Below are positions 1 through 64,000 of a DNA stretch of 64,000 nt, in pieces; position 1 is the stretch's first letter; every line of letters starts with the position of its first letter. Origin of the DNA: Christensenella massiliensis (lineage in GTDB: Bacteria; Bacillota; Clostridia; Christensenellales; Christensenellaceae); assembly GCA_900155415.1 (NCBI GenBank), contig LT700187.1, positions 1,178,001 to 1,242,000 of the forward strand, read 5' to 3'. Made by a program: the position numbers and the translations under genes. The notes beneath the pieces were generated by a model. It was not told where the DNA came from, did no database searches, and saw only the letters and a program-made list of their open reading frames with translations.

Positions 1-294
1 GGAGATATGTTCTCGTTTTCGCTGCGGGAAAAATTCGATATTGCCGTAAATCTCTATGGAAGCGCCGGATTCGCAAAAGATACGGACGCACTTGCGGCAA
101 TGTGCGCGTGCGCATATAAATGCCTTGCGGGCGGAGGGCTTTTTATTCTTACGCCGTGGAGCACACGCGAGACGTTTGCGGAAAGCATCACTGCGGACAG
201 CGGCAGGCGCGGCGGGCTCGCCTTTTGCAGAATGGAGGCGGTGCGCAGAAAAGACGCGCGGCGCGCGGAGATCGAGATGATCCATCTGTTTCGT
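1..294 (+). pseudogene. 5' part of a class I SAM-dependent methyltransferase gene, split by the mobile element
   Basis: The frame is open from base 1, so the gene starts upstream of the window. The product reads like the middle of a class I methyltransferase: 'FDIAVNLYGSAGF' resembles the motif II-III region, and 'LAGGGLFIL' the K/L-P-G-G turn before strand 5. Near 292-294 the reading frame passes into the end of the inserted element and runs on as junk to 393. The missing 3' portion is found in the same frame at 10678-10848. I infer that the host enzyme is inactivated while the element is integrated. The natural substrate cannot be told from this fragment. Confidence 0.75.
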
Positions 295-1819
295 CGTTAC
301 GAATTAGAACGGTTTCATCCAAGCCCAGATTGCCAAGCAGCCGGAGGTAAATATCCACATTCCCATCCTTGTCCACCTCAATCTTCTGGATGATCCGCTT
401 GAGTTGGGCGTTTGTCATTTGCCGCACATCCGTGATGTCCTCAATCTCCTTGAAAGTCTGTTGCAGAATACTTTCCAATTGCTCGCCCTTTGTCAGATGG
501 TAGGACACCATTTTCAGTTCATTTTCCAGCCGTTCAATCTCTTTCCGCATCCCGCCGATCTTATCATTGAGTTCCTCGCGGGAGATTAAATCATCGGCGT
601 ACATATCCATGTATTTCTGCCGCGTCTTTTGCAGTTTGGCAAGCTGGGCGGTCAATTCCTTTTCATAGTTCAGGTTTTCATCCTTTGCCTTATAGACCCG
701 CTGGAATTCCCCTACTACATAACGGATCACATTCTTTTTTGCTTTCAGCAGCCCGGCGAAATACTCCTGTAAAACCTCGATGAGTTCATCTTCATCCACC
801 GTCACGGCGTTGGGGCAGTTGTCCGCCCCGCGCCCATTGTGGCCGGAGCAGACCCACCGGACATAGGTGTTCTTGTAGGTGCGGACGGTACGCCGGAAGG
901 ACCAGCCGCACTCCTTGCATTTAATGAGGGTGGAGAACAGGTATTTGTTGCTCTGGCGCTCCTTGTCCACCTTGAACGCCTTACCGCGGGATTTCATAAT
1001 CTGCTGCGCCTGTTCAAAGGTTTCCGGGTCGATGATCCGCAAGTCCGGGCGGTCAACCACCATCCACTCCGAAGCATCCTTGTCCGCCCGCTGGCCGGTC
1101 AGAAAGTCGGTGACTTCCTGTTTGCCATTGATGATTTTCCCCGTATAGAGTTCATTGGTCAGGATGCGGCACACCCCGTTCTGGCTCCATTGGCAATTCC
1201 GCTTTGTCCGCAGGCCGCGCTCGTTGAGGAAGATGGAGATTTTTGCCGCCCCGTAGCCGTCCTTGATGTACCACTGGTAAATCTGGCGGACAACCGCCGC
1301 TTCTTCCTCATTGATTGCAAGGTTGAAGTAATCCCCGATGGTCTTATCATACCCATAGACGATATTGGGGACGCGGCCTTTTTCCGCGTTCATTTTCTTG
1401 CCAAATTTAACACGCTTGGAGGTGTTCGCACTTTCTTCCTGCGCCAGCGCCCCGAAGATGGTCAGGACAAATTCGCTGTTGCCCATGCTGGTCATGTTGG
1501 CGGTCAAAAACTGCGTTTCAATCCCCAACGCTTTCAGCTTGCGGACATTCTGCAAGAGGTCAACGGTGTTCCGGGCAAAGCGGGAAATATCTTTTACCAC
1601 GACCATATCAAAGAGGCCATGTTCCGCATCCGCCATCATACGCAAAAACTCTTTCCGGTTCTTGATTTTCGTCCCGGAAATGCCCTCGTCTGCGTAAAGG
1701 CGCACAAGGTTGTCCCCGGTGCGTTTGGTATATTCGGAGAAGAATTCTTTCTGCGCTTCCAGGCTGTTGAGCTGATCCTCTTTGTCGGTGGAAACGCGGC
1801 AGTAAGCTGCGATGTTCAT
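188..1819 (-). CDS. Large serine recombinase (integrase/excisionase of the element)
   Basis: This site-specific recombinase should integrate and excise the element by a serine-phosphodiester mechanism. The N-terminal resolvase domain (residues about 1-150) has 'AYCRVSTD' with the presumed nucleophile Ser10. It is followed by the recombinase domain (about 160-270), a zinc-ribbon region with 'CKECGWSF' and later 'VCSGHNG', and a coiled coil (about 375-445), the order typical of the TndX/phiC31-like class. The ATG follows GAGAGG at a good distance. The native sequence probably ends near 'ETVLIRND'. In the integrated form the frame reads across the junction into the antisense of the host methyltransferase and stops at 188. 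In a circle joined at the CGT triplet it would end in about 13 different residues. It is last in the leftward gene set. Confidence 0.93.
   Translation of the reverse strand: MNIAAYCRVSTDKEDQLNSLEAQKEFFSEYTKRTGDNLVRLYADEGISGTKIKNRKEFLRMMADAEHGLFDMVVVKDISRFARNTVDLLQNVRKLKALGIETQFLTANMTSMGNSEFVLTIFGALAQEESANTSKRVKFGKKMNAEKGRVPNIVYGYDKTIGDYFNLAINEEEAAVVRQIYQWYIKDGYGAAKISIFLNERGLRTKRNCQWSQNGVCRILTNELYTGKIINGKQEVTDFLTGQRADKDASEWMVVDRPDLRIIDPETFEQAQQIMKSRGKAFKVDKERQSNKYLFSTLIKCKECGWSFRRTVRTYKNTYVRWVCSGHNGRGADNCPNAVTVDEDELIEVLQEYFAGLLKAKKNVIRYVVGEFQRVYKAKDENLNYEKELTAQLAKLQKTRQKYMDMYADDLISREELNDKIGGMRKEIERLENELKMVSYHLTKGEQLESILQQTFKEIEDITDVRQMTNAQLKRIIQKIEVDKDGNVDIYLRLLGNLGLDETVLIRNDETDGSSRSPRAARLFCAPPPFCKRRARRACRCPQ
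302..314 (+). repeat. Left terminal inverted repeat of the element
   Basis: AATTAGAACGGTT here is the exact reverse complement of AACCGTTCTAATT at 10656-10668. In a circular intermediate the two would flank the crossover about symmetrically, as the arms of a serine-recombinase attP do. The repeat also encodes the last codons of the recombinase frame. Confidence 0.8.
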
Positions 1820-1912
1820 AGCAAAACCTCTCTGTTAAAATCAAACCGTTCTGTTACAACCCTATTTTATCATGTGCTGTTTGGGATTGCAATAGGGAAA
1901 GGGGCGCCCCGT

Positions 1913-2092
1913 TTATGCAGGGCGCCCCTCGTTATCCTTTTCGCCGGAACCATCCGCCGTATCTGCGGCAGCCTGTATGGCAAGCTGTACCTTTTCCTGG
2001 TTTGCTTTCATGAAGATTTTCAGTAAGTAATCGGCGGTAGCTGCCGTTGGGTTTGGGTTATGGAACCGGTAATTGAGTTTGCGTTCTTTCAC
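1913..2092 (-). CDS. Small conserved protein of mobilizable elements, unknown function
   Basis: This is a 59-aa protein, 'KERKLNYRFHNPNP' at the N-terminus, with a helical middle and an acidic tail. An in-frame ATG exists upstream, but a strong ribosome site (AAGGGGAGG) sits just before a GTG at 2092, so I chose that start. It lies between the relaxase and the recombinase on the same strand. From memory, short proteins with this look occur beside serine recombinases in gut Firmicutes elements. No domain or catalytic motif can be recognised. A role in recombination or its regulation is only a guess from position. Confidence 0.7.
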   Translation of the reverse strand: MKERKLNYRFHNPNPTAATADYLLKIFMKANQEKVQLAIQAAADTADGSGEKDNEGRPA

Positions 2093-2175
2093 AGCAGCAT
2101 TCCCACCTCCCCTTGCTGTCTGTCCTTTGTCCATGTCTATGAAAACAAGACGGAAAATAGTACCTGATTGGATTG

Positions 2176-3123
2176 TCAAAGATCACGCTCCCGGCGGGGC
2201 CGCTGTGCCCGTTCCAATTCCCTGCGGATTTCCGGCGGGATACGGTCAACCAGCCGCTGTAAATCGTCCAGCTTGCTTTTCAGCTTTGCCCGTTCCATCG
2301 TATCTTTCAGCTTGCCTTTTTCGCTGGCCTTTGCCCTTGCTTCCAGCTTCTCATTTTCTGCCAGCAGGTCATTGATTGTGACCTTGTACTTTTTCAGTTG
2401 CCCGGAGAAATTCTCCATCTGCGGGAACCACTTTTTCAGCATGGAGAGGGTTTCCTCTTTTTTCTTTCCGGCGTTCAGCGGGTTAATGCCGTCAAGGGCG
2501 GCTTCAATGGCTCTTGCCTGCCGGGAGAGGGAAACCGCCTGTTTGAAAAGCCGGGTGGGGATATGCTTCCGGCCTGTCCTGCTGGCGCTCTCCCCACGCT
2601 CCAAGTCGGGATATTTTTCCACCATGTAGGTGTGAAAATCATCCTGCCACTTCGTCAGGTTCGCCCGGTTTCCGATAATCTCCTTTGCACACAGGCGGTT
2701 GTCCTTTGTCAGCGGAACAAAGGTCAAATGCAGGTGGGGCGTTTTCTCGTCCATGTGTACCACCGCCGACACGATATTTTCCCGGCCTACCCGTCCGATG
2801 AGGAAGTCCGCCGCCCTCTGGAAGAACGCCTTTATCTCCTTTGGGGATTTCCCCTGGAAAAACTCCGGGCTGGCGGTTATCAGCGTATCGACAAACCGTG
2901 TGCTATCTTTCCTTGTCCGGCATCCGGCCTGCTCGATACGGCTCTGAATGAAGTGGTAATAGCGTCCCTCCGGCTTGACGATATGGAAATTGTATTTGCT
3001 CCGGCTGGTGTCAATGTCGGGGTTGCTGGCATACTGGTCTTTCTGCCGTTCGTGATGGGCTTCCAGTGGCCTTGCCGGGTTGCCCTTGTGCTTTTCAAAC
3101 CGTAAAATTGCGTGTTGTGCCAT
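2176..3123 (-). CDS. MobV-family relaxase (Mob/Pre plasmid recombination protein)
   Basis: The relaxase should nick oriT and pilot the transferred strand through a helper conjugation system. The N-terminal domain contains the MobV signature 'HMDEKTPHLHLTFVPL' near residue 125, giving the metal-binding histidine cluster, preceded by a typical 'HNERQ/K..Y.SNPDID' type segment. The C-terminal third is a lysine/glutamate-rich coiled coil, usual for Mob/Pre proteins. At 315 residues it is short but complete-looking. The ATG at 3123 follows AAAGGAG. The oriT of this family usually lies just upstream, so 3124-3305 is the place to look. No coupling protein or type IV genes are present. Confidence 0.92.
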   Translation of the reverse strand: MAQHAILRFEKHKGNPARPLEAHHERQKDQYASNPDIDTSRSKYNFHIVKPEGRYYHFIQSRIEQAGCRTRKDSTRFVDTLITASPEFFQGKSPKEIKAFFQRAADFLIGRVGRENIVSAVVHMDEKTPHLHLTFVPLTKDNRLCAKEIIGNRANLTKWQDDFHTYMVEKYPDLERGESASRTGRKHIPTRLFKQAVSLSRQARAIEAALDGINPLNAGKKKEETLSMLKKWFPQMENFSGQLKKYKVTINDLLAENEKLEARAKASEKGKLKDTMERAKLKSKLDDLQRLVDRIPPEIRRELERAQRPRRERDL

Positions 3124-3305
3124 TCTGCTCCTTTCCCCATTCCTTTCCTATCCGGGGTTTTCCACAGGGAAAATCCCGCAGAAAATAGCTCAGATAGGAT
3201 TGGAATGGATAGAATATAAATCAATCTTTTTATCTTTATATTTCTATATACCGTCCGGTTTTCGTACTTCCGGGGAGTGATTTCCGTACTTCATGGGTAC
3301 GGTTT

Positions 3306-3701
3306 TCAGCCCTCCGGCGTACCAGAACCGGATTTCTTGAAGTCGGTGTTTGGAACCGCTTCATAGGATTTTGGAAAAATGCGGTTGGGTTTTCCACAGC
3401 CCTGCTTCTGGATCTCCACCAGCCCCGCATACTGCAATTCCCGCAGGGTGTTCACCGCTTTCTGCCGCCCACAGTGGAGCAGGTCAACCACTTCACAAAT
3501 AGGGTAATACAGGAAAATCCGTCCGCAGTCATCCGCCCACCCATTCTTGCGGGATAACTCTGTCCGGCGCAGGATAAAGGCGTACAGAACCTTTGCCTCG
3601 TTGGACAGGGGTTTGAATGTGGGGGCTTCAAAGAGAAAATTCGGGAGCCGGGTGAAGCTGAACGCCTTTTCCGGCTGGTGGATATAGATGGTATTTGTCA
3701 T
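3306..3701 (-). CDS. RepA N-terminal-domain replication initiator, short form
   Basis: The sequence 'FSFTRLPNFLFEAPTFKPLSNEAKVLYAFILRRTELS' is typical of the RepA N-terminal winged-helix domain (RepA_N family). The protein stops after 131 residues just past 'PNTDFKKSGSG'. The DNA that follows still reads like the low-complexity 'KYENRT/EVRKS' tail seen in longer relatives but in other frames, so the C-terminal domain is absent or was lost by frameshift. It may bind element DNA and support circle replication or copy control. No strong ribosome site is visible. It lies between the VLP-type gene and the relaxase, on the same strand. Confidence 0.75.
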   Translation of the reverse strand: MTNTIYIHQPEKAFSFTRLPNFLFEAPTFKPLSNEAKVLYAFILRRTELSRKNGWADDCGRIFLYYPICEVVDLLHCGRQKAVNTLRELQYAGLVEIQKQGCGKPNRIFPKSYEAVPNTDFKKSGSGTPEG

Positions 3702-3813
3702 AGTGCGTTTTGTGGACGGTTAGAAGCCCGTTTTCCGGGGCGGGCGATAGGTTTATACCACCCGCCCCGGTTTGGGGCTTGCGGAGCCTGATAAATCAAG
3801 GCTTTTTCCGCTC

Positions 3814-4212
3814 CTAACTGTCCACAGCAGACCTCCTTTTCCGTTCACTTTCTGTTTTCTGCCGCCTGTGAACTCTGGCGGCGCAGTCCGGGCAGTATTT
3901 CCCCCGGTTGGAGCGTGGGACAAAAGCCGCCCCGCAGACCGCACAGCGTTTCAAGTCCTTATCCCGGAAAATCCCCGCTTCCAGCGTCCCGTCCAGCGGC
4001 AAGACCGCCCAGCGGAACCACTTACAGCAGACCGAGAAAGAAACCCTCTGCGGGCAGGTGCAGGTGTCCCCATCGTCAAGGGCAATGCAGTTGCCGCCCT
4101 CAAAGCAACAGCACTCCCGGCGTATCAGGCTGGCCGCCTGTTTCCTCTGGGCCGGTGTCATGCGGTAAAGGGAACCGTCCGGCCTGCGTTCCAGCGGCGG
4201 CAAAGTTTTAAT
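3814..4212 (-). CDS. Cysteine-rich VLP-type protein of mobile elements
   Basis: The 115 residues from the internal Met hold two cysteine groups: 'ECCCFEGGNCIALDDGDTC' and the zinc-ribbon-like 'CAVCGAAF...CPDCAARVH', ending in a basic tail 'RRQKTESERKRRSAV'. This matches the cysteine-rich VLP family found beside RepA and Mob genes in Clostridia elements. The role is unknown; the basic zinc-ribbon end suggests nucleic-acid binding. The start is uncertain: the ATG at 4161 is certain to be in frame. An ATT at 4212 preceded by GAGGGAT would add 17 residues ('KTLPPLERRPDGSLYR') that relatives seem to share, so I drew the gene from there. Confidence 0.7.
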   Translation of the reverse strand: MKTLPPLERRPDGSLYRMTPAQRKQAASLIRRECCCFEGGNCIALDDGDTCTCPQRVSFSVCCKWFRWAVLPLDGTLEAGIFRDKDLKRCAVCGAAFVPRSNRGKYCPDCAARVHRRQKTESERKRRSAVDS

Positions 4213-4276
4213 AGAATGGATGCTGATCCCTCGTTTCTTGTTGTATTCAACCGGTTGTGAGATCAGTTTATCATGA

Positions 4277-4316
4277 AAAAATGCAATTCCCGTTTTTCTG
4301 CGGGAATTGCATTTTT
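4277..4316. terminator. Perfect 16-bp hairpin with flanking A and T runs between divergent genes
   Basis: Arms 4277-4292 and 4301-4316 pair perfectly around an 8-base loop, with A-rich and T-rich outer ends, the form of a bidirectional rho-independent terminator. It lies between the two divergent gene sets of the element, so it may insulate them or act as an attenuator for leftward transcripts starting near 4400. Confidence 0.6.
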
Positions 4317-4371
4317 GCCATCGTGTAGACCTTTGAAATTGTAAATCTGCAATTATCGCTATTCCTAAATG

Positions 4372-4384
4372 CCATACAGTATGG
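4372..4384. promoter_or_regulatory. Candidate operator palindrome upstream of the XRE regulator
   Basis: CCATAC-A-GTATGG is a 6-1-6 palindrome 36 bases before the XRE start codon, overlapping the expected promoter of that gene. The compact shape fits an XRE dimer. Autoregulation, and control of the leftward mobility genes, is inference. Confidence 0.5.
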
Positions 4385-4419
4385 TAAACTGAAAGAAATA
4401 CAGGCAAGGAGGGGGAAAT

Positions 4420-5229
4420 ATGGCGGCAAAGCAGCTTGACGGGCATCCAGGCGACCGGATTGGCGATTTGAGGACGAACCTGGGGATGACAAAGAAGGAG
4501 TTGAGCCAGAAAACCGGGATCGACGCCTCCCAGATTACCCGCATTGAAAACGGTAACCTCAAAACCATCAGCAGCGATTATCTGATAAAGCTGGCAAAGG
4601 AATTGAAAACATCTACGGATTATATCCTGGGCCTTACCCCTGTCAGCGTTCCCAAAAGCTATGATATTTCTGAATTGGGCCTGTCGAATGAAGCGGTCAA
4701 AGGGCTTGTGACGGGTACGGTTGATGCGGAAATCCTTAACCGCCTGCTGGAACACAAGAGTTTCCCCCGGTTAATCCATCTGATCCGGGTTTACTTCCAA
4801 GATACGGCGGCGAGGGGGATTATGGCACGCAACCAGCTTATCGAGATGGCAACGGCTTCCCTGTCCGCCCTGATGAAAGAACACCCGGAACACCGGGCGG
4901 AAGCAAAGCAGGATTTACAGTTTTTGAACGCCCAAAAGCTGGGGGAGCATGAAGCGGAACTTGAAAAAATCAAAAATGTGTTCCTTGCAATCCTGCGGGA
5001 TATTAAGAAAGATATGGACAGCGGCGAACAACCGGGAGAAGTCGCCACCGCTGTGATGCTCCAAACCATGCGGGCCACGCTGGCGGAGCAACAGCAGGAG
5101 CCGGTGACAATGGATGATGTTGCCGGGATGGTTGCCGGTCAGCTTGGGCAACTCGTCCCAATGGACGAGGAAACGGCGGAGCAGTTCCGGCAGTTGGCAA
5201 AGAAGATGATGGAGCAGGCAGGAAAATAA
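4420..5229 (+). CDS. XRE-family helix-turn-helix regulator of the element
   Basis: A 269-aa regulator. Residues about 12-65 form a Cro/CI helix-turn-helix: 'GMTKKELSQKTGIDASQITRIENG'. The rest is a long helical domain with no recognised ligand site and a glutamine/glutamate-rich C-terminus, as in regulators of gut mobilizable elements. The ATG at 4420 follows AAGGAGGGGG. It is divergent from the VLP-repA-mob-recombinase set and is the first gene of the rightward half. A palindrome sits in its promoter region. I infer that it controls element maintenance or transfer genes; it could also govern the cargo downstream. Confidence 0.85.
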   Translation: MAAKQLDGHPGDRIGDLRTNLGMTKKELSQKTGIDASQITRIENGNLKTISSDYLIKLAKELKTSTDYILGLTPVSVPKSYDISELGLSNEAVKGLVTGTVDAEILNRLLEHKSFPRLIHLIRVYFQDTAARGIMARNQLIEMATASLSALMKEHPEHRAEAKQDLQFLNAQKLGEHEAELEKIKNVFLAILRDIKKDMDSGEQPGEVATAVMLQTMRATLAEQQQEPVTMDDVAGMVAGQLGQLVPMDEETAEQFRQLAKKMMEQAGK

Positions 5230-5251
5230 AGATTCTATTGGGGGATTAAAT

Positions 5252-5785
5252 ATGGATGTATCAACTATTGTTAATATTATTTTGTGCGTTCTTTCGTTCA
5301 TCCTGGCGGTTATCTCTGTCGTCACAGTTGTAATCACTTTACGCCAGAATAATAGGATGATTGAAGAATCAACACGACCGTTCATTTCTGTTTATACTGA
5401 TGAAATTAACGCAGGCGATCCATTTTTCTATTTAGTTGTTAAGAACTTTGGAAAATCCACAGCTTACATAACAAAGTTTGAGTATGACTTCGATTTCAAC
5501 GGATGCTATAAAATCCGGAATGATAGAGATTATTTGCAACAACTTAGTACTGCTGTTTTGGCTCCGGGGCAATCACGAATCTGCACACTTGATTATCAGA
5601 AAATAAATAAAGCCGTAACATTTACTCTTGAATACCATTCTGGGGCCAAAAAGACATATTCAGATAAATTTACGATTGATTTAAAAGCGGGCGTAAGTAT
5701 GCCCTATGGTAAAGTTGCTACGGAGGGCAAAGAACTTCGCACGATTTCCTATGCTCTGCAAGAAATGTTGCAGAAAAACCTCTGA
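5252..5785 (+). CDS. Single-pass membrane protein, unknown function
   Basis: A 177-aa protein with one N-terminal membrane segment (residues about 6-31, 'IILCVLSFILAVISVVTVVI') and then a soluble, beta-rich domain ('PFISVYTDEINAGDPFFYLVVKN' and further strands). The polar domain follows the membrane anchor after 'RQNNRMIEEST', so it probably faces the cytoplasm if the short N-terminus is outside. A GGGGG stretch precedes the ATG. The gene begins 22 bases after the XRE gene, at the point where base composition becomes more AT-rich. I do not recognise the family. Its position before a restriction-modification cassette allows, but does not show, a role in defence. Confidence 0.7.
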   Translation: MDVSTIVNIILCVLSFILAVISVVTVVITLRQNNRMIEESTRPFISVYTDEINAGDPFFYLVVKNFGKSTAYITKFEYDFDFNGCYKIRNDRDYLQQLSTAVLAPGQSRICTLDYQKINKAVTFTLEYHSGAKKTYSDKFTIDLKAGVSMPYGKVATEGKELRTISYALQEMLQKNL

Positions 5786-5819
5786 TGGTTCGCGTTGCCC
5801 ATGTGCTGTATTGAAACAC

Positions 5820-5848
5820 TTGCATCATTTCGCTTAAACGAATATAAT
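5820..5848 (+). promoter_or_regulatory. Sigma-A-type promoter of the restriction-modification operon
   Basis: TTGCAT (5820-5825) and TATAAT (5843-5848) are separated by 17 bases. Transcription would begin near 5855, upstream of the small HTH gene, methyltransferase and endonuclease. The spacing and the perfect -10 make this one of the clearest promoters in the window. Confidence 0.75.
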
Positions 5849-5895
5849 ATACTTGGTTGGCTGTAGACATTCAGGATGATTATGAGGTGTCGCAA

Positions 5896-6090
5896 GTGAA
5901 TGGATATATAACGGTTCAAGAAGCTGCTGAAAAATGGGGAGTAACTCCACGACAAGTTCAGATATTGTGCAAAGAAAACCGCATAATGGGTGCGTCGCGC
6001 ATGAGTCGTATCTGGATTATCCCGGAAAATGCCGAGAAACCAACGAAAGATAGCATTACAAGGACGAGGAAGAAAAATGACAAACAATAA
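5896..6090 (+). CDS. Small helix-turn-helix protein, candidate controller of the R-M operon
   Basis: A 64-aa protein with 'ITVQEAAEKWGVTPRQVQILCKENRI', a MerR/excisionase-like winged-helix DNA-recognition segment (helix_turn_helix 17 type). I chose the GTG at 5896, which has GAGGTG six bases upstream; the in-frame TTG at 5857 would lie at the transcription start. The gene overlaps the methyltransferase start by 14 bases, so translation is probably coupled. By position it could act as a controller protein that times methyltransferase and endonuclease expression. It is shorter than and different from the classic XRE-type C proteins, so this role is inferred. Confidence 0.7.
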   Translation: MNGYITVQEAAEKWGVTPRQVQILCKENRIMGASRMSRIWIIPENAEKPTKDSITRTRKKNDKQ

Positions 6091-7267
6091 TTTGACAATG
6101 ATTGACTTGTTTGCAGGTGCAGGTGGGTTATCTGAGGGGCTTTCTGAAGCCGGCTTTCATAGTTTGTTTGCTTCAGAAATTATGCCGGTGTATGCTGCAA
6201 CATATCAAAAAAACCATCCATCGGCCAAAGTTTTGACCGCAGATATTCGTACCCTTGATGCTGACCAAATTCGGGATGAGTTAGGTATTGAGCGGGGCGA
6301 ATTAGACCTTCTTGCGGGTGGGCCACCCTGTCAGGGTTTTTCAATCAATGCTCCTGTGCGTAGCGTGCTGGATCAGCGGAACCACTTATTCAAAGAGTAT
6401 CTTCGCTTTGTTGATGCCTTTGCGCCAAGAGCAATACTAATCGAAAATGTTCCTGGTCTTGTTTCTTTTGAACATGGAGCAACTCTCCATGCAATTTTGA
6501 ATGCTTTGGCCGAATTGGGATATGGCGCGGATGTCCGTATTCTGGGAGCAGCATATTATGGTGTTCCTCAAATGAGGTGGAGGACGATTATACTCGGCTT
6601 AAGAGGGCGGAATCTGCCAGCTTTGGCGTTCCCAGAACCGATTTATCATGCACCTATAAAACCAAATTTTACAACAACTTTTGACGGACAACTTTTGGTG
6701 AAACTTCCTTCTCCCGAAGCATCTGCCAAATTTACGACGGTACAAGAGGCAATTGGAGATTTGCCCCTCTTAAAATGCGGTGAACGCGGGGCAGCAGTAA
6801 AGGAATATGCTTGCGAGCCGATGTGCGATTATCAGCGGCGGCTACGAATCGGGAGCAGTGGTGTATATAATCATGAAGCACCTCGGCTTTCAAAAGAAAA
6901 CCAAGAAAGACTTAAGTATATCAAACCCGGTGGAAATTGGACTGATATTCCTGATGATCTTTTACCAAAAGGGATGCAGAGGGCAAGAAAATCAGATCAC
7001 ACCAAGCGATATGGGCGTGTGACACCTGATGGTCTGGCCTCAACGATTTTGACGAAGTGTGATCCACATTGGGGGGCTTACTTCCATTATAGCCAAGATC
7101 GGTCTTTTACAGTAAGGGAAGCCGCGCGTATACAGTCGTTCCCAGATCATTTTATCTTTACAGGAACACAGGGCCAGCAGTTTGCACAAGTGGGAAATGC
7201 TGTTCCGCCTCTGTTGGCAGAAGCGGTCGGATTGGCATTGAAATCTATTTTAGCGGAGGGAAAATAA
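6077..7267 (+). CDS. DNA (cytosine-5-)-methyltransferase of a type II R-M system
   Basis: This 396-aa enzyme transfers a methyl group from SAM to C5 of cytosine, protecting the host from the neighbouring endonuclease. Motifs run in the canonical order: I 'DLFAGAGGLSEG' (residue 10), IV 'GGPPCQGFS' with catalytic Cys85, VI 'ENVPG' (123), VIII 'QMRWR', IX 'REAARIQSFPDHF' and X 'QVGNAVPPLLA'. A target-recognition region of ordinary size lies between VIII and IX. The ATG at 6077 follows AGGACGAGG and gives a start right before motif I. The endonuclease start codon follows the stop directly. The recognition sequence cannot be read from the protein. Confidence 0.95.
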   Translation: MTNNNLTMIDLFAGAGGLSEGLSEAGFHSLFASEIMPVYAATYQKNHPSAKVLTADIRTLDADQIRDELGIERGELDLLAGGPPCQGFSINAPVRSVLDQRNHLFKEYLRFVDAFAPRAILIENVPGLVSFEHGATLHAILNALAELGYGADVRILGAAYYGVPQMRWRTIILGLRGRNLPALAFPEPIYHAPIKPNFTTTFDGQLLVKLPSPEASAKFTTVQEAIGDLPLLKCGERGAAVKEYACEPMCDYQRRLRIGSSGVYNHEAPRLSKENQERLKYIKPGGNWTDIPDDLLPKGMQRARKSDHTKRYGRVTPDGLASTILTKCDPHWGAYFHYSQDRSFTVREAARIQSFPDHFIFTGTQGQQFAQVGNAVPPLLAEAVGLALKSILAEGK

Positions 7268-8179
7268 ATGGCCGGTTATATTGCGGAGTTCTTCGGCTAT
7301 CGGACAGAGGATAAATCGGAGCAGGCTATCACAGCGGCGACGCGGCAACTTTGCCCTTTTCTTGGTACTCAGTGTACAAAGGTTTTATCTCGTGATCGCA
7401 TCGTTGCCGGAGTATGTGCTGTTCGGCAAAAGACAGTGGGTTCCCCAAATGTGATTTGTTGTCCAAATCGGATCTACGCAGAAAATTATAAAATGTTACA
7501 TCTCGTCGCACAGCAAGCATTTGGTTGTGAATTGGGGTTATATTCTGGTCGTGCAGCCGTAGAAAAAGCAAAATTGGAAAATGGTGCAATAGCTGTTTTC
7601 GGGCATGGATGGGGTGGAGAACTGCGCTTGCCCCAGCGTGCAGGTACAGGTTCCTATTTTGTCGATTGGGTTTTGGCCCGGCTGGATGGAAACGGAGAAC
7701 TTACAGAGTTTACTGCCATTGAAGTACAGACAATAGACACGACCGGAAATTATCGTGAGGCACGCTCTGCTCTTTTGGAGAATCGTGAAATTGTCGCAGA
7801 TACGGTAGGGCTTAACTGGGAAAATGTCTCGAAGCGGATTATCCCCCAGCTCATCTATAAAGGACAAGTTTTGCAACGCGAAGATTTATGCAAGACGGGG
7901 CTATTCTTTGTGTGTCCTAAGGCGGTTTATGATCGTGTACTTAATAGACTGGGCGGGAAAGATCGCATTCCGCGTTTCCCTACTCAGCCAGCTTCCATTC
8001 ACTTCCTTGCTTACGACTATCAGGGAGCTACTGCGGATGGAATGATTACTCCGCTTGGTATACTGGAAGAACACTGCACGACGGTCTACAAAGTGCAGGA
8101 GGCTTTTTCTTCAATGAATCTCCCAGAGGGGAATGTTTACCGCGATGCTATTCGTAGATCGCTATACGGTAATGATTAA
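7268..8179 (+). CDS. NotI-family type II restriction endonuclease
   Basis: The start 'YIAEFFGYR', then 'CPFLGTQC', 'AGVC', 'ICCPNRIY', 'FGHGWGGEL', 'YFVDWVLA' and 'AIEVQTIDT' follow in order the pattern I recall for NotI (IAEFFG, CPFL, GVC, CPNR, GGEL, FDWTLA, EIQTMD). Asp133, Glu152 and Gln154 would form the PD-(D/E)xK-type active site. Cys29, Cys36, Cys50 and Cys64 or Cys65 correspond to the Fe-Cys4 structural site of NotI. At 303 residues it is shorter than NotI (about 380). The ATG begins immediately after the methyltransferase stop. Target specificity is not predictable; it should match that of the adjacent methyltransferase. Confidence 0.88.
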   Translation: MAGYIAEFFGYRTEDKSEQAITAATRQLCPFLGTQCTKVLSRDRIVAGVCAVRQKTVGSPNVICCPNRIYAENYKMLHLVAQQAFGCELGLYSGRAAVEKAKLENGAIAVFGHGWGGELRLPQRAGTGSYFVDWVLARLDGNGELTEFTAIEVQTIDTTGNYREARSALLENREIVADTVGLNWENVSKRIIPQLIYKGQVLQREDLCKTGLFFVCPKAVYDRVLNRLGGKDRIPRFPTQPASIHFLAYDYQGATADGMITPLGILEEHCTTVYKVQEAFSSMNLPEGNVYRDAIRRSLYGND

Positions 8180-8224
8180 GATTACATATCAGTTGATAGT
8201 TTTGGATGAAATGGAGGGAACAAC

Positions 8225-10291
8225 TTGACCGGCGAAATGGGTGTGGCGCTCGACCTAATGCGACTTGAGGGTATTTGTAAAATGCTATTAGAAAGTCTTG
8301 AAGCAGATGAATTGGAGACTAAATTTCTTGCTGTAACAGGACAACAAAAAGTTGAAAATATTAAAAATTCCCTTCTGAAATTGACCAAAGCCGAATTGCG
8401 CCAGATTGTCGAGTTATCGCCTACAATTACAGAGTCGGTTATAAAAAAGTACTACAATGAATATCGTTATGGCCGAAAACCAGGATTTGTATTATTCTGG
8501 GCAAGCGGCTTTATCGGGAAATCAATAAATGAAGAACAATTGAAAAATGACCTGCAAAGAGTTCTTTCTGGCAAAACCTATAAAGAGGATGCGAAATTTA
8601 AAGATTTGAAGTGCGTTGCCGCAACTAGCTGGAAAGAAAGCGAATCAACGATTTTTGAGATAGGGCTCAGCTACTTAAAAAAATATTCTTTCATAACGGC
8701 AGACAACAACTTCGATTACATTCATGAGTTGACAGATTGTTTCGCATGGATAAATGCTGAAAAAGGATTTGTTGCCCTCTACAATATGCCCCCGTCCATT
8801 GAAGGTATTATAAAGCAGGCTGTTTTTCATTTATACGGTGTAAAGATGCTTGGCTTATCGCTAAATAGGAGTGTGTTAGACACGATCTTCGATCCAGACA
8901 ATAGAAAAAAGATGTCTTTGACACATTATAGTTCTGATAGTGAAAAACCTCAAAAGGCCACATTTTCAGACCCAGATTTGGCCTCAAAGCAGGAATCTAT
9001 TCTAGCTGATTATGATGGATATGATATTGCATCTTCACTCTATAGTGAAGGAATCGATGACGACACAACAGCTATTCTTGGAATTAATAGTCATCGTGGA
9101 AAACTCTATATAAACAGAAATTTGACTACTACACAGTTCCGACAATGGAGCGTTCGCCGCATCAACACTATTATTGACTATTTTACTGATGTTTTCACAG
9201 ACGAAGGAATAGATAAGATTGACCACATCCAACTCTTTAACGGAGCTACGTGGGGAAGACTACGCACTTCAGCAAGAGATATGCTGAACAATTTGGCGAA
9301 ATGTATTTTGATCTGTAAGCAAAAAGGACTAACAAGTTATCCAATTTCAATTGAATCGTCTAATATGTTCTGGACATTCAAAAATAAAATTGACTATTGT
9401 TTCTTGTTAAACTGCGATAATTGTAACGAAACCGTAATTCCTTCGTGTCCCAATTGTAGCAAGAGTATATTTGCTTTGACAAAAAACGGCATAATTTGTC
9501 AATCCTGTGGTGAAACTGTACATTCATTTCGATGTGAGTGTGGACATATCAATACAACATCTTCTGTCGAAGATTGCTTATCTGTGACACTCAAAGATGA
9601 ATTTGCATCTTCGATAATACAGGAGTTACAGACGGTTGTCCCTTCAATGTCTTTAGCGGAGAATGAGTTCCTAGCTATACACAATGGTTATTTGCACATC
9701 ATGTGCTCTGACGGATATAAGAGACTGCTTCCTAAAGATATTCAAACCTTTGAACCACTGTATGCATTTACTTTGAATCAGTCAATTATTGATAACGCAA
9801 ATTCTGTCCTAAGCCACTTAAAAGAAAAATGTAATCGACATCCAACGAATGAGATGTGCCAATCTTGTAAATATAAGACTCCTTCGACTCCTAGCGATTT
9901 AAAATGTTTGCAACAGCTATTTTGTGTCTTTAATGATTTTACGCCCAAACCACATCAAGGACAAGAATATGGCGATATTTCTATAAGTGTCATGTATGAG
10001 GGGCGGAAATGTAATCTGCAAGGGATCATGAAATCTCAAACAAGCAAAATAACGCGATCATCAACTGTAGGCCGCGAGATTACAGATCAGGTTATAAAAG
10101 GCTTGGTAGATAATCGTACAGATATAATTTCCGTTATTGTACCTGCGTTATTAGACGACCAGCTGATAGAAACATTATTGACCTTGGCGCGTCGGTTTAA
10201 TAAAAAGCTCCTATTCCTTGACTCGGATTTTATGTATCGACTTGAGTATTACTATGAGCTAAAAATAGCGCAAAGCAAAACTCAACCATGA
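8225..10291 (+). CDS. 688-aa protein with zinc ribbons, unknown function, in the R-M cargo operon
   Basis: The start is a TTG at 8225 preceded by GGAGGGAAC. Residues 1-390 show no motif I know. Paired cysteines at 397/400, 408/411, 425/428 and 437/439 form one or two zinc ribbons; a further group C536, C545, C548 and C561 may bind another metal. The last hundred residues ('EYGDISISVMYEG' then 'LQGIMKS', followed by 'DIISVIVP' and 'NKKLLFLDSDF') have the strand-strand-helix rhythm of a restriction-endonuclease-like fold. The acidic residue before the lysine is replaced, so activity is doubtful. It follows the NotI-like gene by 45 bases and is equally AT-rich. A defence or R-M accessory role is inference. 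Confidence 0.75.
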   Translation: MTGEMGVALDLMRLEGICKMLLESLEADELETKFLAVTGQQKVENIKNSLLKLTKAELRQIVELSPTITESVIKKYYNEYRYGRKPGFVLFWASGFIGKSINEEQLKNDLQRVLSGKTYKEDAKFKDLKCVAATSWKESESTIFEIGLSYLKKYSFITADNNFDYIHELTDCFAWINAEKGFVALYNMPPSIEGIIKQAVFHLYGVKMLGLSLNRSVLDTIFDPDNRKKMSLTHYSSDSEKPQKATFSDPDLASKQESILADYDGYDIASSLYSEGIDDDTTAILGINSHRGKLYINRNLTTTQFRQWSVRRINTIIDYFTDVFTDEGIDKIDHIQLFNGATWGRLRTSARDMLNNLAKCILICKQKGLTSYPISIESSNMFWTFKNKIDYCFLLNCDNCNETVIPSCPNCSKSIFALTKNGIICQSCGETVHSFRCECGHINTTSSVEDCLSVTLKDEFASSIIQELQTVVPSMSLAENEFLAIHNGYLHIMCSDGYKRLLPKDIQTFEPLYAFTLNQSIIDNANSVLSHLKEKCNRHPTNEMCQSCKYKTPSTPSDLKCLQQLFCVFNDFTPKPHQGQEYGDISISVMYEGRKCNLQGIMKSQTSKITRSSTVGREITDQVIKGLVDNRTDIISVIVPALLDDQLIETLLTLARRFNKKLLFLDSDFMYRLEYYYELKIAQSKTQP

Positions 10292-10333
10292 ACAAGTGCC
10301 GGTTATATCCCCGCTGCCACTCCCGAAACCGCC

Positions 10334-10367
10334 CAGGTTTTTGCTCATCCCCATTCGCAAAAACCTG
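10334..10367. repeat. Hairpin 1 of the element right end
   Basis: CAGGTTTTTGC (10334-10344) pairs with GCAAAAACCTG (10357-10367) around a 12-base loop. It begins about 40 bases after the stop of the 688-aa gene, so it may end that transcript. Confidence 0.6.
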
Positions 10368-10478
10368 TCCGTTTTCCTGCCGGGCAAAGCGAGTGTTTCC
10401 ATCCGGCGAAACCCTCATTTTACCCGCCAGCCGTGACAGCAGGTATAACACACTACACTTTGCAAGCAAAGCCGTGTG

Positions 10479-10499
10479 CCAAAGGGGCGTCCCCTTTGG
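10479..10499. repeat. Hairpin 2 of the element right end
   Basis: CCAAAGGGG pairs perfectly with CCCCTTTGG around the loop CGT. No T run follows, so it is less like a terminator and more like a structural or protein-bound site. Confidence 0.6.
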
Positions 10500-10572
10500 A
10501 AACCCCTGTTTTGCCGGGAAGCCGGTGCAACCCGCAAAATCGCAGCTGCACCCCTTCCCTCCAAAACGCAAT

Positions 10573-10619
10573 CAGGCGGCATAGGCCAGCCCGTCCCCGG
10601 TGCTGATCTATGCCGCCTG
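10573..10619. repeat. Hairpin 3 of the element right end
   Basis: CAGGCGGCATAG (10573-10584) pairs perfectly with CTATGCCGCCTG (10608-10619) over a 23-base loop, ending 36 bases before the terminal inverted repeat. Confidence 0.6.
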
Positions 10620-10655
10620 CTTAGCCTTGTGGGCGCTTACTGTATCGCCCATATT

Positions 10656-10668
10656 AACCGTTCTAATT
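10656..10668 (-). repeat. Right terminal inverted repeat of the element
   Basis: AACCGTTCTAATT is the mirror copy of the left repeat at 302-314. The shared CGT with the left junction follows nine bases further on, at 10678-10680. Confidence 0.8.
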
Positions 10669-10677
10669 TATCACTTC

Positions 10678-10848
10678 CGTATGACCGGAGAAAACGGAAC
10701 GCTCGATACGGCCCGCTTTGTACAGGAAATATCAATCTTTTCCGAACGGGAATACCGCGATGCTCTCGCAGAGGCGGGCTTTTGTATCTTGGAGCGTCTT
10801 GCAGAAGCGGAATTCCGAATGGGGGCTTTCGTATGCCAAAGACAGTAG
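10678..10848 (+). pseudogene. 3' part of the split class I SAM-dependent methyltransferase gene
   Basis: The fragment encodes 'MTGENGTLDTARFVQEISIF' followed by 'SEREYRDALAEAGF', the usual C-terminal strand and helix of class I methyltransferases, and stops at 10846. Its frame is the same as that of the fragment at 1-294 when the two are joined at the shared CGT codon, giving 'EMIHLF-R-MTGENG'. As placed here it has no start codon of its own. It should become functional again only after precise excision of the element. Confidence 0.8.
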
Positions 10849-10900
10849 GCGCTTGTTCAGGCTGTTTTCCATGCGGCCGGCAAAATTTACAGAAAATTAT

Positions 10901-10929
10901 TTTTCCGATAGAATATTTTGTGATATAAT
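10901..10929 (+). promoter_or_regulatory. Likely promoter of the DUF1934 gene
   Basis: A perfect TATAAT at 10924-10929 has a weak -35 (TTTTCC) 17 bases upstream. It lies in the AT-rich gap after the methyltransferase fragment and before the gene at 11014. Confidence 0.45.
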
Positions 10930-11013
10930 TGATGCAATGTAGCATAGGGCGGGTGCTTAAGTGCCGCCGCAGAGCCGCAGGCTGGAAAGCCGATGCGGCG
11001 GAAAGAGAAGGGT

Positions 11014-11448
11014 ATGACGAAGACGACGCAAAGCATCATGGTCAATATACGCGGAACGCAGGCCGACGCGTATGACGACAATACGATGGAGCTTTACACG
11101 GAGGGCATGCTGACGCATGACGACGGGAAATATATCATAGAATACGACGAAAGCGAGATATCGGGCATGGAAAATACGCGGACCTCGCTTACCGTGGAGG
11201 GAGACCGCGTACAGCTCAGACGCACGGGGGCGGTGGAAACGGAATTCGTGTTTTTAAAGAGCCGTGTTTTTGAGGCTGCCTATGAGACGCCGTTCGGGAT
11301 GATGCAGATGTCTGTCCTGCCCACCCAAATTTTGAGCGAGCTTTCGGAAGAAAAAGGAAAGATCAATTTGGAATATGTGATCCGCATTGGCGACCAACAG
11401 GCGGTCAATAAGCTGGATATCGATTATAAAAAGATACCGAAGGCGTAA
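11014..11448 (+). CDS. DUF1934 beta-barrel protein (YwiB-like)
   Basis: A 144-aa soluble protein with 'MVNIRGTQADAYDDNTMELYTEGMLTHDDGKYIIEYDESE' in alternating strands, typical of the DUF1934 family, a lipocalin-like small barrel of unknown function in Firmicutes. I start at the second ATG (11014), which has AGAAGGG just upstream; an ATG seven codons earlier is possible. It precedes an MBL-fold hydrolase on the same strand with a 44-base gap, so the two are probably co-transcribed. No ligand or catalytic residues are known for the family. Confidence 0.8.
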   Translation: MTKTTQSIMVNIRGTQADAYDDNTMELYTEGMLTHDDGKYIIEYDESEISGMENTRTSLTVEGDRVQLRRTGAVETEFVFLKSRVFEAAYETPFGMMQMSVLPTQILSELSEEKGKINLEYVIRIGDQQAVNKLDIDYKKIPKA

Positions 11449-11492
11449 AGCCGGAGGTACTGTTTGAAGTTTTGAGGAGGACTGATGGAACT

Positions 11493-12161
11493 ATGTTGAT
11501 CGAATGGATAGGACATTCCTGTTTTTATATGACGACGGAGGCCGGAAAGACGATACTGATCGATCCGTATGACGATACGATCGGCCTTAAAGTGCCGGAA
11601 AAGCAGGCGGATATCGTGCTTGTGACGCACGACCACTTTGACCACCGCAATCAGGCATATCTTGACGGTATGCCGTCCGGCAGCGTTTTGATCGAGCAGG
11701 AAGGCGTGCATGAGGTGGACGGCATCAAAATCACCGGGCTCCCGGTATGGCACGATGAGCAGCAGGGGACGCAGAGAGGCAGGGTCATCACTTATCTGAT
11801 CGAAGCGGATGGGATGCGGCTCCTGCATATGGGCGATGTAGGCACGATGCCGGAGGCTTCCTATTTTGAGCAGCTCGGGAAGATCGACATCCTGATGATA
11901 CCGGTGGGCGGTTATTACACGGTGGATGCGAAAGGAGCACTCAATATTATGGACACGATCCACCCGAACATCACGATCCCCATGCATTACCTCACGGGCA
12001 GCCTGACGCTCACCGAGCTTGCGGGCTCGCACGACTTTCTGGCGCGTGCGGCCAGCCGGGAATATGATGTTTCGCGCCTTGGAGGCGGGCAGTTCGAGAT
12101 CACGAAAGATAATCTGAAGAAACGCAACAGGATCGTCGTGATGGAATGTACGCATTGCTGA
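11493..12161 (+). CDS. MBL-fold metal-dependent hydrolase (UPF0173/UlaG-like)
   Basis: The metallo-beta-lactamase fold signature is 'THDHFDHRNQ' (HxHxDH), with a further metal ligand in 'LLHMGDVG' and a late 'MHYLTG' histidine. The N-terminus 'IEWIGHSCFYMTTEAGKTILIDPY' is characteristic of the UPF0173/UlaG-like group of L-ascorbate-6-phosphate lactonase relatives. Length 222 residues fits. Substrate is unknown; most such proteins are annotated only as hydrolases. The ATG at 11493 has GAGGAGG twelve bases upstream. A hairpin terminator follows at 12238-12267. Confidence 0.85.
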   Translation: MLIEWIGHSCFYMTTEAGKTILIDPYDDTIGLKVPEKQADIVLVTHDHFDHRNQAYLDGMPSGSVLIEQEGVHEVDGIKITGLPVWHDEQQGTQRGRVITYLIEADGMRLLHMGDVGTMPEASYFEQLGKIDILMIPVGGYYTVDAKGALNIMDTIHPNITIPMHYLTGSLTLTELAGSHDFLARAASREYDVSRLGGGQFEITKDNLKKRNRIVVMECTHC

Positions 12162-12237
12162 CGCGCCGTTTGCGCGGCAAGCGATAAAACAGGAATAGAC
12201 CGGAGGGAAAAAGGCTCCGGAAAGTGATGGGAAAGAA

Positions 12238-12267
12238 AAACGGGAACGCATTTTATGCGTTCCGTTT
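12238..12267 (+). terminator. Rho-independent terminator after the MBL-fold gene
   Basis: GGAACGCAT (12243-12251) pairs with ATGCGTTCC (12255-12263) around TTT, with flanking A and T tracts. Confidence 0.75.
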
Positions 12268-12342
12268 GTTGTGGGTAAAGGTCTGACGGCTTTTCCTTCT
12301 GGGAATGCCGGCGCTATATTGTATGGGGAGGCGTATGCTGCA

Positions 12343-13827
12343 ATGAAAACCGGATTTGATAATGAGCTTTATATCAGAAAGCAAACAGAGAAGATACGCG
12401 AGCGTATCGAGCTTTTCAAGGGAAAGCTGTATCTGGAGTTCGGGGGCAAGCTGTTTGACGATTATCATGCGGCGCGCGTCCTGCCCGGTTTTGATATGAA
12501 CGGAAAGGCAAAGCTTCTGCAAAGCCTGAAAGATCAGGCGGAGATCATATTCTGCATCAACGCCGGAGACATTGAGAAAAACAAGATGCGCGCAGACCTT
12601 GGCATCACCTACGATCTCGACGTGCTGCGCCTCATCGATAATCTGCGCGGTATGGGCCTTTATATCGGCAGCGTGGTCATCACGCAATATACGGAACAGC
12701 AGGCCGCGGATATCTTCCGCCAGAAGCTGGAGCGCAGAGGAGTCAAGACTTATATCCACAAGCATACGAAAGGGTATCCGAACGAGATCGAGCTGATCGT
12801 CAGCGACGAGGGCTATGGCATGAACCCATATATCGAAACGACGCGCCCGCTCGTCGTCGTGACCGCTCCCGGGCCGGGAAGCGGCAAGCTTGCGACCTGC
12901 CTTTCGCAGCTATATCACGAAAACAAGCGGGGCGTAAAGGCAGGCTATGCAAAATTCGAGACGTTCCCCATCTGGAACCTGCCTTTAAAGCACCCTGTCA
13001 ATATGGCATACGAGGCGGCGACGTCGGACCTCAATGACGTCAACATGATCGACCCGTTCCATCTTGAAGCGTATGGGAAAACGGCGGTCAATTATAACCG
13101 GGATATCGAAGCATTCCCCATCGTCAAGACGATCCTTGCAAAGATCACAGGAAATAAGGACTACTACCAGTCTCCGACAGACATGGGCGTCAACATGGCG
13201 GGCTATGCCATCACGGACGACGAGGTCTGCCGCGAGGCGGCGCGGCAGGAGGTGATCCGCCGCTACTATAATGCGCAGTGTGATTTCAAAAAAGGCCTCA
13301 TTCAGCAGGAGGCGCTGCAGAAGAACCTGATGCTCATGAAGCAGCTTGAGCTTGAGCCGTCGGGCCGTGCAGTCGTAGCGCCTGCCCTTGCAAAAGCGGA
13401 AAAAGAGGGTGTGCCTGCCGCCGCGATACAAATGGGAGACGGAACGATCGTTACCGGAAAAACAACGGAGCTCATGAACAATGTTTCGAGCATGCTCCTC
13501 AATGCCATCAAGCATCTTGGCAATATCGCGGACGAGATACGCCTTATTTCCCCAATGGTGCTGGAGCCTATCCTGAAGCTGAAATCGAGCGCGCTCAAAG
13601 AGCTTGACCCCATCCTGAACACAGAGGATGTGCTGATCGCGCTTTCCATCAGCGCGGCCATGAACCCGATGGCGGAGGTCGCGATGGATAAGCTTAAAGA
13701 CCTCGCGGGCTGCGAGGTGCATTCTACCTGTATGCTGACGCAGACGGATGAAGCGATGCTCAAAAAGCTGAATGTGAACCTGACGTGCGAGCCGGCCTAT
13801 CCGTCCAAAGATCTGTATTACGTATAA
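12343..13827 (+). CDS. DUF1846 family protein (UPF0371)
   Basis: The 494-aa product begins 'MKTGFDNELYIRKQTEKI' and contains 'VVVTAPGPGSGKLATCLSQLYHE', the P-loop-like segment conserved in DUF1846 proteins, then a long C-terminal domain ending 'NLTCEPAYPSKDLYYV'. Length matches the family, which is common in Firmicutes and whose function is not established. The ATG at 12343 follows GGGGAGG. Monocistronic: a terminator lies on either side (12238-12267, 13849-13881). Confidence 0.9.
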   Translation: MKTGFDNELYIRKQTEKIRERIELFKGKLYLEFGGKLFDDYHAARVLPGFDMNGKAKLLQSLKDQAEIIFCINAGDIEKNKMRADLGITYDLDVLRLIDNLRGMGLYIGSVVITQYTEQQAADIFRQKLERRGVKTYIHKHTKGYPNEIELIVSDEGYGMNPYIETTRPLVVVTAPGPGSGKLATCLSQLYHENKRGVKAGYAKFETFPIWNLPLKHPVNMAYEAATSDLNDVNMIDPFHLEAYGKTAVNYNRDIEAFPIVKTILAKITGNKDYYQSPTDMGVNMAGYAITDDEVCREAARQEVIRRYYNAQCDFKKGLIQQEALQKNLMLMKQLELEPSGRAVVAPALAKAEKEGVPAAAIQMGDGTIVTGKTTELMNNVSSMLLNAIKHLGNIADEIRLISPMVLEPILKLKSSALKELDPILNTEDVLIALSISAAMNPMAEVAMDKLKDLAGCEVHSTCMLTQTDEAMLKKLNVNLTCEPAYPSKDLYYV

Positions 13828-13848
13828 CGGCTGAAGAAAATCAGCAAA

Positions 13849-13881
13849 AAGGGGAACGCCCGAAACAGCGGCGTTCCCCTT
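13849..13881. terminator. Terminator between the convergent DUF1846 and DUF1989 genes
   Basis: AAGGGGAACGCC (13849-13860) and GGCGTTCCCCTT (13870-13881) form a perfect 12-bp stem. It sits between convergent genes and may serve both strands. Confidence 0.7.
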
Positions 13882-13919
13882 ATATCTGGTAAAAAATACC
13901 GCAGAGGCGGCTTTTTCCT

Positions 13920-14507
13920 TTATCCGCATTCGCTGGAAATGAGAACTTCGACAGCAGAGCATCTTCCGGCGTTGCAGCTGCTCTCCGAAACGCTGCAGGC
14001 AGCTATGCCGAGGCGTACGTCCATCAATGCTTTCAGCTGTACGGCATCACCGGACCGGGAAAGAGGCCTTTCTACGGAAATACTTCCATCCGGACTGATT
14101 TTTGTATACATAAAGAAATTAACAGGATGGATCATGGCACGCTGCTCGCCTAAAGCGGCATTTATGTTGTCCAGACAGTTTGGGTGGCCCTTTCCGTTTT
14201 GGTAGAAAAAATCATACATCTCCGGACGGCAGCAGGGATGCAGCAGGTCATGCTCTCCTACGTCGTCGGAAATCAGACGGAACATGGGCCGGTATAAATT
14301 GGAATAGATCAGATCGCCGGGACGAAGCCGCAGAGATCCGTTGCAGTCGACGGTAACGCCCGTGGATAAATATTCGCGGGGATTTTGAAGGGCCTCGGCA
14401 AAGAAATCCACTACCTGCCCGCCCTCAAGGTCGATGACTGTAATGATTTGATTTTTTGCCGCATCAATTGCCTTTCCGGCGCATGCCTCGATTCGATACT
14501 TTTTCAT
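13920..14507 (-). CDS. DUF1989 family protein (urea carboxylase-associated type)
   Basis: A 195-aa protein with 'VIDLEGGQVVDFFAEAL', 'LRLRPGDLIYSNLYRPMF', 'DDVGEHDLLHPCCRPEMYD' and 'HPVNFFMYT', features of the DUF1989 family, which includes urea carboxylase-associated proteins and relatives of aminomethyltransferase folds. The His-Asp-Cys-Cys segment is the most conserved part and may bind metal. No urea amidolyase genes are near, so a stand-alone role must be assumed. The start at 14507 has AGGAGAG upstream. It is transcribed leftward, 65 bases after lgt on the same strand. Confidence 0.8.
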   Translation of the reverse strand: MKKYRIEACAGKAIDAAKNQIITVIDLEGGQVVDFFAEALQNPREYLSTGVTVDCNGSLRLRPGDLIYSNLYRPMFRLISDDVGEHDLLHPCCRPEMYDFFYQNGKGHPNCLDNINAALGEQRAMIHPVNFFMYTKISPDGSISVERPLSRSGDAVQLKALMDVRLGIAACSVSESSCNAGRCSAVEVLISSECG

Positions 14508-14572
14508 TTTTCTCTCCTGATAAAGGGTCTACGGCTGTGCCGTATTCCCGCCGTACGATAGTTTGCAGGGGC

Positions 14573-15349
14573 TCAACCGGCAACTGTTTCTTTCTTAGCG
14601 GCCCTGCGCCAAAACCAGAAAAACAAGCCGAGGACGATCAGCGCAAGACTGACCCATTGGGAAACGGAAAAAACGCCATAAATACCACGGAACGCGTCAT
14701 ACCGGAAAAATTCGAGGATAAAACGGATGACGCCATAACCGATCAGATAAAAGGCGAGCATTTTGCCGGGCAGTCTTTTTTGTTTCCCATAATGATACAT
14801 GAGAAAAAACAGCACAAGGAGGCATGCGGATTCGATGAGCTGGACGGGCAGCAGACGCACGCCGTGCGGCGCGATGGGAGATGCATCAAAGTAAAAGCCC
14901 CAGTCAGAGGGGATGCCATAGCAGCAGCCTGCTGTAAAGCAGCCGACCCGCCCGAAAGCATGCATAAGCGGAATAGACGGCAGTATGGTGTCGAGCACAC
15001 TCCAAACGGGTGCGCCGACCAGCTTTGCGGTCATGAGCACGAACAGGACGGCGCCGATGAAGCCGCCGTAATAGACGAGTCCTGCGTCATTGAAATAATC
15101 GAGAAACGTATATCCGGTCTCCCGCGCCAGCTCTAAAAACTGCGGGAAGCCCTGTATCATATAGAACAGCTTTCCGCCGACGAGCGCTCCGGCCGCGCCG
15201 ATAAAAAGACAGGCCACAAGGTCCACAAGAGAGACCTCATTGACTTTCCGGTGAACAAGACAGAAAACAGCGCCGGCGGCAAAGCCGGCGATGATGAGAA
15301 TGCCGTATGTAGTGACCGTATGGCCGAATATCGTTAAATAGGGATACAA
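14573..15349 (-). CDS. lgt: Prolipoprotein diacylglyceryl transferase-like membrane enzyme
   Basis: Lgt transfers diacylglycerol from phosphatidylglycerol to the lipobox cysteine of prolipoproteins at the membrane. The 258-aa protein has about seven hydrophobic segments and the signature 'HAFGRVGCFTAGCCYG' (near residue 130), 'RLLPVQLIES' and 'RFILEFFRYD', the conserved arginine/glutamate region. The start is TTG at 15349 with AAAGGAT seven bases upstream. The protein ends soon after the last membrane segment with 'RRAAKKETVAG'. The lipoprotein at 57992 in this window is a possible client. Some Clostridia carry more than one Lgt-like protein, so this could be a paralogue. Confidence 0.88.
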   Translation of the reverse strand: MYPYLTIFGHTVTTYGILIIAGFAAGAVFCLVHRKVNEVSLVDLVACLFIGAAGALVGGKLFYMIQGFPQFLELARETGYTFLDYFNDAGLVYYGGFIGAVLFVLMTAKLVGAPVWSVLDTILPSIPLMHAFGRVGCFTAGCCYGIPSDWGFYFDASPIAPHGVRLLPVQLIESACLLVLFFLMYHYGKQKRLPGKMLAFYLIGYGVIRFILEFFRYDAFRGIYGVFSVSQWVSLALIVLGLFFWFWRRAAKKETVAG

Positions 15350-15467
15350 TCTTTTATCCTTTCGGTGAAAGCATAGGATTCAGGGAGCGGGCGCCCCCGG
15401 CGGACGGCCCGCGCTCTGAAATCTGTTTTAAAGCTGAGGCATGGTATTTTCGGTATGCGCTTTGGAT

Positions 15468-16136
15468 CTATTCATACTCGTTACACAACAGCGCGATTTT
15501 TTCCTCGTCCTCCTCCAGCGTGCTGAAGCGGTTGACGTCTTCTGCGAAATAGTTATCCGTATCGTCGTCGTTCACAGAGGAGACCTCGCCGATCACTGCC
15601 GCTTCTTCACCCGGCGCGCCCCAGAACGAATGATACATATACGGCGTGAGCGTGATGCTGTTCCCGTTTTCGATCCGGAACACCTCCCCGGCCTTTACCG
15701 TACGCGGTATCCCATCGCAATACACCGTCACGTCGGACTCATAGTCTACACCGCCGTCCTTTGCCGTGTTGTAAAGCTTGATCTCAAACGGTGCCCCCGC
15801 GCGGCTGATGATATCCTCCGATTTACACACGTGCATGTGGATGGGCAGCCTTTGCCCCGGCTCCAATACGATATATTTTTCCGCATATGGCGTGCCGATC
15901 TCAGGATGATTCACGACTCCGTTGCGGACGGTGAACAGCACAGCGCCGACCTTGTGGAAATCACCGCACCCAAAGTCGGTCACATCCCAACCCAGCATCG
16001 CCGCCTTGACCGTATCGGCCTGATAAGCGCTCCAGTCCTCCGGCTTAAAATATCCGAACATCGGCAGTTTGATATTTGCCTGTGCAAGCTGCTCTCTTGC
16101 CCATTTGATTTTCTCGTTGATCAGACTGCGTTTCAT
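15468..16136 (-). CDS. D-lyxose isomerase (cupin-type sugar isomerase), copy 1
   Basis: A 222-aa cupin enzyme that would interconvert D-lyxose and D-xylulose, often also D-mannose and D-fructose. Metal ligands are visible as His100, His102, Glu107 ('PIHMHVCKSEDII') and His169 ('YMYHSFW'). 'GWDVTDFGCGDF' and 'DDDTDNYFAEDVNRF' are further family landmarks. A close paralogue lies at 62369-63058. It has its own promoter (16193-16221) and is not in a sugar operon here; lgt and DUF1989 lie downstream on the same strand. Which sugar this copy prefers cannot be read from the sequence. Confidence 0.88.
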   Translation of the reverse strand: MKRSLINEKIKWAREQLAQANIKLPMFGYFKPEDWSAYQADTVKAAMLGWDVTDFGCGDFHKVGAVLFTVRNGVVNHPEIGTPYAEKYIVLEPGQRLPIHMHVCKSEDIISRAGAPFEIKLYNTAKDGGVDYESDVTVYCDGIPRTVKAGEVFRIENGNSITLTPYMYHSFWGAPGEEAAVIGEVSSVNDDDTDNYFAEDVNRFSTLEEDEEKIALLCNEYE

Positions 16137-16192
16137 TCTGTTTTCTTCCTTTCCTATTCATTTGCCGCTTCACTCACAGCGGCTGCCTTTCA

Positions 16193-16221
16193 ATTTTATA
16201 ATGATTTTCCTTTCTATGCAA
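16193..16221 (-). promoter_or_regulatory. Promoter of the D-lyxose isomerase gene, leftward
   Basis: On the minus strand TTGCAT (16216-16221) and TAAAAT (16193-16198) are 17 bases apart, about 60 bases before the start codon. The -35 abuts the terminator of the gene upstream. Confidence 0.65.
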
Positions 16222-16223
16222 TA

Positions 16224-16260
16224 AAAAACAGGCAAACCGGAAATGAGGCTTGCCTGTTTT
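16224..16260 (-). terminator. Terminator of the small membrane-protein gene
   Basis: Read leftward, CAGGCAA-type arms close a stem and are followed by a T run (TTTTTTATT). It ends the transcript of 16273-16545 right before the next promoter. Confidence 0.7.
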
Positions 16261-16272
16261 GATGCAGGTCTA

Positions 16273-16545
16273 TTACATCATACCAGCAAGGGAAGCTGCT
16301 GTACCTACAAGCGCAATTGCACAAACTGCGAGAACGATCCACAAAATCACGGAAAGAACGATACCGATGATTGAGAGGACCAGACCGCCCTTGCTCATGC
16401 CGCTCGGAGCCACCTTGTTTGCTTTTACGCCCAGAACTGTACCGATGATACCGCAGATCAGGCCGACGATCGGAACGATGAATGCGAAAACGACCGAAAC
16501 AATGCCCAGTACGAGAGGCGCAATGCCCATGTTTTTGTTTTCCAT
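16273..16545 (-). CDS. Small membrane protein of DUF4190 type
   Basis: A 90-aa protein with two hydrophobic segments ('LVLGIVSVVFAFIVPIVGLI' and 'GGLVLSIIGIVLSVILWIVL') joined by 'GVKANKVAPSGMSKGG'. This 'ALVLGIVS...SKGGLVLSIIGIV' layout is that of DUF4190/superinfection-immunity-like membrane proteins. The ATG at 16545 is preceded by GGAGGTATCATCACT. Function unknown. It is alone between the rho promoter region and its own terminator. A similar small membrane protein is encoded at 30982-31257. Confidence 0.8.
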   Translation of the reverse strand: MENKNMGIAPLVLGIVSVVFAFIVPIVGLICGIIGTVLGVKANKVAPSGMSKGGLVLSIIGIVLSVILWIVLAVCAIALVGTAASLAGMM

Positions 16546-17004
16546 AGTGATGATACCTCCATAAATAAATATGATACTTGAATGTTGGAATACGGCGGAG
16601 GCAAAACCGGCAGGCATACCTCCCAGCCTTTTCCACACCCATATTATATACCGTTCCCCGCTTGTAAGTCAATTTTTTAAAGAGAAAAAAGGCGGTAAAA
16701 TCAGAGAAAAAAAACGGGGATAGACAAAACCGGAAAATAAGATATATTTCTTTGTAATAAATGTAATATTTCTGCATAAAATATCGATAAATTTCATTGA
16801 CAACCGCGCCTTTTTTGCGCATAATAAAAGAGACAGAAGTGGAAATGTGCAGAAATGGAGTTCCAAGCCGTTTTTTTCCTGTATTTTTATGTAGATAATT
16901 TTATCACTTCATGAACGTTAAAGGGTTTTGATTGACGCTGCTTTATTACAAATGTGTTTAAAATTTAACTATTTTTAACATACTGAGAAGGAGTAATCAT
17001 CGTC
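16546..17004. other. AT-rich divergent intergenic region before rho
   Basis: No gene is seen. The right part is strongly AT-rich. It contains TTGACG at 16932-16937 and AT-rich -10-like sequence (TAAAAT at 16959-16964), though the 21-base spacing is too wide for a confident promoter. The left part carries the ribosome site and presumably the promoter of the small membrane protein. I found no riboswitch-like structure. Confidence 0.5.
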
Positions 17005-18582
17005 GTGGATACCAGCTTACTTGAATCCAAAAACCTCGCAGATTTACGCGAGATCGCGAAATTGGCAGGTGTGAAGTCTCCAACAAAATACAAAAAAGCG
17101 GACCTCCTTGCAAAACTGCTCGAGCTCGAACAGGCAGAAACGGAAAAAAAGGACGTGCCGCCGCAGGAAGAGCCTGAGGTCATAAAGGAAGAGCCGGCTC
17201 CTGTGGCGCAGGAGCCGGAGGCGCCGCAGAAGAAAGCGCCGGCGCGGCGCGGACGGCCGAAAGCAAAGGCGCAGCCGGAAGAAGCGGAAGCGCCGGAGCA
17301 GATGCAGGATTTCAGTGAAGACGAGGCCGAGGGAGAGGAAGAGCACCATTCCCGCAGGCGCAGGATTATTGAATATGTGCCGAACAACGATGCCGTAAAC
17401 GAGATACTCAATACCGGGGAATGCAAGGACGCCAACGGCATCCTTGAGGTGCACTCGGAAGGCTATGGCTTCCTGCGCAGTGAAAACTATCTGCCCGGCT
17501 CTAAGGATGTTTATGTGTCGCAGGCACAGATCCGCAAATTCAACCTGAAAACGGGAGATAAGGTGCGCGGAAAAACGCGGCCGTCCAAGGATGGAGAGCG
17601 CCTCTTGGCACTGCTTTATATCGAAACGGTAAATGACGAACCGGTGGAAAACTGTCAAACGCGGCCGGCGTTTGAAACGCTGACGCCGATCTATCCGGAC
17701 GAACGTTTCACGCTGGAGAATATCCGTGCGTCGCGCGATCTTGCGATCCGCATGATCGACCTCATTTCGCCGATCGGAAAAGGACAGCGCGGTCTCATCG
17801 TTGCCCCGCCGAAAGCCGGAAAAACAATTTTGCTGAAAAAGATCGCGAACAGCATTACGACCAATTATCCCGAAGTGGAGCTTTTGGTGCTGCTCATTGA
17901 CGAGCGGCCGGAGGAAGTGACGGATATGCAGCGCTCGATCGCGGGCGAGGTAGTCTATTCTACATTCGACGAAAAGCCGGAGAATCACGCGCGCGTGTCG
18001 GATATGGTGATCGAACGGGCAAAACGCCTCGTAGAGCATGGGCGCGACGTCGTGATCCTGCTCGACAGCCTGACGCGCCTCGGACGCGCGTATAACCTCA
18101 TCGTCCCGCCGTCCGGACGGACGCTTTCCGGAGGTCTTGATCCGGCGTCCTTATATAAGCCGAAACGGTTTTTCGGCGCGGCCCGCAACATCGAAGGGGG
18201 AGGTTCCCTTACCATCATTGCCACAGCGTTGGTAGAGACAGGCTCGCGTATGGATGAGATCATCTACGAAGAGTTCAAGGGTACGGGCAATATGGAGATA
18301 CATCTTGACCGCAAGCTTTCAGAAAAACGCATCTTCCCTGCGGTGGACCTTGCAAAATCCGGCACGCGGCGGGAAGACCTGCTGCTCTCGCAAAAGGAAC
18401 TGGAAGGAACGTGGGCGCTGCGCAAGGCGCTTTCCTCCGGTAATACGACGGAGGTCACGGAACAGCTCATCGGCATGCTCGTGCGCACGCAGACCAACGA
18501 GGAATTCCTCGCAAGGCTGCATGAATGGTTCCGGATATGGGAAAAGGAAGGCTATAATTCGGGCAGCGGCGGACGGTATTGA
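17005..18582 (+). CDS. rho: Transcription termination factor Rho
   Basis: Rho is the hexameric RNA-dependent ATPase that ends transcription. The 525-aa protein has the Rho_N domain (residues 1-45, '[22 protein letters not shown]'), a charged linker rich in Glu, Pro, Lys and Arg (about 48-118) often seen in Gram-positive Rho, the cold-shock-like RNA-binding domain ('[14 protein letters not shown]'), and the ATPase core with Walker A 'APPKAGKT', Walker B '[16 protein letters not shown]' and the secondary RNA loop. It starts with GTG at 17005; AAGGAG lies 11 bases upstream. A strong terminator follows, so it is a single-gene unit. Confidence 0.97.
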
Positions 18583-18592
18583 TAAGATGCAG

Positions 18593-18622
18593 AAACGGAT
18601 ATCCAAATTCGGATATCCGTTT
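18593..18622 (+). terminator. Terminator of rho
   Basis: AAACGGATATCC (18593-18604) pairs with GGATATCCGTTT (18611-18622), followed by seven T residues in all. Confidence 0.85.
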
Positions 18623-18813
18623 TTTTGCGGTTCGATCCCGGCGCGCGCTGCGCCGGAAAGCATCTCGGCGGGGCAATCCATTTCGGGGCAGAACGCATTT
18701 CGAGCGCACACTCAGGCGCAGGCTTGGAAGTCAGGCGGCAAAAAGCTCCCGCGCTTTACCCGAACCGTTTTTTGTGCTATATTTTGTCCTGTATGAAAAA
18801 CAAGGGGAGCGCT

Positions 18814-20307
18814 ATGAAATTCAAAAACCTTTCCGTGCGCAGGAAGATATTGCTGACGAATTTTATGATGATCGTGATCCCCGTTTTTATCGTGCTGCTC
18901 GTTATGGCTGTGATCCTTGCCGGTATCCTGACAGGAGGCGGGCCGGGCGTCATGATCGCGGCGGCGGAAAAATGGGCGGGAGAAACGACCAATTATCAGC
19001 TCCAGCTGATGATCGATTCCATCAGCGAACAATTGGTGGAAGAGGAGGATGCATTTCGGGAGAACTCTTCCATGAGGGAGCTCTGCCGGAAGCTCGAGCA
19101 AACGGGAATACATATTGCAATCGCTGATGACACGGGTGTGCGCTATCTTTCGGAGGGCACATCCTATGAAGCGCTTGAACGGCAGGCAGATGAATTGGGG
19201 GCTTCCTCTGCGCCGTCTTTCGTACGGACGCAGGATGGGTTTGCGTGCCGCGCGGTGACAAAAACCGCCGCGGGAGCATACTCCATCACGGCGGCGGCAC
19301 CGGGCTTCGCATATCCGCAGGGAGAATATTATGCCTATGATTCTATAAAAGCGCATCTGAAAGTTATCCTCGTTGTGGTCAGTGCAGCGGCAGTTGTTAT
19401 TATATTGCTGACGGGCGTATTCCTTTCGCGCAAGCTGTCCCGCAGCATCCTTGACCCGGTGGAGAAGCTGGGAAAAGCGACGGAGGCGCTTTGTAAGGGG
19501 GATTTAGACCAGCCTGTGGGATACGGATCGGAAGACGAGCTTGGGCAGGTATGCAAGGGCTTTGACGAGATGCGGATCCGGCTGCGGGAGTCAAGGCGTA
19601 GAGAGGAGCGCTATCGGCAGCAGAGAAAACAACTGATCGCAGGGATATCGCACGACCTGTCAACACCCATCACCTCGATCCAAGGATATGTGAGCGGGAT
19701 ATTGGACGGGATTGCAGATACGCCGGAAAAGCGGGAGCGTTATCTGCATACGATCTATGACCGCGCCTGCGATATGAACAGAATGGTGGACGGCCTCTTC
19801 CTGCTTACAAAGCTGGATCTTGACCGGGAGCCGTTCCACATGGAGCGGACAGACCTTGCGCAGTACTTTAAGGAAAAATATCCCGGGTGGAAGGAAAAAA
19901 TACCGGATATGGAGCTGGAGGTGCACATGGACGGCAGCCGCGGCGTGTTCGTGCAGATCGACCGTTTCCAGTTTGAACGCGTCGTTGCCAATCTGATCGA
20001 TAACAGCAGCAAATACCGGAGGGGAGCGCACGGGAAAGTCAATATCTATCTCGTGCGGAACGCAGGCGCAGCAGAGATCACGTTTCGGGACGACGGGATC
20101 GGAATAGCCGAAAATGAGGAAGAAAAAATTTTTGAGAGCTTTTACCGCGCGGACCCTGCGCGGAATACGGAAAAGGGAAGCGGCCTCGGGCTTGCCATTG
20201 CGCGGCAGATCGTCGAACATATGGGCGGAAAAATCTGGGCGCAGGCCGTGCAGAGCGGCGGGCTCATCATACGCATCAGATTGCCGGAGGCGGGAGGAGA
20301 GCAGTGA
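18814..20307 (+). CDS. Sensor histidine kinase, HAMP-containing
   Basis: A 497-aa membrane kinase: first membrane segment about residues 17-43, an extracytoplasmic sensor region to about 175, second membrane segment ('VILVVVSAAAVVIILLTGVFL'), a HAMP linker ('SILDPVEKLGKATEALCKGD'), HisKA with 'AGISHDLSTPITSIQGY', and HATPase_c with N-box 'NLIDNSSKY', 'DDGIGI' and 'GSGLGLAIARQ'. It phosphorylates the OmpR-type regulator whose GTG start overlaps its last codons. I start at the ATG with AGGGGAG upstream; one seven codons earlier is possible. The signal is unknown. The kinase-before-regulator order is less usual. Confidence 0.92.
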   Translation: MKFKNLSVRRKILLTNFMMIVIPVFIVLLVMAVILAGILTGGGPGVMIAAAEKWAGETTNYQLQLMIDSISEQLVEEEDAFRENSSMRELCRKLEQTGIHIAIADDTGVRYLSEGTSYEALERQADELGASSAPSFVRTQDGFACRAVTKTAAGAYSITAAAPGFAYPQGEYYAYDSIKAHLKVILVVVSAAAVVIILLTGVFLSRKLSRSILDPVEKLGKATEALCKGDLDQPVGYGSEDELGQVCKGFDEMRIRLRESRRREERYRQQRKQLIAGISHDLSTPITSIQGYVSGILDGIADTPEKRERYLHTIYDRACDMNRMVDGLFLLTKLDLDREPFHMERTDLAQYFKEKYPGWKEKIPDMELEVHMDGSRGVFVQIDRFQFERVVANLIDNSSKYRRGAHGKVNIYLVRNAGAAEITFRDDGIGIAENEEEKIFESFYRADPARNTEKGSGLGLAIARQIVEHMGGKIWAQAVQSGGLIIRIRLPEAGGEQ

Positions 20308-20978
20308 AAAGAGTATTGATCATAGAAGACGACAGGAGCATTGCGGAGCTGGAACGGGATTATCTGCAGGCAGACGGCATTGAAGCGGTGGTAGCAGAAA
20401 ATGGAAGGACAGGGCTTGCGTATGCGTTGGAAGAGCATTTTGACCTGATCGTATTGGACGTGATGCTGCCCGGTATGGATGGATTCGAGGTATGCCGGGA
20501 AATACGCGCACGGAAAGAGGTGCCGGTCCTGATCGTTTCAGCGCGGCGGGATGATGCAGACAAAGTGAAAGGGCTTGGAATCGGAGCAGACGATTATATC
20601 GTCAAGCCGTTCAGCCCGTCAGAGCTCGTGGCACGGGTCCGTGCCCACATCGCGCGGTTTGAGCGCTTGACGAACCGGAACGGAAGGGGAGAGATACGGG
20701 TCCGCGGCCTTGTGATCGACGTTCCGGCCCGGCGGGTATATGTGCAGGATAAGGAGGCCGTCCTCAAAAATAAGGAGTTTGAACTGTTGCTGTTCCTTGC
20801 GGAAAACCCGAATATCGTATTCAGCAAGGAAACGCTGTTTGACCGGATATGGGGCATGGATTCGCTCGGAGATACCGCAACGGTAACGGTGCACATCAAC
20901 CGCATCCGCGATAAGATAGAGGGAACGGAAAAATATATCGAAACGGTATGGGGCTCGGGCTACCGCTTCCGGGCATAG
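20304..20978 (+). CDS. OmpR/PhoB-family response regulator
   Basis: A 224-aa regulator with a receiver domain (residues 1-118; phospho-acceptor Asp52 in 'LIVLDVMLPGMDG', conserved Lys in 'DYIVKPFSP') and a winged-helix domain ending 'YIETVWGSGYRF'. The GTG start overlaps the kinase stop by four bases and has GGAGGAG upstream, so the pair is translationally coupled. Targets are unknown; neighbours give no clear regulon. Confidence 0.93.
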   Translation: MKRVLIIEDDRSIAELERDYLQADGIEAVVAENGRTGLAYALEEHFDLIVLDVMLPGMDGFEVCREIRARKEVPVLIVSARRDDADKVKGLGIGADDYIVKPFSPSELVARVRAHIARFERLTNRNGRGEIRVRGLVIDVPARRVYVQDKEAVLKNKEFELLLFLAENPNIVFSKETLFDRIWGMDSLGDTATVTVHINRIRDKIEGTEKYIETVWGSGYRFRA

Positions 20979-21018
20979 AAAAAACGCATATACACGCGGT
21001 TTTTGCAGAGCCCTTTCA

Positions 21019-21047
21019 TTGACAGCGCTAACCGGAACCGATACAAT
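21019..21047 (+). promoter_or_regulatory. Promoter of the XRE-cupin/acyl-CoA synthetase operon
   Basis: TTGACA (21019-21024) and TACAAT (21042-21047) are separated by exactly 17 bases, about 70 bases before the regulator start. Confidence 0.8.
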
Positions 21048-21116
21048 AAAAAAGGAACGTTTTGGGAGCAAACGGCGCAAAGCCGCCGAATCAACGGAAC
21101 GGAATGGGGAATCGAT

Positions 21117-21662
21117 ATGAATGAACAGGTAAAACAAATAGCGGCGCGGATACGCGAACTGCGGGAGATATTGGATATCCCGCAGGAAAGGGTCGCCGAA
21201 AAAGTCGAGGTGAGCCTCGCAGAATATCAAAAATATGAAAATGCGGAGGACGATATCCCGATCGGCGTGCTGTACGGCGTGGCCGCAGAGCTGGGCGTGG
21301 ACCCGACCGAGCTTTTGACGGGGGAAGCCCCGCACATGGACGAATATACCATTGTGCGCGGCGGTGCGGGCGTAAGCGTGGAACGCTATCCGGGCTATGC
21401 GTTCACCTCCCTTGCCTACAACTATAAAAACCGCGATATGGAGCCGATGATCGTGACGATCTCGCCGAGCGACGAAGCGGAGCTGATGACGCACAGCGGG
21501 CAGGAATTCAACTATGTCCTTGAGGGAAGCATCAAGGTCATCATCAAAAACCGTGAGTTTATTCTGAATGCGGGCGACAGCATCTATTTCAATCCCGCGT
21601 TTCCGCATGGGCAGCGGGCGGTCACAGATGTGGCGAAATTTTTGACGATCATCAACGAGTGA
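21117..21662 (+). CDS. XRE-family regulator with C-terminal cupin domain
   Basis: The 181-aa protein joins a Cro/CI helix-turn-helix (residues about 9-62, 'ILDIPQERVAEKVEVSLAEYQKYENAEDDIP') to a small cupin ('SGQEFNYVLEGSIKVIIKNREFILNAGDSIYFNPAFPHGQRAV'). Such HTH-cupin regulators commonly sense a small carboxylate or its product and sit next to their target gene. Here an acyl-CoA synthetase starts 12 bases after the stop, so this is probably its regulator. The start at 21117 has GGGGA upstream. The promoter is at 21019-21047. Confidence 0.9.
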   Translation: MNEQVKQIAARIRELREILDIPQERVAEKVEVSLAEYQKYENAEDDIPIGVLYGVAAELGVDPTELLTGEAPHMDEYTIVRGGAGVSVERYPGYAFTSLAYNYKNRDMEPMIVTISPSDEAELMTHSGQEFNYVLEGSIKVIIKNREFILNAGDSIYFNPAFPHGQRAVTDVAKFLTIINE

Positions 21663-21673
21663 GGGGCAGGCAG

Positions 21674-23326
21674 ATGTTGGAACGGTTTTTGGACAGAATA
21701 GAATTTGACAGCTATGAGGATTTCAAGCAAAATTATAAACTGAATATCCCGGAGCATTTTAATTTTGGTTACGATATCGTAGACGAATGGGCGCGGCAGG
21801 ATGAAAGCAAGCCTGCGCTCGTGTGGTGCGACGACGACGGAAATGAGAAGAGGTTTTCATTCGGCGACATAAAGCGCATGAGCGATAAGGCGGCGAATAT
21901 GCTGAAGAGCAAGGGCGTGCGCAGGGGGGACCCGGTTCTGCTGATGCTCAAGCAGCGCCCGGAGGTGTGGTTCATGATGGTGGGGCTGCACAAGCTGGGA
22001 GCAGTGTGCATTCCCGCAACTTTCCAGCTGACGCCGAAGGATATCATCTACCGCTGCAACGCGGCGGACGTGAAGATGATCTGCGCGGTGGACGACGAAG
22101 AGATGCTGAAGCATGTGGAAGCGTCGCTCCCCGAATGCAAAACGGTCGGGCATGTCGGCGTGGTCGGAGAGAACATTCCGGAATGGGCGTTCGATCTGCG
22201 GGCGGAGCTTGCGGCGGCGGACGGCGAATGGACGCGCGAATATATCAATGAAAACGACGAGCCGATGCTCATCTATTTTTCGTCGGGAACGACGGGCATG
22301 CCTAAGATGATCCTGCACGATTTCACTTACCCGCTTGGGCATATCGTAACGGCAAAATACTGGCAGAAGGTGGAGGATGGCGGCCTGCACCTTACGGTGT
22401 CCGACTCCGGCTGGGCAAAATTCGGCTGGGGCAAGATATATGGCCAGTGGATCTGCGGAGCGGTGGTTGTCGCATACGACACGGAAAAATTCAGGCCGCA
22501 GAAGCTGCTGGAAACGATCGACAGGCTCAGGCTGACGACGTTCTGTGCGCCGCCCACGATTTACCGCTTCCTCATCAAGGAGGATATGAGCCGCTGCGAT
22601 TTTTCTACCATCAGGCATGCGGGCATCGCAGGGGAGCCGCTGAATCCGGAAGTGTACAACCGCTTCCTTGAGATCACGGGGCTTCCGGTGACGGAGGGCT
22701 TCGGACAGTCTGAAACGAGCGTGCTGATCGCCAATTTCGGGTGGGACCCGATCAAGCCCGGCTCTACGGGCAAGCCGTCCCCGCTTTACGATGTGGACAT
22801 CGTGGACGAGGACGGAAATTCGTGCGAGGACGGCGTGGTCGGCTCCATCGTCGTAAGGAATGCGGACAAACACCCGGCAGGGCTGTTCAAAAAATATTAC
22901 CGGGACGAGGAAGCGACGGACCGCTGCTGGAAAAACGGGATGTATAATACCGGAGATACGGCGTGGCGGGATGCGGAAGGATATTTTTGGTTCGTAGGCC
23001 GGAACGACGACGTCATCAAGTGCTCGGGCTACCGCATCGGGCCGTTCGAGGTGGAAAGCGCCCTGCTGACGCACCCGTCCGTACTGGAATGCGCGGTAAC
23101 GGCCGTGCCCGACCCGGTACGCGGACAGGTCGTGAAAGCGACGATCGTGCTCGCGCGCGGATTTGAAGCGTCGGAGGAGCTGAAAAAAGAACTCCAAACG
23201 CATGTGAAGAATGTGACGGCGCCCTATAAATACCCGCGCGTGGTGGAATTTGTAGACGAGCTGCCCAAAACGGTGAGCGGCAAGATACGCCGCGTGCAGA
23301 TACGAAACGAGGATGCAAAAAAATAA
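21674..23326 (+). CDS. Acyl-CoA synthetase (AMP-forming), medium-chain type
   Basis: A 550-aa member of the adenylate-forming ANL superfamily: it activates a carboxylic acid to acyl-AMP and then to acyl-CoA. The P-loop motif 'IYFSSGTTGMPKM', the A5 'TEGFGQSET' region, 'GDTAWRDAEGYFWFVGRNDDVIKCSGYRIGP' hinge and the C-terminal catalytic lysine in 'KTVSGKIRR' are all present. The ATG at 21674 follows GGGGCAGG; a GTG five codons upstream overlaps the previous stop and is an alternative. Operon partner of the XRE-cupin gene. The actual acid (short or medium chain, aromatic) is not clear. Confidence 0.9.
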   Translation: MLERFLDRIEFDSYEDFKQNYKLNIPEHFNFGYDIVDEWARQDESKPALVWCDDDGNEKRFSFGDIKRMSDKAANMLKSKGVRRGDPVLLMLKQRPEVWFMMVGLHKLGAVCIPATFQLTPKDIIYRCNAADVKMICAVDDEEMLKHVEASLPECKTVGHVGVVGENIPEWAFDLRAELAAADGEWTREYINENDEPMLIYFSSGTTGMPKMILHDFTYPLGHIVTAKYWQKVEDGGLHLTVSDSGWAKFGWGKIYGQWICGAVVVAYDTEKFRPQKLLETIDRLRLTTFCAPPTIYRFLIKEDMSRCDFSTIRHAGIAGEPLNPEVYNRFLEITGLPVTEGFGQSETSVLIANFGWDPIKPGSTGKPSPLYDVDIVDEDGNSCEDGVVGSIVVRNADKHPAGLFKKYYRDEEATDRCWKNGMYNTGDTAWRDAEGYFWFVGRNDDVIKCSGYRIGPFEVESALLTHPSVLECAVTAVPDPVRGQVVKATIVLARGFEASEELKKELQTHVKNVTAPYKYPRVVEFVDELPKTVSGKIRRVQIRNEDAKK

Positions 23327-23337
23327 TATGGAAACGG

Positions 23338-23374
23338 AAAAGCCGCGGCGAACGTAAGCAAAGCCGCGGCTTTT
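23338..23374 (+). terminator. Terminator of the acyl-CoA synthetase operon
   Basis: AAAAGCCGCGGC (23338-23349) pairs with GCCGCGGCTTTT (23363-23374). Confidence 0.85.
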
Positions 23375-23545
23375 CGTATAGCTGCCGCTTTGCAGCAGGC
23401 GGCTGAATCCTCATAAAATGGCGGTACGGCATGATTGGTTTTTGGTAAAAGAACCGGATGGCTGTCAAAAAAGCGTTCCCGCTGCCAGAAACGCTTTTTT
23501 GAAATAGAAGAGGAGAGAAAATTACAGCTGGGAGCAAGCCAAAGC

Positions 23546-24088
23546 CTATCCCAGTTCGATCAATTCACAGTTATTATCCGGGCAAGCCCGCCGCCACATA
23601 CGGGCAGTCATGCACTGGAGCGACAGGTCATGGAATTTTCCGTCTATCAGCACATGATCGATGAGCACGCCCTCCTGTATGCAGCCGCTTGCGGTCCTGC
23701 GCCGCGCCGCACACGCATTTTCCGGGAACGCGCTGAACGTGACCTTGTTGAGCCCTAATGCTCCGAATGCGTGATGATAGACGCTTCGTTCCAGCAGCAA
23801 AGACAATTCGTCCGAATCGTCCGCCGGATCGTGCAGATAATAGCTCCAGCCGCACCGCTTGTTTTCAAGGTTGATCCCTACGAGGGCAAGAACGCCGATG
23901 GGGGCTTTGTTCCTGCGTATGAGCCAATGCGTCGTAAAAGGCTCGTTTCTGCGCTCCCCGATCCACCGGAACTGTCCGGCAAGGGAGGCCTGCGTATCGC
24001 AGGCAAGAAATTCACGGGCGCTTTCGTCCGCCATCCATTCGGAGAGCAGACCGATCTCTTCCCGGGCGATCGGTGTACAGCTTATCAT
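23546..24088 (-). CDS. GNAT-family N-acetyltransferase
   Basis: A 180-aa acetyl-CoA-dependent acetyltransferase of the RimJ/RimL-like GNAT class. It shows 'LSEWMADESAREFLACDTQ' (N-terminal helices), 'HWLIRRNKAPIGVLALVGINLENKRCGWSYYL' (beta4-like strand region), and 'HHAFGALGLNKVTFSAFPENACA' (C-terminal helix and strand). I start at 24088, where AGGATGG is eight bases upstream; an ATG at 24100 is possible. It is leftward and divergent from thpR; no operon partner. Substrate unknown. Confidence 0.8.
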   Translation of the reverse strand: MISCTPIAREEIGLLSEWMADESAREFLACDTQASLAGQFRWIGERRNEPFTTHWLIRRNKAPIGVLALVGINLENKRCGWSYYLHDPADDSDELSLLLERSVYHHAFGALGLNKVTFSAFPENACAARRRTASGCIQEGVLIDHVLIDGKFHDLSLQCMTARMWRRACPDNNCELIELG

Positions 24089-24208
24089 TGCGTTTACCAT
24101 CCTGTTCTGTTCAGGCACAGCGCCTGTATGATAGTCTTTGTATAAACGAAACAGGGAAGGGATAAACAGGTTTGTTTGCGGTATGATAAAAGAAACGGAG
24201 GATAACGG

Positions 24209-24757
24209 GTGAAACAGACGGAACGGCTTTTTATCGCTGCGGAACTGCCGGAAAATATGGTGCGGACGCTCAAGCATACGGCACACAGCTTGGGATTGCG
24301 GGGAAAGGCGCGCTTATCACGGCCGGAGAACTATCATGTCACGCTTGCATTTCTCGGAGAGACGGAGCTTGCGCATGCGGAACAGATAGAGCGTGCGGTA
24401 TCCCGTGCCGTGGAAAATGTGCCGCCCGTTTCTGCCGCGCTGTCCGGTCTCGGCTATTTTGGAAAGAAAAACGACGCGGTGCTGTGGTGCGGCCTTGCAG
24501 GTGCGCAGCCGCTGATCGCGCTTGCAGAGCGTATTCGTAAGAACTTGGGGCAGGCGGGGATATGGTTTGACGGCAAGCCGGTGCGTCCGCATATCACGCT
24601 TGCGCGCCGTGCAGACCTGACCGGGATAAGCTTGGAGGGCGCTTCGCCTGCGCCCGCGGCAGGAATACTCTCAAATATAACGCTTTTTGAGAGCGTGCGG
24701 GAAGCCGGACGGCTCGTATACCGCCCGCTTCGCCGGTTTTATTTAAAAGACGTTTAA
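24209..24757 (+). CDS. thpR: RNA 2',3'-cyclic phosphodiesterase (2H family)
   Basis: The 182-aa protein has the two HxT(L) motifs of the 2H phosphoesterases: 'HVTLAFLG' (His43) and 'RPHITLARR' (about His128). This is the ThpR/LigT family, which hydrolyses 2',3'-cyclic phosphate RNA ends and can ligate tRNA halves in vitro. The start is GTG with GGAGGATAAC upstream. It precedes a Nudix gene by 39 bases, probably in one operon with that gene and the aminotransferase-fold lyase. Confidence 0.9.
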   Translation: MKQTERLFIAAELPENMVRTLKHTAHSLGLRGKARLSRPENYHVTLAFLGETELAHAEQIERAVSRAVENVPPVSAALSGLGYFGKKNDAVLWCGLAGAQPLIALAERIRKNLGQAGIWFDGKPVRPHITLARRADLTGISLEGASPAPAAGILSNITLFESVREAGRLVYRPLRRFYLKDV

Positions 24758-24796
24758 AAAACGTGTATGCTTTGGATGCCGGGGACGGTTCGTTTT

Positions 24797-25198
24797 ATGG
24801 AGGATAAACAGGTGATCAAAGTAGTAGCTGGGGTGCTCGAACGAAATGGGAAGATTTTGGTGTGCCGCCGCAGAAATCAGGACGGAAGTCCCGGAAAGTG
24901 GGAATTTCCGGGCGGAAAGCAGGAACCGGGGGAAACGGAAGAGGAGTGCCTTGTGCGCGAGCTGCGCGAGGAGCTATGTCTTGCGGTACGGCCGGGCGAA
25001 GAAATAGGACGCGTGCGGCATGATTACAAGGAATTTTCCGTAGAGGTCGTTTTCCGGCATGCGGCGGCAGAAAACGGAAATATGGAGCTTATGGTGCATG
25101 CGGAGGCGGTGTGGGCGGAGAAAAAGAGCCTCCCGGACTATGATTTTCTGGAAGCGGATATAGAATTTGTAAAACGATTGGCGGAGGGAGCGTTATGA
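24797..25198 (+). CDS. Nudix hydrolase, MutT-like
   Basis: A 133-aa (d)NTP pyrophosphohydrolase of the 8-oxo-dGTP diphosphatase type. The Nudix box is complete: 'GGKQEPGETEEECLVRELREEL'-like, here with G-x5-E-x7-REL-x-EE. 'KVVAGVLERNGKILVCRRRN' begins the fold. I start at 24797 because the family begins here; the ribosome site is weak and an upstream ATG at 24767 is in frame. The stop overlaps the ATG of the following gene by four bases, showing coupling. Confidence 0.88.
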   Translation: MEDKQVIKVVAGVLERNGKILVCRRRNQDGSPGKWEFPGGKQEPGETEEECLVRELREELCLAVRPGEEIGRVRHDYKEFSVEVVFRHAAAENGNMELMVHAEAVWAEKKSLPDYDFLEADIEFVKRLAEGAL

Positions 25199-26364
25199 AA
25201 TATGATTTTGAGACCTGCACGGACAAACGGAAGAGCGGCTCTGTGAAATGGCGGGCCATGCTGAAAAAATATCCGGATATCCCGGACGGCATCGTGCCGC
25301 TCTCCGTTGCGGATATGGAATTCAGGACCGCGCCGGAAATTGTGGAGGGGCTTCAGGAATATCTTGAAAACAACGCACTCGGCTATACCGAAGCGACGGA
25401 TTCCTATTACGCCGCGGTACAGGGTTGGATGAAGCAGCGTCATCATTGGAACGTGGAGCGCAGCTGGATCGTGACTACGCCGGGGATCGTGCTCGCGCTC
25501 GGCCTTGCGGTGCGGGCTTTCACGCAGCCGGGAGACGGCGTGATCGTCATGACGCCTGTTTATTATCCTTTTTTTCTTGTGGCGGAGCAGCAGGGGCGCA
25601 GGATCGCCGAGAATGTGCTGCTGAACCGGGGCGGAAGATATGAGATCGATTTTGAAGACCTCGAGAACAAGGCGAAAGACCCGGGCAATAAGCTTCTTCT
25701 TCTGTGCAGCCCGCATAACCCGGTGGGACGGGTGTGGACGCGTGAGGAGCTGAGGCGCGTCGGGGATATCTGCAAAAAACACGGTGTGCTCGTCGTAGCG
25801 GACGAGATCCATAATGACCTTGTTCTGCCGGGCCATGCGCATACCGTGTTCCTGCAGGCGGGCGATTTTGCGGATAACGCCATAATATGCACCGCGCCAA
25901 GCAAAACGTTCAGCCTTGCGGGTATGCAGGATTCCAATATCATCATTCCGGATAGGGAACTGCGTGAAGCATTCGTGCGGGAGAAGCGGCAAAACGGGCT
26001 TCTGGAGCTCAGCGCGCTTGCTTACCGCGCGTGCGAGCTTGCCTATACGCGCTGCGGCGGCTGGCTGGATGCACTCTTGCAGGTGCTCGACCGAAACCGG
26101 CAGCTGACGGAGAAATTTGCCGAACGTTTTTTACCGAAAGCGGTAGTATCCCCGCTGGAGGGAACCTATCTGATGTGGCTCGATCTGCGCGGCTATGGAT
26201 ATACGCCGCAGGAGCTTGAGAGGAGAATGGTAAAAGCATACCTCTTTCTGGACGAGGGTTATATTTTCGGAAAGCCGGGCGAGGGCTTTGAACGGCTCAA
26301 CGTTGCCTGCCCGTCCGCTGTGCTGGAGGCTGCGCTTGCGCGGCTCGAAACGGCGCTCAATTAA
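25195..26364 (+). CDS. patB: MalY/PatB-family PLP enzyme, cystathionine beta-lyase type
   Basis: A 389-aa fold-type I PLP enzyme. The N-terminus 'VPLSVADMEFRTAPEI' and 'SPHNPVGRVWT', 'VVADEIHNDLVLPGHAHT' and the PLP lysine Lys237 in 'TAPSKTFSLAGMQDSNIIIP' are the classic landmarks of MalY/PatB C-S lyases, which split cystathionine to homocysteine, pyruvate and ammonia. Some relatives are transaminases, so the exact reaction is inferred. Last gene of the thpR-Nudix-patB unit. Confidence 0.9.
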   Translation: MKYDFETCTDKRKSGSVKWRAMLKKYPDIPDGIVPLSVADMEFRTAPEIVEGLQEYLENNALGYTEATDSYYAAVQGWMKQRHHWNVERSWIVTTPGIVLALGLAVRAFTQPGDGVIVMTPVYYPFFLVAEQQGRRIAENVLLNRGGRYEIDFEDLENKAKDPGNKLLLLCSPHNPVGRVWTREELRRVGDICKKHGVLVVADEIHNDLVLPGHAHTVFLQAGDFADNAIICTAPSKTFSLAGMQDSNIIIPDRELREAFVREKRQNGLLELSALAYRACELAYTRCGGWLDALLQVLDRNRQLTEKFAERFLPKAVVSPLEGTYLMWLDLRGYGYTPQELERRMVKAYLFLDEGYIFGKPGEGFERLNVACPSAVLEAALARLETALN

Positions 26365-26386
26365 CAAAATTTTTGTTTGAAGCCCC

Positions 26387-26415
26387 TTGATTTTGTTTAT
26401 TAGTTAGTATAAAAT
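26387..26415 (+). promoter_or_regulatory. Promoter of the 42-aa gene
   Basis: TTGATT (26387-26392) and TAAAAT (26410-26415) are 17 bases apart, directly after the patB stop. Confidence 0.6.
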
Positions 26416-26422
26416 AAAAGCC

Positions 26423-26455
26423 AATCAGCCACGGGCATTGGACTTGCGGCTGATT
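26423..26455 (+). terminator. Leader hairpin or terminator between patB and the 42-aa gene
   Basis: AATCAGCC (26423-26430) pairs with GGCTGATT (26448-26455), followed by TTT. It may end the patB operon, or act as a leader attenuator because the promoter at 26387-26415 lies just before it. Confidence 0.6.
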
Positions 26456-26486
26456 TTTCTAAATCTTAATAAAGGAAGTGATGGAT

Positions 26487-26615
26487 ATGAAAGACAGAAA
26501 AATATCTGCCGCCGTCACGGATTCCGATTTTCGCAAACTCATAGAGGGCAAGAATATCAGAAAAGCTGTGATGGTAAAAAATGGAAAAGTATTCAAATAT
26601 GGATACGATAAATAA
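26487..26615 (+). CDS. Small protein, 42 aa, unknown
   Basis: The start at 26487 has AAAGGAAG eight bases upstream; the product begins 'MKDRKISAAVTDSDFRKLIE' and ends 'VFKYGYDK'. It is basic and soluble with no known motif. A promoter and a leader hairpin precede it and a GC-rich hairpin (AAACCGCG and CGCGGTTT arms) follows its stop, so it looks like a real independent gene rather than chance. Function unknown. Confidence 0.6.
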   Translation: MKDRKISAAVTDSDFRKLIEGKNIRKAVMVKNGKVFKYGYDK

Positions 26616-26825
26616 ACCGCGCGCAGATTTCCTGCACGCGGTTTCCATTTGAAAGGGCGCATTTCTTAAAAGTTTCGAAAGAACTGTTTAAAAATTTACA
26701 AATATATTACGTATATATTAAAATAATGTAAACAAAAACCCGCGTGCCGGAAAATACGTGTTATGATAGAAGCACAGGAAAGCAGAAACAGCGGCAAGGG
26801 GAAAACAGTTGAAAGGAGAAACAGG

Positions 26826-27254
26826 ATGATAACAGGAAATGCTGATTTCAAACAGGAAGCAATGATGGTAAAAAAACAGAGCTATGGAACCGTTACTTTT
26901 GCCGGAGAGGTGCTTGCCACGATCGCGGGACTCGCGGCAGTTGATGTTCCCGGCGTTGCGGGAATGAGCGGCGGCTTTGTAGATGGGCTTACAGAACTGC
27001 TGGGACGAAAAAACCTTTCGAAAGGCATCAAAATAGAGCTTGGCGAAAAAGAGATCGCCGTAGACGCGGCGATTGTTGCGGAATACGGAAGATCGATCCC
27101 TGAGGTCGCTGAAACGATACGCAAAAATATCGTACAGTCCATTGAAAGCATGACAGGGCTCCGGGTACGGGAGGTCAATATTCGTGTGCAGGGGCTGAAG
27201 CTCGACGCACAGACGCAGGAAACACCGGTACCAATGCTCGCAGGCGCGAGGTAA
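26826..27254 (+). CDS. Asp23/Gls24 family envelope stress protein
   Basis: A 142-aa Asp23 protein: 'YGTVTFAGEVLATIAGLAAVDVPGVAGMSGGFVDGL', then 'GIKIELGEKEIAVDAAIVAEYGRSIPEVAETIRKN' and 'VREVNIRVQGL' cover the full domain. Proteins of this family are membrane-associated in Gram-positives through partners and are linked to alkaline or envelope stress. The start at 26826 follows GAAAGGAG. Single gene with a strong terminator. Confidence 0.92.
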   Translation: MITGNADFKQEAMMVKKQSYGTVTFAGEVLATIAGLAAVDVPGVAGMSGGFVDGLTELLGRKNLSKGIKIELGEKEIAVDAAIVAEYGRSIPEVAETIRKNIVQSIESMTGLRVREVNIRVQGLKLDAQTQETPVPMLAGAR

Positions 27255-27271
27255 AGGCCGTTTACATAGGA

Positions 27272-27310
27272 TAGGAAAAGCGCGGAGCCAACGGTTCCGC
27301 GCTTTTCCTA
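27272..27310 (+). terminator. Terminator of the Asp23 gene
   Basis: A perfect 15-bp stem (27272-27286 with 27296-27310) contains the AAAAGCGCGGA and TCCGCGCTTTT arms. Confidence 0.85.
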
Positions 27311-27345
27311 TTGGCCGCCTCTGCCGCAGCAGCCATAAAAAGGGA

Positions 27346-27374
27346 TTGACAGAATGAGAGGAGTATGTTATTTT
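27346..27374 (+). promoter_or_regulatory. Promoter of the DUF3793-flavodoxin operon
   Basis: TTGACA (27346-27351) and TATTTT (27369-27374), 17 bases apart, lie just before the first palindrome, so a bound repressor would cover the transcription start. Confidence 0.65.
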
Positions 27375-27381
27375 AGTATTG

Positions 27382-27397
27382 GTTAGCAATTGCTAAC
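27382..27397. promoter_or_regulatory. Candidate metal-repressor operator 1
   Basis: GTTAGCAATTGCTAAC is a perfect 16-bp palindrome in a longer imperfect one (27379-27400). It resembles DtxR/IdeR-type boxes built on TTAGGTTAG half sites. Assignment to a DtxR-like, iron- or manganese-responsive repressor is inference. Confidence 0.55.
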
Positions 27398-27437
27398 TAA
27401 TTGGTGCGCTGATGCGCGCATATTTTTTGGAAAATAG

Positions 27438-27451
27438 TTAGCATAAGCTAA
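27438..27451. promoter_or_regulatory. Candidate metal-repressor operator 2
   Basis: TTAGC-ATAA-GCTAA repeats the half site of operator 1 in front of the ribosome site of the DUF3793 gene. The two centres are about 55 bases apart. Confidence 0.5.
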
Positions 27452-27469
27452 TTTTGGAAAGGAACGGTC

Positions 27470-28033
27470 ATGACAGACGAAATGGAAATGACGGCCGCCT
27501 ATCACTGTGCACCGGCGCTCGCCGGAATCAAGCCGTCGAATCTGGTCTCTTTCTGTATGGAACGCCATCCGGATTTGGAAAAACGGCTTGCGGAATGGAA
27601 CGAGGGGCTTGCGCCGAGCGGGATTTGCTTTGAAAAACTATGCAGGTGTAAAAAGCGGATGCTTGTCCTTGTTTACCGCAAAAAAAAGATGGAAGAGCTG
27701 CTACGCGACCCAAAGCTGTCCGTAGAGCTTGGCAAAGCGGGTTACCCGGCCGGGCAGGACTGCGAAGCGGTCATCTCTCATTTGAAGCGCCGCATGAAAG
27801 GGCGGGAAGATTTTCCGCATGAAATAGGGATATTCCTTGGATATCCGCTGGAAGATGTGTATGGCTTTGTCCAAAACCAAGGAAAAGGCTATAAATTGAA
27901 CGGCTATTGGAAGGTATATTCGAATGAGGACAGGGCAAAGGAGCTTTTCCGGCGGTATACCCGGTGCCGGGAAGCGGTGTGTGCCCGTATGGGCATGGGA
28001 ATGTCGATCATGCGGCTGTTTGCAGTCGCTTAA
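27470..28033 (+). CDS. DUF3793 family protein
   Basis: A 187-aa protein of the DUF3793 family: 'HCAPALAGIKPSNLVSF', 'CRCKKRMLVLVYRKKKMEELL', 'PHEIGIFLGYPLEDVYGFVQNQGKGYKLNGYWKVYSN'. In Clostridia these genes commonly sit beside flavodoxins and iron-uptake genes. Function is not established; the Cys/His content (His12 and Cys13, Cys29, and two more in 'KLCRCKKR') might bind metal or heme. Two TTAGC/GCTAA palindromes upstream suggest metal-dependent repression. The flavodoxin gene follows after 22 bases. Confidence 0.85.
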   Translation: MTDEMEMTAAYHCAPALAGIKPSNLVSFCMERHPDLEKRLAEWNEGLAPSGICFEKLCRCKKRMLVLVYRKKKMEELLRDPKLSVELGKAGYPAGQDCEAVISHLKRRMKGREDFPHEIGIFLGYPLEDVYGFVQNQGKGYKLNGYWKVYSNEDRAKELFRRYTRCREAVCARMGMGMSIMRLFAVA

Positions 28034-28055
28034 AAATAGTTTAAAGGAGGAAAAC

Positions 28056-28487
28056 ATGGGAAAAAAGGCAGTCATTTATTGGAGTCTTACGGGTAATACG
28101 GAACAAATGGCAAATGCGGTATTCGAGGGTGCTGAGGAAGCGGGAGCGGACGTGGTGCTGTTGAAATTTTCAGAGACCAGCGCAGACGATGCGCTTGCCT
28201 TTGATGCAGTTGCGCTCGGCTGCCCGGCGATGGGAAACGAGGTGCTTGAGGAAGGCGATGTAGAACCGTTTTTCGCGGAAATGGAAAGCAAACTGAGCGG
28301 CAAAAAAATAGCGCTGTTCGGTTCCTACGACTGGGGCGACGGCGAATGGATGCGCGAATGGGAAAAGCGCGTCAGCGCCGCAGGCGGACAGCTCATCAGC
28401 GGAGAAGGCCTGATCGTGAACAACGAACCGGACGAATTCGCACTTGGAGAATGCAAAAAACTGGGACAGGCACTGGCAACCGCATAG
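28056..28487 (+). CDS. Flavodoxin
   Basis: A 143-aa FMN electron carrier that can replace ferredoxin when iron is short. The phosphate-binding loop is 'IYWSLTGNTEQMANA', the 60s loop 'CPAMGNEVLEEG' and the 90s loop 'GSYDWGDGEWMREW'. The ATG at 28056 follows AAAGGAGG. Being in one operon with DUF3793, behind metal-type operators, fits an iron-limitation role. Confidence 0.93.
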   Translation: MGKKAVIYWSLTGNTEQMANAVFEGAEEAGADVVLLKFSETSADDALAFDAVALGCPAMGNEVLEEGDVEPFFAEMESKLSGKKIALFGSYDWGDGEWMREWEKRVSAAGGQLISGEGLIVNNEPDEFALGECKKLGQALATA

Positions 28488-28510
28488 GTGCCCTCTATCA
28501 TAGGAGCATG

Positions 28511-28536
28511 AAAAAAGAGCCGAAGGGCTCTTTTTT
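28511..28536 (+). terminator. Terminator of the flavodoxin operon
   Basis: AAAAAAGAGCC and GGCTCTTTTTT arms with a GAAG-type loop. Confidence 0.85.
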
Positions 28537-28557
28537 CATGCCGCGCCGCGGCGGCGG

Positions 28558-29094
28558 TCATTTCCGGTCAAAATAGGGCGATTTTCCCTTTGCGGAAAGC
28601 GGGATAGCGAGGATCACGCGTACATCGCCTCCCATGATGCCGAGGGAAAGCGCCGCCCGGCCTGCAGAGAACATGACGCGGCTGTCTATCCGCGCATCGG
28701 CGGCGGCAGAGACAGCGGAACCGACCGCGATGCCAAGGTCGATATTGTCGTAAGCGCATACGCTTCCGTCCTGCGCGCACTCCGTACAGTTTTTTCGGTT
28801 GCAGTATCCGCAGCCCTCGTTCAGTCCGCGCTGCTGATAAGTCGTGCCGATCAAAACGACGGCATGGCTGCTGCGGACGTTGCCTGCATCCCGTATAAAA
28901 AACGGATAACCGAGGACCGGAGCCAGACGCTCCATTTCATCTGCGAGCGCATCCTTTTCCCCACCCGTCAAAACGCAGGTATGAATAAAGTCGACGCCCT
29001 TTGTTTTGGGCGCGGTCCGCGCGGCAGCGCATACAGATGCGGCGGCAGCCATAACTGCCTGCTGTTCCAATGATTCGGATTCTATTTTCATCAT
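28558..29094 (-). CDS. DUF2148 ferredoxin-domain protein
   Basis: A 178-aa protein with a cysteine cluster in 'GCGYCNRKNCTECA' and 'VCAYDN', matching DUF2148 (putative Fe-S-binding) proteins; the C-terminal half 'DLGIAVGSAVSAAADARIDSRVMFSAGRAALSLG' is the conserved core. It probably binds an iron-sulfur cluster. The start at 29094 (first of two ATGs) has GGGGGAAC upstream. It follows the MarR gene by nine bases on the same strand, so a three-gene unit (zinc ribbon, MarR, DUF2148) is likely. Confidence 0.85.
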   Translation of the reverse strand: MMKIESESLEQQAVMAAAASVCAAARTAPKTKGVDFIHTCVLTGGEKDALADEMERLAPVLGYPFFIRDAGNVRSSHAVVLIGTTYQQRGLNEGCGYCNRKNCTECAQDGSVCAYDNIDLGIAVGSAVSAAADARIDSRVMFSAGRAALSLGIMGGDVRVILAIPLSAKGKSPYFDRK

Positions 29095-29103
29095 TTGTTC
29101 CCC

Positions 29104-29514
29104 CTATAATGTTTCGAGCCTCGAAAGCGTTTTTAAAAATGCTTTCAGCCTTTTTTCCCCCAGCTGTTCCTTCAGACCGCGCTGCGCCCGCTTCCACAGT
29201 ATTTCTGCATGGACGAGCGTGTCCTTTCCTGCCTGTGTAAGCGAAAGGCGGCGGTCGCGTGAACCCTTTACCGCCGTATCCTCTACCAGTCCGGCAGTAA
29301 ACAGCGGCTTTAAATTGCGGGTGAGCGTACTGCGGTCAAGCCTCATATCCTCGGCAAGCCCGCTCGTGGACGCAGCATTCAGACGGGCAAGATGGGAAAG
29401 AAGGGAATACTGTCCCGCCGTGACACCGGCCGGGGAAAGCATGCGGCTGTAATAAGCAGTAAGCGTCCGGCTTGCATGCCGGAGTCGTGCGCAGACACAT
29501 TTTTCCTTAGCCAT
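29104..29514 (-). CDS. MarR-family transcriptional regulator
   Basis: A 136-aa winged-helix regulator: 'AGVTAGQYSLLSHLARLNAASTSGLAEDMRLDRSTLTRNLKPLFTAGLVE', then the wing 'DRRLSLTQAGKDTL'. Cysteines near the N-terminus ('KCVCARLRHAS') could permit redox sensing. It overlaps the upstream zinc-ribbon gene by eight bases and precedes DUF2148. It probably regulates this small operon; its ligand is unknown. Confidence 0.9.
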   Translation of the reverse strand: MAKEKCVCARLRHASRTLTAYYSRMLSPAGVTAGQYSLLSHLARLNAASTSGLAEDMRLDRSTLTRNLKPLFTAGLVEDTAVKGSRDRRLSLTQAGKDTLVHAEILWKRAQRGLKEQLGEKRLKAFLKTLSRLETL

Positions 29515-29710
29515 CCCGTTCCTCTCCGTTCAGAAAAGCGGACGTGAAATCCGGGTCGTTCTCCAGCGCGCGCAGCTGCTCGCGTGTGAGAACGCTGTTC
29601 GTGCCAAGGCATGCTGTGCACCGCGCCTTGCACGCGGGACAGATACAGCCAAGCGTCAAGTCTTCGGCGTGCACCATATAGGCGCCGCACTGTGCGCATT
29701 CGCATCTCAA
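29507..29710 (-). CDS. Small zinc-ribbon protein
   Basis: A 67-aa protein with 'CECAQCGAYM', 'GCICPACKARCTACLG', so eight cysteines that can bind two zinc ions or one cluster, followed by an acidic helix. The start is TTG at 29710 with GAGGTG upstream, which decides it over internal starts. The overlap with marR shows translational coupling. I do not know the family; a role as a metal-binding partner of the MarR or DUF2148 products is possible. Confidence 0.7.
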   Translation of the reverse strand: MRCECAQCGAYMVHAEDLTLGCICPACKARCTACLGTNSVLTREQLRALENDPDFTSAFLNGEERDG

Positions 29711-29773
29711 TCAGCCACACCTCTTTTCGTGTATATACATTATATTAACGGGAAAGCGGGAGTTTGTCAAAAT

Positions 29774-30421
29774 TCATACGACGATCACGCCGAGCAGCCG
29801 TGCAAGCTCCGCCGCCTGAACGGCGGAGACAACCGCGCCGCGCAGCTCACGCGGGGAAGCGATGATACCGGTGATATCGCTCGCGGTAAAGTCGATCTCT
29901 TTCAGTGGGGTCTGAAAGAAATTGACGCGCGCAAACCGCGCGCCGGCAAGCGAGAGGCCGGAGAGGGAGCACTCTTCGAAATCCGCATCCGCAAAAGAGG
30001 AATCCGCGACGCCAGCGTTTTTCCATTTGGAACGGCTGCAGTTTGCATAGCTGAAGTTCGAATCGGAAAAGAGAACATCACGCAAAAGACAGCCGCAAAG
30101 CCGGCAGCCCACGCCCTTGCAGGCGTGCAGCTCACAGCGGCTGAAATAGCCGTTTTCCAAAGAGCAGCCCGAAAAGTCGCAGCCGCGGAACAAGCAGTCC
30201 GAAAACGCGGCTTTCGCAAGCGTGCCGTCTGTAAACCGACAGCCTTCAAAGACACAATTTTGAAAAGAGCATTTGGAAAAATCAACGCCGGAAAAATCAG
30301 CTCCCTGAAACAGAAAGCCGCCGATATCCGTTTCCTCGCTTCGTGCCTGTGCGGCAAGCCCTTCAAGCTCTCCGGCATATTCCATGTGTTCCCGTGTAAG
30401 ACGGGGCTTTGATCGTTTCAT
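29774..30421 (-). CDS. Pentapeptide-repeat protein
   Basis: A 215-aa protein whose residues about 35-180 are A(D/N)LxX pentapeptide repeats ('GADFSGVDFSKCSFQNCVFE', 'CLFRGCDFSGCSLENGYFSR', and so on), forming a right-handed quadrilateral beta-helix. It is unusually rich in cysteine. Some such proteins mimic DNA and protect gyrase; most have no known role. The start at 30421 has AAGGAG. Stand-alone gene. Confidence 0.88.
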   Translation of the reverse strand: MKRSKPRLTREHMEYAGELEGLAAQARSEETDIGGFLFQGADFSGVDFSKCSFQNCVFEGCRFTDGTLAKAAFSDCLFRGCDFSGCSLENGYFSRCELHACKGVGCRLCGCLLRDVLFSDSNFSYANCSRSKWKNAGVADSSFADADFEECSLSGLSLAGARFARVNFFQTPLKEIDFTASDITGIIASPRELRGAVVSAVQAAELARLLGVIVV

Positions 30422-30657
30422 GATTTCTTCTCCTTGTAAGCCTTGAGCCTATCATAACATACAGGAACGACAAAAAAACGCATATCCCTGAATAATGTAT
30501 CGGAGAATATCGAAGGGGTCCTTGGCAATAGAGGAATGTGCGCCGTCAGGCTGCCCATACAGCGGTTTGATATGTGGCGCAGCAAATCCGAAAAATGTCC
30601 GGCCGCACAAGAACGGAAGCTCTGATGCGGCCGCACGCGTCGAAGCAATGCGCTTCT
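30422..30657. other. Intergenic region without recognisable gene
   Basis: About 236 bases; no ribosome site with a following gene, no clear hairpin or promoter seen. It should hold the promoter of the leftward pentapeptide gene. Confidence 0.4.
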
Positions 30658-30924
30658 TTAAGAATCGATTTCGTTCAGATCGATCAGCTTTGCCGTCACG
30701 CCCTCTACGGCGTTGAAATCAGCGAGCATCTGTTCGACCGTTTCCCGGTCTCCGCAGACCTGAAGCATGATCACGCCGTCGTCCGCGCAATAGCCGTCGC
30801 CCGTCTCATGCATACCGACGCGCATACGGATATTGCAGCCGTGAGCGGTGAGCGCTTCCTGAAGCCTTGCGGCGTTGGCGGCCCGGTGCCTGAGCCGGAT
30901 ACCAATGATATAATAACAAGACAT
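30658..30924 (-). CDS. Small ACT-like protein, possibly TM1266/hydrogenase-regulator-like
   Basis: An 88-aa protein with beta-alpha-beta-beta-alpha-beta rhythm: 'YYIIGIRLRHRAANAARLQEALTAHGCNIRMRVGMHE' then 'GVIMLQVCGDRETVEQMLADFNAVEGVTAKLIDL'. This is the layout of the ferredoxin-like ACT/NikR-C fold and of the TM1266 family annotated as iron-only hydrogenase system regulators. No hydrogenase gene is near, so I claim only the fold. The ribosome site AAAAGGAGG is strong. Two conserved cysteines and histidines might bind metal. Confidence 0.65.
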   Translation of the reverse strand: MSCYYIIGIRLRHRAANAARLQEALTAHGCNIRMRVGMHETGDGYCADDGVIMLQVCGDRETVEQMLADFNAVEGVTAKLIDLNEIDS

Positions 30925-30981
30925 GACAATTCCTCCTTTTATGTTGTGAAAACTGAAGTATCGATATCAGTATAGCATGCA

Positions 30982-31257
30982 TCAGCCTATATTCGCAAAC
31001 ATTCCGGCGATCCCGCCAATGCATGCCATAAGGGAGACCATCCGCAGGATACTGACGGCGAGAACGATAAGGCCGATGGCAAACGCTGCGAAAGAGACGG
31101 CCGTGCGCTGCCCTGTACGGGCTATGATACCGAGTACAAAGCCTGCGGCGCCTGCGGCAAAGCCGATGAAAGGCCCGGCAAGATAAGAGAGCGGAAATCC
31201 CAGCAGAAAGCCGGCGGCAAAACCGCCAAGGCTGACGAGGATGGAAACGATAGCCAT
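30982..31257 (-). CDS. Small membrane protein, DUF4190-like
   Basis: A 91-aa protein, nearly all hydrophobic, with glycine-rich segments ('GGFAAGFLLGFPLSYLAGPF', 'GFAAGAAGFVLGIIARTG', 'AVSFAAFAIGLIVLAVSIL'). Probably three membrane passes. AAGGAG precedes the ATG. No function known. It resembles the protein of 16273-16545 only in general type. Confidence 0.7.
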   Translation of the reverse strand: MAIVSILVSLGGFAAGFLLGFPLSYLAGPFIGFAAGAAGFVLGIIARTGQRTAVSFAAFAIGLIVLAVSILRMVSLMACIGGIAGMFANIG

Positions 31258-31325
31258 AAATAGATTCTCCTTATTTTGGATATCTTATTAGATACCCGAA
31301 AAAACTGTGCGTAAGCAGGAAATCG

Positions 31326-31355
31326 TTGTTGTGCGCCCCGGTAAGGTGATATACT
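31326..31355 (+). promoter_or_regulatory. Promoter of the CoA-transferase gene
   Basis: TTGTTG (31326-31331) and TATACT (31350-31355) with an 18-base spacer, 36 bases before the start codon. Confidence 0.6.
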
Positions 31356-31390
31356 GGTCCTGAACGATACAGAAAGTGGAGGAAACGGCT

Positions 31391-32899
31391 ATGTATCAGA
31401 TCATGACGGCGGAAGAAGCGGTCGGGCTCGTGCAGGATGGGGACGTCATAGGGATCAATTCCTTTCTTGCGCTTGCCAATCCGTTCGCGCTGCATACGGC
31501 GCTTGCAGAGCGTTTCCGGAAAACAGGACATCCGGGAAAGCTCACCTATTTTGCTTCCGCGGGCTTCGGCGGATGGGCCGAAACAAAGCTGGGCGACCAG
31601 CCGGTCGTCGCAGGGGCGGTAACGAAGGTCGTGACCAGCCATTTGAAAAGTATGCCGGGTGTGATGCGCCTGACAAAGGAAAACGCGATCGAATGCTATT
31701 GTATGCCTCTGGGCGTGCTGTCTCACATGACGCGCGCCGCTGCCGCGGGGCATCCCTTTTACATCAGTAAGGTTGGACTCAATATTTTTGTGGACCCGCG
31801 GATAGACGGGCCGGGGCTGAATGAGCGGTCGCGCGAAGAACTCGTGAAATTAGTGGAGATCGGTGGGGAGGAATACCTTTCCTACCGCGTGCCAAAGCTC
31901 AACGCAGCGTTTATACGCGGAACTACGGTGGACGGAAGCGGGAATATCTCTTTTGAAAACGAGCCGGTCACGGTGGATGCGCTCTCCATGGCGCAGGCGG
32001 TACGGGCAAACGGGGGCAAGGTGATCGTACAGGTAGAACGGGTCAGCAACACCTATACGCGCCCGCGCAACGTCATCATTCCCGGCGCGCTCGTGGATGC
32101 GGTCGTGGTGTGCGAGGACGTTCCGGAGGAATACCGTGCCGTACCCATCTTGTCCGGCGATATCCACGTCCATCCACGGCACATGGACTATTGGCTGGGC
32201 AAGCTGCGCGGATATGCAAAAGGAAGAGACGCAGAGGACTGCTCGGCGGACATCATAGGCCTGCGCGCGGCGCAGGAGCTGCGGCGCGGGGATATCATCA
32301 ATATCGGCATCGGCATTCCGGAAAAGGTTGGAACGTATGCCTCGCGTATGGGAATGCTTCCGGATATCACGCTGACAGTAGAGGCCGGGGGCTTTGGCGG
32401 CCTGCCTGCGCCCGGGGGGCATTTCGGAGCGACCGTAGGCTCGGACATGGTGTGCGACATGGCGACTCAGTTTGATTTTTACGATGGCGGCGGGCTCGAC
32501 GCCTGTTTTATGGGCGCCGCAGAGGTCGACCGGATGGGAAACGTCAATTCCCATTGCTTAGGCGAGCTGTATTCGGGGATCGGCGGATTTGCCAATATCA
32601 CCGGAGCGACCAAAAAAATCGTATTCTGCTGCACCTTTACGGCGAAAGGGCTGAAGACTGCAGAGCAGGACGGCAGGATCGGCATTCTGCACGAGGGACG
32701 TATCCCGAAATTCAAAAAGCAGATATCGGGGATCAGCTTTTCCGCGAAAAATGCGCTTCAAAACGGCCAAAAGGTGCTTTATGTAACAGAACGCTGCATG
32801 TTCGAGCTGACGCCGGACGGGCTTAAGCTGAAAGAGGTATATGACGGGATAGACGAAAAGACGCAGATACGCGGCCTGCTGGATTTTGAACTGCAATAA
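31391..32899 (+). CDS. Acyl-CoA:acetate/3-ketoacid CoA-transferase
   Basis: A 502-aa family I CoA-transferase with both alpha and beta parts in one chain, as in propionate CoA-transferase or YdiF. The alpha part shows 'EEAVGLVQDGDVIGINSFLALANPF' and 'TYFASAGFGGWAE'; the beta part has 'NIGIGIPEKVGTYASRMG' and 'ITLTVEAGGFGGLPAPG' with the glutamate that forms the CoA thioester. It would move CoA between acetate and another short acid in fermentation. ATG with GGAGG upstream. Single gene with its own promoter and terminator. Confidence 0.92.
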   Translation: MYQIMTAEEAVGLVQDGDVIGINSFLALANPFALHTALAERFRKTGHPGKLTYFASAGFGGWAETKLGDQPVVAGAVTKVVTSHLKSMPGVMRLTKENAIECYCMPLGVLSHMTRAAAAGHPFYISKVGLNIFVDPRIDGPGLNERSREELVKLVEIGGEEYLSYRVPKLNAAFIRGTTVDGSGNISFENEPVTVDALSMAQAVRANGGKVIVQVERVSNTYTRPRNVIIPGALVDAVVVCEDVPEEYRAVPILSGDIHVHPRHMDYWLGKLRGYAKGRDAEDCSADIIGLRAAQELRRGDIINIGIGIPEKVGTYASRMGMLPDITLTVEAGGFGGLPAPGGHFGATVGSDMVCDMATQFDFYDGGGLDACFMGAAEVDRMGNVNSHCLGELYSGIGGFANITGATKKIVFCCTFTAKGLKTAEQDGRIGILHEGRIPKFKKQISGISFSAKNALQNGQKVLYVTERCMFELTPDGLKLKEVYDGIDEKTQIRGLLDFELQ

Positions 32900-32910
32900 A
32901 AGAATACGGG

Positions 32911-32949
32911 AAGACAGCCTTCGGCGCGCATAGTGCCGGAGGCTGTCTT
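32911..32949 (+). terminator. Terminator of the CoA-transferase gene
   Basis: AAGACAGCCT and AGGCTGTCTTT arms (about 32911-32920 and 32939-32949). Confidence 0.75.
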
Positions 32950-33265
32950 TCTGTCTGCGCAAACTGCGGCGGCATGCGGAAATATTAAAATATAGATTAA
33001 AATATGGGATTTTAATTCCAATACCAGATAAAGCATGGTATAAAAATACTTTGCCGCGGTTTTATGCGGGAGTATGATAAAAACGGTTACAGAAACGGTA
33101 CCGCATATTCTTGTAGATCGGAAAACAGCGGAAAATAATGCGGGAATGTCTTTGCGCCGTGCTTACCGGCGCAGGCGTTCGGGTGGTTGGCTCTGCGTTG
33201 GAAAGGAAACAGAAAATGGGCGGAAAGACATTTTTGTGTGCATTTTACGGAAAAGGAGGGCAAAC
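32950..33265. other. Upstream region of the resolvase gene
   Basis: No separate gene is likely; the open frame before the resolvase has no good ribosome site. It includes an 8-bp perfect inverted repeat, ATTAAAAT at 32996-33003 and ATTTTAAT at 33009-33016, in an AT-rich stretch that may contain the promoter or an operator. Confidence 0.45.
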
Positions 33266-33880
33266 ATGGCAACGTATGGGTATATGCGGGTCTCGTCGCG
33301 GGACCAGAAGGAATACCGTCAGGCGGATGCGTTCCGCCGTTTTGAAATACCGAAGAAAAATATATTTTTGGATAAGCAGTCGGGAAAGGATTTTGAGCGG
33401 CCGTCCTATCAGCGTCTGCTGAAGCGTCTGAAAAAGGGCGACAGGCTGATCGTAAAAAGTATAGACCGGCTGGGACGGAACTATCGGGACGTTATGGAGC
33501 AGTGGAGCCTGATCACCAAAAAAATCGGCGCTGATATCACTGTGCTCGATATGCCGCTGCTGGATACATCGCAGCAAAAGGATCTGCTGGGTACGCTCAT
33601 TTCAGATATCGTACTGCAAATTTTATCGTATGTGGCGGAAAACGAGCGGGAAACGATACGGCGGCGGCAGGCGGAGGGCATCGCCTCGGCAAAGGCGCGC
33701 GGGGTGCGGTTCGGCAGGCCGGCGGTTCCCCTGCCCGAGAATTTTGAAGCGGTGTACCGCGAATGGCGCGGCAAAAAAATCACCGTGCGGGAGGCGCTGT
33801 GCGCAACGGGGATCCCGCAGAGCACCTTTTACCGCAAGGTAAAGGAATATCAAAAAAACGGCATGTCCTCATGCCGCTGA
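33266..33880 (+). CDS. Small serine recombinase (resolvase/invertase family)
   Basis: A 204-aa serine recombinase: catalytic domain 'MATYGYMRVSSRDQKEYRQ' with Ser10 as likely nucleophile, 'LIVKSIDRLGRNYRDVMEQW' and 'LLGTLISDIVLQILSYVAENERETIRRRQAEGIASAKARG', then a C-terminal helix-turn-helix ('ITVREALCATGIPQSTFYRK'). The start at 33266 follows AAAGGAGGG and fits the family. No partner transposase is near, so it is either a lone chromosomal invertase/resolvase or a remnant of an element. It stands just upstream of the dockerin-protein gene. Confidence 0.9.
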   Translation: MATYGYMRVSSRDQKEYRQADAFRRFEIPKKNIFLDKQSGKDFERPSYQRLLKRLKKGDRLIVKSIDRLGRNYRDVMEQWSLITKKIGADITVLDMPLLDTSQQKDLLGTLISDIVLQILSYVAENERETIRRRQAEGIASAKARGVRFGRPAVPLPENFEAVYREWRGKKITVREALCATGIPQSTFYRKVKEYQKNGMSSCR

Positions 33881-34063
33881 AACCCTTTCTATCAACACAT
33901 TCCACGATTTACAAGTAACTATACTTTTTTGTAACCTATAAGGATTTTAATAAATCCCTACGTCTCTTAACATTTTAGCAAAATTTCCGTAAAAATCAAG
34001 AGCTTTTTTGCGTTTTTTTGCATTCCCGAAAAGTATGACTTATGAGAAAAAAAGGAGGAGAAC
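33881..34063. other. AT-rich region before the dockerin-protein gene, with GTAAC-type direct repeats
   Basis: GTAACTATA (33915-33923) and GTAACCTATA (33931-33940) are direct repeats 16 bases apart. A similar ACAAGTAACCTAT lies at 37274-37286, after the sorting-signal gene. A small hairpin (AGGATTT/AAATCCC) follows the second repeat. This is the likely promoter/operator region; no clean -10/-35 pair stands out. Confidence 0.45.
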
Positions 34064-36556
34064 ATGAAACAAGGACGAAGAAGAATGGCGCTTCTTGTCG
34101 TGATCGCGCTGCTGGTCACGCTGGCGGTGCCGATGAGCGCAATGGCGGCGGAAGACAGTATTACCGCCCAAATTAGCCCGGAAGAAGCAACCTACATTGT
34201 AGGAGCGGAAGCGGTATCTTTCAGCGCGACATTCACAGGGGATGACGTAGCGGACGACCAAAAAATCGTTTGGTATTACGCGGCAGAAAAAGGCGTACCG
34301 CAGGAGAATGGTAGTAATACGGTTACAGGTTCCAGTGGCAGTTTCGTTGGTTATTGCGACAGTACTGGAATCAGCGAACCCGGCGTTTACAAAGTATGGG
34401 CCGAGTTGAAAGACGAAAGTGAAGAGAGCATGCTCGCAAGGACAGAGGATGCTGTTTTGACGGTATTACCCGCTACGACCCCGGAAGCTAAAGTACAGTG
34501 GGACACCCCTTCTGTCAATGTAGGACAGACAGCAAGAGCGACGGTATCTGTGACGAATATTTCGGGTGAATATTCGAAAGCTTTCCAGTGGCAGATCAAC
34601 CAAGGAAACGGTTGGAGGAATATCACCTCTGAGGAGGCTGTTAAATATAACGGTTATAACCTGAGTGTATTGAGCATCGCGGACGTTAGTTATACGGAAA
34701 ACGGCGACCTGTTCCGTTGTGTGGTAACGGTAAAGGATAAAGAAGGTGAAACAGCCGGTGAAGCAACATCGGAAGAACTGGAACTGTCCGTTGTTGAACC
34801 GGGCAAAACACCCGAGGTGAAAATTACTGCCGAACCGAAAGCGGAAGGAAATGCAGTGACGATCAAGGTCGGGCAAAGCGTTGTTATGACAGCGGAAGCA
34901 TCCACCAAGATGCCGGAAAACAGTTTCGCCTATCAATGGACGAAAGATGGGAAGCCGCTCACGGGTGAAACGAGTGAAACACTGACCATCAATCCGACGG
35001 AAGCGGCTGAGGCTGCGGTATATAACTGCGAAGTTACCAACACGTTTGACGGAGTGGAATATAAGGCTTCTGCGGCGCAGGGCATTACGCTGACGGTTGA
35101 AAAAACGACGGGTGCTGTTGAAATCACCGCGCAGCCGGAAAGCAAAACGGTAAACGCCGCGGCGAACGTGGAGTTCAAGGTAGCTGCGAAAACGGACGAT
35201 AACGCGCAGCTTGCTTACCAGTGGCAGAGGAGTTTTGGCGGTACGCATGGTGTGTTTACTGATATTAACGGCGCAACCTCCGATACCCTGAGAGTGGAAG
35301 ATGTAACGTACAGCATGAGTGGGTACCAGTACCGCTGCGTAATAAGCAATGCCGACAACGCAAAGGTAGCAAAAGTAGAGAGCGAAGCGGCTACGTTAAC
35401 GGTAAAACCGTTGGGTCATGAAATCGTGTGGACAGGTGCTGAGGATGCGGATTGGGCATCGGGTAAAAACGCTGAGTTTACTGCAAAATCGGGTGAACCG
35501 TTTGTACTCAAGCTGGATGTTGCTACAGAAGCGGGCGATGCACTGACCTATCAATGGCAGGTGATGTCTGAAGGCCAATATCGCGTTATCGCCGGAGCGA
35601 CGACGAACAGCTACACGATTGCGAACGCAGGCCCGGCAGATGAGACTTTGCAATATAAGTGTATCGTAACGAATCCGTATGATAAAAAGACTGCGGAATA
35701 TACCGCGGACGTCAAGGTGCTGGATTCTGATAAAATTCCTACGATTACATCTCAGCCGCAGGCCCTTATGGAATTGAAAAAGGGCACGCAGGATGTGATG
35801 GTGACTGTAAAGGCAGAAGCGCCGCAGGCAGGTGCAGGTCAGGAGCTGACGTACAAGTGGGAATACAGGGGCAGAAGTGCAGGCCAGGATTGGACGGCAT
35901 GGACACTGAACCCAGGTGTAACAGGCAATGCATATCCGGCTAATACCGGGGAGATATCTACCTATCAGTATCGCTGCACGGTAGGCGTAGAAGGATACGA
36001 TGAAGGTGCGGTAACCTCTGATGCCGCGACGGTAATCGTCTATGAGGAAAATATTCCGTATATTGTATCCGACCTTGAAGCAGAGGTGACCGGTTATGTC
36101 GGAGAAACACTGACCTTTAGTGTAGACGCGAAAGTGAACCCAGATGCAGAACTGCTTTACATCTGGACAAAAGACGGCGAAGTCGTGAAAGAAGCGCTGG
36201 GAGCAGAGGGTGCAAGCTATACGACCTCTATGTTGGGCTTTGACGATATAGGAAGCAAATATGCATGTGAAGTTAGAAATCCTGCGCTGTATGATGCTGT
36301 ATATCATAAAGAGTATGCTGTGAAGTCCAACACATGCACAATAAAAGATGTGAAAGCCTCCACGTTGGCTCCGGCGGTTCCGGGCGACTTGAACGGCAAC
36401 GGTAAAGTAGATATCGATGATGTTGTAGCAGCAGTCGACGCGATGAACGATGTGATCGTACTCGATGCAGATAAACTGGCGCTCGTTGATTTTAACGACA
36501 ACGGCAAAGTAGATATTGACGACGTGGTGGAATTGGTAGCGTTGATGAACGCCTAA
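34064..36556 (+). CDS. Secreted multi-Ig-domain protein with C-terminal type I dockerin
   Basis: An 830-aa exported protein. Signal peptide residues 1-28 (basic start, 'MALLVVIALLVTLAVPMSAMA'-like core). About six Ig-like domains follow; each has a Tyr/Phe-x-Trp strand and a later Cys strand, for example 'AYQWTKDGKPL' with 'YNCEVTN', 'AYQWQRSFGG' with 'YRCVISN', 'TYQWQVMS' with 'YKCIVTN'. Residues 773-830 form a dockerin: two calcium loops 'DLNGNGKVDIDD' and 'DFNDNGKVDIDD'. Dockerins bind cohesins, so this protein is expected to attach to a scaffold. The next gene encodes a cell-wall protein that may supply the cohesin. No enzyme domain is seen; a binding or adhesion role is inferred. Confidence 0.9.
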   Translation: MKQGRRRMALLVVIALLVTLAVPMSAMAAEDSITAQISPEEATYIVGAEAVSFSATFTGDDVADDQKIVWYYAAEKGVPQENGSNTVTGSSGSFVGYCDSTGISEPGVYKVWAELKDESEESMLARTEDAVLTVLPATTPEAKVQWDTPSVNVGQTARATVSVTNISGEYSKAFQWQINQGNGWRNITSEEAVKYNGYNLSVLSIADVSYTENGDLFRCVVTVKDKEGETAGEATSEELELSVVEPGKTPEVKITAEPKAEGNAVTIKVGQSVVMTAEASTKMPENSFAYQWTKDGKPLTGETSETLTINPTEAAEAAVYNCEVTNTFDGVEYKASAAQGITLTVEKTTGAVEITAQPESKTVNAAANVEFKVAAKTDDNAQLAYQWQRSFGGTHGVFTDINGATSDTLRVEDVTYSMSGYQYRCVISNADNAKVAKVESEAATLTVKPLGHEIVWTGAEDADWASGKNAEFTAKSGEPFVLKLDVATEAGDALTYQWQVMSEGQYRVIAGATTNSYTIANAGPADETLQYKCIVTNPYDKKTAEYTADVKVLDSDKIPTITSQPQALMELKKGTQDVMVTVKAEAPQAGAGQELTYKWEYRGRSAGQDWTAWTLNPGVTGNAYPANTGEISTYQYRCTVGVEGYDEGAVTSDAATVIVYEENIPYIVSDLEAEVTGYVGETLTFSVDAKVNPDAELLYIWTKDGEVVKEALGAEGASYTTSMLGFDDIGSKYACEVRNPALYDAVYHKEYAVKSNTCTIKDVKASTLAPAVPGDLNGNGKVDIDDVVAAVDAMNDVIVLDADKLALVDFNDNGKVDIDDVVELVALMNA

Positions 36557-36590
36557 ACGCAGCAAAAAGTAAAACGGAGGATAGATCGAA

Positions 36591-37250
36591 ATGAAAAAGA
36601 TGAAAGTAGTACTTGCGGTCGCGGTCGCGGCAGTCATGGTGATGGCAATGAGCCTTACTGCGCTTGCGGCGCCGGCGGACGTAACGATCAGCAATGAACA
36701 TGCAAAGACGGGAGATACAGTTACGGTGACGGTATCGACGACCGACAGGGGCCTGAACGCAGATGTACAGGTGAGCGGACTTGAAATCACCGGAGTATCC
36801 GGCGGTATGAGCACCGAGGAGAATGTTAACCTGATTGCCGATCTCGGCGGCAGCCAGTCTGTATATACCTGTGTCGTAACAGCAGAAGAAGGACAGGATT
36901 ATTCCTTCACGCTGACGAATGTTGAAGTGAGCGTAGAGGGAAGCGGCCTGCAGTCCGAAGCAGATAAAACGGTAAGCGGCACGGTAGAAGCGGCCCCGGC
37001 ACCGAGCGGAGATCCGTCTGAGCCGACGCAGCAGCCGAGCGAAGACCCGTCCGAGCCGACGCAGCAGCCGTCTGAGCCCACGGGCGAGCCGAGCGCACAG
37101 CCGTCCGATTCCCAGAACGCTGACGAACTGGACGACGTTCCGAAGACCGGCGACGCGACAACGGACCTTTGGGTACTCGCAGTAGTTGGCATCGCAGCAG
37201 CCGCGACAGTGGCGGTCGTTGCAGGCAAAAAAGTGTTTTCTCATAAGTAA
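36591..37250 (+). CDS. Cell-wall-anchored protein with sorting signal and a possible cohesin-like domain
   Basis: A 219-aa protein: signal peptide (1-27), one beta-rich domain (about 28-128, 'VTISNEHAKTGDTVTVTVST' start), a Pro/Ser/Glu/Thr linker with 'PSEPTQQPSE' repeats, then from residue 183 the sorting signal 'VPKTGD', a hydrophobic segment and the basic tail 'GKKVFSHK'. The opening of the domain, with 'GDTVTVTVS', resembles cohesins, which begin similarly. The preceding gene encodes a dockerin protein 35 bases away, and a sortase gene follows, so this is the natural scaffold candidate. Cohesin identity is inferred; a generic Ig-like domain is the alternative. Confidence 0.78.
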   Translation: MKKMKVVLAVAVAAVMVMAMSLTALAAPADVTISNEHAKTGDTVTVTVSTTDRGLNADVQVSGLEITGVSGGMSTEENVNLIADLGGSQSVYTCVVTAEEGQDYSFTLTNVEVSVEGSGLQSEADKTVSGTVEAAPAPSGDPSEPTQQPSEDPSEPTQQPSEPTGEPSAQPSDSQNADELDDVPKTGDATTDLWVLAVVGIAAAATVAVVAGKKVFSHK

Positions 37251-37295
37251 TAACTTTATCCATACAATGACGCACAAGTAACCTATGAGCAGTAA

Positions 37296-37338
37296 GAACG
37301 CGGCGGGCGGGGATCACTCCCCGCCCTGCGGCGTTTTT
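37296..37338 (+). terminator. Terminator between the sorting-signal gene and the sortase gene
   Basis: A long GC-rich stem, with GGGCGGGG and CCCCGCCC at its core and AACGC/GCGTT at its base, ends in TTTTT. The sortase may thus be transcribed at a lower level or from its own promoter. Confidence 0.8.
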
Positions 37339-37364
37339 GCGGGAAGAACGGAAAAGGAAGACCA

Positions 37365-38249
37365 ATGGAGCGAAACAACAACGGATATCATAGCAATACG
37401 GGCGGACGGCAAAGGCGCAGGGCGCAGGCCTCCCCCGCAAAGAAAAAACGGCCGGGCGGGAAAAAGAGGCTGTGGATCGTGATCATGGCAGCCGCAGCCG
37501 CGGCGGTATGCATCATCCTTGCCGCCGCCCTGCCGATGTCGCAGCCCGCGCCCCGGCCCGTGCACGTTACGACGGAAACGGCGAGCGTCAGCACGCCCGC
37601 GCCGAGCGCGGCGCCAACGGGAAAGCAGATGCTTCCCGCTATGCAGACGCTGTATGAGCAGAACAGCGATATTGCGGGCTGGATCACGATAGAGGGGACG
37701 GAGGTGGATTATCCGGTCATGTATACGCCGGAGGACGGAGAGTACTACCTGTACCGGAATTTTGAAAAGGAGGACGACCCGACGAAGGAGGGGTGCCTTT
37801 TCATCGATAAAAACTGCACGGTAGAGCCGCGCAGCACGAATCTTCTGATCCACGGGCACAACATGAAGAACGGAACGATGTTCCACACGCTCATCAGCTA
37901 TCAGGACGAGGCGTTTTATAAGGAGCACCCGACGATACGCTACAGCACGCTCTATGAGGAAGAGGAATACGAGATCGCGGCGGTATTCCTGTCGAAGATA
38001 TACAAAAAGAGCGAAACGGACGTATTCAAATTCTATCAGTTCTATGACGCGGAGACGGAAGAAGAATTCGATGAATTTGTGCGGAGCATCAAGGAGCAGG
38101 AGCTGTATGAAACGGGCGTGACGCCGGAATACGGCGACGAGCTCATCACGCTGACGACGTGCGAATATTCGCAGGAGAACGGCAGAATGGTTGTCGTAGC
38201 GCGCAAGGCGGAAAAGGAAGCGCAGGCTGCGGGAACGGCGGCAGGCTGA
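37365..38249 (+). CDS. srtB: Class B sortase
   Basis: A 294-aa transpeptidase that cleaves a sorting signal and joins the protein to the cell wall. Basic cytoplasmic N-terminus, one membrane segment (about 36-57), low-complexity linker, then the sortase domain: 'NSDIAGWITIEGTEVDYPVMY' (class B-type start), catalytic His165 in 'LLIHGHNMKNGTMF', Cys266 in 'ITLTTCEYS' and Arg274. Its likely substrate is the 'VPKTGD' protein just upstream. GGAAAAGGAAG precedes the ATG. An Rrf2-type gene follows 15 bases later. Confidence 0.93.
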   Translation: MERNNNGYHSNTGGRQRRRAQASPAKKKRPGGKKRLWIVIMAAAAAAVCIILAAALPMSQPAPRPVHVTTETASVSTPAPSAAPTGKQMLPAMQTLYEQNSDIAGWITIEGTEVDYPVMYTPEDGEYYLYRNFEKEDDPTKEGCLFIDKNCTVEPRSTNLLIHGHNMKNGTMFHTLISYQDEAFYKEHPTIRYSTLYEEEEYEIAAVFLSKIYKKSETDVFKFYQFYDAETEEEFDEFVRSIKEQELYETGVTPEYGDELITLTTCEYSQENGRMVVVARKAEKEAQAAGTAAG

Positions 38250-38264
38250 ACGGAGGGAAGGGAT

Positions 38265-38663
38265 ATGCGGATCAAGGCGACGACGGTCTACGCTGTAAGG
38301 ATATTGGGGTTCATGATGCGTCGGCCCGGGGTCACGACGGTAAGCGAGCTCGTCCGGGGCGTCGGCATCACGCACCAGTACTGTATGAAGATATTGAACG
38401 AGCTGCGGCACGCGGGGCTGGTCGTATCGGAGCAGGGCTGCAAGGGCGGCTTTCGGCTGGCGGCGGAGGACGGGATCATCACCCTGTATGACGTCGTGGC
38501 GCTGTTCGAGCCGGAAAAGCAAAGTGAGAAAGGCTGGAAAGCCGCGGAGGGAGACCTTTTCCACAGCCATCTTCTGAAAATATGGGAGGAAAGCGTGGAA
38601 AGGCTGAAAGGGCTGAAGCTGAAAGAAATCTATGCGGGCTGTTCCGCAGAAAAAACACTTTGA
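38265..38663 (+). CDS. Rrf2-family transcriptional regulator
   Basis: A 132-aa winged-helix protein of the Rrf2 family: 'MRIKATTVYAVRILGFMM', 'VSELVRGVGITHQYCMKILNELRHAGLVVSEQGCKGGFRLA'. Unlike IscR it lacks the three-cysteine cluster motif, having only isolated cysteines, so it probably does not bind a [2Fe-2S] cluster in the standard way. GGAGGGAAGGG precedes the start. It follows srtB closely and may be in the same transcript. Target unknown. Confidence 0.88.
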   Translation: MRIKATTVYAVRILGFMMRRPGVTTVSELVRGVGITHQYCMKILNELRHAGLVVSEQGCKGGFRLAAEDGIITLYDVVALFEPEKQSEKGWKAAEGDLFHSHLLKIWEESVERLKGLKLKEIYAGCSAEKTL

Positions 38664-38822
38664 TTTGACCGCGGCGGCAATACGGTGTTCCTCCGGAGCG
38701 GGGTCCATCCGCCTGAAGCCCGGCCGGATACCGGGATGCTTCGCGGTGATCGTGAAATCAGGCCGCTGGCGCAAACCCGAAAAAGTGTCCGGCCGTGCAG
38801 AAGCAAGACTTTTTGAAAAATT

Positions 38823-38851
38823 CGGGAGATATGGAAAGACCATATCTCCCG
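38823..38851 (+). terminator. Terminator after the Rrf2 gene
   Basis: CGGGAGATATGG (38823-38834) pairs perfectly with CCATATCTCCCG (38840-38851); a short GTTT follows. Confidence 0.65.
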
Positions 38852-38913
38852 TTTGCATAGAATGGAATTTTTTTCGCTCATGGTGTAAAATAAGAGCGGA
38901 CGGAGGCGGGCAG

Positions 38914-39480
38914 ATGGAAAAATTTTGTTTTACGACCAAAACAGATTATGAGGTGTTCCGGGATTACTGGATGTTTACACTGCTTCAGAAGAGGAGCGCG
39001 GGCGGGAAAAGGAGCGGATTTCTGAAATATATGACGGCCCTTGCCGCGGTGGTCGGCGCAGCGGGCGTGCTCTGCGTATGCAATGCCTTTGCGCTTGAAA
39101 ATGCGCTTGGCGTGTTTCCGCTGTTTTTGCTGCTCGGTGTGGGCGCAGCGTTTGTCTCCGCGCTTGCAACGGCGCTGTATGTACAGCCGAAAGGGCAGTA
39201 TAAGCTGGTGCGCGAGGCGGTGGAAAGCCCGCAGAAATACCGGTTTACGGAAGAGCAGATGGAGGTGCGCGAATCGATACCGGAGGAAAACAGGGAGTCG
39301 CTCGCGGAATTCCCGTATGGAAGCATCGTATGCGGGTGGGAAACGCGGAAAGCATTCTATCTGTTTATCAGCGAAACAGAAGCGTTTCTGATCCCGAAAG
39401 ATCAGCTTGCGGACAGCAGCGGATTTTCAGCTTTTCTCGCCCGTAAATTGGAAGAACGGTATTTCCGGCAAAAAAACTGA
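38914..39480 (+). CDS. YcxB-like membrane protein
   Basis: A 188-aa protein with a short N-terminal soluble part, two membrane segments (about 42-58 and 66-88, 'ALAAVVGAAGVLCVCNAFAL', 'VFPLFLLLGVGAAFVSALAT') and a C-terminal domain 'FPYGSIVCGWETRKAFYLFISETEAFLIPKDQL', as in YcxB-family proteins. Function unknown. The start at 38914 has CGGAGGCGGG upstream; the frame is open further up but without initiation signals. Confidence 0.8.
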   Translation: MEKFCFTTKTDYEVFRDYWMFTLLQKRSAGGKRSGFLKYMTALAAVVGAAGVLCVCNAFALENALGVFPLFLLLGVGAAFVSALATALYVQPKGQYKLVREAVESPQKYRFTEEQMEVRESIPEENRESLAEFPYGSIVCGWETRKAFYLFISETEAFLIPKDQLADSSGFSAFLARKLEERYFRQKN

Positions 39481-39483
39481 ATT

Positions 39484-39512
39484 TTGTGTTTGCAGGACGT
39501 TTATGATATGAT
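39484..39512 (+). promoter_or_regulatory. Promoter of trxB
   Basis: TTGTGT (39484-39489) and TATGAT (39507-39512), 17 bases apart, 36 bases before the start. Confidence 0.6.
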
Positions 39513-39547
39513 GAAGAAAGTATGATCAGCAAAAAGGAGAGGATCGC

Positions 39548-40480
39548 ATGATATATGATGTTATTATAGCGGGAGCAGGCCCGGCAGGCCTTACGGCTGC
39601 GATCTATGCGTGCCGGGGCGGGCTTAGGACGCTCGTGCTCGAGCGCGCGTTTGCGGGCGGGCAGATGGCGATCAGCCATATCATCGATAATTATCCCGGC
39701 TTTGAAAATGAGGTGACGGGCGCGGCGCTTGCCCACAGCATGAAGCTTCAGGCACAGAACCTTGGAGCGGAGATCGTAACGGAAGAGATCGTGGCGTTTG
39801 AATTGACCGGACAGGTCAAAAAGATCACGACCGCGAAAAATGCCTACGAAGCCAAATCGGTCATTCTGGCGATGGGCGCGTCACCGAAAAAGCTGGGAGT
39901 CAGAGGAGAGGAAGAGCTTGCGGGTGCGGGCGTTTCCTATTGCGCGACGTGCGACGGCGCTTTTTTCCGCGGCAGGGACGTCGCTGTGGTCGGCGGCGGC
40001 AATACGGCTGTGGAGGACGCGCTTTATCTTGCAAAATTCTGCAGCAAGGTTTATCTTGTCCATAGGCGCGACCAGTTCCGCGCCCTGAAAGGTCTGGTGG
40101 ACGCGGCCGCGGCCCTGCCGAACATAGAATTTGTTTTGAGCCATACGCCGGAGGCGATAAGCGGTGAAAACGCCGTGCAAAGCCTGACGGTGAAAGACGT
40201 GAAAACGGGAAAAACAAAGGAGCTCGGCGTTGCGGGAATTTTCATCGCAGTCGGGCAGACGCCGAAGACAGAGCTCGTACGCGGACAGGTTGAGTTGGAC
40301 GAGGCGGGCTTCATTCGGGCGGACGAGACCTGCCGGACGAACCTCGCAGGCGTTTCCTGCGCGGGAGATATCCGCACGAAGCGGCTGCGGCAGATCGTTA
40401 CTGCGGTCGCGGACGGCGCGGTCGCCGCAGACAACAGCCTCGGGCTCGGCTGTGCCGTGCAGGCGGGAAAGGAAAAATAA
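39548..40480 (+). CDS. trxB: Thioredoxin-disulfide reductase
   Basis: A 310-aa FAD/NADPH flavoenzyme that reduces thioredoxin. FAD-binding 'IIAGAGPAGLTAAIYACRGG', the redox-active pair Cys132/Cys135 in 'YCATCDGAFF', the NADPH-binding 'VAVVGGGNTAVEDALYL' with 'HRRDQFRA', and the C-terminal FAD site 'GVSCAGDI' are in order. The start follows AAAGGAGAGG. glmM lies 40 bases downstream and may be co-transcribed. Confidence 0.95.
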   Translation: MIYDVIIAGAGPAGLTAAIYACRGGLRTLVLERAFAGGQMAISHIIDNYPGFENEVTGAALAHSMKLQAQNLGAEIVTEEIVAFELTGQVKKITTAKNAYEAKSVILAMGASPKKLGVRGEEELAGAGVSYCATCDGAFFRGRDVAVVGGGNTAVEDALYLAKFCSKVYLVHRRDQFRALKGLVDAAAALPNIEFVLSHTPEAISGENAVQSLTVKDVKTGKTKELGVAGIFIAVGQTPKTELVRGQVELDEAGFIRADETCRTNLAGVSCAGDIRTKRLRQIVTAVADGAVAADNSLGLGCAVQAGKEK

Positions 40481-40520
40481 AGAGCTCCCTGCGGGAGAAA
40501 TTCAAAATAAGGGGTATACT

Positions 40521-41867
40521 ATGGCACGACTTTTTGGTACGGACGGCGTGCGCGGCATCGCAAACGAGAAGCTCACGTCGAAGCTTGCTTACGATCTCGG
40601 ACGGGCGGGGGCCTATTGCCTGACGAACGAGCTTCACAGTGCGAGGATATTGATCGGAAAGGATACGCGCGGCTCGGGCGATATGCTGGAATCGGCTCTT
40701 GTGGCGGGTATTTGCTCGGCGGGCGCGGAAGCGGTGGTGGCCTGCACGCTGCCCACATCGGCCATTGCCTATATCACCCGGCATTCGGGATACGACGCGG
40801 GCGTGGTCATTTCCGCTTCCCATAATACGGTGGAGTATAACGGGATCAAGTTTTTTAATTCCAGCGGTTACAAGCTGGCGGACGAGATCGAGGACCGCAT
40901 TGAAAATATCATTATGAACGGCTCGGAGACCGTGCCGCAGCCAACCGGGAAAAAAATCGGCAGGCGCGTCCGGCTGAAAAAGGCCGCGCAGGATTATATG
41001 GATTTCGTCGTGGAAACGACGGACGTGCGTCTTGACGGCATGAAGGTCGTGCTCGACTGTGCCAACGGCGCGGCGAGCGAGGTTGCTCCGTGGATCTTCA
41101 AGCTGCTCGGGGCGGAGGTCATCCCCTACTATAATATGCCGGACGGTACGAACATCAACGAAAACTGCGGTTCCACACATCCGGAGCAGCTGTGCAGGCT
41201 GGTTTCCGAGCTTGGCGCAGATGTGGGGCTTGCATTTGACGGCGACGCCGACCGTTTGATCGCCGTGGATGAACACGGCAGTGTGGTGGACGGCGATAAG
41301 ATCATGGCGATCTGTGCGCTCGACATGAAAAAGAGGGGCAGGCTCAGCAAGAATACGGTCGTTGCGACTGTCATGAGCAACATGGGGATGGAAGCGACGC
41401 TCCGCGAAAACGGCGTCGATCTTGTACGCACAGGGGTAGGAGACCGATATGTACTGGAGGAAATGCTGAAAAGCGGCTATAATTTCGGCGGAGAGCAGTC
41501 GGGGCACATTATTTTCCTCGACCATAACACGACCGGAGACGGAATCCTTTCGGGCGTACAGCTGATGTCCGTGATGAAGCGGGAGGATAAACCGCTCGCG
41601 CGTCTTGCGCGCCCGGTCAGCATTTATCCGCAGGTGCTCGTGAACGCATATGTCAGCGACGAGAAAAAGCATGACTATGATAAGGACGAGGAGATCCTCG
41701 CGGCGATCAAAAAGCTGGAGCAGGATTTCCGGGGAGAGGGCAGAGTGCTCATCCGGACGTCGGGAACAGAGCCAATGGTACGCGTGATGCTCGAGGGAAA
41801 AGACAAGGGAGCGATCACCAAGCAGGCGGTGGCAATGGCAAAGCTGATCGAAAAACGGCTGAAATAA
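40521..41867 (+). CDS. glmM: Phosphoglucosamine mutase
   Basis: A 448-aa alpha-D-phosphohexomutase converting glucosamine-6-phosphate to glucosamine-1-phosphate for cell-wall synthesis. 'RLFGTDGVRGIAN' at the start, phosphoserine Ser100 in 'VVISASHN', the magnesium loop 'DGDADR', the sugar loop 'GGEQSGHI' and the phosphate loop 'RTSGTEPMVRV' are all present. ATG at 40521 with GGGG upstream. glmS, the preceding step in the pathway, follows after a terminator. Confidence 0.96.
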   Translation: MARLFGTDGVRGIANEKLTSKLAYDLGRAGAYCLTNELHSARILIGKDTRGSGDMLESALVAGICSAGAEAVVACTLPTSAIAYITRHSGYDAGVVISASHNTVEYNGIKFFNSSGYKLADEIEDRIENIIMNGSETVPQPTGKKIGRRVRLKKAAQDYMDFVVETTDVRLDGMKVVLDCANGAASEVAPWIFKLLGAEVIPYYNMPDGTNINENCGSTHPEQLCRLVSELGADVGLAFDGDADRLIAVDEHGSVVDGDKIMAICALDMKKRGRLSKNTVVATVMSNMGMEATLRENGVDLVRTGVGDRYVLEEMLKSGYNFGGEQSGHIIFLDHNTTGDGILSGVQLMSVMKREDKPLARLARPVSIYPQVLVNAYVSDEKKHDYDKDEEILAAIKKLEQDFRGEGRVLIRTSGTEPMVRVMLEGKDKGAITKQAVAMAKLIEKRLK

Positions 41868-41875
41868 AAAAGGCG

Positions 41876-41897
41876 GGGAGCGTGCAGCAGCGCTCCT
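41876..41897 (+). terminator. Terminator of glmM
   Basis: GGGAGCG and CGCTCCT arms around an 8-base loop, then CTTTTATT. Confidence 0.7.
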
Positions 41898-42002
41898 CTT
41901 TTATTGCCGGGAAGCGCGCCGGATTTCATGTTTCTTTTTAGGGGAAAATCGGATATAATAGAGATATCTCGGCTTAGTAAAACTAAAATCAGGAGAGATA
42001 TT

Positions 42003-43829
42003 ATGTGCGGAATTGTTGGATATGTAGGAGAGAAAAATGTGATCCCCGTTCTGATCGGCGGGCTCAAAAAATTGGAATACCGCGGCTATGACAGCGCAGG
42101 CATCGCGTATCTGGACGGCGGAAAAATGACCATCTATAAGGAGAAGGGCAAGCTGAAGGAGCTCGGGAAGATGGTGGAGGGGAAATGCGCGGAGCATACC
42201 GTCGGCATCGGGCACACCCGCTGGGCGACGCACGGCGAGCCAAACCAGATCAACGCGCACCCGCATACCAATGCGGCGGGCAATCTTGCCATTGTGCATA
42301 ACGGCATCATTGAAAACTATTTACAGCTTCGTGAATGGCTGGAACGGAAAGGGGTCTCGTTCGTATCGGAAACGGATACGGAGATCATCGCACATCTGAT
42401 CGACTATTATCTGGAGGGCGACCTGAAGGAAGCAGTTGCGCAGGCGATCTCGAAGCTCAAGGGAAGCTATGCGCTCGGCGTCGTGTGCGAGCGTTTTCCG
42501 GACGAGATCGTGGCGGTGCGCAAAGACAGCCCGCTCGTCGTAGGCGTAGGACAGGGGGAAAATCTGATCGCGTCGGATATCCCGGCTTTGCTGGAATATA
42601 CGCGCGACGTATATTTCTTAAACAACGGAGAGATCGCCGTTGTGAAGAAAGACAGCGTGAGCCTGTATGATGAAATGCTGAACCCGATCGAGCGCGAGCT
42701 GTTCACTGTGGAATGGGACGTTTCGCAGGCGGAAAAGGCGGGCTATCCCCATTTTATGCTCAAGGAGATCGAAGAGCAGCCCCGCGCCCTTGCGGATACG
42801 CTCAATCCCCGTGTCAAGGACGGAGAGATCAACTTTGACGAGATCGGGATCGACGACGCGATGCTCGCTGAAATCAAAAAAATCACGATCATTGCGTGCG
42901 GCACGGCGTATCATGCGTCGTATGTGGGCAAATATATCATCGAGAGATTCGCGCGCGTTCCGGTCGAGGTGGAGATCGCCTCGGAATTCCGGTATAAAAA
43001 TCCGATCATAAGCGAGGACAATTTTGTCATCGTGGTCAGCCAGTCGGGAGAAACGGCGGATACGATCGCCGCGCTCCGCGAGGCAAAAAGCTGCGGTGCG
43101 TCCGTGCTGGCGATCGCAAATGTCGTCGGCTCCACGATTGCCCGTGAAGCGGACAAGGTGCTGTATACGCGCGCGGGGCTTGAGATCGCCGTTGCGTCCA
43201 CAAAAGCATATACCACGCAGCTGATGGCGCTCTATATGTTCGCGCTCAAGCTTGCCTATGCCAAGGGAAAGCTTTCAAAGGAGGATTACCATACCTATGT
43301 GGCAGAGCTGCAGAAGGTGCCGGAAAACGCGAAAAAGGTGATCGAAAACAAGGAGCTGCTGCAAAAATTTGCTTATGAGCATTTTACGGAGCACAGCGTG
43401 TTCTATATCGGCCGCGGGCTCGATTATGCGATGGCAATGGAGGGCTCCCTGAAGCTGAAGGAAATCAGCTATATCCATTCCGAGGCGTATGCGGGCGGAG
43501 AGCTCAAGCACGGAACGATCGCGCTGATCGAGAAAGGAACGCTCGTCGTCGCGGTACTGACGCAGGGCGAGCTGATCGAAAAGTGTCTCAGCAACGTAAA
43601 AGAGGTCACATCCCGCGGAGCGGTCGTGATGGTGGTCACGCAGGAGAAATATAAAGATATGGTAAAGGACGTTGCGGATAAGATCGTCACCATTCCGGAT
43701 GCGATCGATTTTGAAGCGACGATCACTTCTATTATCCCAATGCAGATATTCGCTTATTATATGGCGGTACAGAAGGGCTGCGATGTGGATAAGCCGAGGA
43801 ACCTTGCCAAAAGCGTGACAGTAGAATAA
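42003..43829 (+). CDS. glmS: Glutamine-fructose-6-phosphate aminotransferase
   Basis: The 608-aa enzyme makes glucosamine-6-phosphate. The mature nucleophile is Cys2 ('MCGIVGYVGEKN'); the glutaminase domain has 'GHTRWATHGEPN' and 'NGIIENY'; two SIS domains follow ('SQSGETADTIAALREAK', 'GRGLDYAMAMEGSLKLKEISYIHSEAYAGGELKHG'), ending 'NLAKSVTVE'. A -10 (TATAAT, 41954-41959) lies upstream. I see no glmS ribozyme in the 135 bases between glmM and glmS. AGGAGAG precedes the ATG. Confidence 0.97.
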   Translation: MCGIVGYVGEKNVIPVLIGGLKKLEYRGYDSAGIAYLDGGKMTIYKEKGKLKELGKMVEGKCAEHTVGIGHTRWATHGEPNQINAHPHTNAAGNLAIVHNGIIENYLQLREWLERKGVSFVSETDTEIIAHLIDYYLEGDLKEAVAQAISKLKGSYALGVVCERFPDEIVAVRKDSPLVVGVGQGENLIASDIPALLEYTRDVYFLNNGEIAVVKKDSVSLYDEMLNPIERELFTVEWDVSQAEKAGYPHFMLKEIEEQPRALADTLNPRVKDGEINFDEIGIDDAMLAEIKKITIIACGTAYHASYVGKYIIERFARVPVEVEIASEFRYKNPIISEDNFVIVVSQSGETADTIAALREAKSCGASVLAIANVVGSTIAREADKVLYTRAGLEIAVASTKAYTTQLMALYMFALKLAYAKGKLSKEDYHTYVAELQKVPENAKKVIENKELLQKFAYEHFTEHSVFYIGRGLDYAMAMEGSLKLKEISYIHSEAYAGGELKHGTIALIEKGTLVVAVLTQGELIEKCLSNVKEVTSRGAVVMVVTQEKYKDMVKDVADKIVTIPDAIDFEATITSIIPMQIFAYYMAVQKGCDVDKPRNLAKSVTVE

Positions 43830-43840
43830 AGCAGACTCGG

Positions 43841-43875
43841 AAAACCGCCGGGAGACGGCCTTTCCCGGCGGTTTT
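43841..43875 (+). terminator. Terminator of glmS
   Basis: AAAACCGCCGGG (43841-43852) pairs with CCCGGCGGTTTT (43864-43875), with more T residues following. Confidence 0.85.
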
Positions 43876-43909
43876 TTCACACGATCCGATGGAATACGGA
43901 GAGAGGTAT

Positions 43910-44464
43910 ATGGCGGAAACGGGTTCAAGAGCTGCAAAGCGAAACGAGGAAAAAAAGAAAAATATATGGGGCTGGATACTGGCGGTCGGTATCGCCGTCG
44001 GAATAGCGCTTCTGGTGCGCGCCTTTTTATTTGAGATCATTCTGGTGGACGGCCCGTCTATGGAGCCGACGCTTTATACGAACGAGCGCCTTGCGGTGGA
44101 AAAGGTGAGCCGGTATGCCGGACTGCCGCAGCGCGGAGATATCGTGATCGTGCATTATTCGGACGGCACGGACAATAATTATGTGAAGCGTGTGATCGGC
44201 CTCCCCGGCGAAACGGTGGAGGTTCGGAACAGTACGGTGTACATCAACGGAGAGGCGCTCGCGGAGGATTATGTCAGCGCGAAGCCGTATGAGGATATGG
44301 CGCCGGTGACCGTTCCTGAGGACACGATATTCGTGATGGGGGACAATCGGGCAAATTCGACGGACAGCCGAATCGTCGGCCCGGTCCGGCAGGATCAGAT
44401 CGTCGGTCATGCGTTTGCCGTTCTGTATCCTTTTGATAAAATGCGGGGGCTGGACGGAGATTGA
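43910..44464 (+). CDS. lepB: Signal peptidase I
   Basis: A 184-aa membrane-bound serine protease with one N-terminal membrane segment (about 20-40). Catalytic Ser50 is in 'DGPSMEPTL' and Lys93 in 'YVKRVIGLPGE'; box E is 'GDNRANSTDSR'. It removes signal peptides from exported proteins, such as those at 34064 and 36591. The start at 43910 has GGAGAGAGG. A damaged copy of its last third lies at 45890-46039. Confidence 0.94.
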   Translation: MAETGSRAAKRNEEKKKNIWGWILAVGIAVGIALLVRAFLFEIILVDGPSMEPTLYTNERLAVEKVSRYAGLPQRGDIVIVHYSDGTDNNYVKRVIGLPGETVEVRNSTVYINGEALAEDYVSAKPYEDMAPVTVPEDTIFVMGDNRANSTDSRIVGPVRQDQIVGHAFAVLYPFDKMRGLDGD

Positions 44465-44545
44465 CCGGCTGGAAAACGGCGGGAGCATTTTATGGGGGCG
44501 AACTAATAAACTGTGGCAACATGCCTTAAGAAAGGGGAATACGCA

Positions 44546-45598
44546 ATGAAGTTATTTGGAAAAGACATGACAAAAGAAGAGCTGTGCAAGCGTGTAGGTG
44601 ACCTGTCGCAGATCGCGGACGCGCGCGAGGGAGTGCTGACTGCGGGAAAAGCGGACGGCGTGCGCGTGATCGACGTCAGGACGGGCGGCGGATTTTCTTT
44701 TTCGATCCTGCCATCCCGGGGAATGGATATCGCGTGGGCGGAATATAAAGGAACCCCCGTCGCTTTCATCGGGAAGACAGGCGTTGTGGGTCCGGCCTAT
44801 TTTGAAAAAGACGGACTCTGCTTCATGCGCGGTTTTTTCGCGGGGCTCATGACGACCTGCGGCCTTACCTATATGGGCGCTCCCTGTACGGATGAAGGAG
44901 AAGAGCTCGGCCTGCACGGACGGATTAGCAATACACCCGCGTATGACGTGGGCGTCAGCCGGGAATGGGAAGGAGACGACTATGTGATCCGCATCCGGGG
45001 AAAAGTTGCAGAAAGCGCCGTGTTTGGCGAAAATATGGTGCTCACGCGGGAATTCACCGTAAAAATGGGCGAACCATGCGTACATGTGCATGACCGGGTG
45101 GAAAACTGCGGGCATAGCGAAGCGCCGTTTATGCTCCTGTATCACTGTAATTTCGGTTATCCGCTGGTCAGCGAGGATACAGTGCTGCTCGAACCGGAAG
45201 GAACGAAGGTACGCGCGCGCGACGCGGAAGGCGAAAAAGGGATCGACCGTTATATGAAATTCGAGAAACCAACGCACGGATATCAGGAGCAGGTATTCTA
45301 TCATGATATTCCCAAGGTAAAAGGAGACGAGAGCTATGCATGTCTGTATAATGAAAAACTCGGTCTGGGCGGATATGTGAAATTCAACCGGGAACAGTTC
45401 GGCCGCTTCGGGGAATGGAAAATGATGGGTGAAGGCGATTATGTAGTGGGCCTCGAACCTTCAAACAGCCTGCCCGAAGGGCGCGACATGGCGCGCAGCC
45501 GCGGACAGCTGATCATGCTACAGCCCGGAGAGATCAAGGATTTTGAATTTACCATCGGGGTAGCCGAGGGCAAAGACGGAGTCGCAAAGATTCTATAG
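44546..45598 (+). CDS. DUF4432 / aldose 1-epimerase-like protein
   Basis: A 350-aa galactose-mutarotase-fold protein of the DUF4432 family: 'ILPSRGMDIAWAEYKGTPVAFI', 'GGLMTTCGLTYMG'-like region (here 'FFAGLMTTCGLTYMGAPC'), 'LHGRISNTPAYDVG', 'LLYHCNFGYPLV', 'GLEPSNSLPEGR'. Likely acts on a sugar or sugar derivative; the substrate is unknown. AAAGGGG precedes the ATG. Monocistronic with a strong terminator. The carbohydrate theme returns at 57-64 kb. Confidence 0.85.
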   Translation: MKLFGKDMTKEELCKRVGDLSQIADAREGVLTAGKADGVRVIDVRTGGGFSFSILPSRGMDIAWAEYKGTPVAFIGKTGVVGPAYFEKDGLCFMRGFFAGLMTTCGLTYMGAPCTDEGEELGLHGRISNTPAYDVGVSREWEGDDYVIRIRGKVAESAVFGENMVLTREFTVKMGEPCVHVHDRVENCGHSEAPFMLLYHCNFGYPLVSEDTVLLEPEGTKVRARDAEGEKGIDRYMKFEKPTHGYQEQVFYHDIPKVKGDESYACLYNEKLGLGGYVKFNREQFGRFGEWKMMGEGDYVVGLEPSNSLPEGRDMARSRGQLIMLQPGEIKDFEFTIGVAEGKDGVAKIL

Positions 45599-45620
45599 GG
45601 CATGACGGCCGTTATATAGT

Positions 45621-45655
45621 AAAAAGCCTGCGCTGCAAAGCGGCGCAGGCTTTTT
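45621..45655 (+). terminator. Terminator of the DUF4432 gene
   Basis: AAAAAGCCTGCGC and GCGCAGGCTTTTTT arms. The edge of the duplicated hsp20 sequence lies at its T run. Confidence 0.85.
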
Positions 45656-45659
45656 TGTA

Positions 45660-45864
45660 TCACCTGATATCGATTTTTTTTTGACTTCTTTTTTTCTTCT
45701 CCGCTTTTAGGAAGAACGATTTTCAAAACGCCGTCCTTCTTAAAATTCGTGAATCCGTCCGAACCGTTGAAGAAGCTGCGCATAAAGCTTCCATCCCAGA
45801 AGCCGAGGTCGTCAAAGCCTCTTGAAATACCATGCCGGTGACCAAATGGAATCAATCCTGCCAT
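45660..45864 (-). pseudogene. Broken second copy of hsp20
   Basis: The sequence is nearly identical to the intact hsp20 at 48583-49020, but codons 43-120 or so are deleted: 'SDGFTNFK' joins directly to 'KDGVLKIVLPKSGEE', removing 234 bases and most of the alpha-crystallin domain. A run of nine T residues replaces eight, shifting the frame before the normal end ('KKIDIR' becomes 'KKNRYQ'). The upstream homology ends at 45889, before the promoter of the intact gene. It cannot make a chaperone. The high identity shows that the duplication is recent. Confidence 0.85.
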
Positions 45865-45889
45865 TTTTATCCATCTCCTTTTTACTTCT

Positions 45890-46039
45890 CCCGAGGACAC
45901 GATATTCGTGATGGGGAACAATCGGGCAAACTCGACGGACAGCCGGATCGTCGGCCCGGCCCGGCAGGATTAGAGCGTCGGGTACGCATTTGCCGTTCTG
46001 TATCCTTTTGACAAAATGCGGGAGCTTGAAGGGCCGTAA
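45890..46039 (+). pseudogene. 3' fragment of a lepB-like signal peptidase gene
   Basis: In frame from 45893 it reads 'EDTIFVMGNNRANSTDSRIV' and so on, closely matching residues 137-184 of the LepB encoded at 43910-44464. Differences include an internal TAG after 'ARQD', GDN changed to GNN in box E, and another C-terminus ('MRELEGP'). So it derives from a diverged lepB copy, not a fresh duplicate of the neighbour. It lacks the catalytic Ser and Lys region. It is joined abruptly to the hsp20 upstream sequence at 45889/45890. Confidence 0.85.
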
Positions 46040-46118
46040 GGCAAAGCCGGATTTTGCACGGCGCATGTCGTTTTGGAGGCTCACCAAAAGTATTCACAGA
46101 TAAAGTGAAGCCGGGGAG

Positions 46119-46147
46119 TTGACAGCGCCCGAAAAAAGATGTATAGT
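46119..46147 (+). promoter_or_regulatory. Promoter of the LacI regulator/URO-D operon
   Basis: TTGACA (46119-46124) and TATAGT (46142-46147), 17 bases apart. Confidence 0.8.
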
Positions 46148-46158
46148 TTTCCCATAAA

Positions 46159-46174
46159 CCGTGCTCGAGCACGG
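46159..46174. promoter_or_regulatory. LacI-type operator
   Basis: CCGTGCTCGAGCACGG is a perfect 16-bp palindrome centred on CG, about 12 bases downstream of the -10, between the promoter and the LacI-family start. Its form is that of LacI-family operators, so autorepression is likely. Confidence 0.7.
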
Positions 46175-46194
46175 AATGAGTAGGAGGATAGAAT

Positions 46195-47250
46195 TTGGGA
46201 GTTACGATCAAACAGATCGCCGAGCTTGCGGGCGTATCGCGCGGAACGGTGGATCGGGCGATCCACGGGAGAGGAGACGTTAACCCGGAAACGAAAGAGA
46301 AAATCGAGCGGGTGATGCGCGAAACGGGCTACCGGCCGAACGCGGTCGCAAAGGCCCTGAAAGCGGCGCAAAACCCAGTGACACTCGACGTGCTCGTTCC
46401 AAGCAGCCCCTTTTATGCGGACCTTCTGCGGGGGGTACGCGCGGCGGAAGAATTTTACGCGCCCTATGGGGTAAGGCTCCGGGTCGCGGAACGGTTTGAA
46501 TTGAACGGAGCGTCGCAGGCGGCGATGCTGAGAAAACTCAGTGAAGAGCATACGGACGGTATTATTATGGCGGCGCTGGACGTTCCGGCTGTGCGGGAGG
46601 CGGTTTCGTGCGCGGCGGAAAAAGTTCCCGTCATCACCTGTAATTCAGATCTCACGGGGGTGAAGCGTCTTTGCTTTGTCGGGCAGGATCATTTCGCGGC
46701 GGGGCGCGCCTCCGGGACGCTGATGGGAAAAATGCTCCCACAGGGGGGGGAAGTCGCGGTGGTGCCGGGCAGTCGGGATATGCTCGCCCACATGCAGCGC
46801 GCTGCGGGTTTTCGGCAGGCGCTTCAGGAGCAGGGGGAATACGAATTGCTCTTAGACGTCCGTGAAACGGGAGAGTCCGACAAGCGGGCCTATGAAGTGG
46901 TCAAAGAGTTGCTGGACAGCCGGAAAAACCTTGCGGGGATCTGCATGACGGGAGGCGGGCAGGCCGGAGCGGGAGCGGCGCTCGCAGATTCCGGACGGGC
47001 CGGGGAAATAAGGCTCGCCTGTTACGATACCCTGCCCGGGACAGTAGAGCATATAAAAAACGGAACCGCGGATTACACGATCGCGCAGGATCCGTTTTTG
47101 CAGGGCTGCCTTCCGGTCAAACTGATGTACGAATACCTCGCGCTGGGCAAGGAGCCGGGACGTGAACGGATTTTTACCCGCATCGACATCCGGGTGAAAG
47201 ATAATGTGGAAGATCAAGAATATGACATGTTTACCGGGGAAGACAGATAA
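46195..47250 (+). CDS. LacI-family transcriptional regulator
   Basis: A 351-aa repressor with the LacI helix-turn-helix and hinge (residues 1-60: 'VTIKQIAELAGVSRGTVDRAIHGRGDVNPETKEKIERVMRETGYRPNAVAKAL') and a periplasmic-binding-like sensor domain ('SPFYADLLRGVRAAEEF', 'GIIMAALDVPAV', 'VPVITCNSD'). The start is TTG at 46195 with AGGAGGATAG upstream. Its operator is probably the palindrome at 46159-46174. The URO-D gene 18 bases downstream is the likely target. Ligand unknown, probably a sugar or related metabolite. Confidence 0.93.
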   Translation: MGVTIKQIAELAGVSRGTVDRAIHGRGDVNPETKEKIERVMRETGYRPNAVAKALKAAQNPVTLDVLVPSSPFYADLLRGVRAAEEFYAPYGVRLRVAERFELNGASQAAMLRKLSEEHTDGIIMAALDVPAVREAVSCAAEKVPVITCNSDLTGVKRLCFVGQDHFAAGRASGTLMGKMLPQGGEVAVVPGSRDMLAHMQRAAGFRQALQEQGEYELLLDVRETGESDKRAYEVVKELLDSRKNLAGICMTGGGQAGAGAALADSGRAGEIRLACYDTLPGTVEHIKNGTADYTIAQDPFLQGCLPVKLMYEYLALGKEPGRERIFTRIDIRVKDNVEDQEYDMFTGEDR

Positions 47251-47268
47251 CACAGGGAGGAAAGAGCA

Positions 47269-48537
47269 ATGAGAAGTACGTCAAGAGAAAGACTGATGAA
47301 AACGCTGGATCATAAAGACCCGGGCAAGGTGGTCGTCGATTTGGGGAGCTCGCTCGTGACGGGGATTTCGGCGGTCGCGCTTACGCGCCTGCGCGAGGCG
47401 CTGGGGCTCGAAAAGCGTCCGGTCAAGGTTTACGAGCCTATGCAGGTGCTCGGGCTGGTGGAAGACGATGTGATCGAAGCGCTGGGGATCGACATAGTGG
47501 GGGTATGCTCGCCCTACACCTGCTATGGAAACAAGAACGAAAGCTGGCAGCCATGGAAAGTGCGGGAAATCGACGTGCTGGTGGGAGAAGGCTTTGAAAC
47601 AAGGGTGGATGAAGAAGGCAACACCTATGTATACCCGCAGGGCGACCGATCTGTGCCGCCGAGCGCGAAAATGCCGTCGGGCGGCTATTATTTCGACAAT
47701 CTCGTCCGCCAGGGAGACATCAGCCATGAAAACCTGAACGGCCGCGAGGATTTCAAAAACGATTTCGCGTGTATGACGGACGAGGTGGTAGAGTCGATCC
47801 GCGGGCGTGTGGCCGATTACTATGAAAATACGGGCTATGGCATCAACGTGGGGAATTTTATGTGCGGCCCCGGGGACGCGGCGGCAATTCCGGGTGCGGG
47901 CCAGAAAGTGACGAAAGGGATCCGTAGCGTGGAAGAATGGCTGGTAGCGCATTACACGGAACCGGAATATGTGCACGATGTATACGATTATCTTGTGGAG
48001 GAAGCGCTCAAGACCTATGGAAAGCTGAAAAAAGCGCTTGGGGATATGCCGCAGGTCATACAGGTCAGCGGAACGGATTTCGGTACGCAGCGCAGCGAAT
48101 TTATTTCACCGGATATGTACCGGGAGTTCTATAAGCCGTACCATACGAAAGTCAACAAGTGGATACACGAGAACACGAACTGGAAGGTGATGTATCATAC
48201 CTGCGGCTCGATCGTTAATCTTCTGGACGATCTCGCAGAAACGGGGATCGACATCTTAAATCCCGTGCAGTGCTCTGCCGACGGAATGGATCCGCATATG
48301 CTGAAAGAAAAGTACGGAGATAGGTTCGTATTCTGGGGCGGCGGCGTGGATACGCAGAAGACGCTGCCGTTCGGCACGCCGGACGAGGTGTACGACGAAG
48401 TGTTGGAGAGGTTGAAAATATTCGCGCCGGGCGGCGGGTTCGTTTTCAATACGATCCACAATATTCAAGCGCCCACGCCGACGGAAAACATTCTGGCGAT
48501 GTTTGAAGCCATCAGGGATTATAACAAAGATAAATAA
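47269..48537 (+). CDS. Uroporphyrinogen decarboxylase-family protein, methyltransferase-like
   Basis: A 422-aa TIM-barrel protein of the URO-D/MtaA superfamily. It has 'YHTCGSIVNLLDDLAETGIDILNPVQ', where His-x-Cys is the zinc site of the MtaA/MtbA corrinoid methyltransferases rather than a heme-pathway enzyme, and a late 'GGGFVFNTIHNIQAPTPTENILAMFEA'. It has a strong ribosome site (AGGGAGGAAAG) and belongs to the LacI operon. Without a corrinoid protein nearby its methyl or other substrate is unknown. Two more members are at 55159 and 56331. Confidence 0.85.
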   Translation: MRSTSRERLMKTLDHKDPGKVVVDLGSSLVTGISAVALTRLREALGLEKRPVKVYEPMQVLGLVEDDVIEALGIDIVGVCSPYTCYGNKNESWQPWKVREIDVLVGEGFETRVDEEGNTYVYPQGDRSVPPSAKMPSGGYYFDNLVRQGDISHENLNGREDFKNDFACMTDEVVESIRGRVADYYENTGYGINVGNFMCGPGDAAAIPGAGQKVTKGIRSVEEWLVAHYTEPEYVHDVYDYLVEEALKTYGKLKKALGDMPQVIQVSGTDFGTQRSEFISPDMYREFYKPYHTKVNKWIHENTNWKVMYHTCGSIVNLLDDLAETGIDILNPVQCSADGMDPHMLKEKYGDRFVFWGGGVDTQKTLPFGTPDEVYDEVLERLKIFAPGGGFVFNTIHNIQAPTPTENILAMFEAIRDYNKDK

Positions 48538-48541
48538 CCGC

Positions 48542-48578
48542 AAAAAGGCCCGTACCGCTCTGCGGCACGGGCCTTTTT
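48542..48578 (+). terminator. Terminator of the LacI-URO-D operon
   Basis: AAAAAGGCCCGT and ACGGGCCTTTTT arms. Confidence 0.85.
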
Positions 48579-48582
48579 TATG

Positions 48583-49020
48583 TCACCTGATATCGATTTT
48601 TTTTGACTTCTTTTTTTCTTCTCCGCTTTTAGGAAGAACGATTTTCAAAACGCCGTCCTTATATTCTGCGGAAATCTCATCTTCCTTTACGTCGCTTACC
48701 GAGAACGAGCGGGAAACACGGCCCATACGGCGTTCGTTTACCACATAATGCTCCTTTTCGGCCTTGGTTTCTTCATTCATGTCGGCGCTGATCGTGAGAA
48801 TGCCGTCGTCATAAGAAACGTCGATTATTTCCCGGTGCAAGCCCGGAAGCTCGGCGTCGATCTCGTAGCGCTCCCCTAAATCTTTCACATCCACCTTAAA
48901 ATTCGTGAATCCGTCCGAACCGTTGAAGAAGCTGCGCATAAAGCTTCCATCCCAGAAGCCGAGGTCGTCAAAGCCTCTTGAAATACCATGCCGGTGACCA
49001 AATGGGATCAATCCTGCCAT
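48583..49020 (-). CDS. Hsp20/alpha-crystallin family small heat-shock protein
   Basis: A 145-aa holdase chaperone. The N-terminal arm is 'MAGLIPFGHRHGISRGFDDL'; the alpha-crystallin domain runs from about residue 40 to 132 ('NFKVDVKDLGERYEIDAELPG', 'ILTISADMNEE', 'RMGRVSRSFSVSDVKEDEISAEYKDGVLKIVLPK'), ending in a basic tail. A promoter-like TATAAT (49046-49051 area) lies upstream. A truncated copy is at 45660-45864; only this one is complete. Confidence 0.94.
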   Translation of the reverse strand: MAGLIPFGHRHGISRGFDDLGFWDGSFMRSFFNGSDGFTNFKVDVKDLGERYEIDAELPGLHREIIDVSYDDGILTISADMNEETKAEKEHYVVNERRMGRVSRSFSVSDVKEDEISAEYKDGVLKIVLPKSGEEKKKSKKIDIR

Positions 49021-49112
49021 TTTTATCCATCTCCTTTTTACTTCTTATAATTCAATAATACCAACATGGCAGAGTTTTAAACGTATGAATTTGTAAAAAG
49101 AATGTGAACGGG

Positions 49113-49799
49113 TCACCGCTCTATGAGAAGACGCTCCTCAGCACGGCACAAAAATGCATAGACCGGGGCAAGCAACTGAAAACCCTCCGCGAGAACGGTG
49201 CTGAGGCTGGAGGAAAACAACAGCTCGGCCTCCGAACTGTTTTTGATCCAAAGCAAATTTTTGCGGTCCAGCCAGCTGCGAAGCGCCTCCGGTGCGTCCG
49301 GGCATTTGCTCCGTTTATAAAAATCACCCTCCAAAATGAACGCATCCTGTTTTTTCATTGCCTGAAATGCTCTGCGGAAGAGAGGATCGTTTTCCGCAAG
49401 AGCCATTCGGCGTATCATTTCCATCGTGCGGGGCGGCGCGCTGTAATAGCCGCAGCCATACCGGAAGCCCTGCGGGGAAAATTCAAAGATAAATCCGGGC
49501 GGAGCTGCCAGCTCCTTTTTCCCGCGGGAGAATACGAGCCACATGACCTCCCGGTACAGAGATTTATCGTGTGAATACCGCGTATCCCGGTAAATACGGG
49601 AAAGCGCCTTGCCGACCTTAGGCTCTGTAACGATCAGCGGATCGATTGCCTGCATAGCGGGTGCAAGCTGCTCCGCTAACTGGATCATAGGCGCCAGAAC
49701 ATAGTTCAGATAATCCGGTCTGTGCGCGTGGAACCATTCTCTGCTGTTGCGGAAGCGGTTTTCCGCAAGAAATTGGAGCGTTTGCTTTGAGAGCGGCAT
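49113..49799 (-). CDS. DUF2461 family protein
   Basis: A 228-aa protein with 'TLQFLAENRFRNSREWFHAHRPDY', 'IYRDTRYSHDKSLYREVMWLVFSRGKK', 'GFRYGCGYYSAPPRTMEMIRRM', all features of DUF2461 (TIGR02453-like), a widespread family without known function. GGAGG fits best the second in-frame ATG (49799). Single gene on the minus strand. Confidence 0.88.
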   Translation of the reverse strand: MPLSKQTLQFLAENRFRNSREWFHAHRPDYLNYVLAPMIQLAEQLAPAMQAIDPLIVTEPKVGKALSRIYRDTRYSHDKSLYREVMWLVFSRGKKELAAPPGFIFEFSPQGFRYGCGYYSAPPRTMEMIRRMALAENDPLFRRAFQAMKKQDAFILEGDFYKRSKCPDAPEALRSWLDRKNLLWIKNSSEAELLFSSSLSTVLAEGFQLLAPVYAFLCRAEERLLIER

Positions 49800-49874
49800 G
49801 GGCATATCCTCCTTTTTATTATTGTATCATAAGAGCAGAACACGAAAAAGGCCTGCCGCAGGGCAGGCCCGGTT

Positions 49875-50066
49875 TCAGTCCTCCGTAATGGAGATGACGC
49901 CCACGGGGCATCCGTTTTCCGCTTCATAAGCGTCTGCTTCGTTCTCGCCGGTGATCTCGCCATAGACCTCTGCAAGACCGCGGTCTGTGATGCGGAATAC
50001 GCTGGGGCATACGCTCTCGCATAAGCCGCAGCCGATACAACCATCCTCGATTTTTGCGTATTTCAT
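49875..50066 (-). CDS. Ferredoxin, single [4Fe-4S] type
   Basis: A 63-aa ferredoxin. 'CIGCGLCESVCPSVF' supplies Cys10, Cys13 and Cys16, and 'GCPVGVISI' the distal cysteine; the remaining cysteine (Cys20) has a counterpart in the Thermotoga ferredoxin, where it makes a disulfide. Short intervening acidic region as in monocluster ferredoxins. AAAGGAAGG precedes the start. The cupin gene ends two bases upstream, so the two are one operon. Confidence 0.92.
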   Translation of the reverse strand: MKYAKIEDGCIGCGLCESVCPSVFRITDRGLAEVYGEITGENEADAYEAENGCPVGVISITED

Positions 50067-50067
50067 A

Positions 50068-50421
50068 TCAATCCTTCCTTTCCGGCGGAGGAAATACAAC
50101 TGCCAGAAACATCTTGAACCGCCCGATCGCGCGGACTGCATGAGGATGTCCGGCAGGCATTAGAATCGCTTCGCCTTTTTCTAATTTATATTTTTGCCCG
50201 TCGATCGTGATTTCGCCAATGCCGTCAAGAGCGATCACGAGCGCGTCTCCGTGTGAGGCGTGCGTGCTGATCTCCTCATTTTGATCAAACGCGAATAGGG
50301 TGAGACTCACCGCATCGTTCTGAGCGAGCGTTCTGCTGGCAACCTGCCCCTCCGAATAGTTTACCAGATCCGCAAAGGGAAGCACCTCGGCGACAGAAAT
50401 ATTTTTCATCATTTGTTCCAT
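50068..50421 (-). CDS. Cupin-domain protein
   Basis: A 117-aa single-cupin protein: 'STHASHGDALVIALDGIGEITIDGQKYKLEKGEAILMPAGHPHAV', with motif 1 histidines (His53, His57 region) and motif 2 'PAGHPHAV'. Similar proteins occur beside ferredoxins in anaerobes; metal-binding is likely, function unknown. AAAAGGAG upstream. Operon with the ferredoxin. Confidence 0.88.
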   Translation of the reverse strand: MEQMMKNISVAEVLPFADLVNYSEGQVASRTLAQNDAVSLTLFAFDQNEEISTHASHGDALVIALDGIGEITIDGQKYKLEKGEAILMPAGHPHAVRAIGRFKMFLAVVFPPPERKD

Positions 50422-50545
50422 TTTTTGGCTCCTTTTCTCTCTTCTTCTATTTTTATAATCCTTTTTTCGGCATGCAAACCATAATTTGGAGATGTTTATC
50501 CCTCAAAAATGCGTTTAACAATATACAACGATAAAAGGAGGTAGC

Positions 50546-50713
50546 ATGATGAGAAAAAGAGATATCAACCCCGGAGAATTTGTGGAGGAAGATGAGGTCG
50601 TTATGACGGATACGAAGACCGATGAGGTAAATACATTCAAGGACGACGGCGTTTCAGCGGCTTTCCTGCGTTTTGACGATGTGGATGAAGACGAAGAAAA
50701 AAAGAACGCATGA
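50546..50713 (+). CDS. Small acidic protein, 55 aa, unknown
   Basis: The product begins 'MMRKRDINPGEFVEEDE' and ends 'RFDDVDEDEEKKNA'; 20 of its residues are Asp or Glu. AAAGGAGG lies directly upstream and a clear terminator follows the stop, so translation and transcription signals are complete. No homologue is known to me. It has no cysteine and no membrane segment. Confidence 0.65.
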   Translation: MMRKRDINPGEFVEEDEVVMTDTKTDEVNTFKDDGVSAAFLRFDDVDEDEEKKNA

Positions 50714-50720
50714 CCGTATG

Positions 50721-50753
50721 AAGAGAGCTGCCTGTGCCGCAGGCGGCTCTCTT
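50721..50753 (+). terminator. Terminator of the 55-aa gene
   Basis: AAGAGAGCTGCCTG pairs with CAGGCGGCTCTCTT (one G-T), then TTT. Confidence 0.8.
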
Positions 50754-50811
50754 TTAAGTTGGCACACAAAAACAAACCGCATACAAGCGGTTTCCCATTG
50801 GAACAGCCTAC

Positions 50812-51170
50812 CCAAAATTGAAATTCTCACATGCAATAAACCGCACCGCAAGTACATATCCGTAAAAAGTTGGGGAGCAAGTTGCCGTCCAAAGCCCGCG
50901 TTTACAAGGGCTTAGGCAGCGTGAACACGACTTTTTTACGGAGGAGGAAAACGGAGCGAATGCAAAAGGCCCGCTTTTTAGCGGGGCTTTCCAGTGCAGT
51001 GTAGTTTGCTGCGGCGCGGAGAACCTACGGAATTTAAATTCTTGACTGACAATAAAACGCGCTGTAGGCGCGTACCGCAAAAAAGTGGTAGCGACCGAAT
51101 CGGCGTTAAAAGGGGACATTTACAAGCCCTTAGCTGATGAGAGCGTGCGTGCTTTTTTGCAGAAAAGAAA
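50812..51170. repeat. Pair of diverged direct repeats, about 200 bases apart
   Basis: Unit A (50812-50960) and unit B (51020-51170) share the ordered blocks 'AAATTCT', 'CAATAAA-CGC', 'AAAAAGT-GG-AGC', 'TTTACAAG-GCTTAG', 'CTTTTTT-C', so they descend from one ancestral unit. Neither holds a convincing gene. They lie downstream of the tRNA-Val 3' end. They may be the relic of an integrated element, or a repeat family of the host. Confidence 0.55.
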
Positions 51171-51403
51171 GAGGAATCGGATCGGTTGCAGGATAAGTGC
51201 ATCCCGGTCTGCCTCGGAGTGATCGACATTGTGTTATCGCTCTTATGGGTACTTGTTGGGAGTATACCGTTTGAAACGGCGAATGCGATACTGGAAACTG
51301 TGTTTACGGCGATCACACAAGGTGTTCTTGCCGCGGGGCTTCGGCCTCCGTTTTTTTGCTATCGCTATTTATAAAATGTGTAAAAATCGTGTGCAGATAA
51401 AAT
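51171..51403. other. Intergenic region without a supported gene
   Basis: A 62-codon frame from a TTG at 51186 has no good ribosome site and no familiar product; I leave it unannotated. Nothing else is visible here. Confidence 0.4.
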
Positions 51404-51428
51404 AAAACCCGCTGTTTAAGCGGGCTTT
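51404..51428 (-). terminator. Terminator of the tRNA-Val transcript
   Basis: Read leftward, AAGCCCGCT and AGCGGGTTTT arms are followed by ATTTT; it begins just after the tRNA 3' end. Confidence 0.7.
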
Positions 51429-51436
51429 ATGGTAAC

Positions 51437-51513
51437 TGGTGGAGACAGCTGGGCTCGAACCAGCGACCCCCTACATGTGAAGCAGGTACTCTGACCAACT
51501 GAGCTATGCCTCC
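51437..51513 (-). tRNA. tRNA-Val(CAC)
   Basis: On the minus strand the 77-base sequence begins GGAGGCATAGCTCAG and ends in an encoded CCA. The acceptor stem GGAGGCA pairs with TGTCTCC (one G-T). The anticodon loop is TTCACAT, so the anticodon is CAC, reading GTG. The T arm has GCTGG-TTCGAGC-CCAGC. Confidence 0.95.
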
Positions 51514-51654
51514 AAAACTATACTGCGAACTTGCTGAACAATAAATATTATATCATGTTTCCGAACGGTTTAAAAGGATTTTTTAAAAAATAGAAAAAAT
51601 AACACGGCAGACAAGACGCTGCCTTTATACCCGTGTGAAATGCCGGGCAGAAAG

Positions 51655-53196
51655 CTATTTGCGGATATCGCCGGGATTCTGCCCGGTAAATTTTTTGAAT
51701 ACGGTATAAAAGTAACTGATACTGGAAAATCCGACTTTCTCCGCCACCTCGTTTGCCTTGACGCCCGATGTCATAAGCAGCTCTTTTGCCTTTTGAACGC
51801 GCTTTTTGTTTAAATAATCGGAAAAAAATTCATTCGTCTCCTGCTTGAACAGACGCCCCAAATAGGCGGGATTGATATTCAGCGCATTTCCCAGCGTTTT
51901 CAGGGAAATATTATAGTCATAATATTTTTCATTGATATATTCGATCGTTTTTTTAACGGCAAAAGAGTAGTTATGCGGAGAGGTACTGCGAAGCTGCCCG
52001 ATGATCGCGTCGGAGAAGTAGATGAGCAGGTCTTTCAGTTGATCGGCATAGGATACAGTCTGCAATTTTGCGTAGATGGCTCCTTTGATTTTTTGCAGAT
52101 AGATGGAGGAGATGTCATAGGCTTCCATATGATAAAGAACATAGGAAATAATATTGACGATCGAATATTTGACCGTCTCCGGATTGATATACCGGTTTTC
52201 GCTGAAAAGCCCGCCGATATATTGCCGGACAGCCTGTTTGTCTCCTTTTTTGATAAGAGTCAGAATGTTTTCATATTGAAGCTGTTCATACGCGGGCGCT
52301 TCCCCGATCTTATATATTTCATATTCTATGGAAGAATAAACTTTATCGAGCCCATATAAAAGCTGGTAATTCAACAGACGGAGCGAATCCTTATAGGTGT
52401 TGGGAAGCTCGCGGTGAGAGGAGGCAGGGCCGCTGAATGCCGCCGCACATCTTGTGTCCAGATATTTATGGATGTGATAGATGCAATCCTCCAAAAGACG
52501 CTGTATCCGCGAAGTATCGGGCTCGTCCTTGAAAAGAAGAATGATATTATCGCGGAGATCCGGAAAAATATAGCAATCCTTCGGAGAATGAATGAGCTCG
52601 TCGCAAATGTTGAGCGTCGCATATATTTTCCAATGGTCCTCTTCCTGTACGTTTAACTGGATGGCGGCAAGATACATACAGGAGGACTGAAAAGAGATCC
52701 CTAAAACATCACATTTTTCACGCAGCTCCTTAAGCGGGATCTGACCGGTGATTACGCGGTTGAGTGTATTTTTCTGGAGAAGCTGCAAAAATTCGCGGTA
52801 CTTTAAAAATTCCTGTACGTCGGCGCCGATATTTTCAAGGATCTCGCGCATTGCGGCAATCAATTCTTCCGTATCGATGGGCTTTAACAGATAGTTTGCG
52901 GCCCCGAGGCGCATAGCGGTGCGTACATAGTCAAAATCATCATATCCGGAAAGAACGGCAACCTTGATATTCGGATATTGCTGTGAGATACGCTTCAATA
53001 ATTCGATGCCGTCCATTTCAGGCATGCGGATATCCGTCAATACGACCGTCGGTTGAAAGGCTTCTATTTTATTAAGCGCATCTTTTCCGTTTTCCGCCTC
53101 GCATACGATCTCCATACCGAGGTCTTCCCATGAGATCACACTTTTCAGGCCGCTTCGTATGCTGGCTTCATCATCCACGATCATTACCTTATACAT
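51655..53196 (-). CDS. YesN-type response regulator with AraC DNA-binding domain
   Basis: A 513-aa regulator: receiver domain (residues 1-120, phospho-acceptor Asp55 in 'VVLTDIRMPEMDG'), a long middle region, and a C-terminal AraC double helix-turn-helix ('NPAYLGRLFKQETNEFFSDYLNKKR', 'VAEKVGFSSISYFYTVFKKFTGQNPGDIRK'). It is the partner of the YesM-like kinase, whose stop overlaps its start. Such pairs control carbohydrate uptake genes; the ABC importer from 57992 is the obvious candidate target. GGAGGAAAT lies upstream of the ATG. Confidence 0.93.
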   Translation of the reverse strand: MYKVMIVDDEASIRSGLKSVISWEDLGMEIVCEAENGKDALNKIEAFQPTVVLTDIRMPEMDGIELLKRISQQYPNIKVAVLSGYDDFDYVRTAMRLGAANYLLKPIDTEELIAAMREILENIGADVQEFLKYREFLQLLQKNTLNRVITGQIPLKELREKCDVLGISFQSSCMYLAAIQLNVQEEDHWKIYATLNICDELIHSPKDCYIFPDLRDNIILLFKDEPDTSRIQRLLEDCIYHIHKYLDTRCAAAFSGPASSHRELPNTYKDSLRLLNYQLLYGLDKVYSSIEYEIYKIGEAPAYEQLQYENILTLIKKGDKQAVRQYIGGLFSENRYINPETVKYSIVNIISYVLYHMEAYDISSIYLQKIKGAIYAKLQTVSYADQLKDLLIYFSDAIIGQLRSTSPHNYSFAVKKTIEYINEKYYDYNISLKTLGNALNINPAYLGRLFKQETNEFFSDYLNKKRVQKAKELLMTSGVKANEVAEKVGFSSISYFYTVFKKFTGQNPGDIRK

Positions 53197-54991
53197 TCTT
53201 TTGCATTTCCTCCTTCGACATACAGGGGATGCGGACAGAGACCAATGTTCCGCGGTGCTTTTTGCTTGCAACAGAAATACCATAGTGTTCTCCGAAAAGC
53301 ATCTGTATGCGTTCGTGTACGTTTTTCAGACCGATCCTGCAGCGGCCGTCCGCAGACTCGCCCGCAATGCTTTTCCGCAGGGCGCAAAGCTCCCCGTGCG
53401 TCATGCCTATCCCATTATCCGCTATACGGAATACGATATCGCGCCCACGCTTTTTCGCGCGGATCATGACGAGCCCACGCGCTGGTACAGCGGACAGACC
53501 ATGCATGATGGCGTTCTCGACAACGGGCTGGAGCACGAGCTTCGGAATGCCGTAATCGAGCAGACTATCCGGCACAGAGATATCGATGTCGATCTTGTCG
53601 CTGAACCGAAAACGCTGCAGCTGAAGGTAAGACGAAATATAATCGACTTCATCTTCAATATAGACGATCTTTTCGTCGAAACGCATGCTCCAGCGAAACA
53701 TGTTGCCTAAAAGAGAGAGCATCTGCGCGATCTCCATATTGCCCTCCTCCACGGCTTTCATGCGAATGCTTTCAATGGTGTTGAACAGAAAATGCGGATT
53801 GATCTGTGCCTGAAGCGCGTTCAGCTCGGCGGTCCGCCGCCTGATCTCCGCATCGTAGTTCCGCTTGATATAATCGTCCAGCCGTTCGCACATATCGTTG
53901 AACGAGGAGGAAAGCATGCCGATCTCATCACTTGATTCCACCGGCAGGCGGACGGAGATATCGCCGTCCTTGATCTCCTGCATTTTAAATGCGATTCCGG
54001 AGATGCGCCTGTTGTAGACCTTAAGCAGGGAAAATACCAGCAGCGTCAGCACGGCGATACACACGATCAGCACAAAGATCATTTGCAGCTGAAGCGGATA
54101 AATATCGTTTGAAAGCATTGCGTCGGAGACGATATTGACGACGCGCACGCCGGAAAGCCCGACATTGGCCTCGCTTATCGTCGTATTTTTGCCGGCAGCC
54201 TGTTCTGCAGAACTGTAATAATGCCCTTCCTCCTTCGGATCAGAGGAAAACAGGATGTGTCCGGTCTTGTTTACGAGATAAAGCTCTCCTTTGAATAGGG
54301 AGGCCTGCTCCTGATAGGCTTCATCGAAAGCGCTGATGGGGATGTTCATGATATAGATGCCGACAACGTGCCTTGAGGGAAATGCGGCGGGGTCAAAGAT
54401 CTTGCCGATAAATGAAACGACAGGCTCGGGAGAGGAGCCTGATGTGCCGCTGATATAGGGCGGGGCGGCGTCATAGGTGATTAGCATATTATCCTCACCG
54501 GCGAGAAGCTCCTGTACCGGCGTGTATGTAAAATAATCAAAGCTGGGGGAAACGGTGCGGCCGCTGCTCGAGGGAGAAGCATATACGTTTCCATTCAGCG
54601 TTACGAGAATATATTCGGAAATATCCGATCCTGAGCTGCTGACGCTGAGCAGATAGTTATCAAGAAATTTGATCGTATCATAGTGATAGGCATAGCTTGG
54701 ATCGGAAAGAATATTGGAAAAATAGCTTCCGACATTTCCGGAGGTATGCATATAATTGGATAAATTATAGGCACGGTTATATTTTTCCTCCGTGAAAGAC
54801 TGTATCTTGCGGACAGCCTCCTTGCCAAGCAATGCTTCCTTTTCAAGAGCGACGCTGGAAAAAGAGGAAATCATAATAGAGGCTACTACAATGATAGCAA
54901 CCGCGATAATCAGCACATTTGCAAAGGTGATTTGAAAGAAAAGGCCCCTGCTTTTGAATTTAGCATAAAACGTGGCAAACAATTTTTTCAA
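53189..54991 (-). CDS. YesM-type sensor histidine kinase
   Basis: A 600-aa membrane kinase: first membrane segment about 17-40 ('ITFANVLIIAVAIIVVASIM'), an extracellular Cache-like sensor to about 295, second membrane segment ('MIFVLIVCIAVLTLLVFSLL'), HAMP, the His_kinase domain with 'LQAQINPHFLFNTIESIRMKA' and an HATPase domain ('VVENAIMHG', 'DNGIGM'). The start is TTG at 54991. The extracellular part probably senses a sugar or its binding protein. It is divergent from the URO-D gene at 55159, with a shared promoter region. Confidence 0.92.
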   Translation of the reverse strand: MKKLFATFYAKFKSRGLFFQITFANVLIIAVAIIVVASIMISSFSSVALEKEALLGKEAVRKIQSFTEEKYNRAYNLSNYMHTSGNVGSYFSNILSDPSYAYHYDTIKFLDNYLLSVSSSGSDISEYILVTLNGNVYASPSSSGRTVSPSFDYFTYTPVQELLAGEDNMLITYDAAPPYISGTSGSSPEPVVSFIGKIFDPAAFPSRHVVGIYIMNIPISAFDEAYQEQASLFKGELYLVNKTGHILFSSDPKEEGHYYSSAEQAAGKNTTISEANVGLSGVRVVNIVSDAMLSNDIYPLQLQMIFVLIVCIAVLTLLVFSLLKVYNRRISGIAFKMQEIKDGDISVRLPVESSDEIGMLSSSFNDMCERLDDYIKRNYDAEIRRRTAELNALQAQINPHFLFNTIESIRMKAVEEGNMEIAQMLSLLGNMFRWSMRFDEKIVYIEDEVDYISSYLQLQRFRFSDKIDIDISVPDSLLDYGIPKLVLQPVVENAIMHGLSAVPARGLVMIRAKKRGRDIVFRIADNGIGMTHGELCALRKSIAGESADGRCRIGLKNVHERIQMLFGEHYGISVASKKHRGTLVSVRIPCMSKEEMQKNV

Positions 54992-55060
54992 TTCTTACAT
55001 CCCATAGAACCGACTCTGATACATTTATATCTTATTTTATCAGAAAATATTTCCGGTTAG

Positions 55061-55099
55061 AATATTTTGTATAATTATTTAATTTTTTATACAAATATT
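55061..55099. promoter_or_regulatory. Inverted repeat in the divergent yesM/URO-D promoter region
   Basis: AATATTTTGTATAA (55061-55074) and TTATACAAATATT (55087-55099) are mirror copies differing by one base. The repeat is centred between divergent genes, so it is a candidate regulator site or paired promoter elements. Confidence 0.5.
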
Positions 55100-55158
55100 A
55101 AACTATACAGAGGCTATCCGCATGCTCTACTATTACGGTAAAAGGAGAGTGAGATCAG

Positions 55159-56319
55159 GTGACTGCAAGGGAAAGAATGCTGAAAGCAATTGCACTGGAA
55201 AAGCCCGATGTATTGCCCGTAACGACGCATCATGTGCTGCCTTATTTTTTGGAGCGGTCGGAAGGGGGAATATCGAAGCGGGAGTTCTTTGAACGGTATG
55301 GGCTTGACGAGATCGAATGGATCGCCGTACAAAAGCCGGACGAAGCAAGAGGGGAGGCCTGCGATCCCAAGCAGGGAGAGCTCGGTTTTTTAGAGCTTCC
55401 GGTCATCATATCCGATGAGTGGCGTGTATCACGTGAGGAATTGCCCGGAAAATATCAGACGGTCCGCTGCCGCGTCAGCACACCGAAAAAAGAGCTTTCG
55501 ATGGTCCTGCAGTCGAACGCCTATACCACATGGATCACAGAGCCGATCATCAAAGAAAAAGAGGATATCGACGTGCTGGAGCGGTATCTGCCCATGCCGC
55601 TCATGGATGTGCAGGCGAGCCTTGACGCGCGCGAACGCATAGGGGACAGAGGGATCGTGCGCACACATATACCGGGTGCGGTCGATTTTTACGGACAGCC
55701 CGGCTGCTGGCAGGACGCCTGCACGATGTATGGTCCGCAGAAGCTGATCCTGCAGACGTTTGACGATCCGGGCTGGGTGCACGCGCTTTTGCGCATGATC
55801 CAGAGAAGAAAGAAAAATTATATTGCCAGCATGAAAGGGGCGGCGTGCGACCTTGTGGAGCTTGGGGGAGGAGACGGCTGTACAAGCGTGATCTCCCCTG
55901 CGATCTTCGACGAATTTGTCGCGCCGTACGACAAGGAGCTGATCGACGCGGCGCACAAGAGCGGACAGAGGATCGTCTATCATCTCTGCGGAAGCAAGAT
56001 GGCGCTTCTTGAAAGCCTTGCCCACATGGGAATGGACGCGCTCGAGACGCTTACGCCTCCCGCGATGGGGGGAGACTGCCGCCTGCGCGAAGTAAAGGAA
56101 AGCTTAGGGGATAAGATGTGCCTGATCGGCGGCTTCGATCAGAACTATTTCTTTACGGAAGCATCGGAAGAAGAGACGCGTGCGGCAGTGCGGAAATGCT
56201 TTGCGGAGGCCGGGGAGGGCGGCGGCTATATCCTTGCGCCGTCGGATCACTTTTTTGAAGCGAAGAGCGGGCTGCTCGCGGCCTTTGCGCAGGAAGCGCA
56301 CAGTATGGCATATACATGA
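55159..56319 (+). CDS. Uroporphyrinogen decarboxylase-family protein
   Basis: A 386-aa TIM-barrel protein. 'YHLCGSKMALLESLAHMGMDALETLTPPAMGGDCRLREVKE' carries the His-x-Cys zinc motif and a later Asp-Cys; 'GGYILAPSDHFFEA' is the C-terminal strand. The start is GTG at 55159, with an AAAGGAGAG upstream. The next URO-D-type gene begins 12 bases after its stop. The position next to YesM/YesN and an ABC sugar importer suggests action on a sugar-derived or methylated substrate, unknown. Confidence 0.85.
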   Translation: MTARERMLKAIALEKPDVLPVTTHHVLPYFLERSEGGISKREFFERYGLDEIEWIAVQKPDEARGEACDPKQGELGFLELPVIISDEWRVSREELPGKYQTVRCRVSTPKKELSMVLQSNAYTTWITEPIIKEKEDIDVLERYLPMPLMDVQASLDARERIGDRGIVRTHIPGAVDFYGQPGCWQDACTMYGPQKLILQTFDDPGWVHALLRMIQRRKKNYIASMKGAACDLVELGGGDGCTSVISPAIFDEFVAPYDKELIDAAHKSGQRIVYHLCGSKMALLESLAHMGMDALETLTPPAMGGDCRLREVKESLGDKMCLIGGFDQNYFFTEASEEETRAAVRKCFAEAGEGGGYILAPSDHFFEAKSGLLAAFAQEAHSMAYT

Positions 56320-56330
56320 AAGGGGAAGCG

Positions 56331-57497
56331 ATGAACAGTACCAAGGAACAAAAGCTTGCACGGATACATGCCGCGGCCAGCCATCGGGAGGCTGACCGTA
56401 TACCGGTCGGCGAGTCTTTTTGGACGGGATTTTTAAAAAAGCTGGACGCGTATCACGGACATTCCATAGACCCATACCGGCAGTTCGACCTCGATTACCT
56501 TATGGTGATTCCAAACATGGACCCTGCAATACGCCGGTTCGAGATACAAAAAGCAGGAAAGGAGGACATCCGTATCAAAACCGGCTTTGGGGCGACTCTG
56601 CTGCGCCGGGGCGATATTCCAATGCCGCATTATGAAGCATTTGCGGTAACAAGCGCGGCACAGCTGAAGGATTTTGCATTCGATCCTCCGCGCGATCCTC
56701 GGCGGCTGTACGGCGCGGGCGACGATCAGATCAACTGCGTCGGAGATACGCTGCTGCGCAGCATTCCCTGCTGGAACGCACGTCTTGACAGCTATTGCGA
56801 TGATTTTCCCGTTTTCGGCGGGATATGCGAAGCCTATGAGTATGTATGGAGGATCACAGGAACGGAAAATGCATTGTACTGGATGCTGACTGAGGAAAAT
56901 GCGTTTGGGGATTTCGTTGAGTGCGTGGGAGATTTTCTGGTCGGGCTGACGGAATATCAGATCAGCGAGGCGCGCGGGCGGCTGGCGGGAGTCTGCATCT
57001 ATGGAGACGTTGCCTATACGAACGGAATGCTGTTCTCACCGGAAAAGTGGCGGGAGCTGTTTGCACCTGTGACCAAGCGCCTGATCGATACGATCCATGC
57101 TGCGGGGCTGCTCGCTTACTACCACGGCTGCGGGAATGCCTATCCGATCTTTGATGATCTGGCGGCAATGGGGCTTGATTTTTATAATCCGCTCGAAGCA
57201 AAAGCAGGGCTCGACGTGGTGGAACTGAAAAAGGAATACGCCGGACGTATGGCTTTTGCAGGAAATATCGATGTGCGCGCGCTGGAAAGCGGAAACAGGA
57301 AGCAGATCAAAAAAGAGGTCCTCTATAAGCTTCAGGCCGGAGCAGGCGGCGGCTGGATGTGCGCGAGCGACCATTCCATTTCTTCTTTCGTAGAACCGCA
57401 GAGCTATGAATATATGGTTGAGCTGCTCCGCGAATACGGAAGCCTGCCGCTTGATACGGAACGGCTGAAAGCAGAGCTGGAAGCGCTTGAAAGGTAA
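56331..57497 (+). CDS. Uroporphyrinogen decarboxylase-family protein
   Basis: A 388-aa relative of the previous protein, with 'YYHGCGNAYPIFDDLAAMGLDFYNPLEAKAGLDVVELKKEYAGRMAFAGNIDVRALESG' (zinc-type His-x-Cys, then the sheet of the barrel) and 'GGWMCASDHSISSFVEP'. Start at 56331 with AAAGGGGAAG. Probably co-transcribed with the gene before it; the two may form a heterodimer or act in sequence. No corrinoid-binding protein is adjacent. Confidence 0.85.
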   Translation: MNSTKEQKLARIHAAASHREADRIPVGESFWTGFLKKLDAYHGHSIDPYRQFDLDYLMVIPNMDPAIRRFEIQKAGKEDIRIKTGFGATLLRRGDIPMPHYEAFAVTSAAQLKDFAFDPPRDPRRLYGAGDDQINCVGDTLLRSIPCWNARLDSYCDDFPVFGGICEAYEYVWRITGTENALYWMLTEENAFGDFVECVGDFLVGLTEYQISEARGRLAGVCIYGDVAYTNGMLFSPEKWRELFAPVTKRLIDTIHAAGLLAYYHGCGNAYPIFDDLAAMGLDFYNPLEAKAGLDVVELKKEYAGRMAFAGNIDVRALESGNRKQIKKEVLYKLQAGAGGGWMCASDHSISSFVEPQSYEYMVELLREYGSLPLDTERLKAELEALER

Positions 57498-57508
57498 GGA
57501 ATAAGGGT

Positions 57509-57808
57509 ATGGAGCGGAATGTGCGGCTGGAAAGATGGCTGACAAAAGAAGCGCGGCGGCTTGTGGACGGGTGCAGGGTATTGGCATTCGACGGCGTTAC
57601 GCAATGCTATACGCCGGACGCGACGGGAAAATACGGCGGCTTGTGGATACGGGATTTCTATTTTTTGGCGGAAGCTGTGGAATTTTTCCAAAAGGACGGG
57701 ATATATGAGGCGGTAAACGATGTTCCGAAATACCGCGGCGCGAAGGACTATGTGATCAGCGCGGCGCTGGTCCTTGCGGCGCTCCGGCAGAGCATGAAGT
57801 GGAAATAG
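57509..57808 (+). pseudogene. Remnant of an alpha-toroid glycoside-hydrolase-like gene (internal deletion likely)
   Basis: The 99-aa product starts 'VRLERWLTKEARRLVDGCRV' and 'CYTPDATGKYGGLWIRDFYFLAEAVEFF', which resembles the opening of large (alpha/alpha)6-barrel sugar hydrolases with a 'TPDGxxxYGxxWxRDF' segment. It then jumps to an end-like 'DYVISAALVLAALRQSM'. The full protein would be several hundred residues, so most of the catalytic barrel seems lost. It could instead be a real short protein. It follows the URO-D genes directly and may still be transcribed with them. Confidence 0.55.
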
Positions 57809-57991
57809 ACCGTTTTTTTTATAAAGGAGCGGAGCGCTGCTTGAATTTAATCGGCATGTATAATTTTTTATAGCTTTTCTATAATATTCTCAATTGAGGG
57901 TACCGCTGCGGTGTACTACAATCAGAAATAAGAGGAACGGTTTTGTTCCGGTTTTCTAAATTCACAAAAAAATAAGGGAGGAAAGAAGAAA
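57809..57991 (+). promoter_or_regulatory. Promoter region of the ABC importer operon
   Basis: Two perfect TATAAT boxes (57859-57864 and 57880-57885) lie in an AT-rich stretch, with TTGAAT at 57841. Spacing to the first box is short, so the true -35 is unclear. The promoter must lie between the URO-D remnant and the start at 57992. Confidence 0.5.
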
Positions 57992-59335
57992 ATGAAGAAG
58001 TTGCTTTGTCTTGTTGTTGCCGTTTTAATGGTTGCTGCATTGTTTGCAGCCTGTGCGCCGGCAGCAGAAACACCGGCTTCGGAAGCGCCTGCGGAGGGGA
58101 ACGCAGCATCAGAAGCTCCGGCAGAGGAAAGCGAGGCCGCTGCGGGCGAGCCCGTAACGATCACATGGTCTGTATTCGAGACCAATAACTATACGCCGGA
58201 ATTCTATCAGCATATCATCGATGCGTTTGAAGCGGATAATCCTGATATCAAGATCGAAAAGGTTCTGATGACGGGTGACAGCCGTATGCAGTTCCAGAAA
58301 ACACAGCTTGCTGCCGGAACGTTCTCAGACGTAACGATGGAAGCGAACGACCTTGCGAACATTGAGGGCGTATACGCAGAAGTACCGGAAGAGCTGATCT
58401 CCCGGTTCGACGATGCGGCAGTTGTGGAATGCTTTGGACAGAAAACGCTGATACCGGCCGGTAAGCAGTACCGCGTACAGTGCTACTACAACAAAGACCA
58501 GTTTGCGGAGGCAGGGATCGCAGAACCTCCGAAAACATGGGACGAATTCGTGGAAGCATGCGATAAGCTCGTAGCGGCAGGAAAAACGCCTCTCATCTGC
58601 GGCGGCGCGAAAGACATCTGGGCGACGGGCCTTTATTGGACGTCGACTGCAAACATGGACGTTATGCAGGAATATCCGAATTTCAACAGAGACCTGCTGG
58701 ACGGAAAAGTGAAATGGGCAAACCCGACGATTTCCGAGACGCTGAAAGCATGGCAGAGCCTCGTACAGGCGGGGTACTATCATGAAGGAAGCATGTCCTT
58801 CAGCTATACGCAGGCATCCGAAGAATTCCTGAACGGTGCGGCGGCCATGATGTTGGACGGCAGCTGGCTGGCGGTGCAGGAAGATGCGAAAGGAAATGAA
58901 AACCTCGGTTCGTTCATCATGCCGAGCCCGGGTGGGATCAACACCTATTGCACGGATATCCAGTATTGGGGCGTGAGCAACACCTCCGAAAACAAGGAGG
59001 CGGCATTCCGCTTTGTGGATTATGTTCTCGGCGGAAACCCGGAGATTTATGCTTACTACCTCCAAGCGGACGGCTACGGCTCCACGACGAAAGAGCCCGT
59101 CGAATATGAGAGAGGACCGATCATCACGGAATTCATCGCAAATTACGACGGAATGACGCTCGTTCCCGAGATCGTAAAGGTAAAGGGCGACGACGCGCTT
59201 CCGGCGGGAACGCAGGACTTCATCGACAAATCCACGCAGAGCATGTTCGCGGGCGCGGATGTAGACGCTGAGCTTGAAAAGTGGGACGCTGAGCTGGCAA
59301 GAATGCTGGAAGCGCAGGAAGCGAACGCTGAATAA
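57992..59335 (+). CDS. Sugar ABC transporter substrate-binding lipoprotein
   Basis: A 447-aa extracellular solute-binding protein (family 1). The lipobox 'LFAAC' puts the lipidated cysteine at position 21; an Ala/Glu/Pro linker follows. The mature domain has 'FYQHIIDAFEADNPDIKIEKV', 'GTFSDVTMEANDLA', 'PKTWDEFVEACDKLVAAGKTPLICGG' and 'FLNGAAAMMLDGSWLA', typical of oligosaccharide or sugar binders. AGGGAGG precedes the start. A hairpin follows the gene, so it is probably made in excess of the permeases. Confidence 0.93.
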   Translation: MKKLLCLVVAVLMVAALFAACAPAAETPASEAPAEGNAASEAPAEESEAAAGEPVTITWSVFETNNYTPEFYQHIIDAFEADNPDIKIEKVLMTGDSRMQFQKTQLAAGTFSDVTMEANDLANIEGVYAEVPEELISRFDDAAVVECFGQKTLIPAGKQYRVQCYYNKDQFAEAGIAEPPKTWDEFVEACDKLVAAGKTPLICGGAKDIWATGLYWTSTANMDVMQEYPNFNRDLLDGKVKWANPTISETLKAWQSLVQAGYYHEGSMSFSYTQASEEFLNGAAAMMLDGSWLAVQEDAKGNENLGSFIMPSPGGINTYCTDIQYWGVSNTSENKEAAFRFVDYVLGGNPEIYAYYLQADGYGSTTKEPVEYERGPIITEFIANYDGMTLVPEIVKVKGDDALPAGTQDFIDKSTQSMFAGADVDAELEKWDAELARMLEAQEANAE

Positions 59336-59350
59336 AAAGAAGCTTGAAAT

Positions 59351-59384
59351 AAGCGGTTCCGGGACATTGACCCCGGAACCGCTT
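59351..59384 (+). terminator. Intra-operon hairpin after the binding-protein gene
   Basis: AAGCGGTTCCGGG (59351-59363) pairs with CCCGGAACCGCTT (59372-59384). Only TTTC follows, so termination is probably partial and sets the binding-protein to permease ratio. Confidence 0.7.
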
Positions 59385-59407
59385 TCAAGAAAAGGAGAGG
59401 AAAGGTA

Positions 59408-60316
59408 ATGAGGAAAAAAGGAAAGACAATAAGACCGATGGCCCTAAAAGGAAATACGGTTTCATTTGGCTTTGCAGTTCCCGCGCTCGCGTTGTATACG
59501 GTTTTATTGATCGTACCGATTATCATTGCTTTCGGATTCAGCTTTACAAGCTGGAATGGGATAGCCACGACTACACCGAAATTTATCGGATTTGATAATT
59601 ATGCGGCGATGTTTCAGGACGAGCGCCTCGGGAACGCGATCGGAGTTACGGTGACGATCACCGTAGTCGTGGTAGTCTGCGTGAATGTATTCGGCCTGCT
59701 TTTGGCGATGCTGCTGAATCACGCAGGAAAAATGACAAATGTATCGCGGAGCGTTTTCTTTGCTCCTTACGTGCTGAGCACGGTAGCGATCTCCTTTATC
59801 TGGCTGAGTATTCTGTCTTATACGGGAATTCTGAACAGTATCTTTGAAGCGCTTGGCTGGGAAGGCCTTATCAAAAACTATTTGGGAACGCAGCAGGAAG
59901 CGATAGCGAGTATTTGCGTCGTGGAGATCTGGAGAACGCTCGGATTCCACATGGTCATCTATCTCGCCGCACTGCAGACGGTTCCCGCGGACCTGTATGA
60001 AGCGTGTACGGTAGACGGCGGCGGCCGCTGGCACAAATTCCGCTATGTCACGCTTCCGCTCATCACACCGGGCATCACAATCAGCCTGCTGATGAGTATT
60101 ATCAACGAATTGAGAATGTACGATATCGTCAAGGTGCTGACGGACGGCGGTCCGGGATATGCTACGGAGACGATTACCTATAACATTGTGACGCAGGCGT
60201 TCGGCAACAACATGCTGGGGTACTCCTCGGCGATCGCGGTGTTCCTGTTCGCGGTCATTGCGACGGTTGCGATCATACAAATTAAGGTAACGACGAAAAA
60301 GGAGGTGGAATACTGA
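59408..60316 (+). CDS. Sugar ABC transporter permease, MalF/UgpA type
   Basis: A 302-aa inner-membrane subunit with six hydrophobic segments. The EAA loop, which contacts the ATPase, is 'DLYEACTVDGGGRWHKFRYVTLPLITPGI'. The N-terminus is 'FAVPALALYTVLLIVPIIIAFGFSFTSW'. AAAGGAGAGG precedes the ATG. Its stop overlaps the next permease start by one base. Confidence 0.94.
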   Translation: MRKKGKTIRPMALKGNTVSFGFAVPALALYTVLLIVPIIIAFGFSFTSWNGIATTTPKFIGFDNYAAMFQDERLGNAIGVTVTITVVVVVCVNVFGLLLAMLLNHAGKMTNVSRSVFFAPYVLSTVAISFIWLSILSYTGILNSIFEALGWEGLIKNYLGTQQEAIASICVVEIWRTLGFHMVIYLAALQTVPADLYEACTVDGGGRWHKFRYVTLPLITPGITISLLMSIINELRMYDIVKVLTDGGPGYATETITYNIVTQAFGNNMLGYSSAIAVFLFAVIATVAIIQIKVTTKKEVEY

Positions 60317-61164
60317 TGAGCAGCAACGAAAAACGGCTCAGAAAACGGATCAGCGGCTTTAGCATCACCACAAAGGTCATTATGCTCATAGCGACGGTAG
60401 TGGTGGCGATCCCGCTCTATATCGCGGTGGTGAACGCGTTTAAAACCAACGACGCGATCACGTCTGCGCCGCTCGCGCCTCCGCTGCAGCCAACGCTTGA
60501 GAATCTGGAATATGTTCTGACGAATCCGAACGTCAATATTGGGGAAATGTACTTCAATTCCGCGATGATCGCAGGCTTCGGAACGGTGGGCTGTATCCTT
60601 CTTTCTGCGATGGCGGCTTATTACCTTGCAAGGTCGCGCAGGAAAAGCTCAAAAAACCTTTATATGTATTTTCTGTTCGGGCTGATGGTGCCTTATGTCA
60701 TCGTATATGTACCGCTCGTAACGATCTTCAAATACATGGGGCTTATGGGAAATCTCCCGACGCTGATTTTCGTCTTTATATCGGGCAGCATCTCCTTTTC
60801 GGTATTTATGTTCTATGGTTTTATCAAAACAGTACCAAAAGAGCTGGAGGAAGCCGCGGCAATAGACGGCGCGAGCCCGCTGCGGATATTTTGGACGATC
60901 ATCTTCCCGCTGCTGAAGCCGTGCACGACCACAGTGGCGATCTTTATCGGGCTTTCGATGTGGAACGACTTCATGACGCCGCTCATCATCGGCAACGTAA
61001 AGACGATCACAGTCGGTATCTATACGGCGATCGGTCCGTACTCATCCGACTGGGGAACGGTATTTGCTTTCGTGCTCTGCGGCTCGGTCCCGATCATCGT
61101 GGCTTACCTGCTGGCACAAAAACAATTTATCAGCGGCCTTACTGCGGGCGCGCTCAAAGGATAA
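60316..61164 (+). CDS. Sugar ABC transporter permease, MalG/UgpE type
   Basis: A 282-aa membrane subunit, partner of the preceding permease. Six hydrophobic segments; the EAA loop is 'ELEEAAAIDGASPLRIFWTIIFPLLKP'. The end 'LLAQKQFISGLTAGALKG' is the common C-terminus of this group. Coupled to the first permease through TGATG. Confidence 0.94.
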   Translation: MSSNEKRLRKRISGFSITTKVIMLIATVVVAIPLYIAVVNAFKTNDAITSAPLAPPLQPTLENLEYVLTNPNVNIGEMYFNSAMIAGFGTVGCILLSAMAAYYLARSRRKSSKNLYMYFLFGLMVPYVIVYVPLVTIFKYMGLMGNLPTLIFVFISGSISFSVFMFYGFIKTVPKELEEAAAIDGASPLRIFWTIIFPLLKPCTTTVAIFIGLSMWNDFMTPLIIGNVKTITVGIYTAIGPYSSDWGTVFAFVLCGSVPIIVAYLLAQKQFISGLTAGALKG

Positions 61165-61176
61165 GGGAGAGTTACT

Positions 61177-62358
61177 ATGGCTGGATTGGAATTAAAGCAT
61201 ATCGATAAAATTTATCCAAATACGGAAACAAAAAAGAAAAAACGGAAAAAGGGCGAGCCTGCCGCCGTAGAACCTGCGCAAAAGGAACTGAAAGCAGTAT
61301 CGGATTTCAACCTTGAAATCAAGGACAAGGAATTTTTGGTGCTGGTCGGGCCGTCGGGCTGCGGCAAATCGACCACGCTGCGCATGATCGCAGGTCTTGA
61401 GGATATCACGGCGGGCGAGCTTTATATCGACGGACAGCTCGTCAACAATGTTGCCTCAAAGGACAGGGATATTGCGATGGTATTCCAGAGCTATGCTCTA
61501 TATCCGCACATGACGGTGTTTGAGAACATGGCGTTCGCACTGAAGCTGCGCAAGGTGCCGAAGGATGAGATCAAAACGCGCGTGCTGGAAGCGGCGAAAA
61601 TTCTGGAGCTTGAAGAATACCTCGGCAGAAAGCCGAAAGCGCTTTCGGGCGGGCAGCGCCAGCGCGTCGCGCTCGGGCGGGCGATCGTTCGTCAGCCAAA
61701 GGTGTTTTTGATGGATGAGCCGCTTTCCAACTTGGACGCGAAGCTGAGAGTCGCAATGCGCACGGAGATCGCGAAGCTGCACAAGCGGCTTGCAACGACG
61801 TTCATCTACGTTACGCACGACCAGACGGAAGCCATGACGATGGGCGACCGCATCGTTGTCATGAAAGACGGCGTGATCCAGCAGGTAGGAGATCCGAACG
61901 AGCTGTATCAGCAGCCAGCAAACCGGTTCGTGGCGGAATTTATCGGCAGCCCGCAGATGAATGTGTTCCCGGCAGCGATCGAAAGGACGGCAAACGAAAC
62001 CTTTGCGCTGATCGGCGGCAAAAAAATCACGGTGAACGCGGAACGCGCCGCGAAGATCGATCTGCCGGAGGGCAAAAGCGAAGTATTCATCGGGATCCGT
62101 CCGGAGGATCTTTATGTGGAGGAAGAGAACCTCGTGAAGTATCCGGACAGCCAGATCGACGCGAACATAGAGGTCCGCGAGCCGCTCGGCTCGGATATCT
62201 ATCTGTATATGACGGTGCCGGGTGTGGATAAGACGGTGACGGCAAGGGTGCTGCCCACTTATGACGGTAAAATGGACGAGACCGTGAAGCTTGCGCTCGA
62301 TACGGAAAGAATGCATGTGTTCGACTGCGGGAGCGGCGCCAGCCTGATACGCGGATAG
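61177..62358 (+). CDS. Sugar ABC transporter ATPase, MalK/MsmK/UgpC type
   Basis: A 393-aa ATPase: Walker A 'GPSGCGKST', Q-loop '[13 protein letters not shown]', signature '[17 protein letters not shown]', Walker B '[12 protein letters not shown]', H-loop 'VTHDQTEAM', and a C-terminal OB-type regulatory domain ('[15 protein letters not shown]'). A lysine-rich insertion '[20 protein letters not shown]' between the first strands is unusual for the family. Its own ATPase is encoded in the operon, whereas many Firmicutes share one MsmK among importers. Confidence 0.94.
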
Positions 62359-62368
62359 GAGAAACGAT

Positions 62369-63058
62369 ATGAAACGTTCTTATGTAAATGAGCTGATTCG
62401 AAAAACGGAAGCGGCTCTGTCGGAAAACAAGATCGCGCTCCCTGAATTTTCCCGCTTTGGCCTGAAGGAATGGGAGGCCTGCAGGAGCAGGATGGGAACG
62501 GTAAAAAAGACGATGCTGGGCTGGGATATCACAGACTATGGCCGCGGCGAATTTGAAAAGCTGGGCACTGTGCTGTTCACGATCCGCAACGGAGATCAAA
62601 GTGATGCGTCTGTCGGCACGCCCTATGCGGAAAAGCTGCTGTTTGTTCTCGATGGGCAGCGCCTGCCGCTGCACTGCCACCGTAAAAAAACGGAAGACAT
62701 CATCAACAGGGGCGGCGGCGATATGTTCATGATCCTTTACGGCTCGGACGCAAACGGCGGAGTGGATCGTGAAAGCGACGTTACCCTCTATTGCGACGGC
62801 ATGCCGAAAACGGTAAAAGCGGGAGAGCGGTTCATCGTGACGCGCGGAAACAGCGTAACGCTGACGCCCGGTATCTATCATATTTTCGGAGCGGAAGCCG
62901 GGCGCGGCGATCTGATCGCGTGGGAGGTCTCTTCCATCAACGACGACAACACGGACAATTATTTTGCGGAAGAGGTCAGCCGTTTCGCGGGAATTGAGGA
63001 GGACGAGCCTCCGCTGCGCATTCTTTGCAACGAATACGAAGCATTCCTGCCGGAATAA
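62369..63058 (+). CDS. D-lyxose isomerase (cupin-type sugar isomerase), copy 2
   Basis: A 229-aa paralogue of the enzyme at 15468-16136. Metal ligands His102, His104, Glu109 ('PLHCHRKKTEDII') and His171 ('GIYHIFG') are conserved; 'GWDITDYGRGEF' and 'DDNTDNYFAEEVSRF' match the other copy. It is the last gene of the importer operon, so the imported sugar or its product is likely D-lyxose, D-mannose or a close relative. AGGAGAAAC precedes the ATG. Confidence 0.9.
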   Translation: MKRSYVNELIRKTEAALSENKIALPEFSRFGLKEWEACRSRMGTVKKTMLGWDITDYGRGEFEKLGTVLFTIRNGDQSDASVGTPYAEKLLFVLDGQRLPLHCHRKKTEDIINRGGGDMFMILYGSDANGGVDRESDVTLYCDGMPKTVKAGERFIVTRGNSVTLTPGIYHIFGAEAGRGDLIAWEVSSINDDNTDNYFAEEVSRFAGIEEDEPPLRILCNEYEAFLPE

Positions 63059-63092
63059 TAGCCTGCCGGGATACAGGGACCGGCAAAGGCGG

Positions 63093-63128
63093 AAAAAGGA
63101 TGTTGGCAATGCGGAGGACATCCTTTTT
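63093..63128 (+). terminator. Terminator of the ABC importer/isomerase operon
   Basis: AAAAAGGATGT (63093-63103) and ACATCCTTTTT (63118-63128). Confidence 0.8.
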
Positions 63129-63157
63129 GCTATCGCCCATCCGGTATCTATACCTGC

Positions 63158-63209
63158 TTGGAAACGAATGCTGATCATTGGAACGAATCTATAATGATTG
63201 AAATTGACG
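63158..63209 (+). promoter_or_regulatory. Phased TTGGAA direct repeats around a -10 box before the dehydrogenase gene
   Basis: TTGGAAACGAAT (63158-63169), TTGGAACGAAT (63178-63188) and a weaker TTGAAATTGACG (63198-63209) start 20 bases apart. A perfect TATAAT (63190-63195) lies between the last two. The phasing suggests a regulator binding site. Confidence 0.5.
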
Positions 63210-63302
63210 CTCGAACTTTCGGATGAATAGGATAAAACTGTGCCCGGCGTCCGCCGTTCCCCTGTGGGCGTGCGTGAAAGCCGGCGGAAAAGGAGAAGAA
63301 AA

Positions 63303-64000
63303 ATGAAGGCTGCTTATGTGAAAGCTCCATTTGAATTTGAAGTAAGAGATAGAAAGCTCCGCGAGCCCGGAGAAACGGAGATCGTGGTAGACATAAAGGC
63401 CTGCGGCCTGTGCGGACACGATTTGATCCTGTCCCGCTATGCTGCGGACAGAATGCAGCAGTTTGGGCACGAGGTGTCCGGCGTGGTCAGCAAGGTGGGC
63501 AGACTGGTAACGAATGTAAAGACAGGGGATAAGGTAGTCCTCGAAAGCGGAACGTTCGACCGTTTTTCCGCCAATTCGCGCAACGGACGGGTAGACCTCG
63601 ACAATAAGGGGCCGAATTTCTGGATAAAAGGAGACGACAACATGGGCTTCGCAGAGCGTATGATCGCTCCGTGCGAATGCGCGGTACCGTTTGACGGACT
63701 CGATTTTGAGGAGACGAGCATCGTGGAGCCGCTCGGAGTAGCGCTCGATTTGTTCAAGACGGCGGATATCAAGATCATGAACGATGTTCTGGTCATAGGC
63801 CTTGGGCCTATCGGCCTGATGGCGGCGAAGATCGCGAAAGAAAGCGGTGCGCGCAAGGTATATGCGGCGGAACTTTCCGCCTGCAAGGCGCGTATCGGGA
63901 TCGCAAAAAAGTGGGGGATCGATGAGATCATTCTTTCAGACCAGCAGAAAATAGAGGACTATCCGTTTGAAAAGGACGGGGTGGACCGCGTGCTTGTAAC
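63303..64000 (+). CDS. Zinc-dependent alcohol dehydrogenase, sorbitol-dehydrogenase-like (3' end outside window)
   Basis: The first 232 residues of a medium-chain dehydrogenase that should oxidise a polyol or sugar alcohol with NAD. Catalytic-zinc region 'CGLCGHDLILSRY' and 'FGHEVSGVVSKVG', glutamate ligand in 'SIVEPLGVALD', cofactor fold 'VLVIGLGPIGLMAAKIAKESGA'. The four-cysteine structural zinc loop of the usual family is missing: the region 91-115 has none of the pattern. The start at 63303 follows AAAGGAGAAG. It sits after the lyxose isomerase operon behind its own control region. Confidence 0.88.
   Translation, partial: MKAAYVKAPFEFEVRDRKLREPGETEIVVDIKACGLCGHDLILSRYAADRMQQFGHEVSGVVSKVGRLVTNVKTGDKVVLESGTFDRFSANSRNGRVDLDNKGPNFWIKGDDNMGFAERMIAPCECAVPFDGLDFEETSIVEPLGVALDLFKTADIKIMNDVLVIGLGPIGLMAAKIAKESGARKVYAAELSACKARIGIAKKWGIDEIILSDQQKIEDYPFEKDGVDRVLV

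Follow-up and report, generated by a model that had tools for sequence, protein, structure and literature searches.

The question that this locus raises is what kind of protein is made by the last gene behind a C5-methyltransferase gene and a NotI-like restriction gene in Christensenella massiliensis. The window that was analysed is a stretch of 64,000 nucleotides (GCA_900155415.1, contig LT700187.1, positions 1,178,001 to 1,242,000), and the gene, at 8225-10291 on the forward strand, encodes a 688-aa protein of an unnamed family. In our assessment, with a probability of roughly 55%, this is a stand-alone, rare, mobile and sometimes defence-adjacent family of cysteine-rich proteins with a predicted C-terminal nuclease domain of the PD-(D/E)XK type. 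The protein family is genuine, nameless in the libraries searched, mobile and partly linked to defence, and it is likely to have a restriction fold.

The reading frame is free of internal stops and begins with a TTG codon that is preceded, six bases ahead, by the sequence GGAGGG at 8213-8218; a homologue from the same genus (genome G002, 57-58% identity) has an ATG at the position aligned with this start. When the two genes are compared over 683 codons, codon positions 1, 2 and 3 differ at 0.367, 0.242 and 0.618, respectively, and 75 of 103 fourfold sites differ, with an NG86 dN of 0.38 and a dS that was not computable, which we read as saturation. The pattern at codon positions and fourfold sites indicates that the gene is under purifying selection and is no chance open reading frame. 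The intact frame of 688 codons, its position behind the NotI-like gene and its membership of an AT-rich cargo block were all part of the preliminary description of this DNA and all stand: the gap to the NotI-like gene, on the same strand, is 45 bp, and the GC content is 0.374 for the gene itself, 0.458 for the methyltransferase and 0.473 for the NotI-like gene against 0.543 in the 8 kb that precede the window.

The gene lies within a mobile element of 10.4 kb (302-10668) that has a serine recombinase, a Mob_Pre relaxase, a RepA_N gene and 13-bp terminal inverted repeats, AATTAGAACGGTT on the left (302-314, + strand) and AACCGTTCTAATT on the right (10656-10668, + strand). The large serine recombinase (188-1819; PF00239, PF07508, PF13408), the relaxase (2176-3123; PF01076, 4.8e-51) and the RepA_N replication-protein N-terminus (3306-3701; PF06970, 3.4e-29) are on the minus strand, and an XRE-type helix-turn-helix protein (4420-5229; PF01381, 4.6e-13) is on the plus strand. 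Upstream of the methyltransferase there is also a 177-aa putative membrane-anchored protein (5252-5785, + strand) with no significant family, a weak PycTM match (E 0.012) and a GC content of 0.373, like that of the 688-aa gene. The element interrupts a host gene, a SAM-methyltransferase as judged by eye, that is found in two pieces in its own genome; the joined target protein has unbroken frames in G001 and G002, two of five other congeneric genomes, the other three giving no match.

No family had been recognised at the outset, and none has emerged since: searches of Pfam, NCBIfam, PADLOC, PHROGs and PDB sequences with the 688-aa protein gave nothing significant, and no PADLOC family was matched at E values of up to 1. 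The best Pfam match over eight family members was a zinc finger at 0.0064, obtained with one member only, and the family profile run against PDB sequences returned ribbon-type noise with a best E of 0.027. Matches to Pfam DUF4844, DUF2321 and C1, and ribbon-type matches in the PDB, were rejected as their E values lie beyond usefulness. PADLOC's PDC-S02 is weakly matched by homologues at loci L013 (1.8e-4, aa 15-112) and L015 (0.001) and not by the 688-aa protein.

Searches of overlapping genome samples, plasmids and viral contigs define a family of nine loci: the window, genomes G002, G239, G437, G478 and G1440, the viral contig L012, a Paenibacillus polymyxa plasmid and a Rubrobacter plasmid. 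Identities to the 688-aa protein are 58% for G002, 24% for G239, 25% for L012 and 26% for the Paenibacillus protein, which lacks its N-terminal half and has a further piece of C-terminus in another frame; the G478 gene is split across two contigs. True members were found in 2/18, 2/391, 3/398, 1/200, 2/2, 1/392 and 3/396 genomes of the individual samples (own genome counted where drawn), the 2/2 sample being the class of G437, in about 1,800 genome searches overall with samples that overlap. Thus the family is rare and patchy. Further candidates from three of these samples were dropped: G917 (1/200 sample), where the match is to topoisomerase ribbons; G1318, G1172 and G1048 (1/392 sample), with no match in an open reading frame, topoisomerase-like ribbons and a short ribbon protein, respectively; and, on grounds of length, G014, G1411, G1443, G1461, G1506, G1508 and G1583 (3/396 sample), which cover 44-83 profile positions in the ribbon region. 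A scan with the motif pattern gave three loci by chance (L026-L028) and a fourth, L029, that is the L012 contig again. Among plasmids the 688-aa protein matches one record, that of Paenibacillus, and other members as queries add only Rubrobacter. No phage record was matched by the 688-aa protein, viral scans with it and with the proteins of L007, L019, L006 and L051 gave no relative, and the L012 protein as a viral query finds itself alone, again with no phage record.

The two groups of paired cysteines that had been picked out early on are seen in the nine-row family alignment. A zinc-ribbon-like block (aa 397-439, 9413-9541, + strand) contains four pairs, C397xxC400, C408xxC411, C425xxC428 and C437xC439, with C397, C400, C408, C411, C428 and C437 present in eight of nine rows, C425 in seven and C439 in four; the two CxxC knuckles expected of a zinc ribbon, the first two pairs, are thus found in 8/9 rows. 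The block is wholly absent from the Rubrobacter member. The second cluster (aa 536-561, 9830-9907, + strand) has the form C536-x8-C545-xx-C548-x12-C561, with C536, C548 and C561 in every row and C545 in seven, and the G239 and G1440 proteins have an additional cysteine elsewhere in its loop. Searches for ribbon families with the members and the profile gave weak matches of ribbon type, none of them significant. We consider both clusters as probable zinc or other metal sites on the basis of these conserved cysteines. The N-terminal region (aa 1-390, 8225-9394, + strand) is absent or mostly absent in the truncated rows L004 and L014, and prediction of the structure of the full-length protein was uninformative, with a pLDDT of 37.9.

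More can be said about the C-terminal domain (aa 566-688, 9920-10288, + strand). An AF2 model of aa 522-688, calculated with one relative (two sequences in all), shows the order strand, strand, helix, strand, helix, strand, helix, with block pLDDT values of 72-88 over fragment residues 71-140, 56 over residues 61-70 and less than 50 before residue 62. The model places D584 (fragment residue 63, inside the block with mean pLDDT 56) just ahead of the first strand and K603 just past the second. In Foldseek no match falls below an E of 0.001. Cap4 heads the list (4.3e-3), RPB5-type chains, MspJI and Avs4 also rank high in it, and SppA, PCNA-loader and crotonase-type chains, whose folds are unrelated, occur among them. 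VIA ranks RPB5-type chains at the top together with Avs4 and gives Z scores for restriction-fold proteins of 7.6 (Avs4), 7.5 (EcoT38I), 7.1 (EndoMS), 6.7 (Card1), 6.2 (AspBHI), 6.0 (FokI) and 5.9 (MspJI), a range to be read with the knowledge that best Z values of 7 to 8 are usual even when there is no clear relative; mannosylglycerate synthase, an unrelated chain, scores 7.0 and STAS-type chains 5.5-6.4. The best 50 VIA rows comprise what we take to be 14 nucleases or nuclease-like proteins of restriction fold, 24 RPB5-type RNA-polymerase chains and 12 others, so that presumably 38 of the 50 have the restriction fold, all with Z below 8. RPB5-type chains share this fold and are non-catalytic relatives. 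Because one fold recurs among the matches and because of the placement of D and K, we predict a PD-(D/E)XK restriction-endonuclease fold for the modelled domain, with moderate confidence and at Z scores below 8 that are weak by themselves, and the resemblance suspected earlier is in this sense probable.

A check for linkage to defence genes had been proposed along with the preliminary description, and it gives a positive result in part: clear defence neighbours are found at 3/9 loci (the R-M pair of the window, Dnd/Pbe genes in G239, HsdR and HipA in G1440), one further locus is suggestive and none is recognised at five, all as raw counts. Beyond the three defence loci, four more are on mobile elements and two in a housekeeping locus. 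In G239, PADLOC identifies PbeA (676 aa), PbeC and then DndB, DndC, DndD, DndE and DndA, with the homologue 29 bp behind dndA; an AAA protein encoded upstream has matches of restriction type. The same island (L018 1-10000, L007 1-11765) also contains a 1334-aa protein with a PglW-like stretch and, behind PbeC, a 176-aa protein that has no PADLOC match. In G1440 an HsdR gene that runs off the contig start (PADLOC 6.8e-142), a helix-turn-helix gene and HipA precede the homologue, HsdR and HipA both lying within 5.4 kb. On the Paenibacillus plasmid the adjacent gene encodes a helicase that has DpdE/BrxH/DrmD-like matches, and 5 kb away there is a DNA methyltransferase, a setting that is no more than suggestive of defence.

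Among the neighbours of G002, L012, L019, G437 and G478, judged mostly from translations or record annotation, no defence gene was recognised. The G002 copy is flanked by two tyrosine integrases and has a helicase neighbour with a weak DinG-type PADLOC match (3.8e-5); adjoining it between the integrases is a protein of 239 aa (L006 11160-11879) whose N-terminus carries a zinc ribbon and which has a weak 8xMP match (E 0.02). The L012 homologue is located at the end of its contig, with a serine recombinase 3 kb away and genes of phage type further on (as judged by eye), and may be outside the prophage proper. On the Rubrobacter plasmid, integrase and transposase genes are both found within 4 kb, and the stretch around the homologue has no annotated defence gene. 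In G437 the homologue sits between murB and a glycosyltransferase-9 gene, and G478 appears alike by eye. These housekeeping-locus homologues, from two genera (L013 8196-10487, L014 7-1266, L015 8704-9813), have lost nuclease residues, and it is possible that they have been re-used for another role. A bolder proposal would build on all of these settings, making the family a single-gene antiphage nuclease and modification-aware effector that pairs with 5-methylcytosine R-M, Dnd/Pbe and type I R-M systems, with a recognition half based on metal clusters, a restriction fold whose active site has migrated, and a housekeeping clade that lost catalysis and was re-used; we regard this as a tentative extension, conceivable and well short of probable.

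A small set of residues is relevant to whether the predicted domain could cut DNA. The motif HxGxE(Y/F)GD, with E581 and D584, spans aa 577-584 (9953-9976, + strand), and the motif G-I-x-K603 spans aa 600-603 (10022-10033, + strand), with I601 in place of the usual glutamate of (D/E)xK. E618 and Q622 (aa 618-622, 10076-10090, + strand) are located in the predicted helix that follows the strand of K603, E618 being a candidate for a migrated acid. Over the nine rows H577 and D584 are invariant, K603, E581 and Q622 are found in seven and E618 and D629 in six, so that the catalytic Asp and Lys typical of PD-(D/E)XK enzymes are present in 9/9 and 7/9. At the position two before the lysine, six rows have I, two have Y, one has F and none has an acid or Q. 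The replacement of the acid that had been noted for D584 and I601-M602-K603 in the window, residues that are indeed at the positions first given, therefore extends to the whole alignment. The complete set of H577, G579, E581, G583, D584, G600, K603, E618, Q622 and D629 is found in six rows (the window, G002, G1440, G239, L012 and Paenibacillus). The five homologues among them share 20-57% identity with the 688-aa protein, and in G239 and G1440 an insert lengthens the K603-E618 spacing. The Rubrobacter member keeps D584, E581, K603 and Q622 and has lost E618, G583 and D629, and in L013/L014 (G437, G478) E581, K603, E618, Q622 and D629 are all missing and D584 is retained. The losses in L013/L014 belong to one lineage and hence perhaps to one event.

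These patterns bear directly on the possibility that the protein is a catalytically dead, DNA-binding member of the restriction fold that serves as a regulator or sensor, and a regulatory pseudo-nuclease was indeed what had first been suggested. In line with such a protein, the K-2 residue is hydrophobic in 7/9 rows and tyrosine in the other two, RPB5-type chains are the largest group of structural matches by our classing, and L013/L014 are plainly without the site. Against it, D584, K603, E581, E618 and Q622 are kept jointly in 6/9 rows at identities that go down to 20%, and for the most part they are lost together in L013/L014. Joint keeping and joint loss would be the pattern expected of a working site. 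Given this pattern the odds of an unusual active site appear to be no lower than those of an inactive one, with E618 or E581 as residues that could stand in for the missing K-2 glutamate; the suggestion of a pseudo-nuclease is not borne out in its original form, and we consider a dead protein unlikely.

The protein had also been viewed as a possible accessory of the adjacent R-M pair, that is of the C5-cytosine DNA methyltransferase (6029-7267, + strand; PF00145, 8.8e-66) and the NotI-like type II restriction endonuclease (7268-8179, + strand; PF12183, 2.9e-08; PADLOC REase_II, 3.6e-41). In this case it would be an accessory or regulatory subunit whose inactive nuclease domain modulates the pair, and the shared strand, the short distance behind the restriction gene, the missing canonical glutamate and the fact that no terminator-like site separates any of the three genes are all as might be expected. 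However, the NotI-like enzyme is matched in 28 plasmid records (coverage of at least 80% in 27 of them, and more than 50% identity at a coverage of at least 84% in 24) and in Pseudomonas phage vB_Pae_U8 (56.6% identity), and none of these 29 records was matched by the 688-aa family in the plasmid and phage searches. A cytosine methyltransferase is listed under the match in 18 of the 28 plasmid rows, and at two such pairs, L053 and L054, small hypothetical genes follow. Moreover, no NotI-like gene was recognised in the neighbourhoods examined of the homologues, and PF12183 is matched by the NotI-like neighbour and not by the 688-aa protein. As the NotI-like enzyme is common without it, the 688-aa gene is a passenger, neither a regular subunit of the R-M system nor a constant partner of the pair, and from its differing GC content it was probably acquired separately. 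An accessory role is thus doubtful, and a modulating subunit quite improbable. The REase relatives, up to 57.9% identical on proteobacterial plasmids, imply in their own right that the pair (6029-8179) has jumped between phyla.

A Vsr/EndoMS-like repair nuclease, acting on T:G mismatches that arise from deaminated 5-methylcytosine of the neighbouring methyltransferase, is very unlikely: Vsr genes commonly accompany C5-methyltransferases, one of which is two genes upstream here, and EndoMS/NucS chains are matched at Z 7.1 and 5.9, but EndoMS is one among many tied matches, no C5-methyltransferase was recognised at the other loci examined and the G239 copy adjoins phosphorothioation genes.

The stand-alone nuclease family is the reading that we take as best. 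In such a protein recognition of a state of the DNA (unmodified, foreign-modified or intermediate) would fall to the N-terminal half together with the cysteine clusters, and the C-terminal domain would nick or cut this DNA, using D584 and K603 and an acid from E618 (or E581) instead of a K-2 glutamate. Mobile elements would have spread the family and sometimes parked it beside DNA-modification defence systems. Metal binding, nuclease activity, recognition and an antiphage role are all properties that we infer for the family, and an antiphage role of the 688-aa protein is a reasonable though tentative inference.

How does the family compare with known systems? With Dnd/Pbe defence it shares a setting, the G239 homologue being the last gene behind dndBCDEA with pbeA and pbeC upstream; it differs from the Dnd and Pbe proteins in that no PADLOC Pbe or Dnd profile is matched by that homologue at E up to 0.1 or by the 688-aa protein at E up to 1. 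An MTaX1 domain has been reported with methylase-bearing DndE systems in PMC10853773. MTaX1 (PF20296) is not among the best 25 of the 28 families that are matched by any of eight members at E up to 10, and in 99 genomes, own included, PF20296 gave no match, in a search whose positive control was also silent in its 14 genomes. In the portions available, PMC10853773 describes modification neighbourhoods with a variety of nucleases that are likely to act as restriction effectors and names HKD, HNH, NERD, 'multiple REase families', URI, HEPN and PIN; a zinc-ribbon REase is not named there, and the 688-aa family could be among its unnamed REases. Nor was a description of an architecture that joins a zinc ribbon to a restriction fold found in the available parts of the open-licence literature searched. 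Phosphorothioation clusters contain varied nucleases and their actual cutting or restriction step is disputed, as far as the available text of PMC6459918 and PMC10853773 goes, so that the family, if our reading is true, would supply a candidate restriction effector for them, and the genes that accompany DNA-modification defence would gain a nuclease family not yet catalogued.

The PD-(D/E)XK superfamily (Avs4 nuclease domain, EcoT38I, Cap4, MspJI/AspBHI, Card1, EndoMS) resembles the 688-aa protein in the predicted core order, the D...K pair and Z scores of about 6 to 7.6. The 688-aa family differs from it in having neither acid nor glutamine at K-2, in its conserved signature HxGxE(Y/F)GD...GIxK...ExxxQ, in the four-cysteine cluster ahead of the domain and in giving no family match at the sequence level. 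In enzymes of the Cfr10I/Bse634I/NgoMIV and EcoRII/Ecl18kI types the catalytic glutamate has moved to the following helix, some 14-15 residues after K. None of these enzymes is in the best 50 rows of either fold search, which is evidence neither way. With them the 688-aa protein has in common its D, its K and the predicted placing of an acid in the helix that comes next (K603 to E618), and G239 and G1440 differ from them by a spacing that is longer through the insert; if our reading is true, the active-site pattern of the family would provide a clean test case of a restriction fold that works without the usual glutamate.
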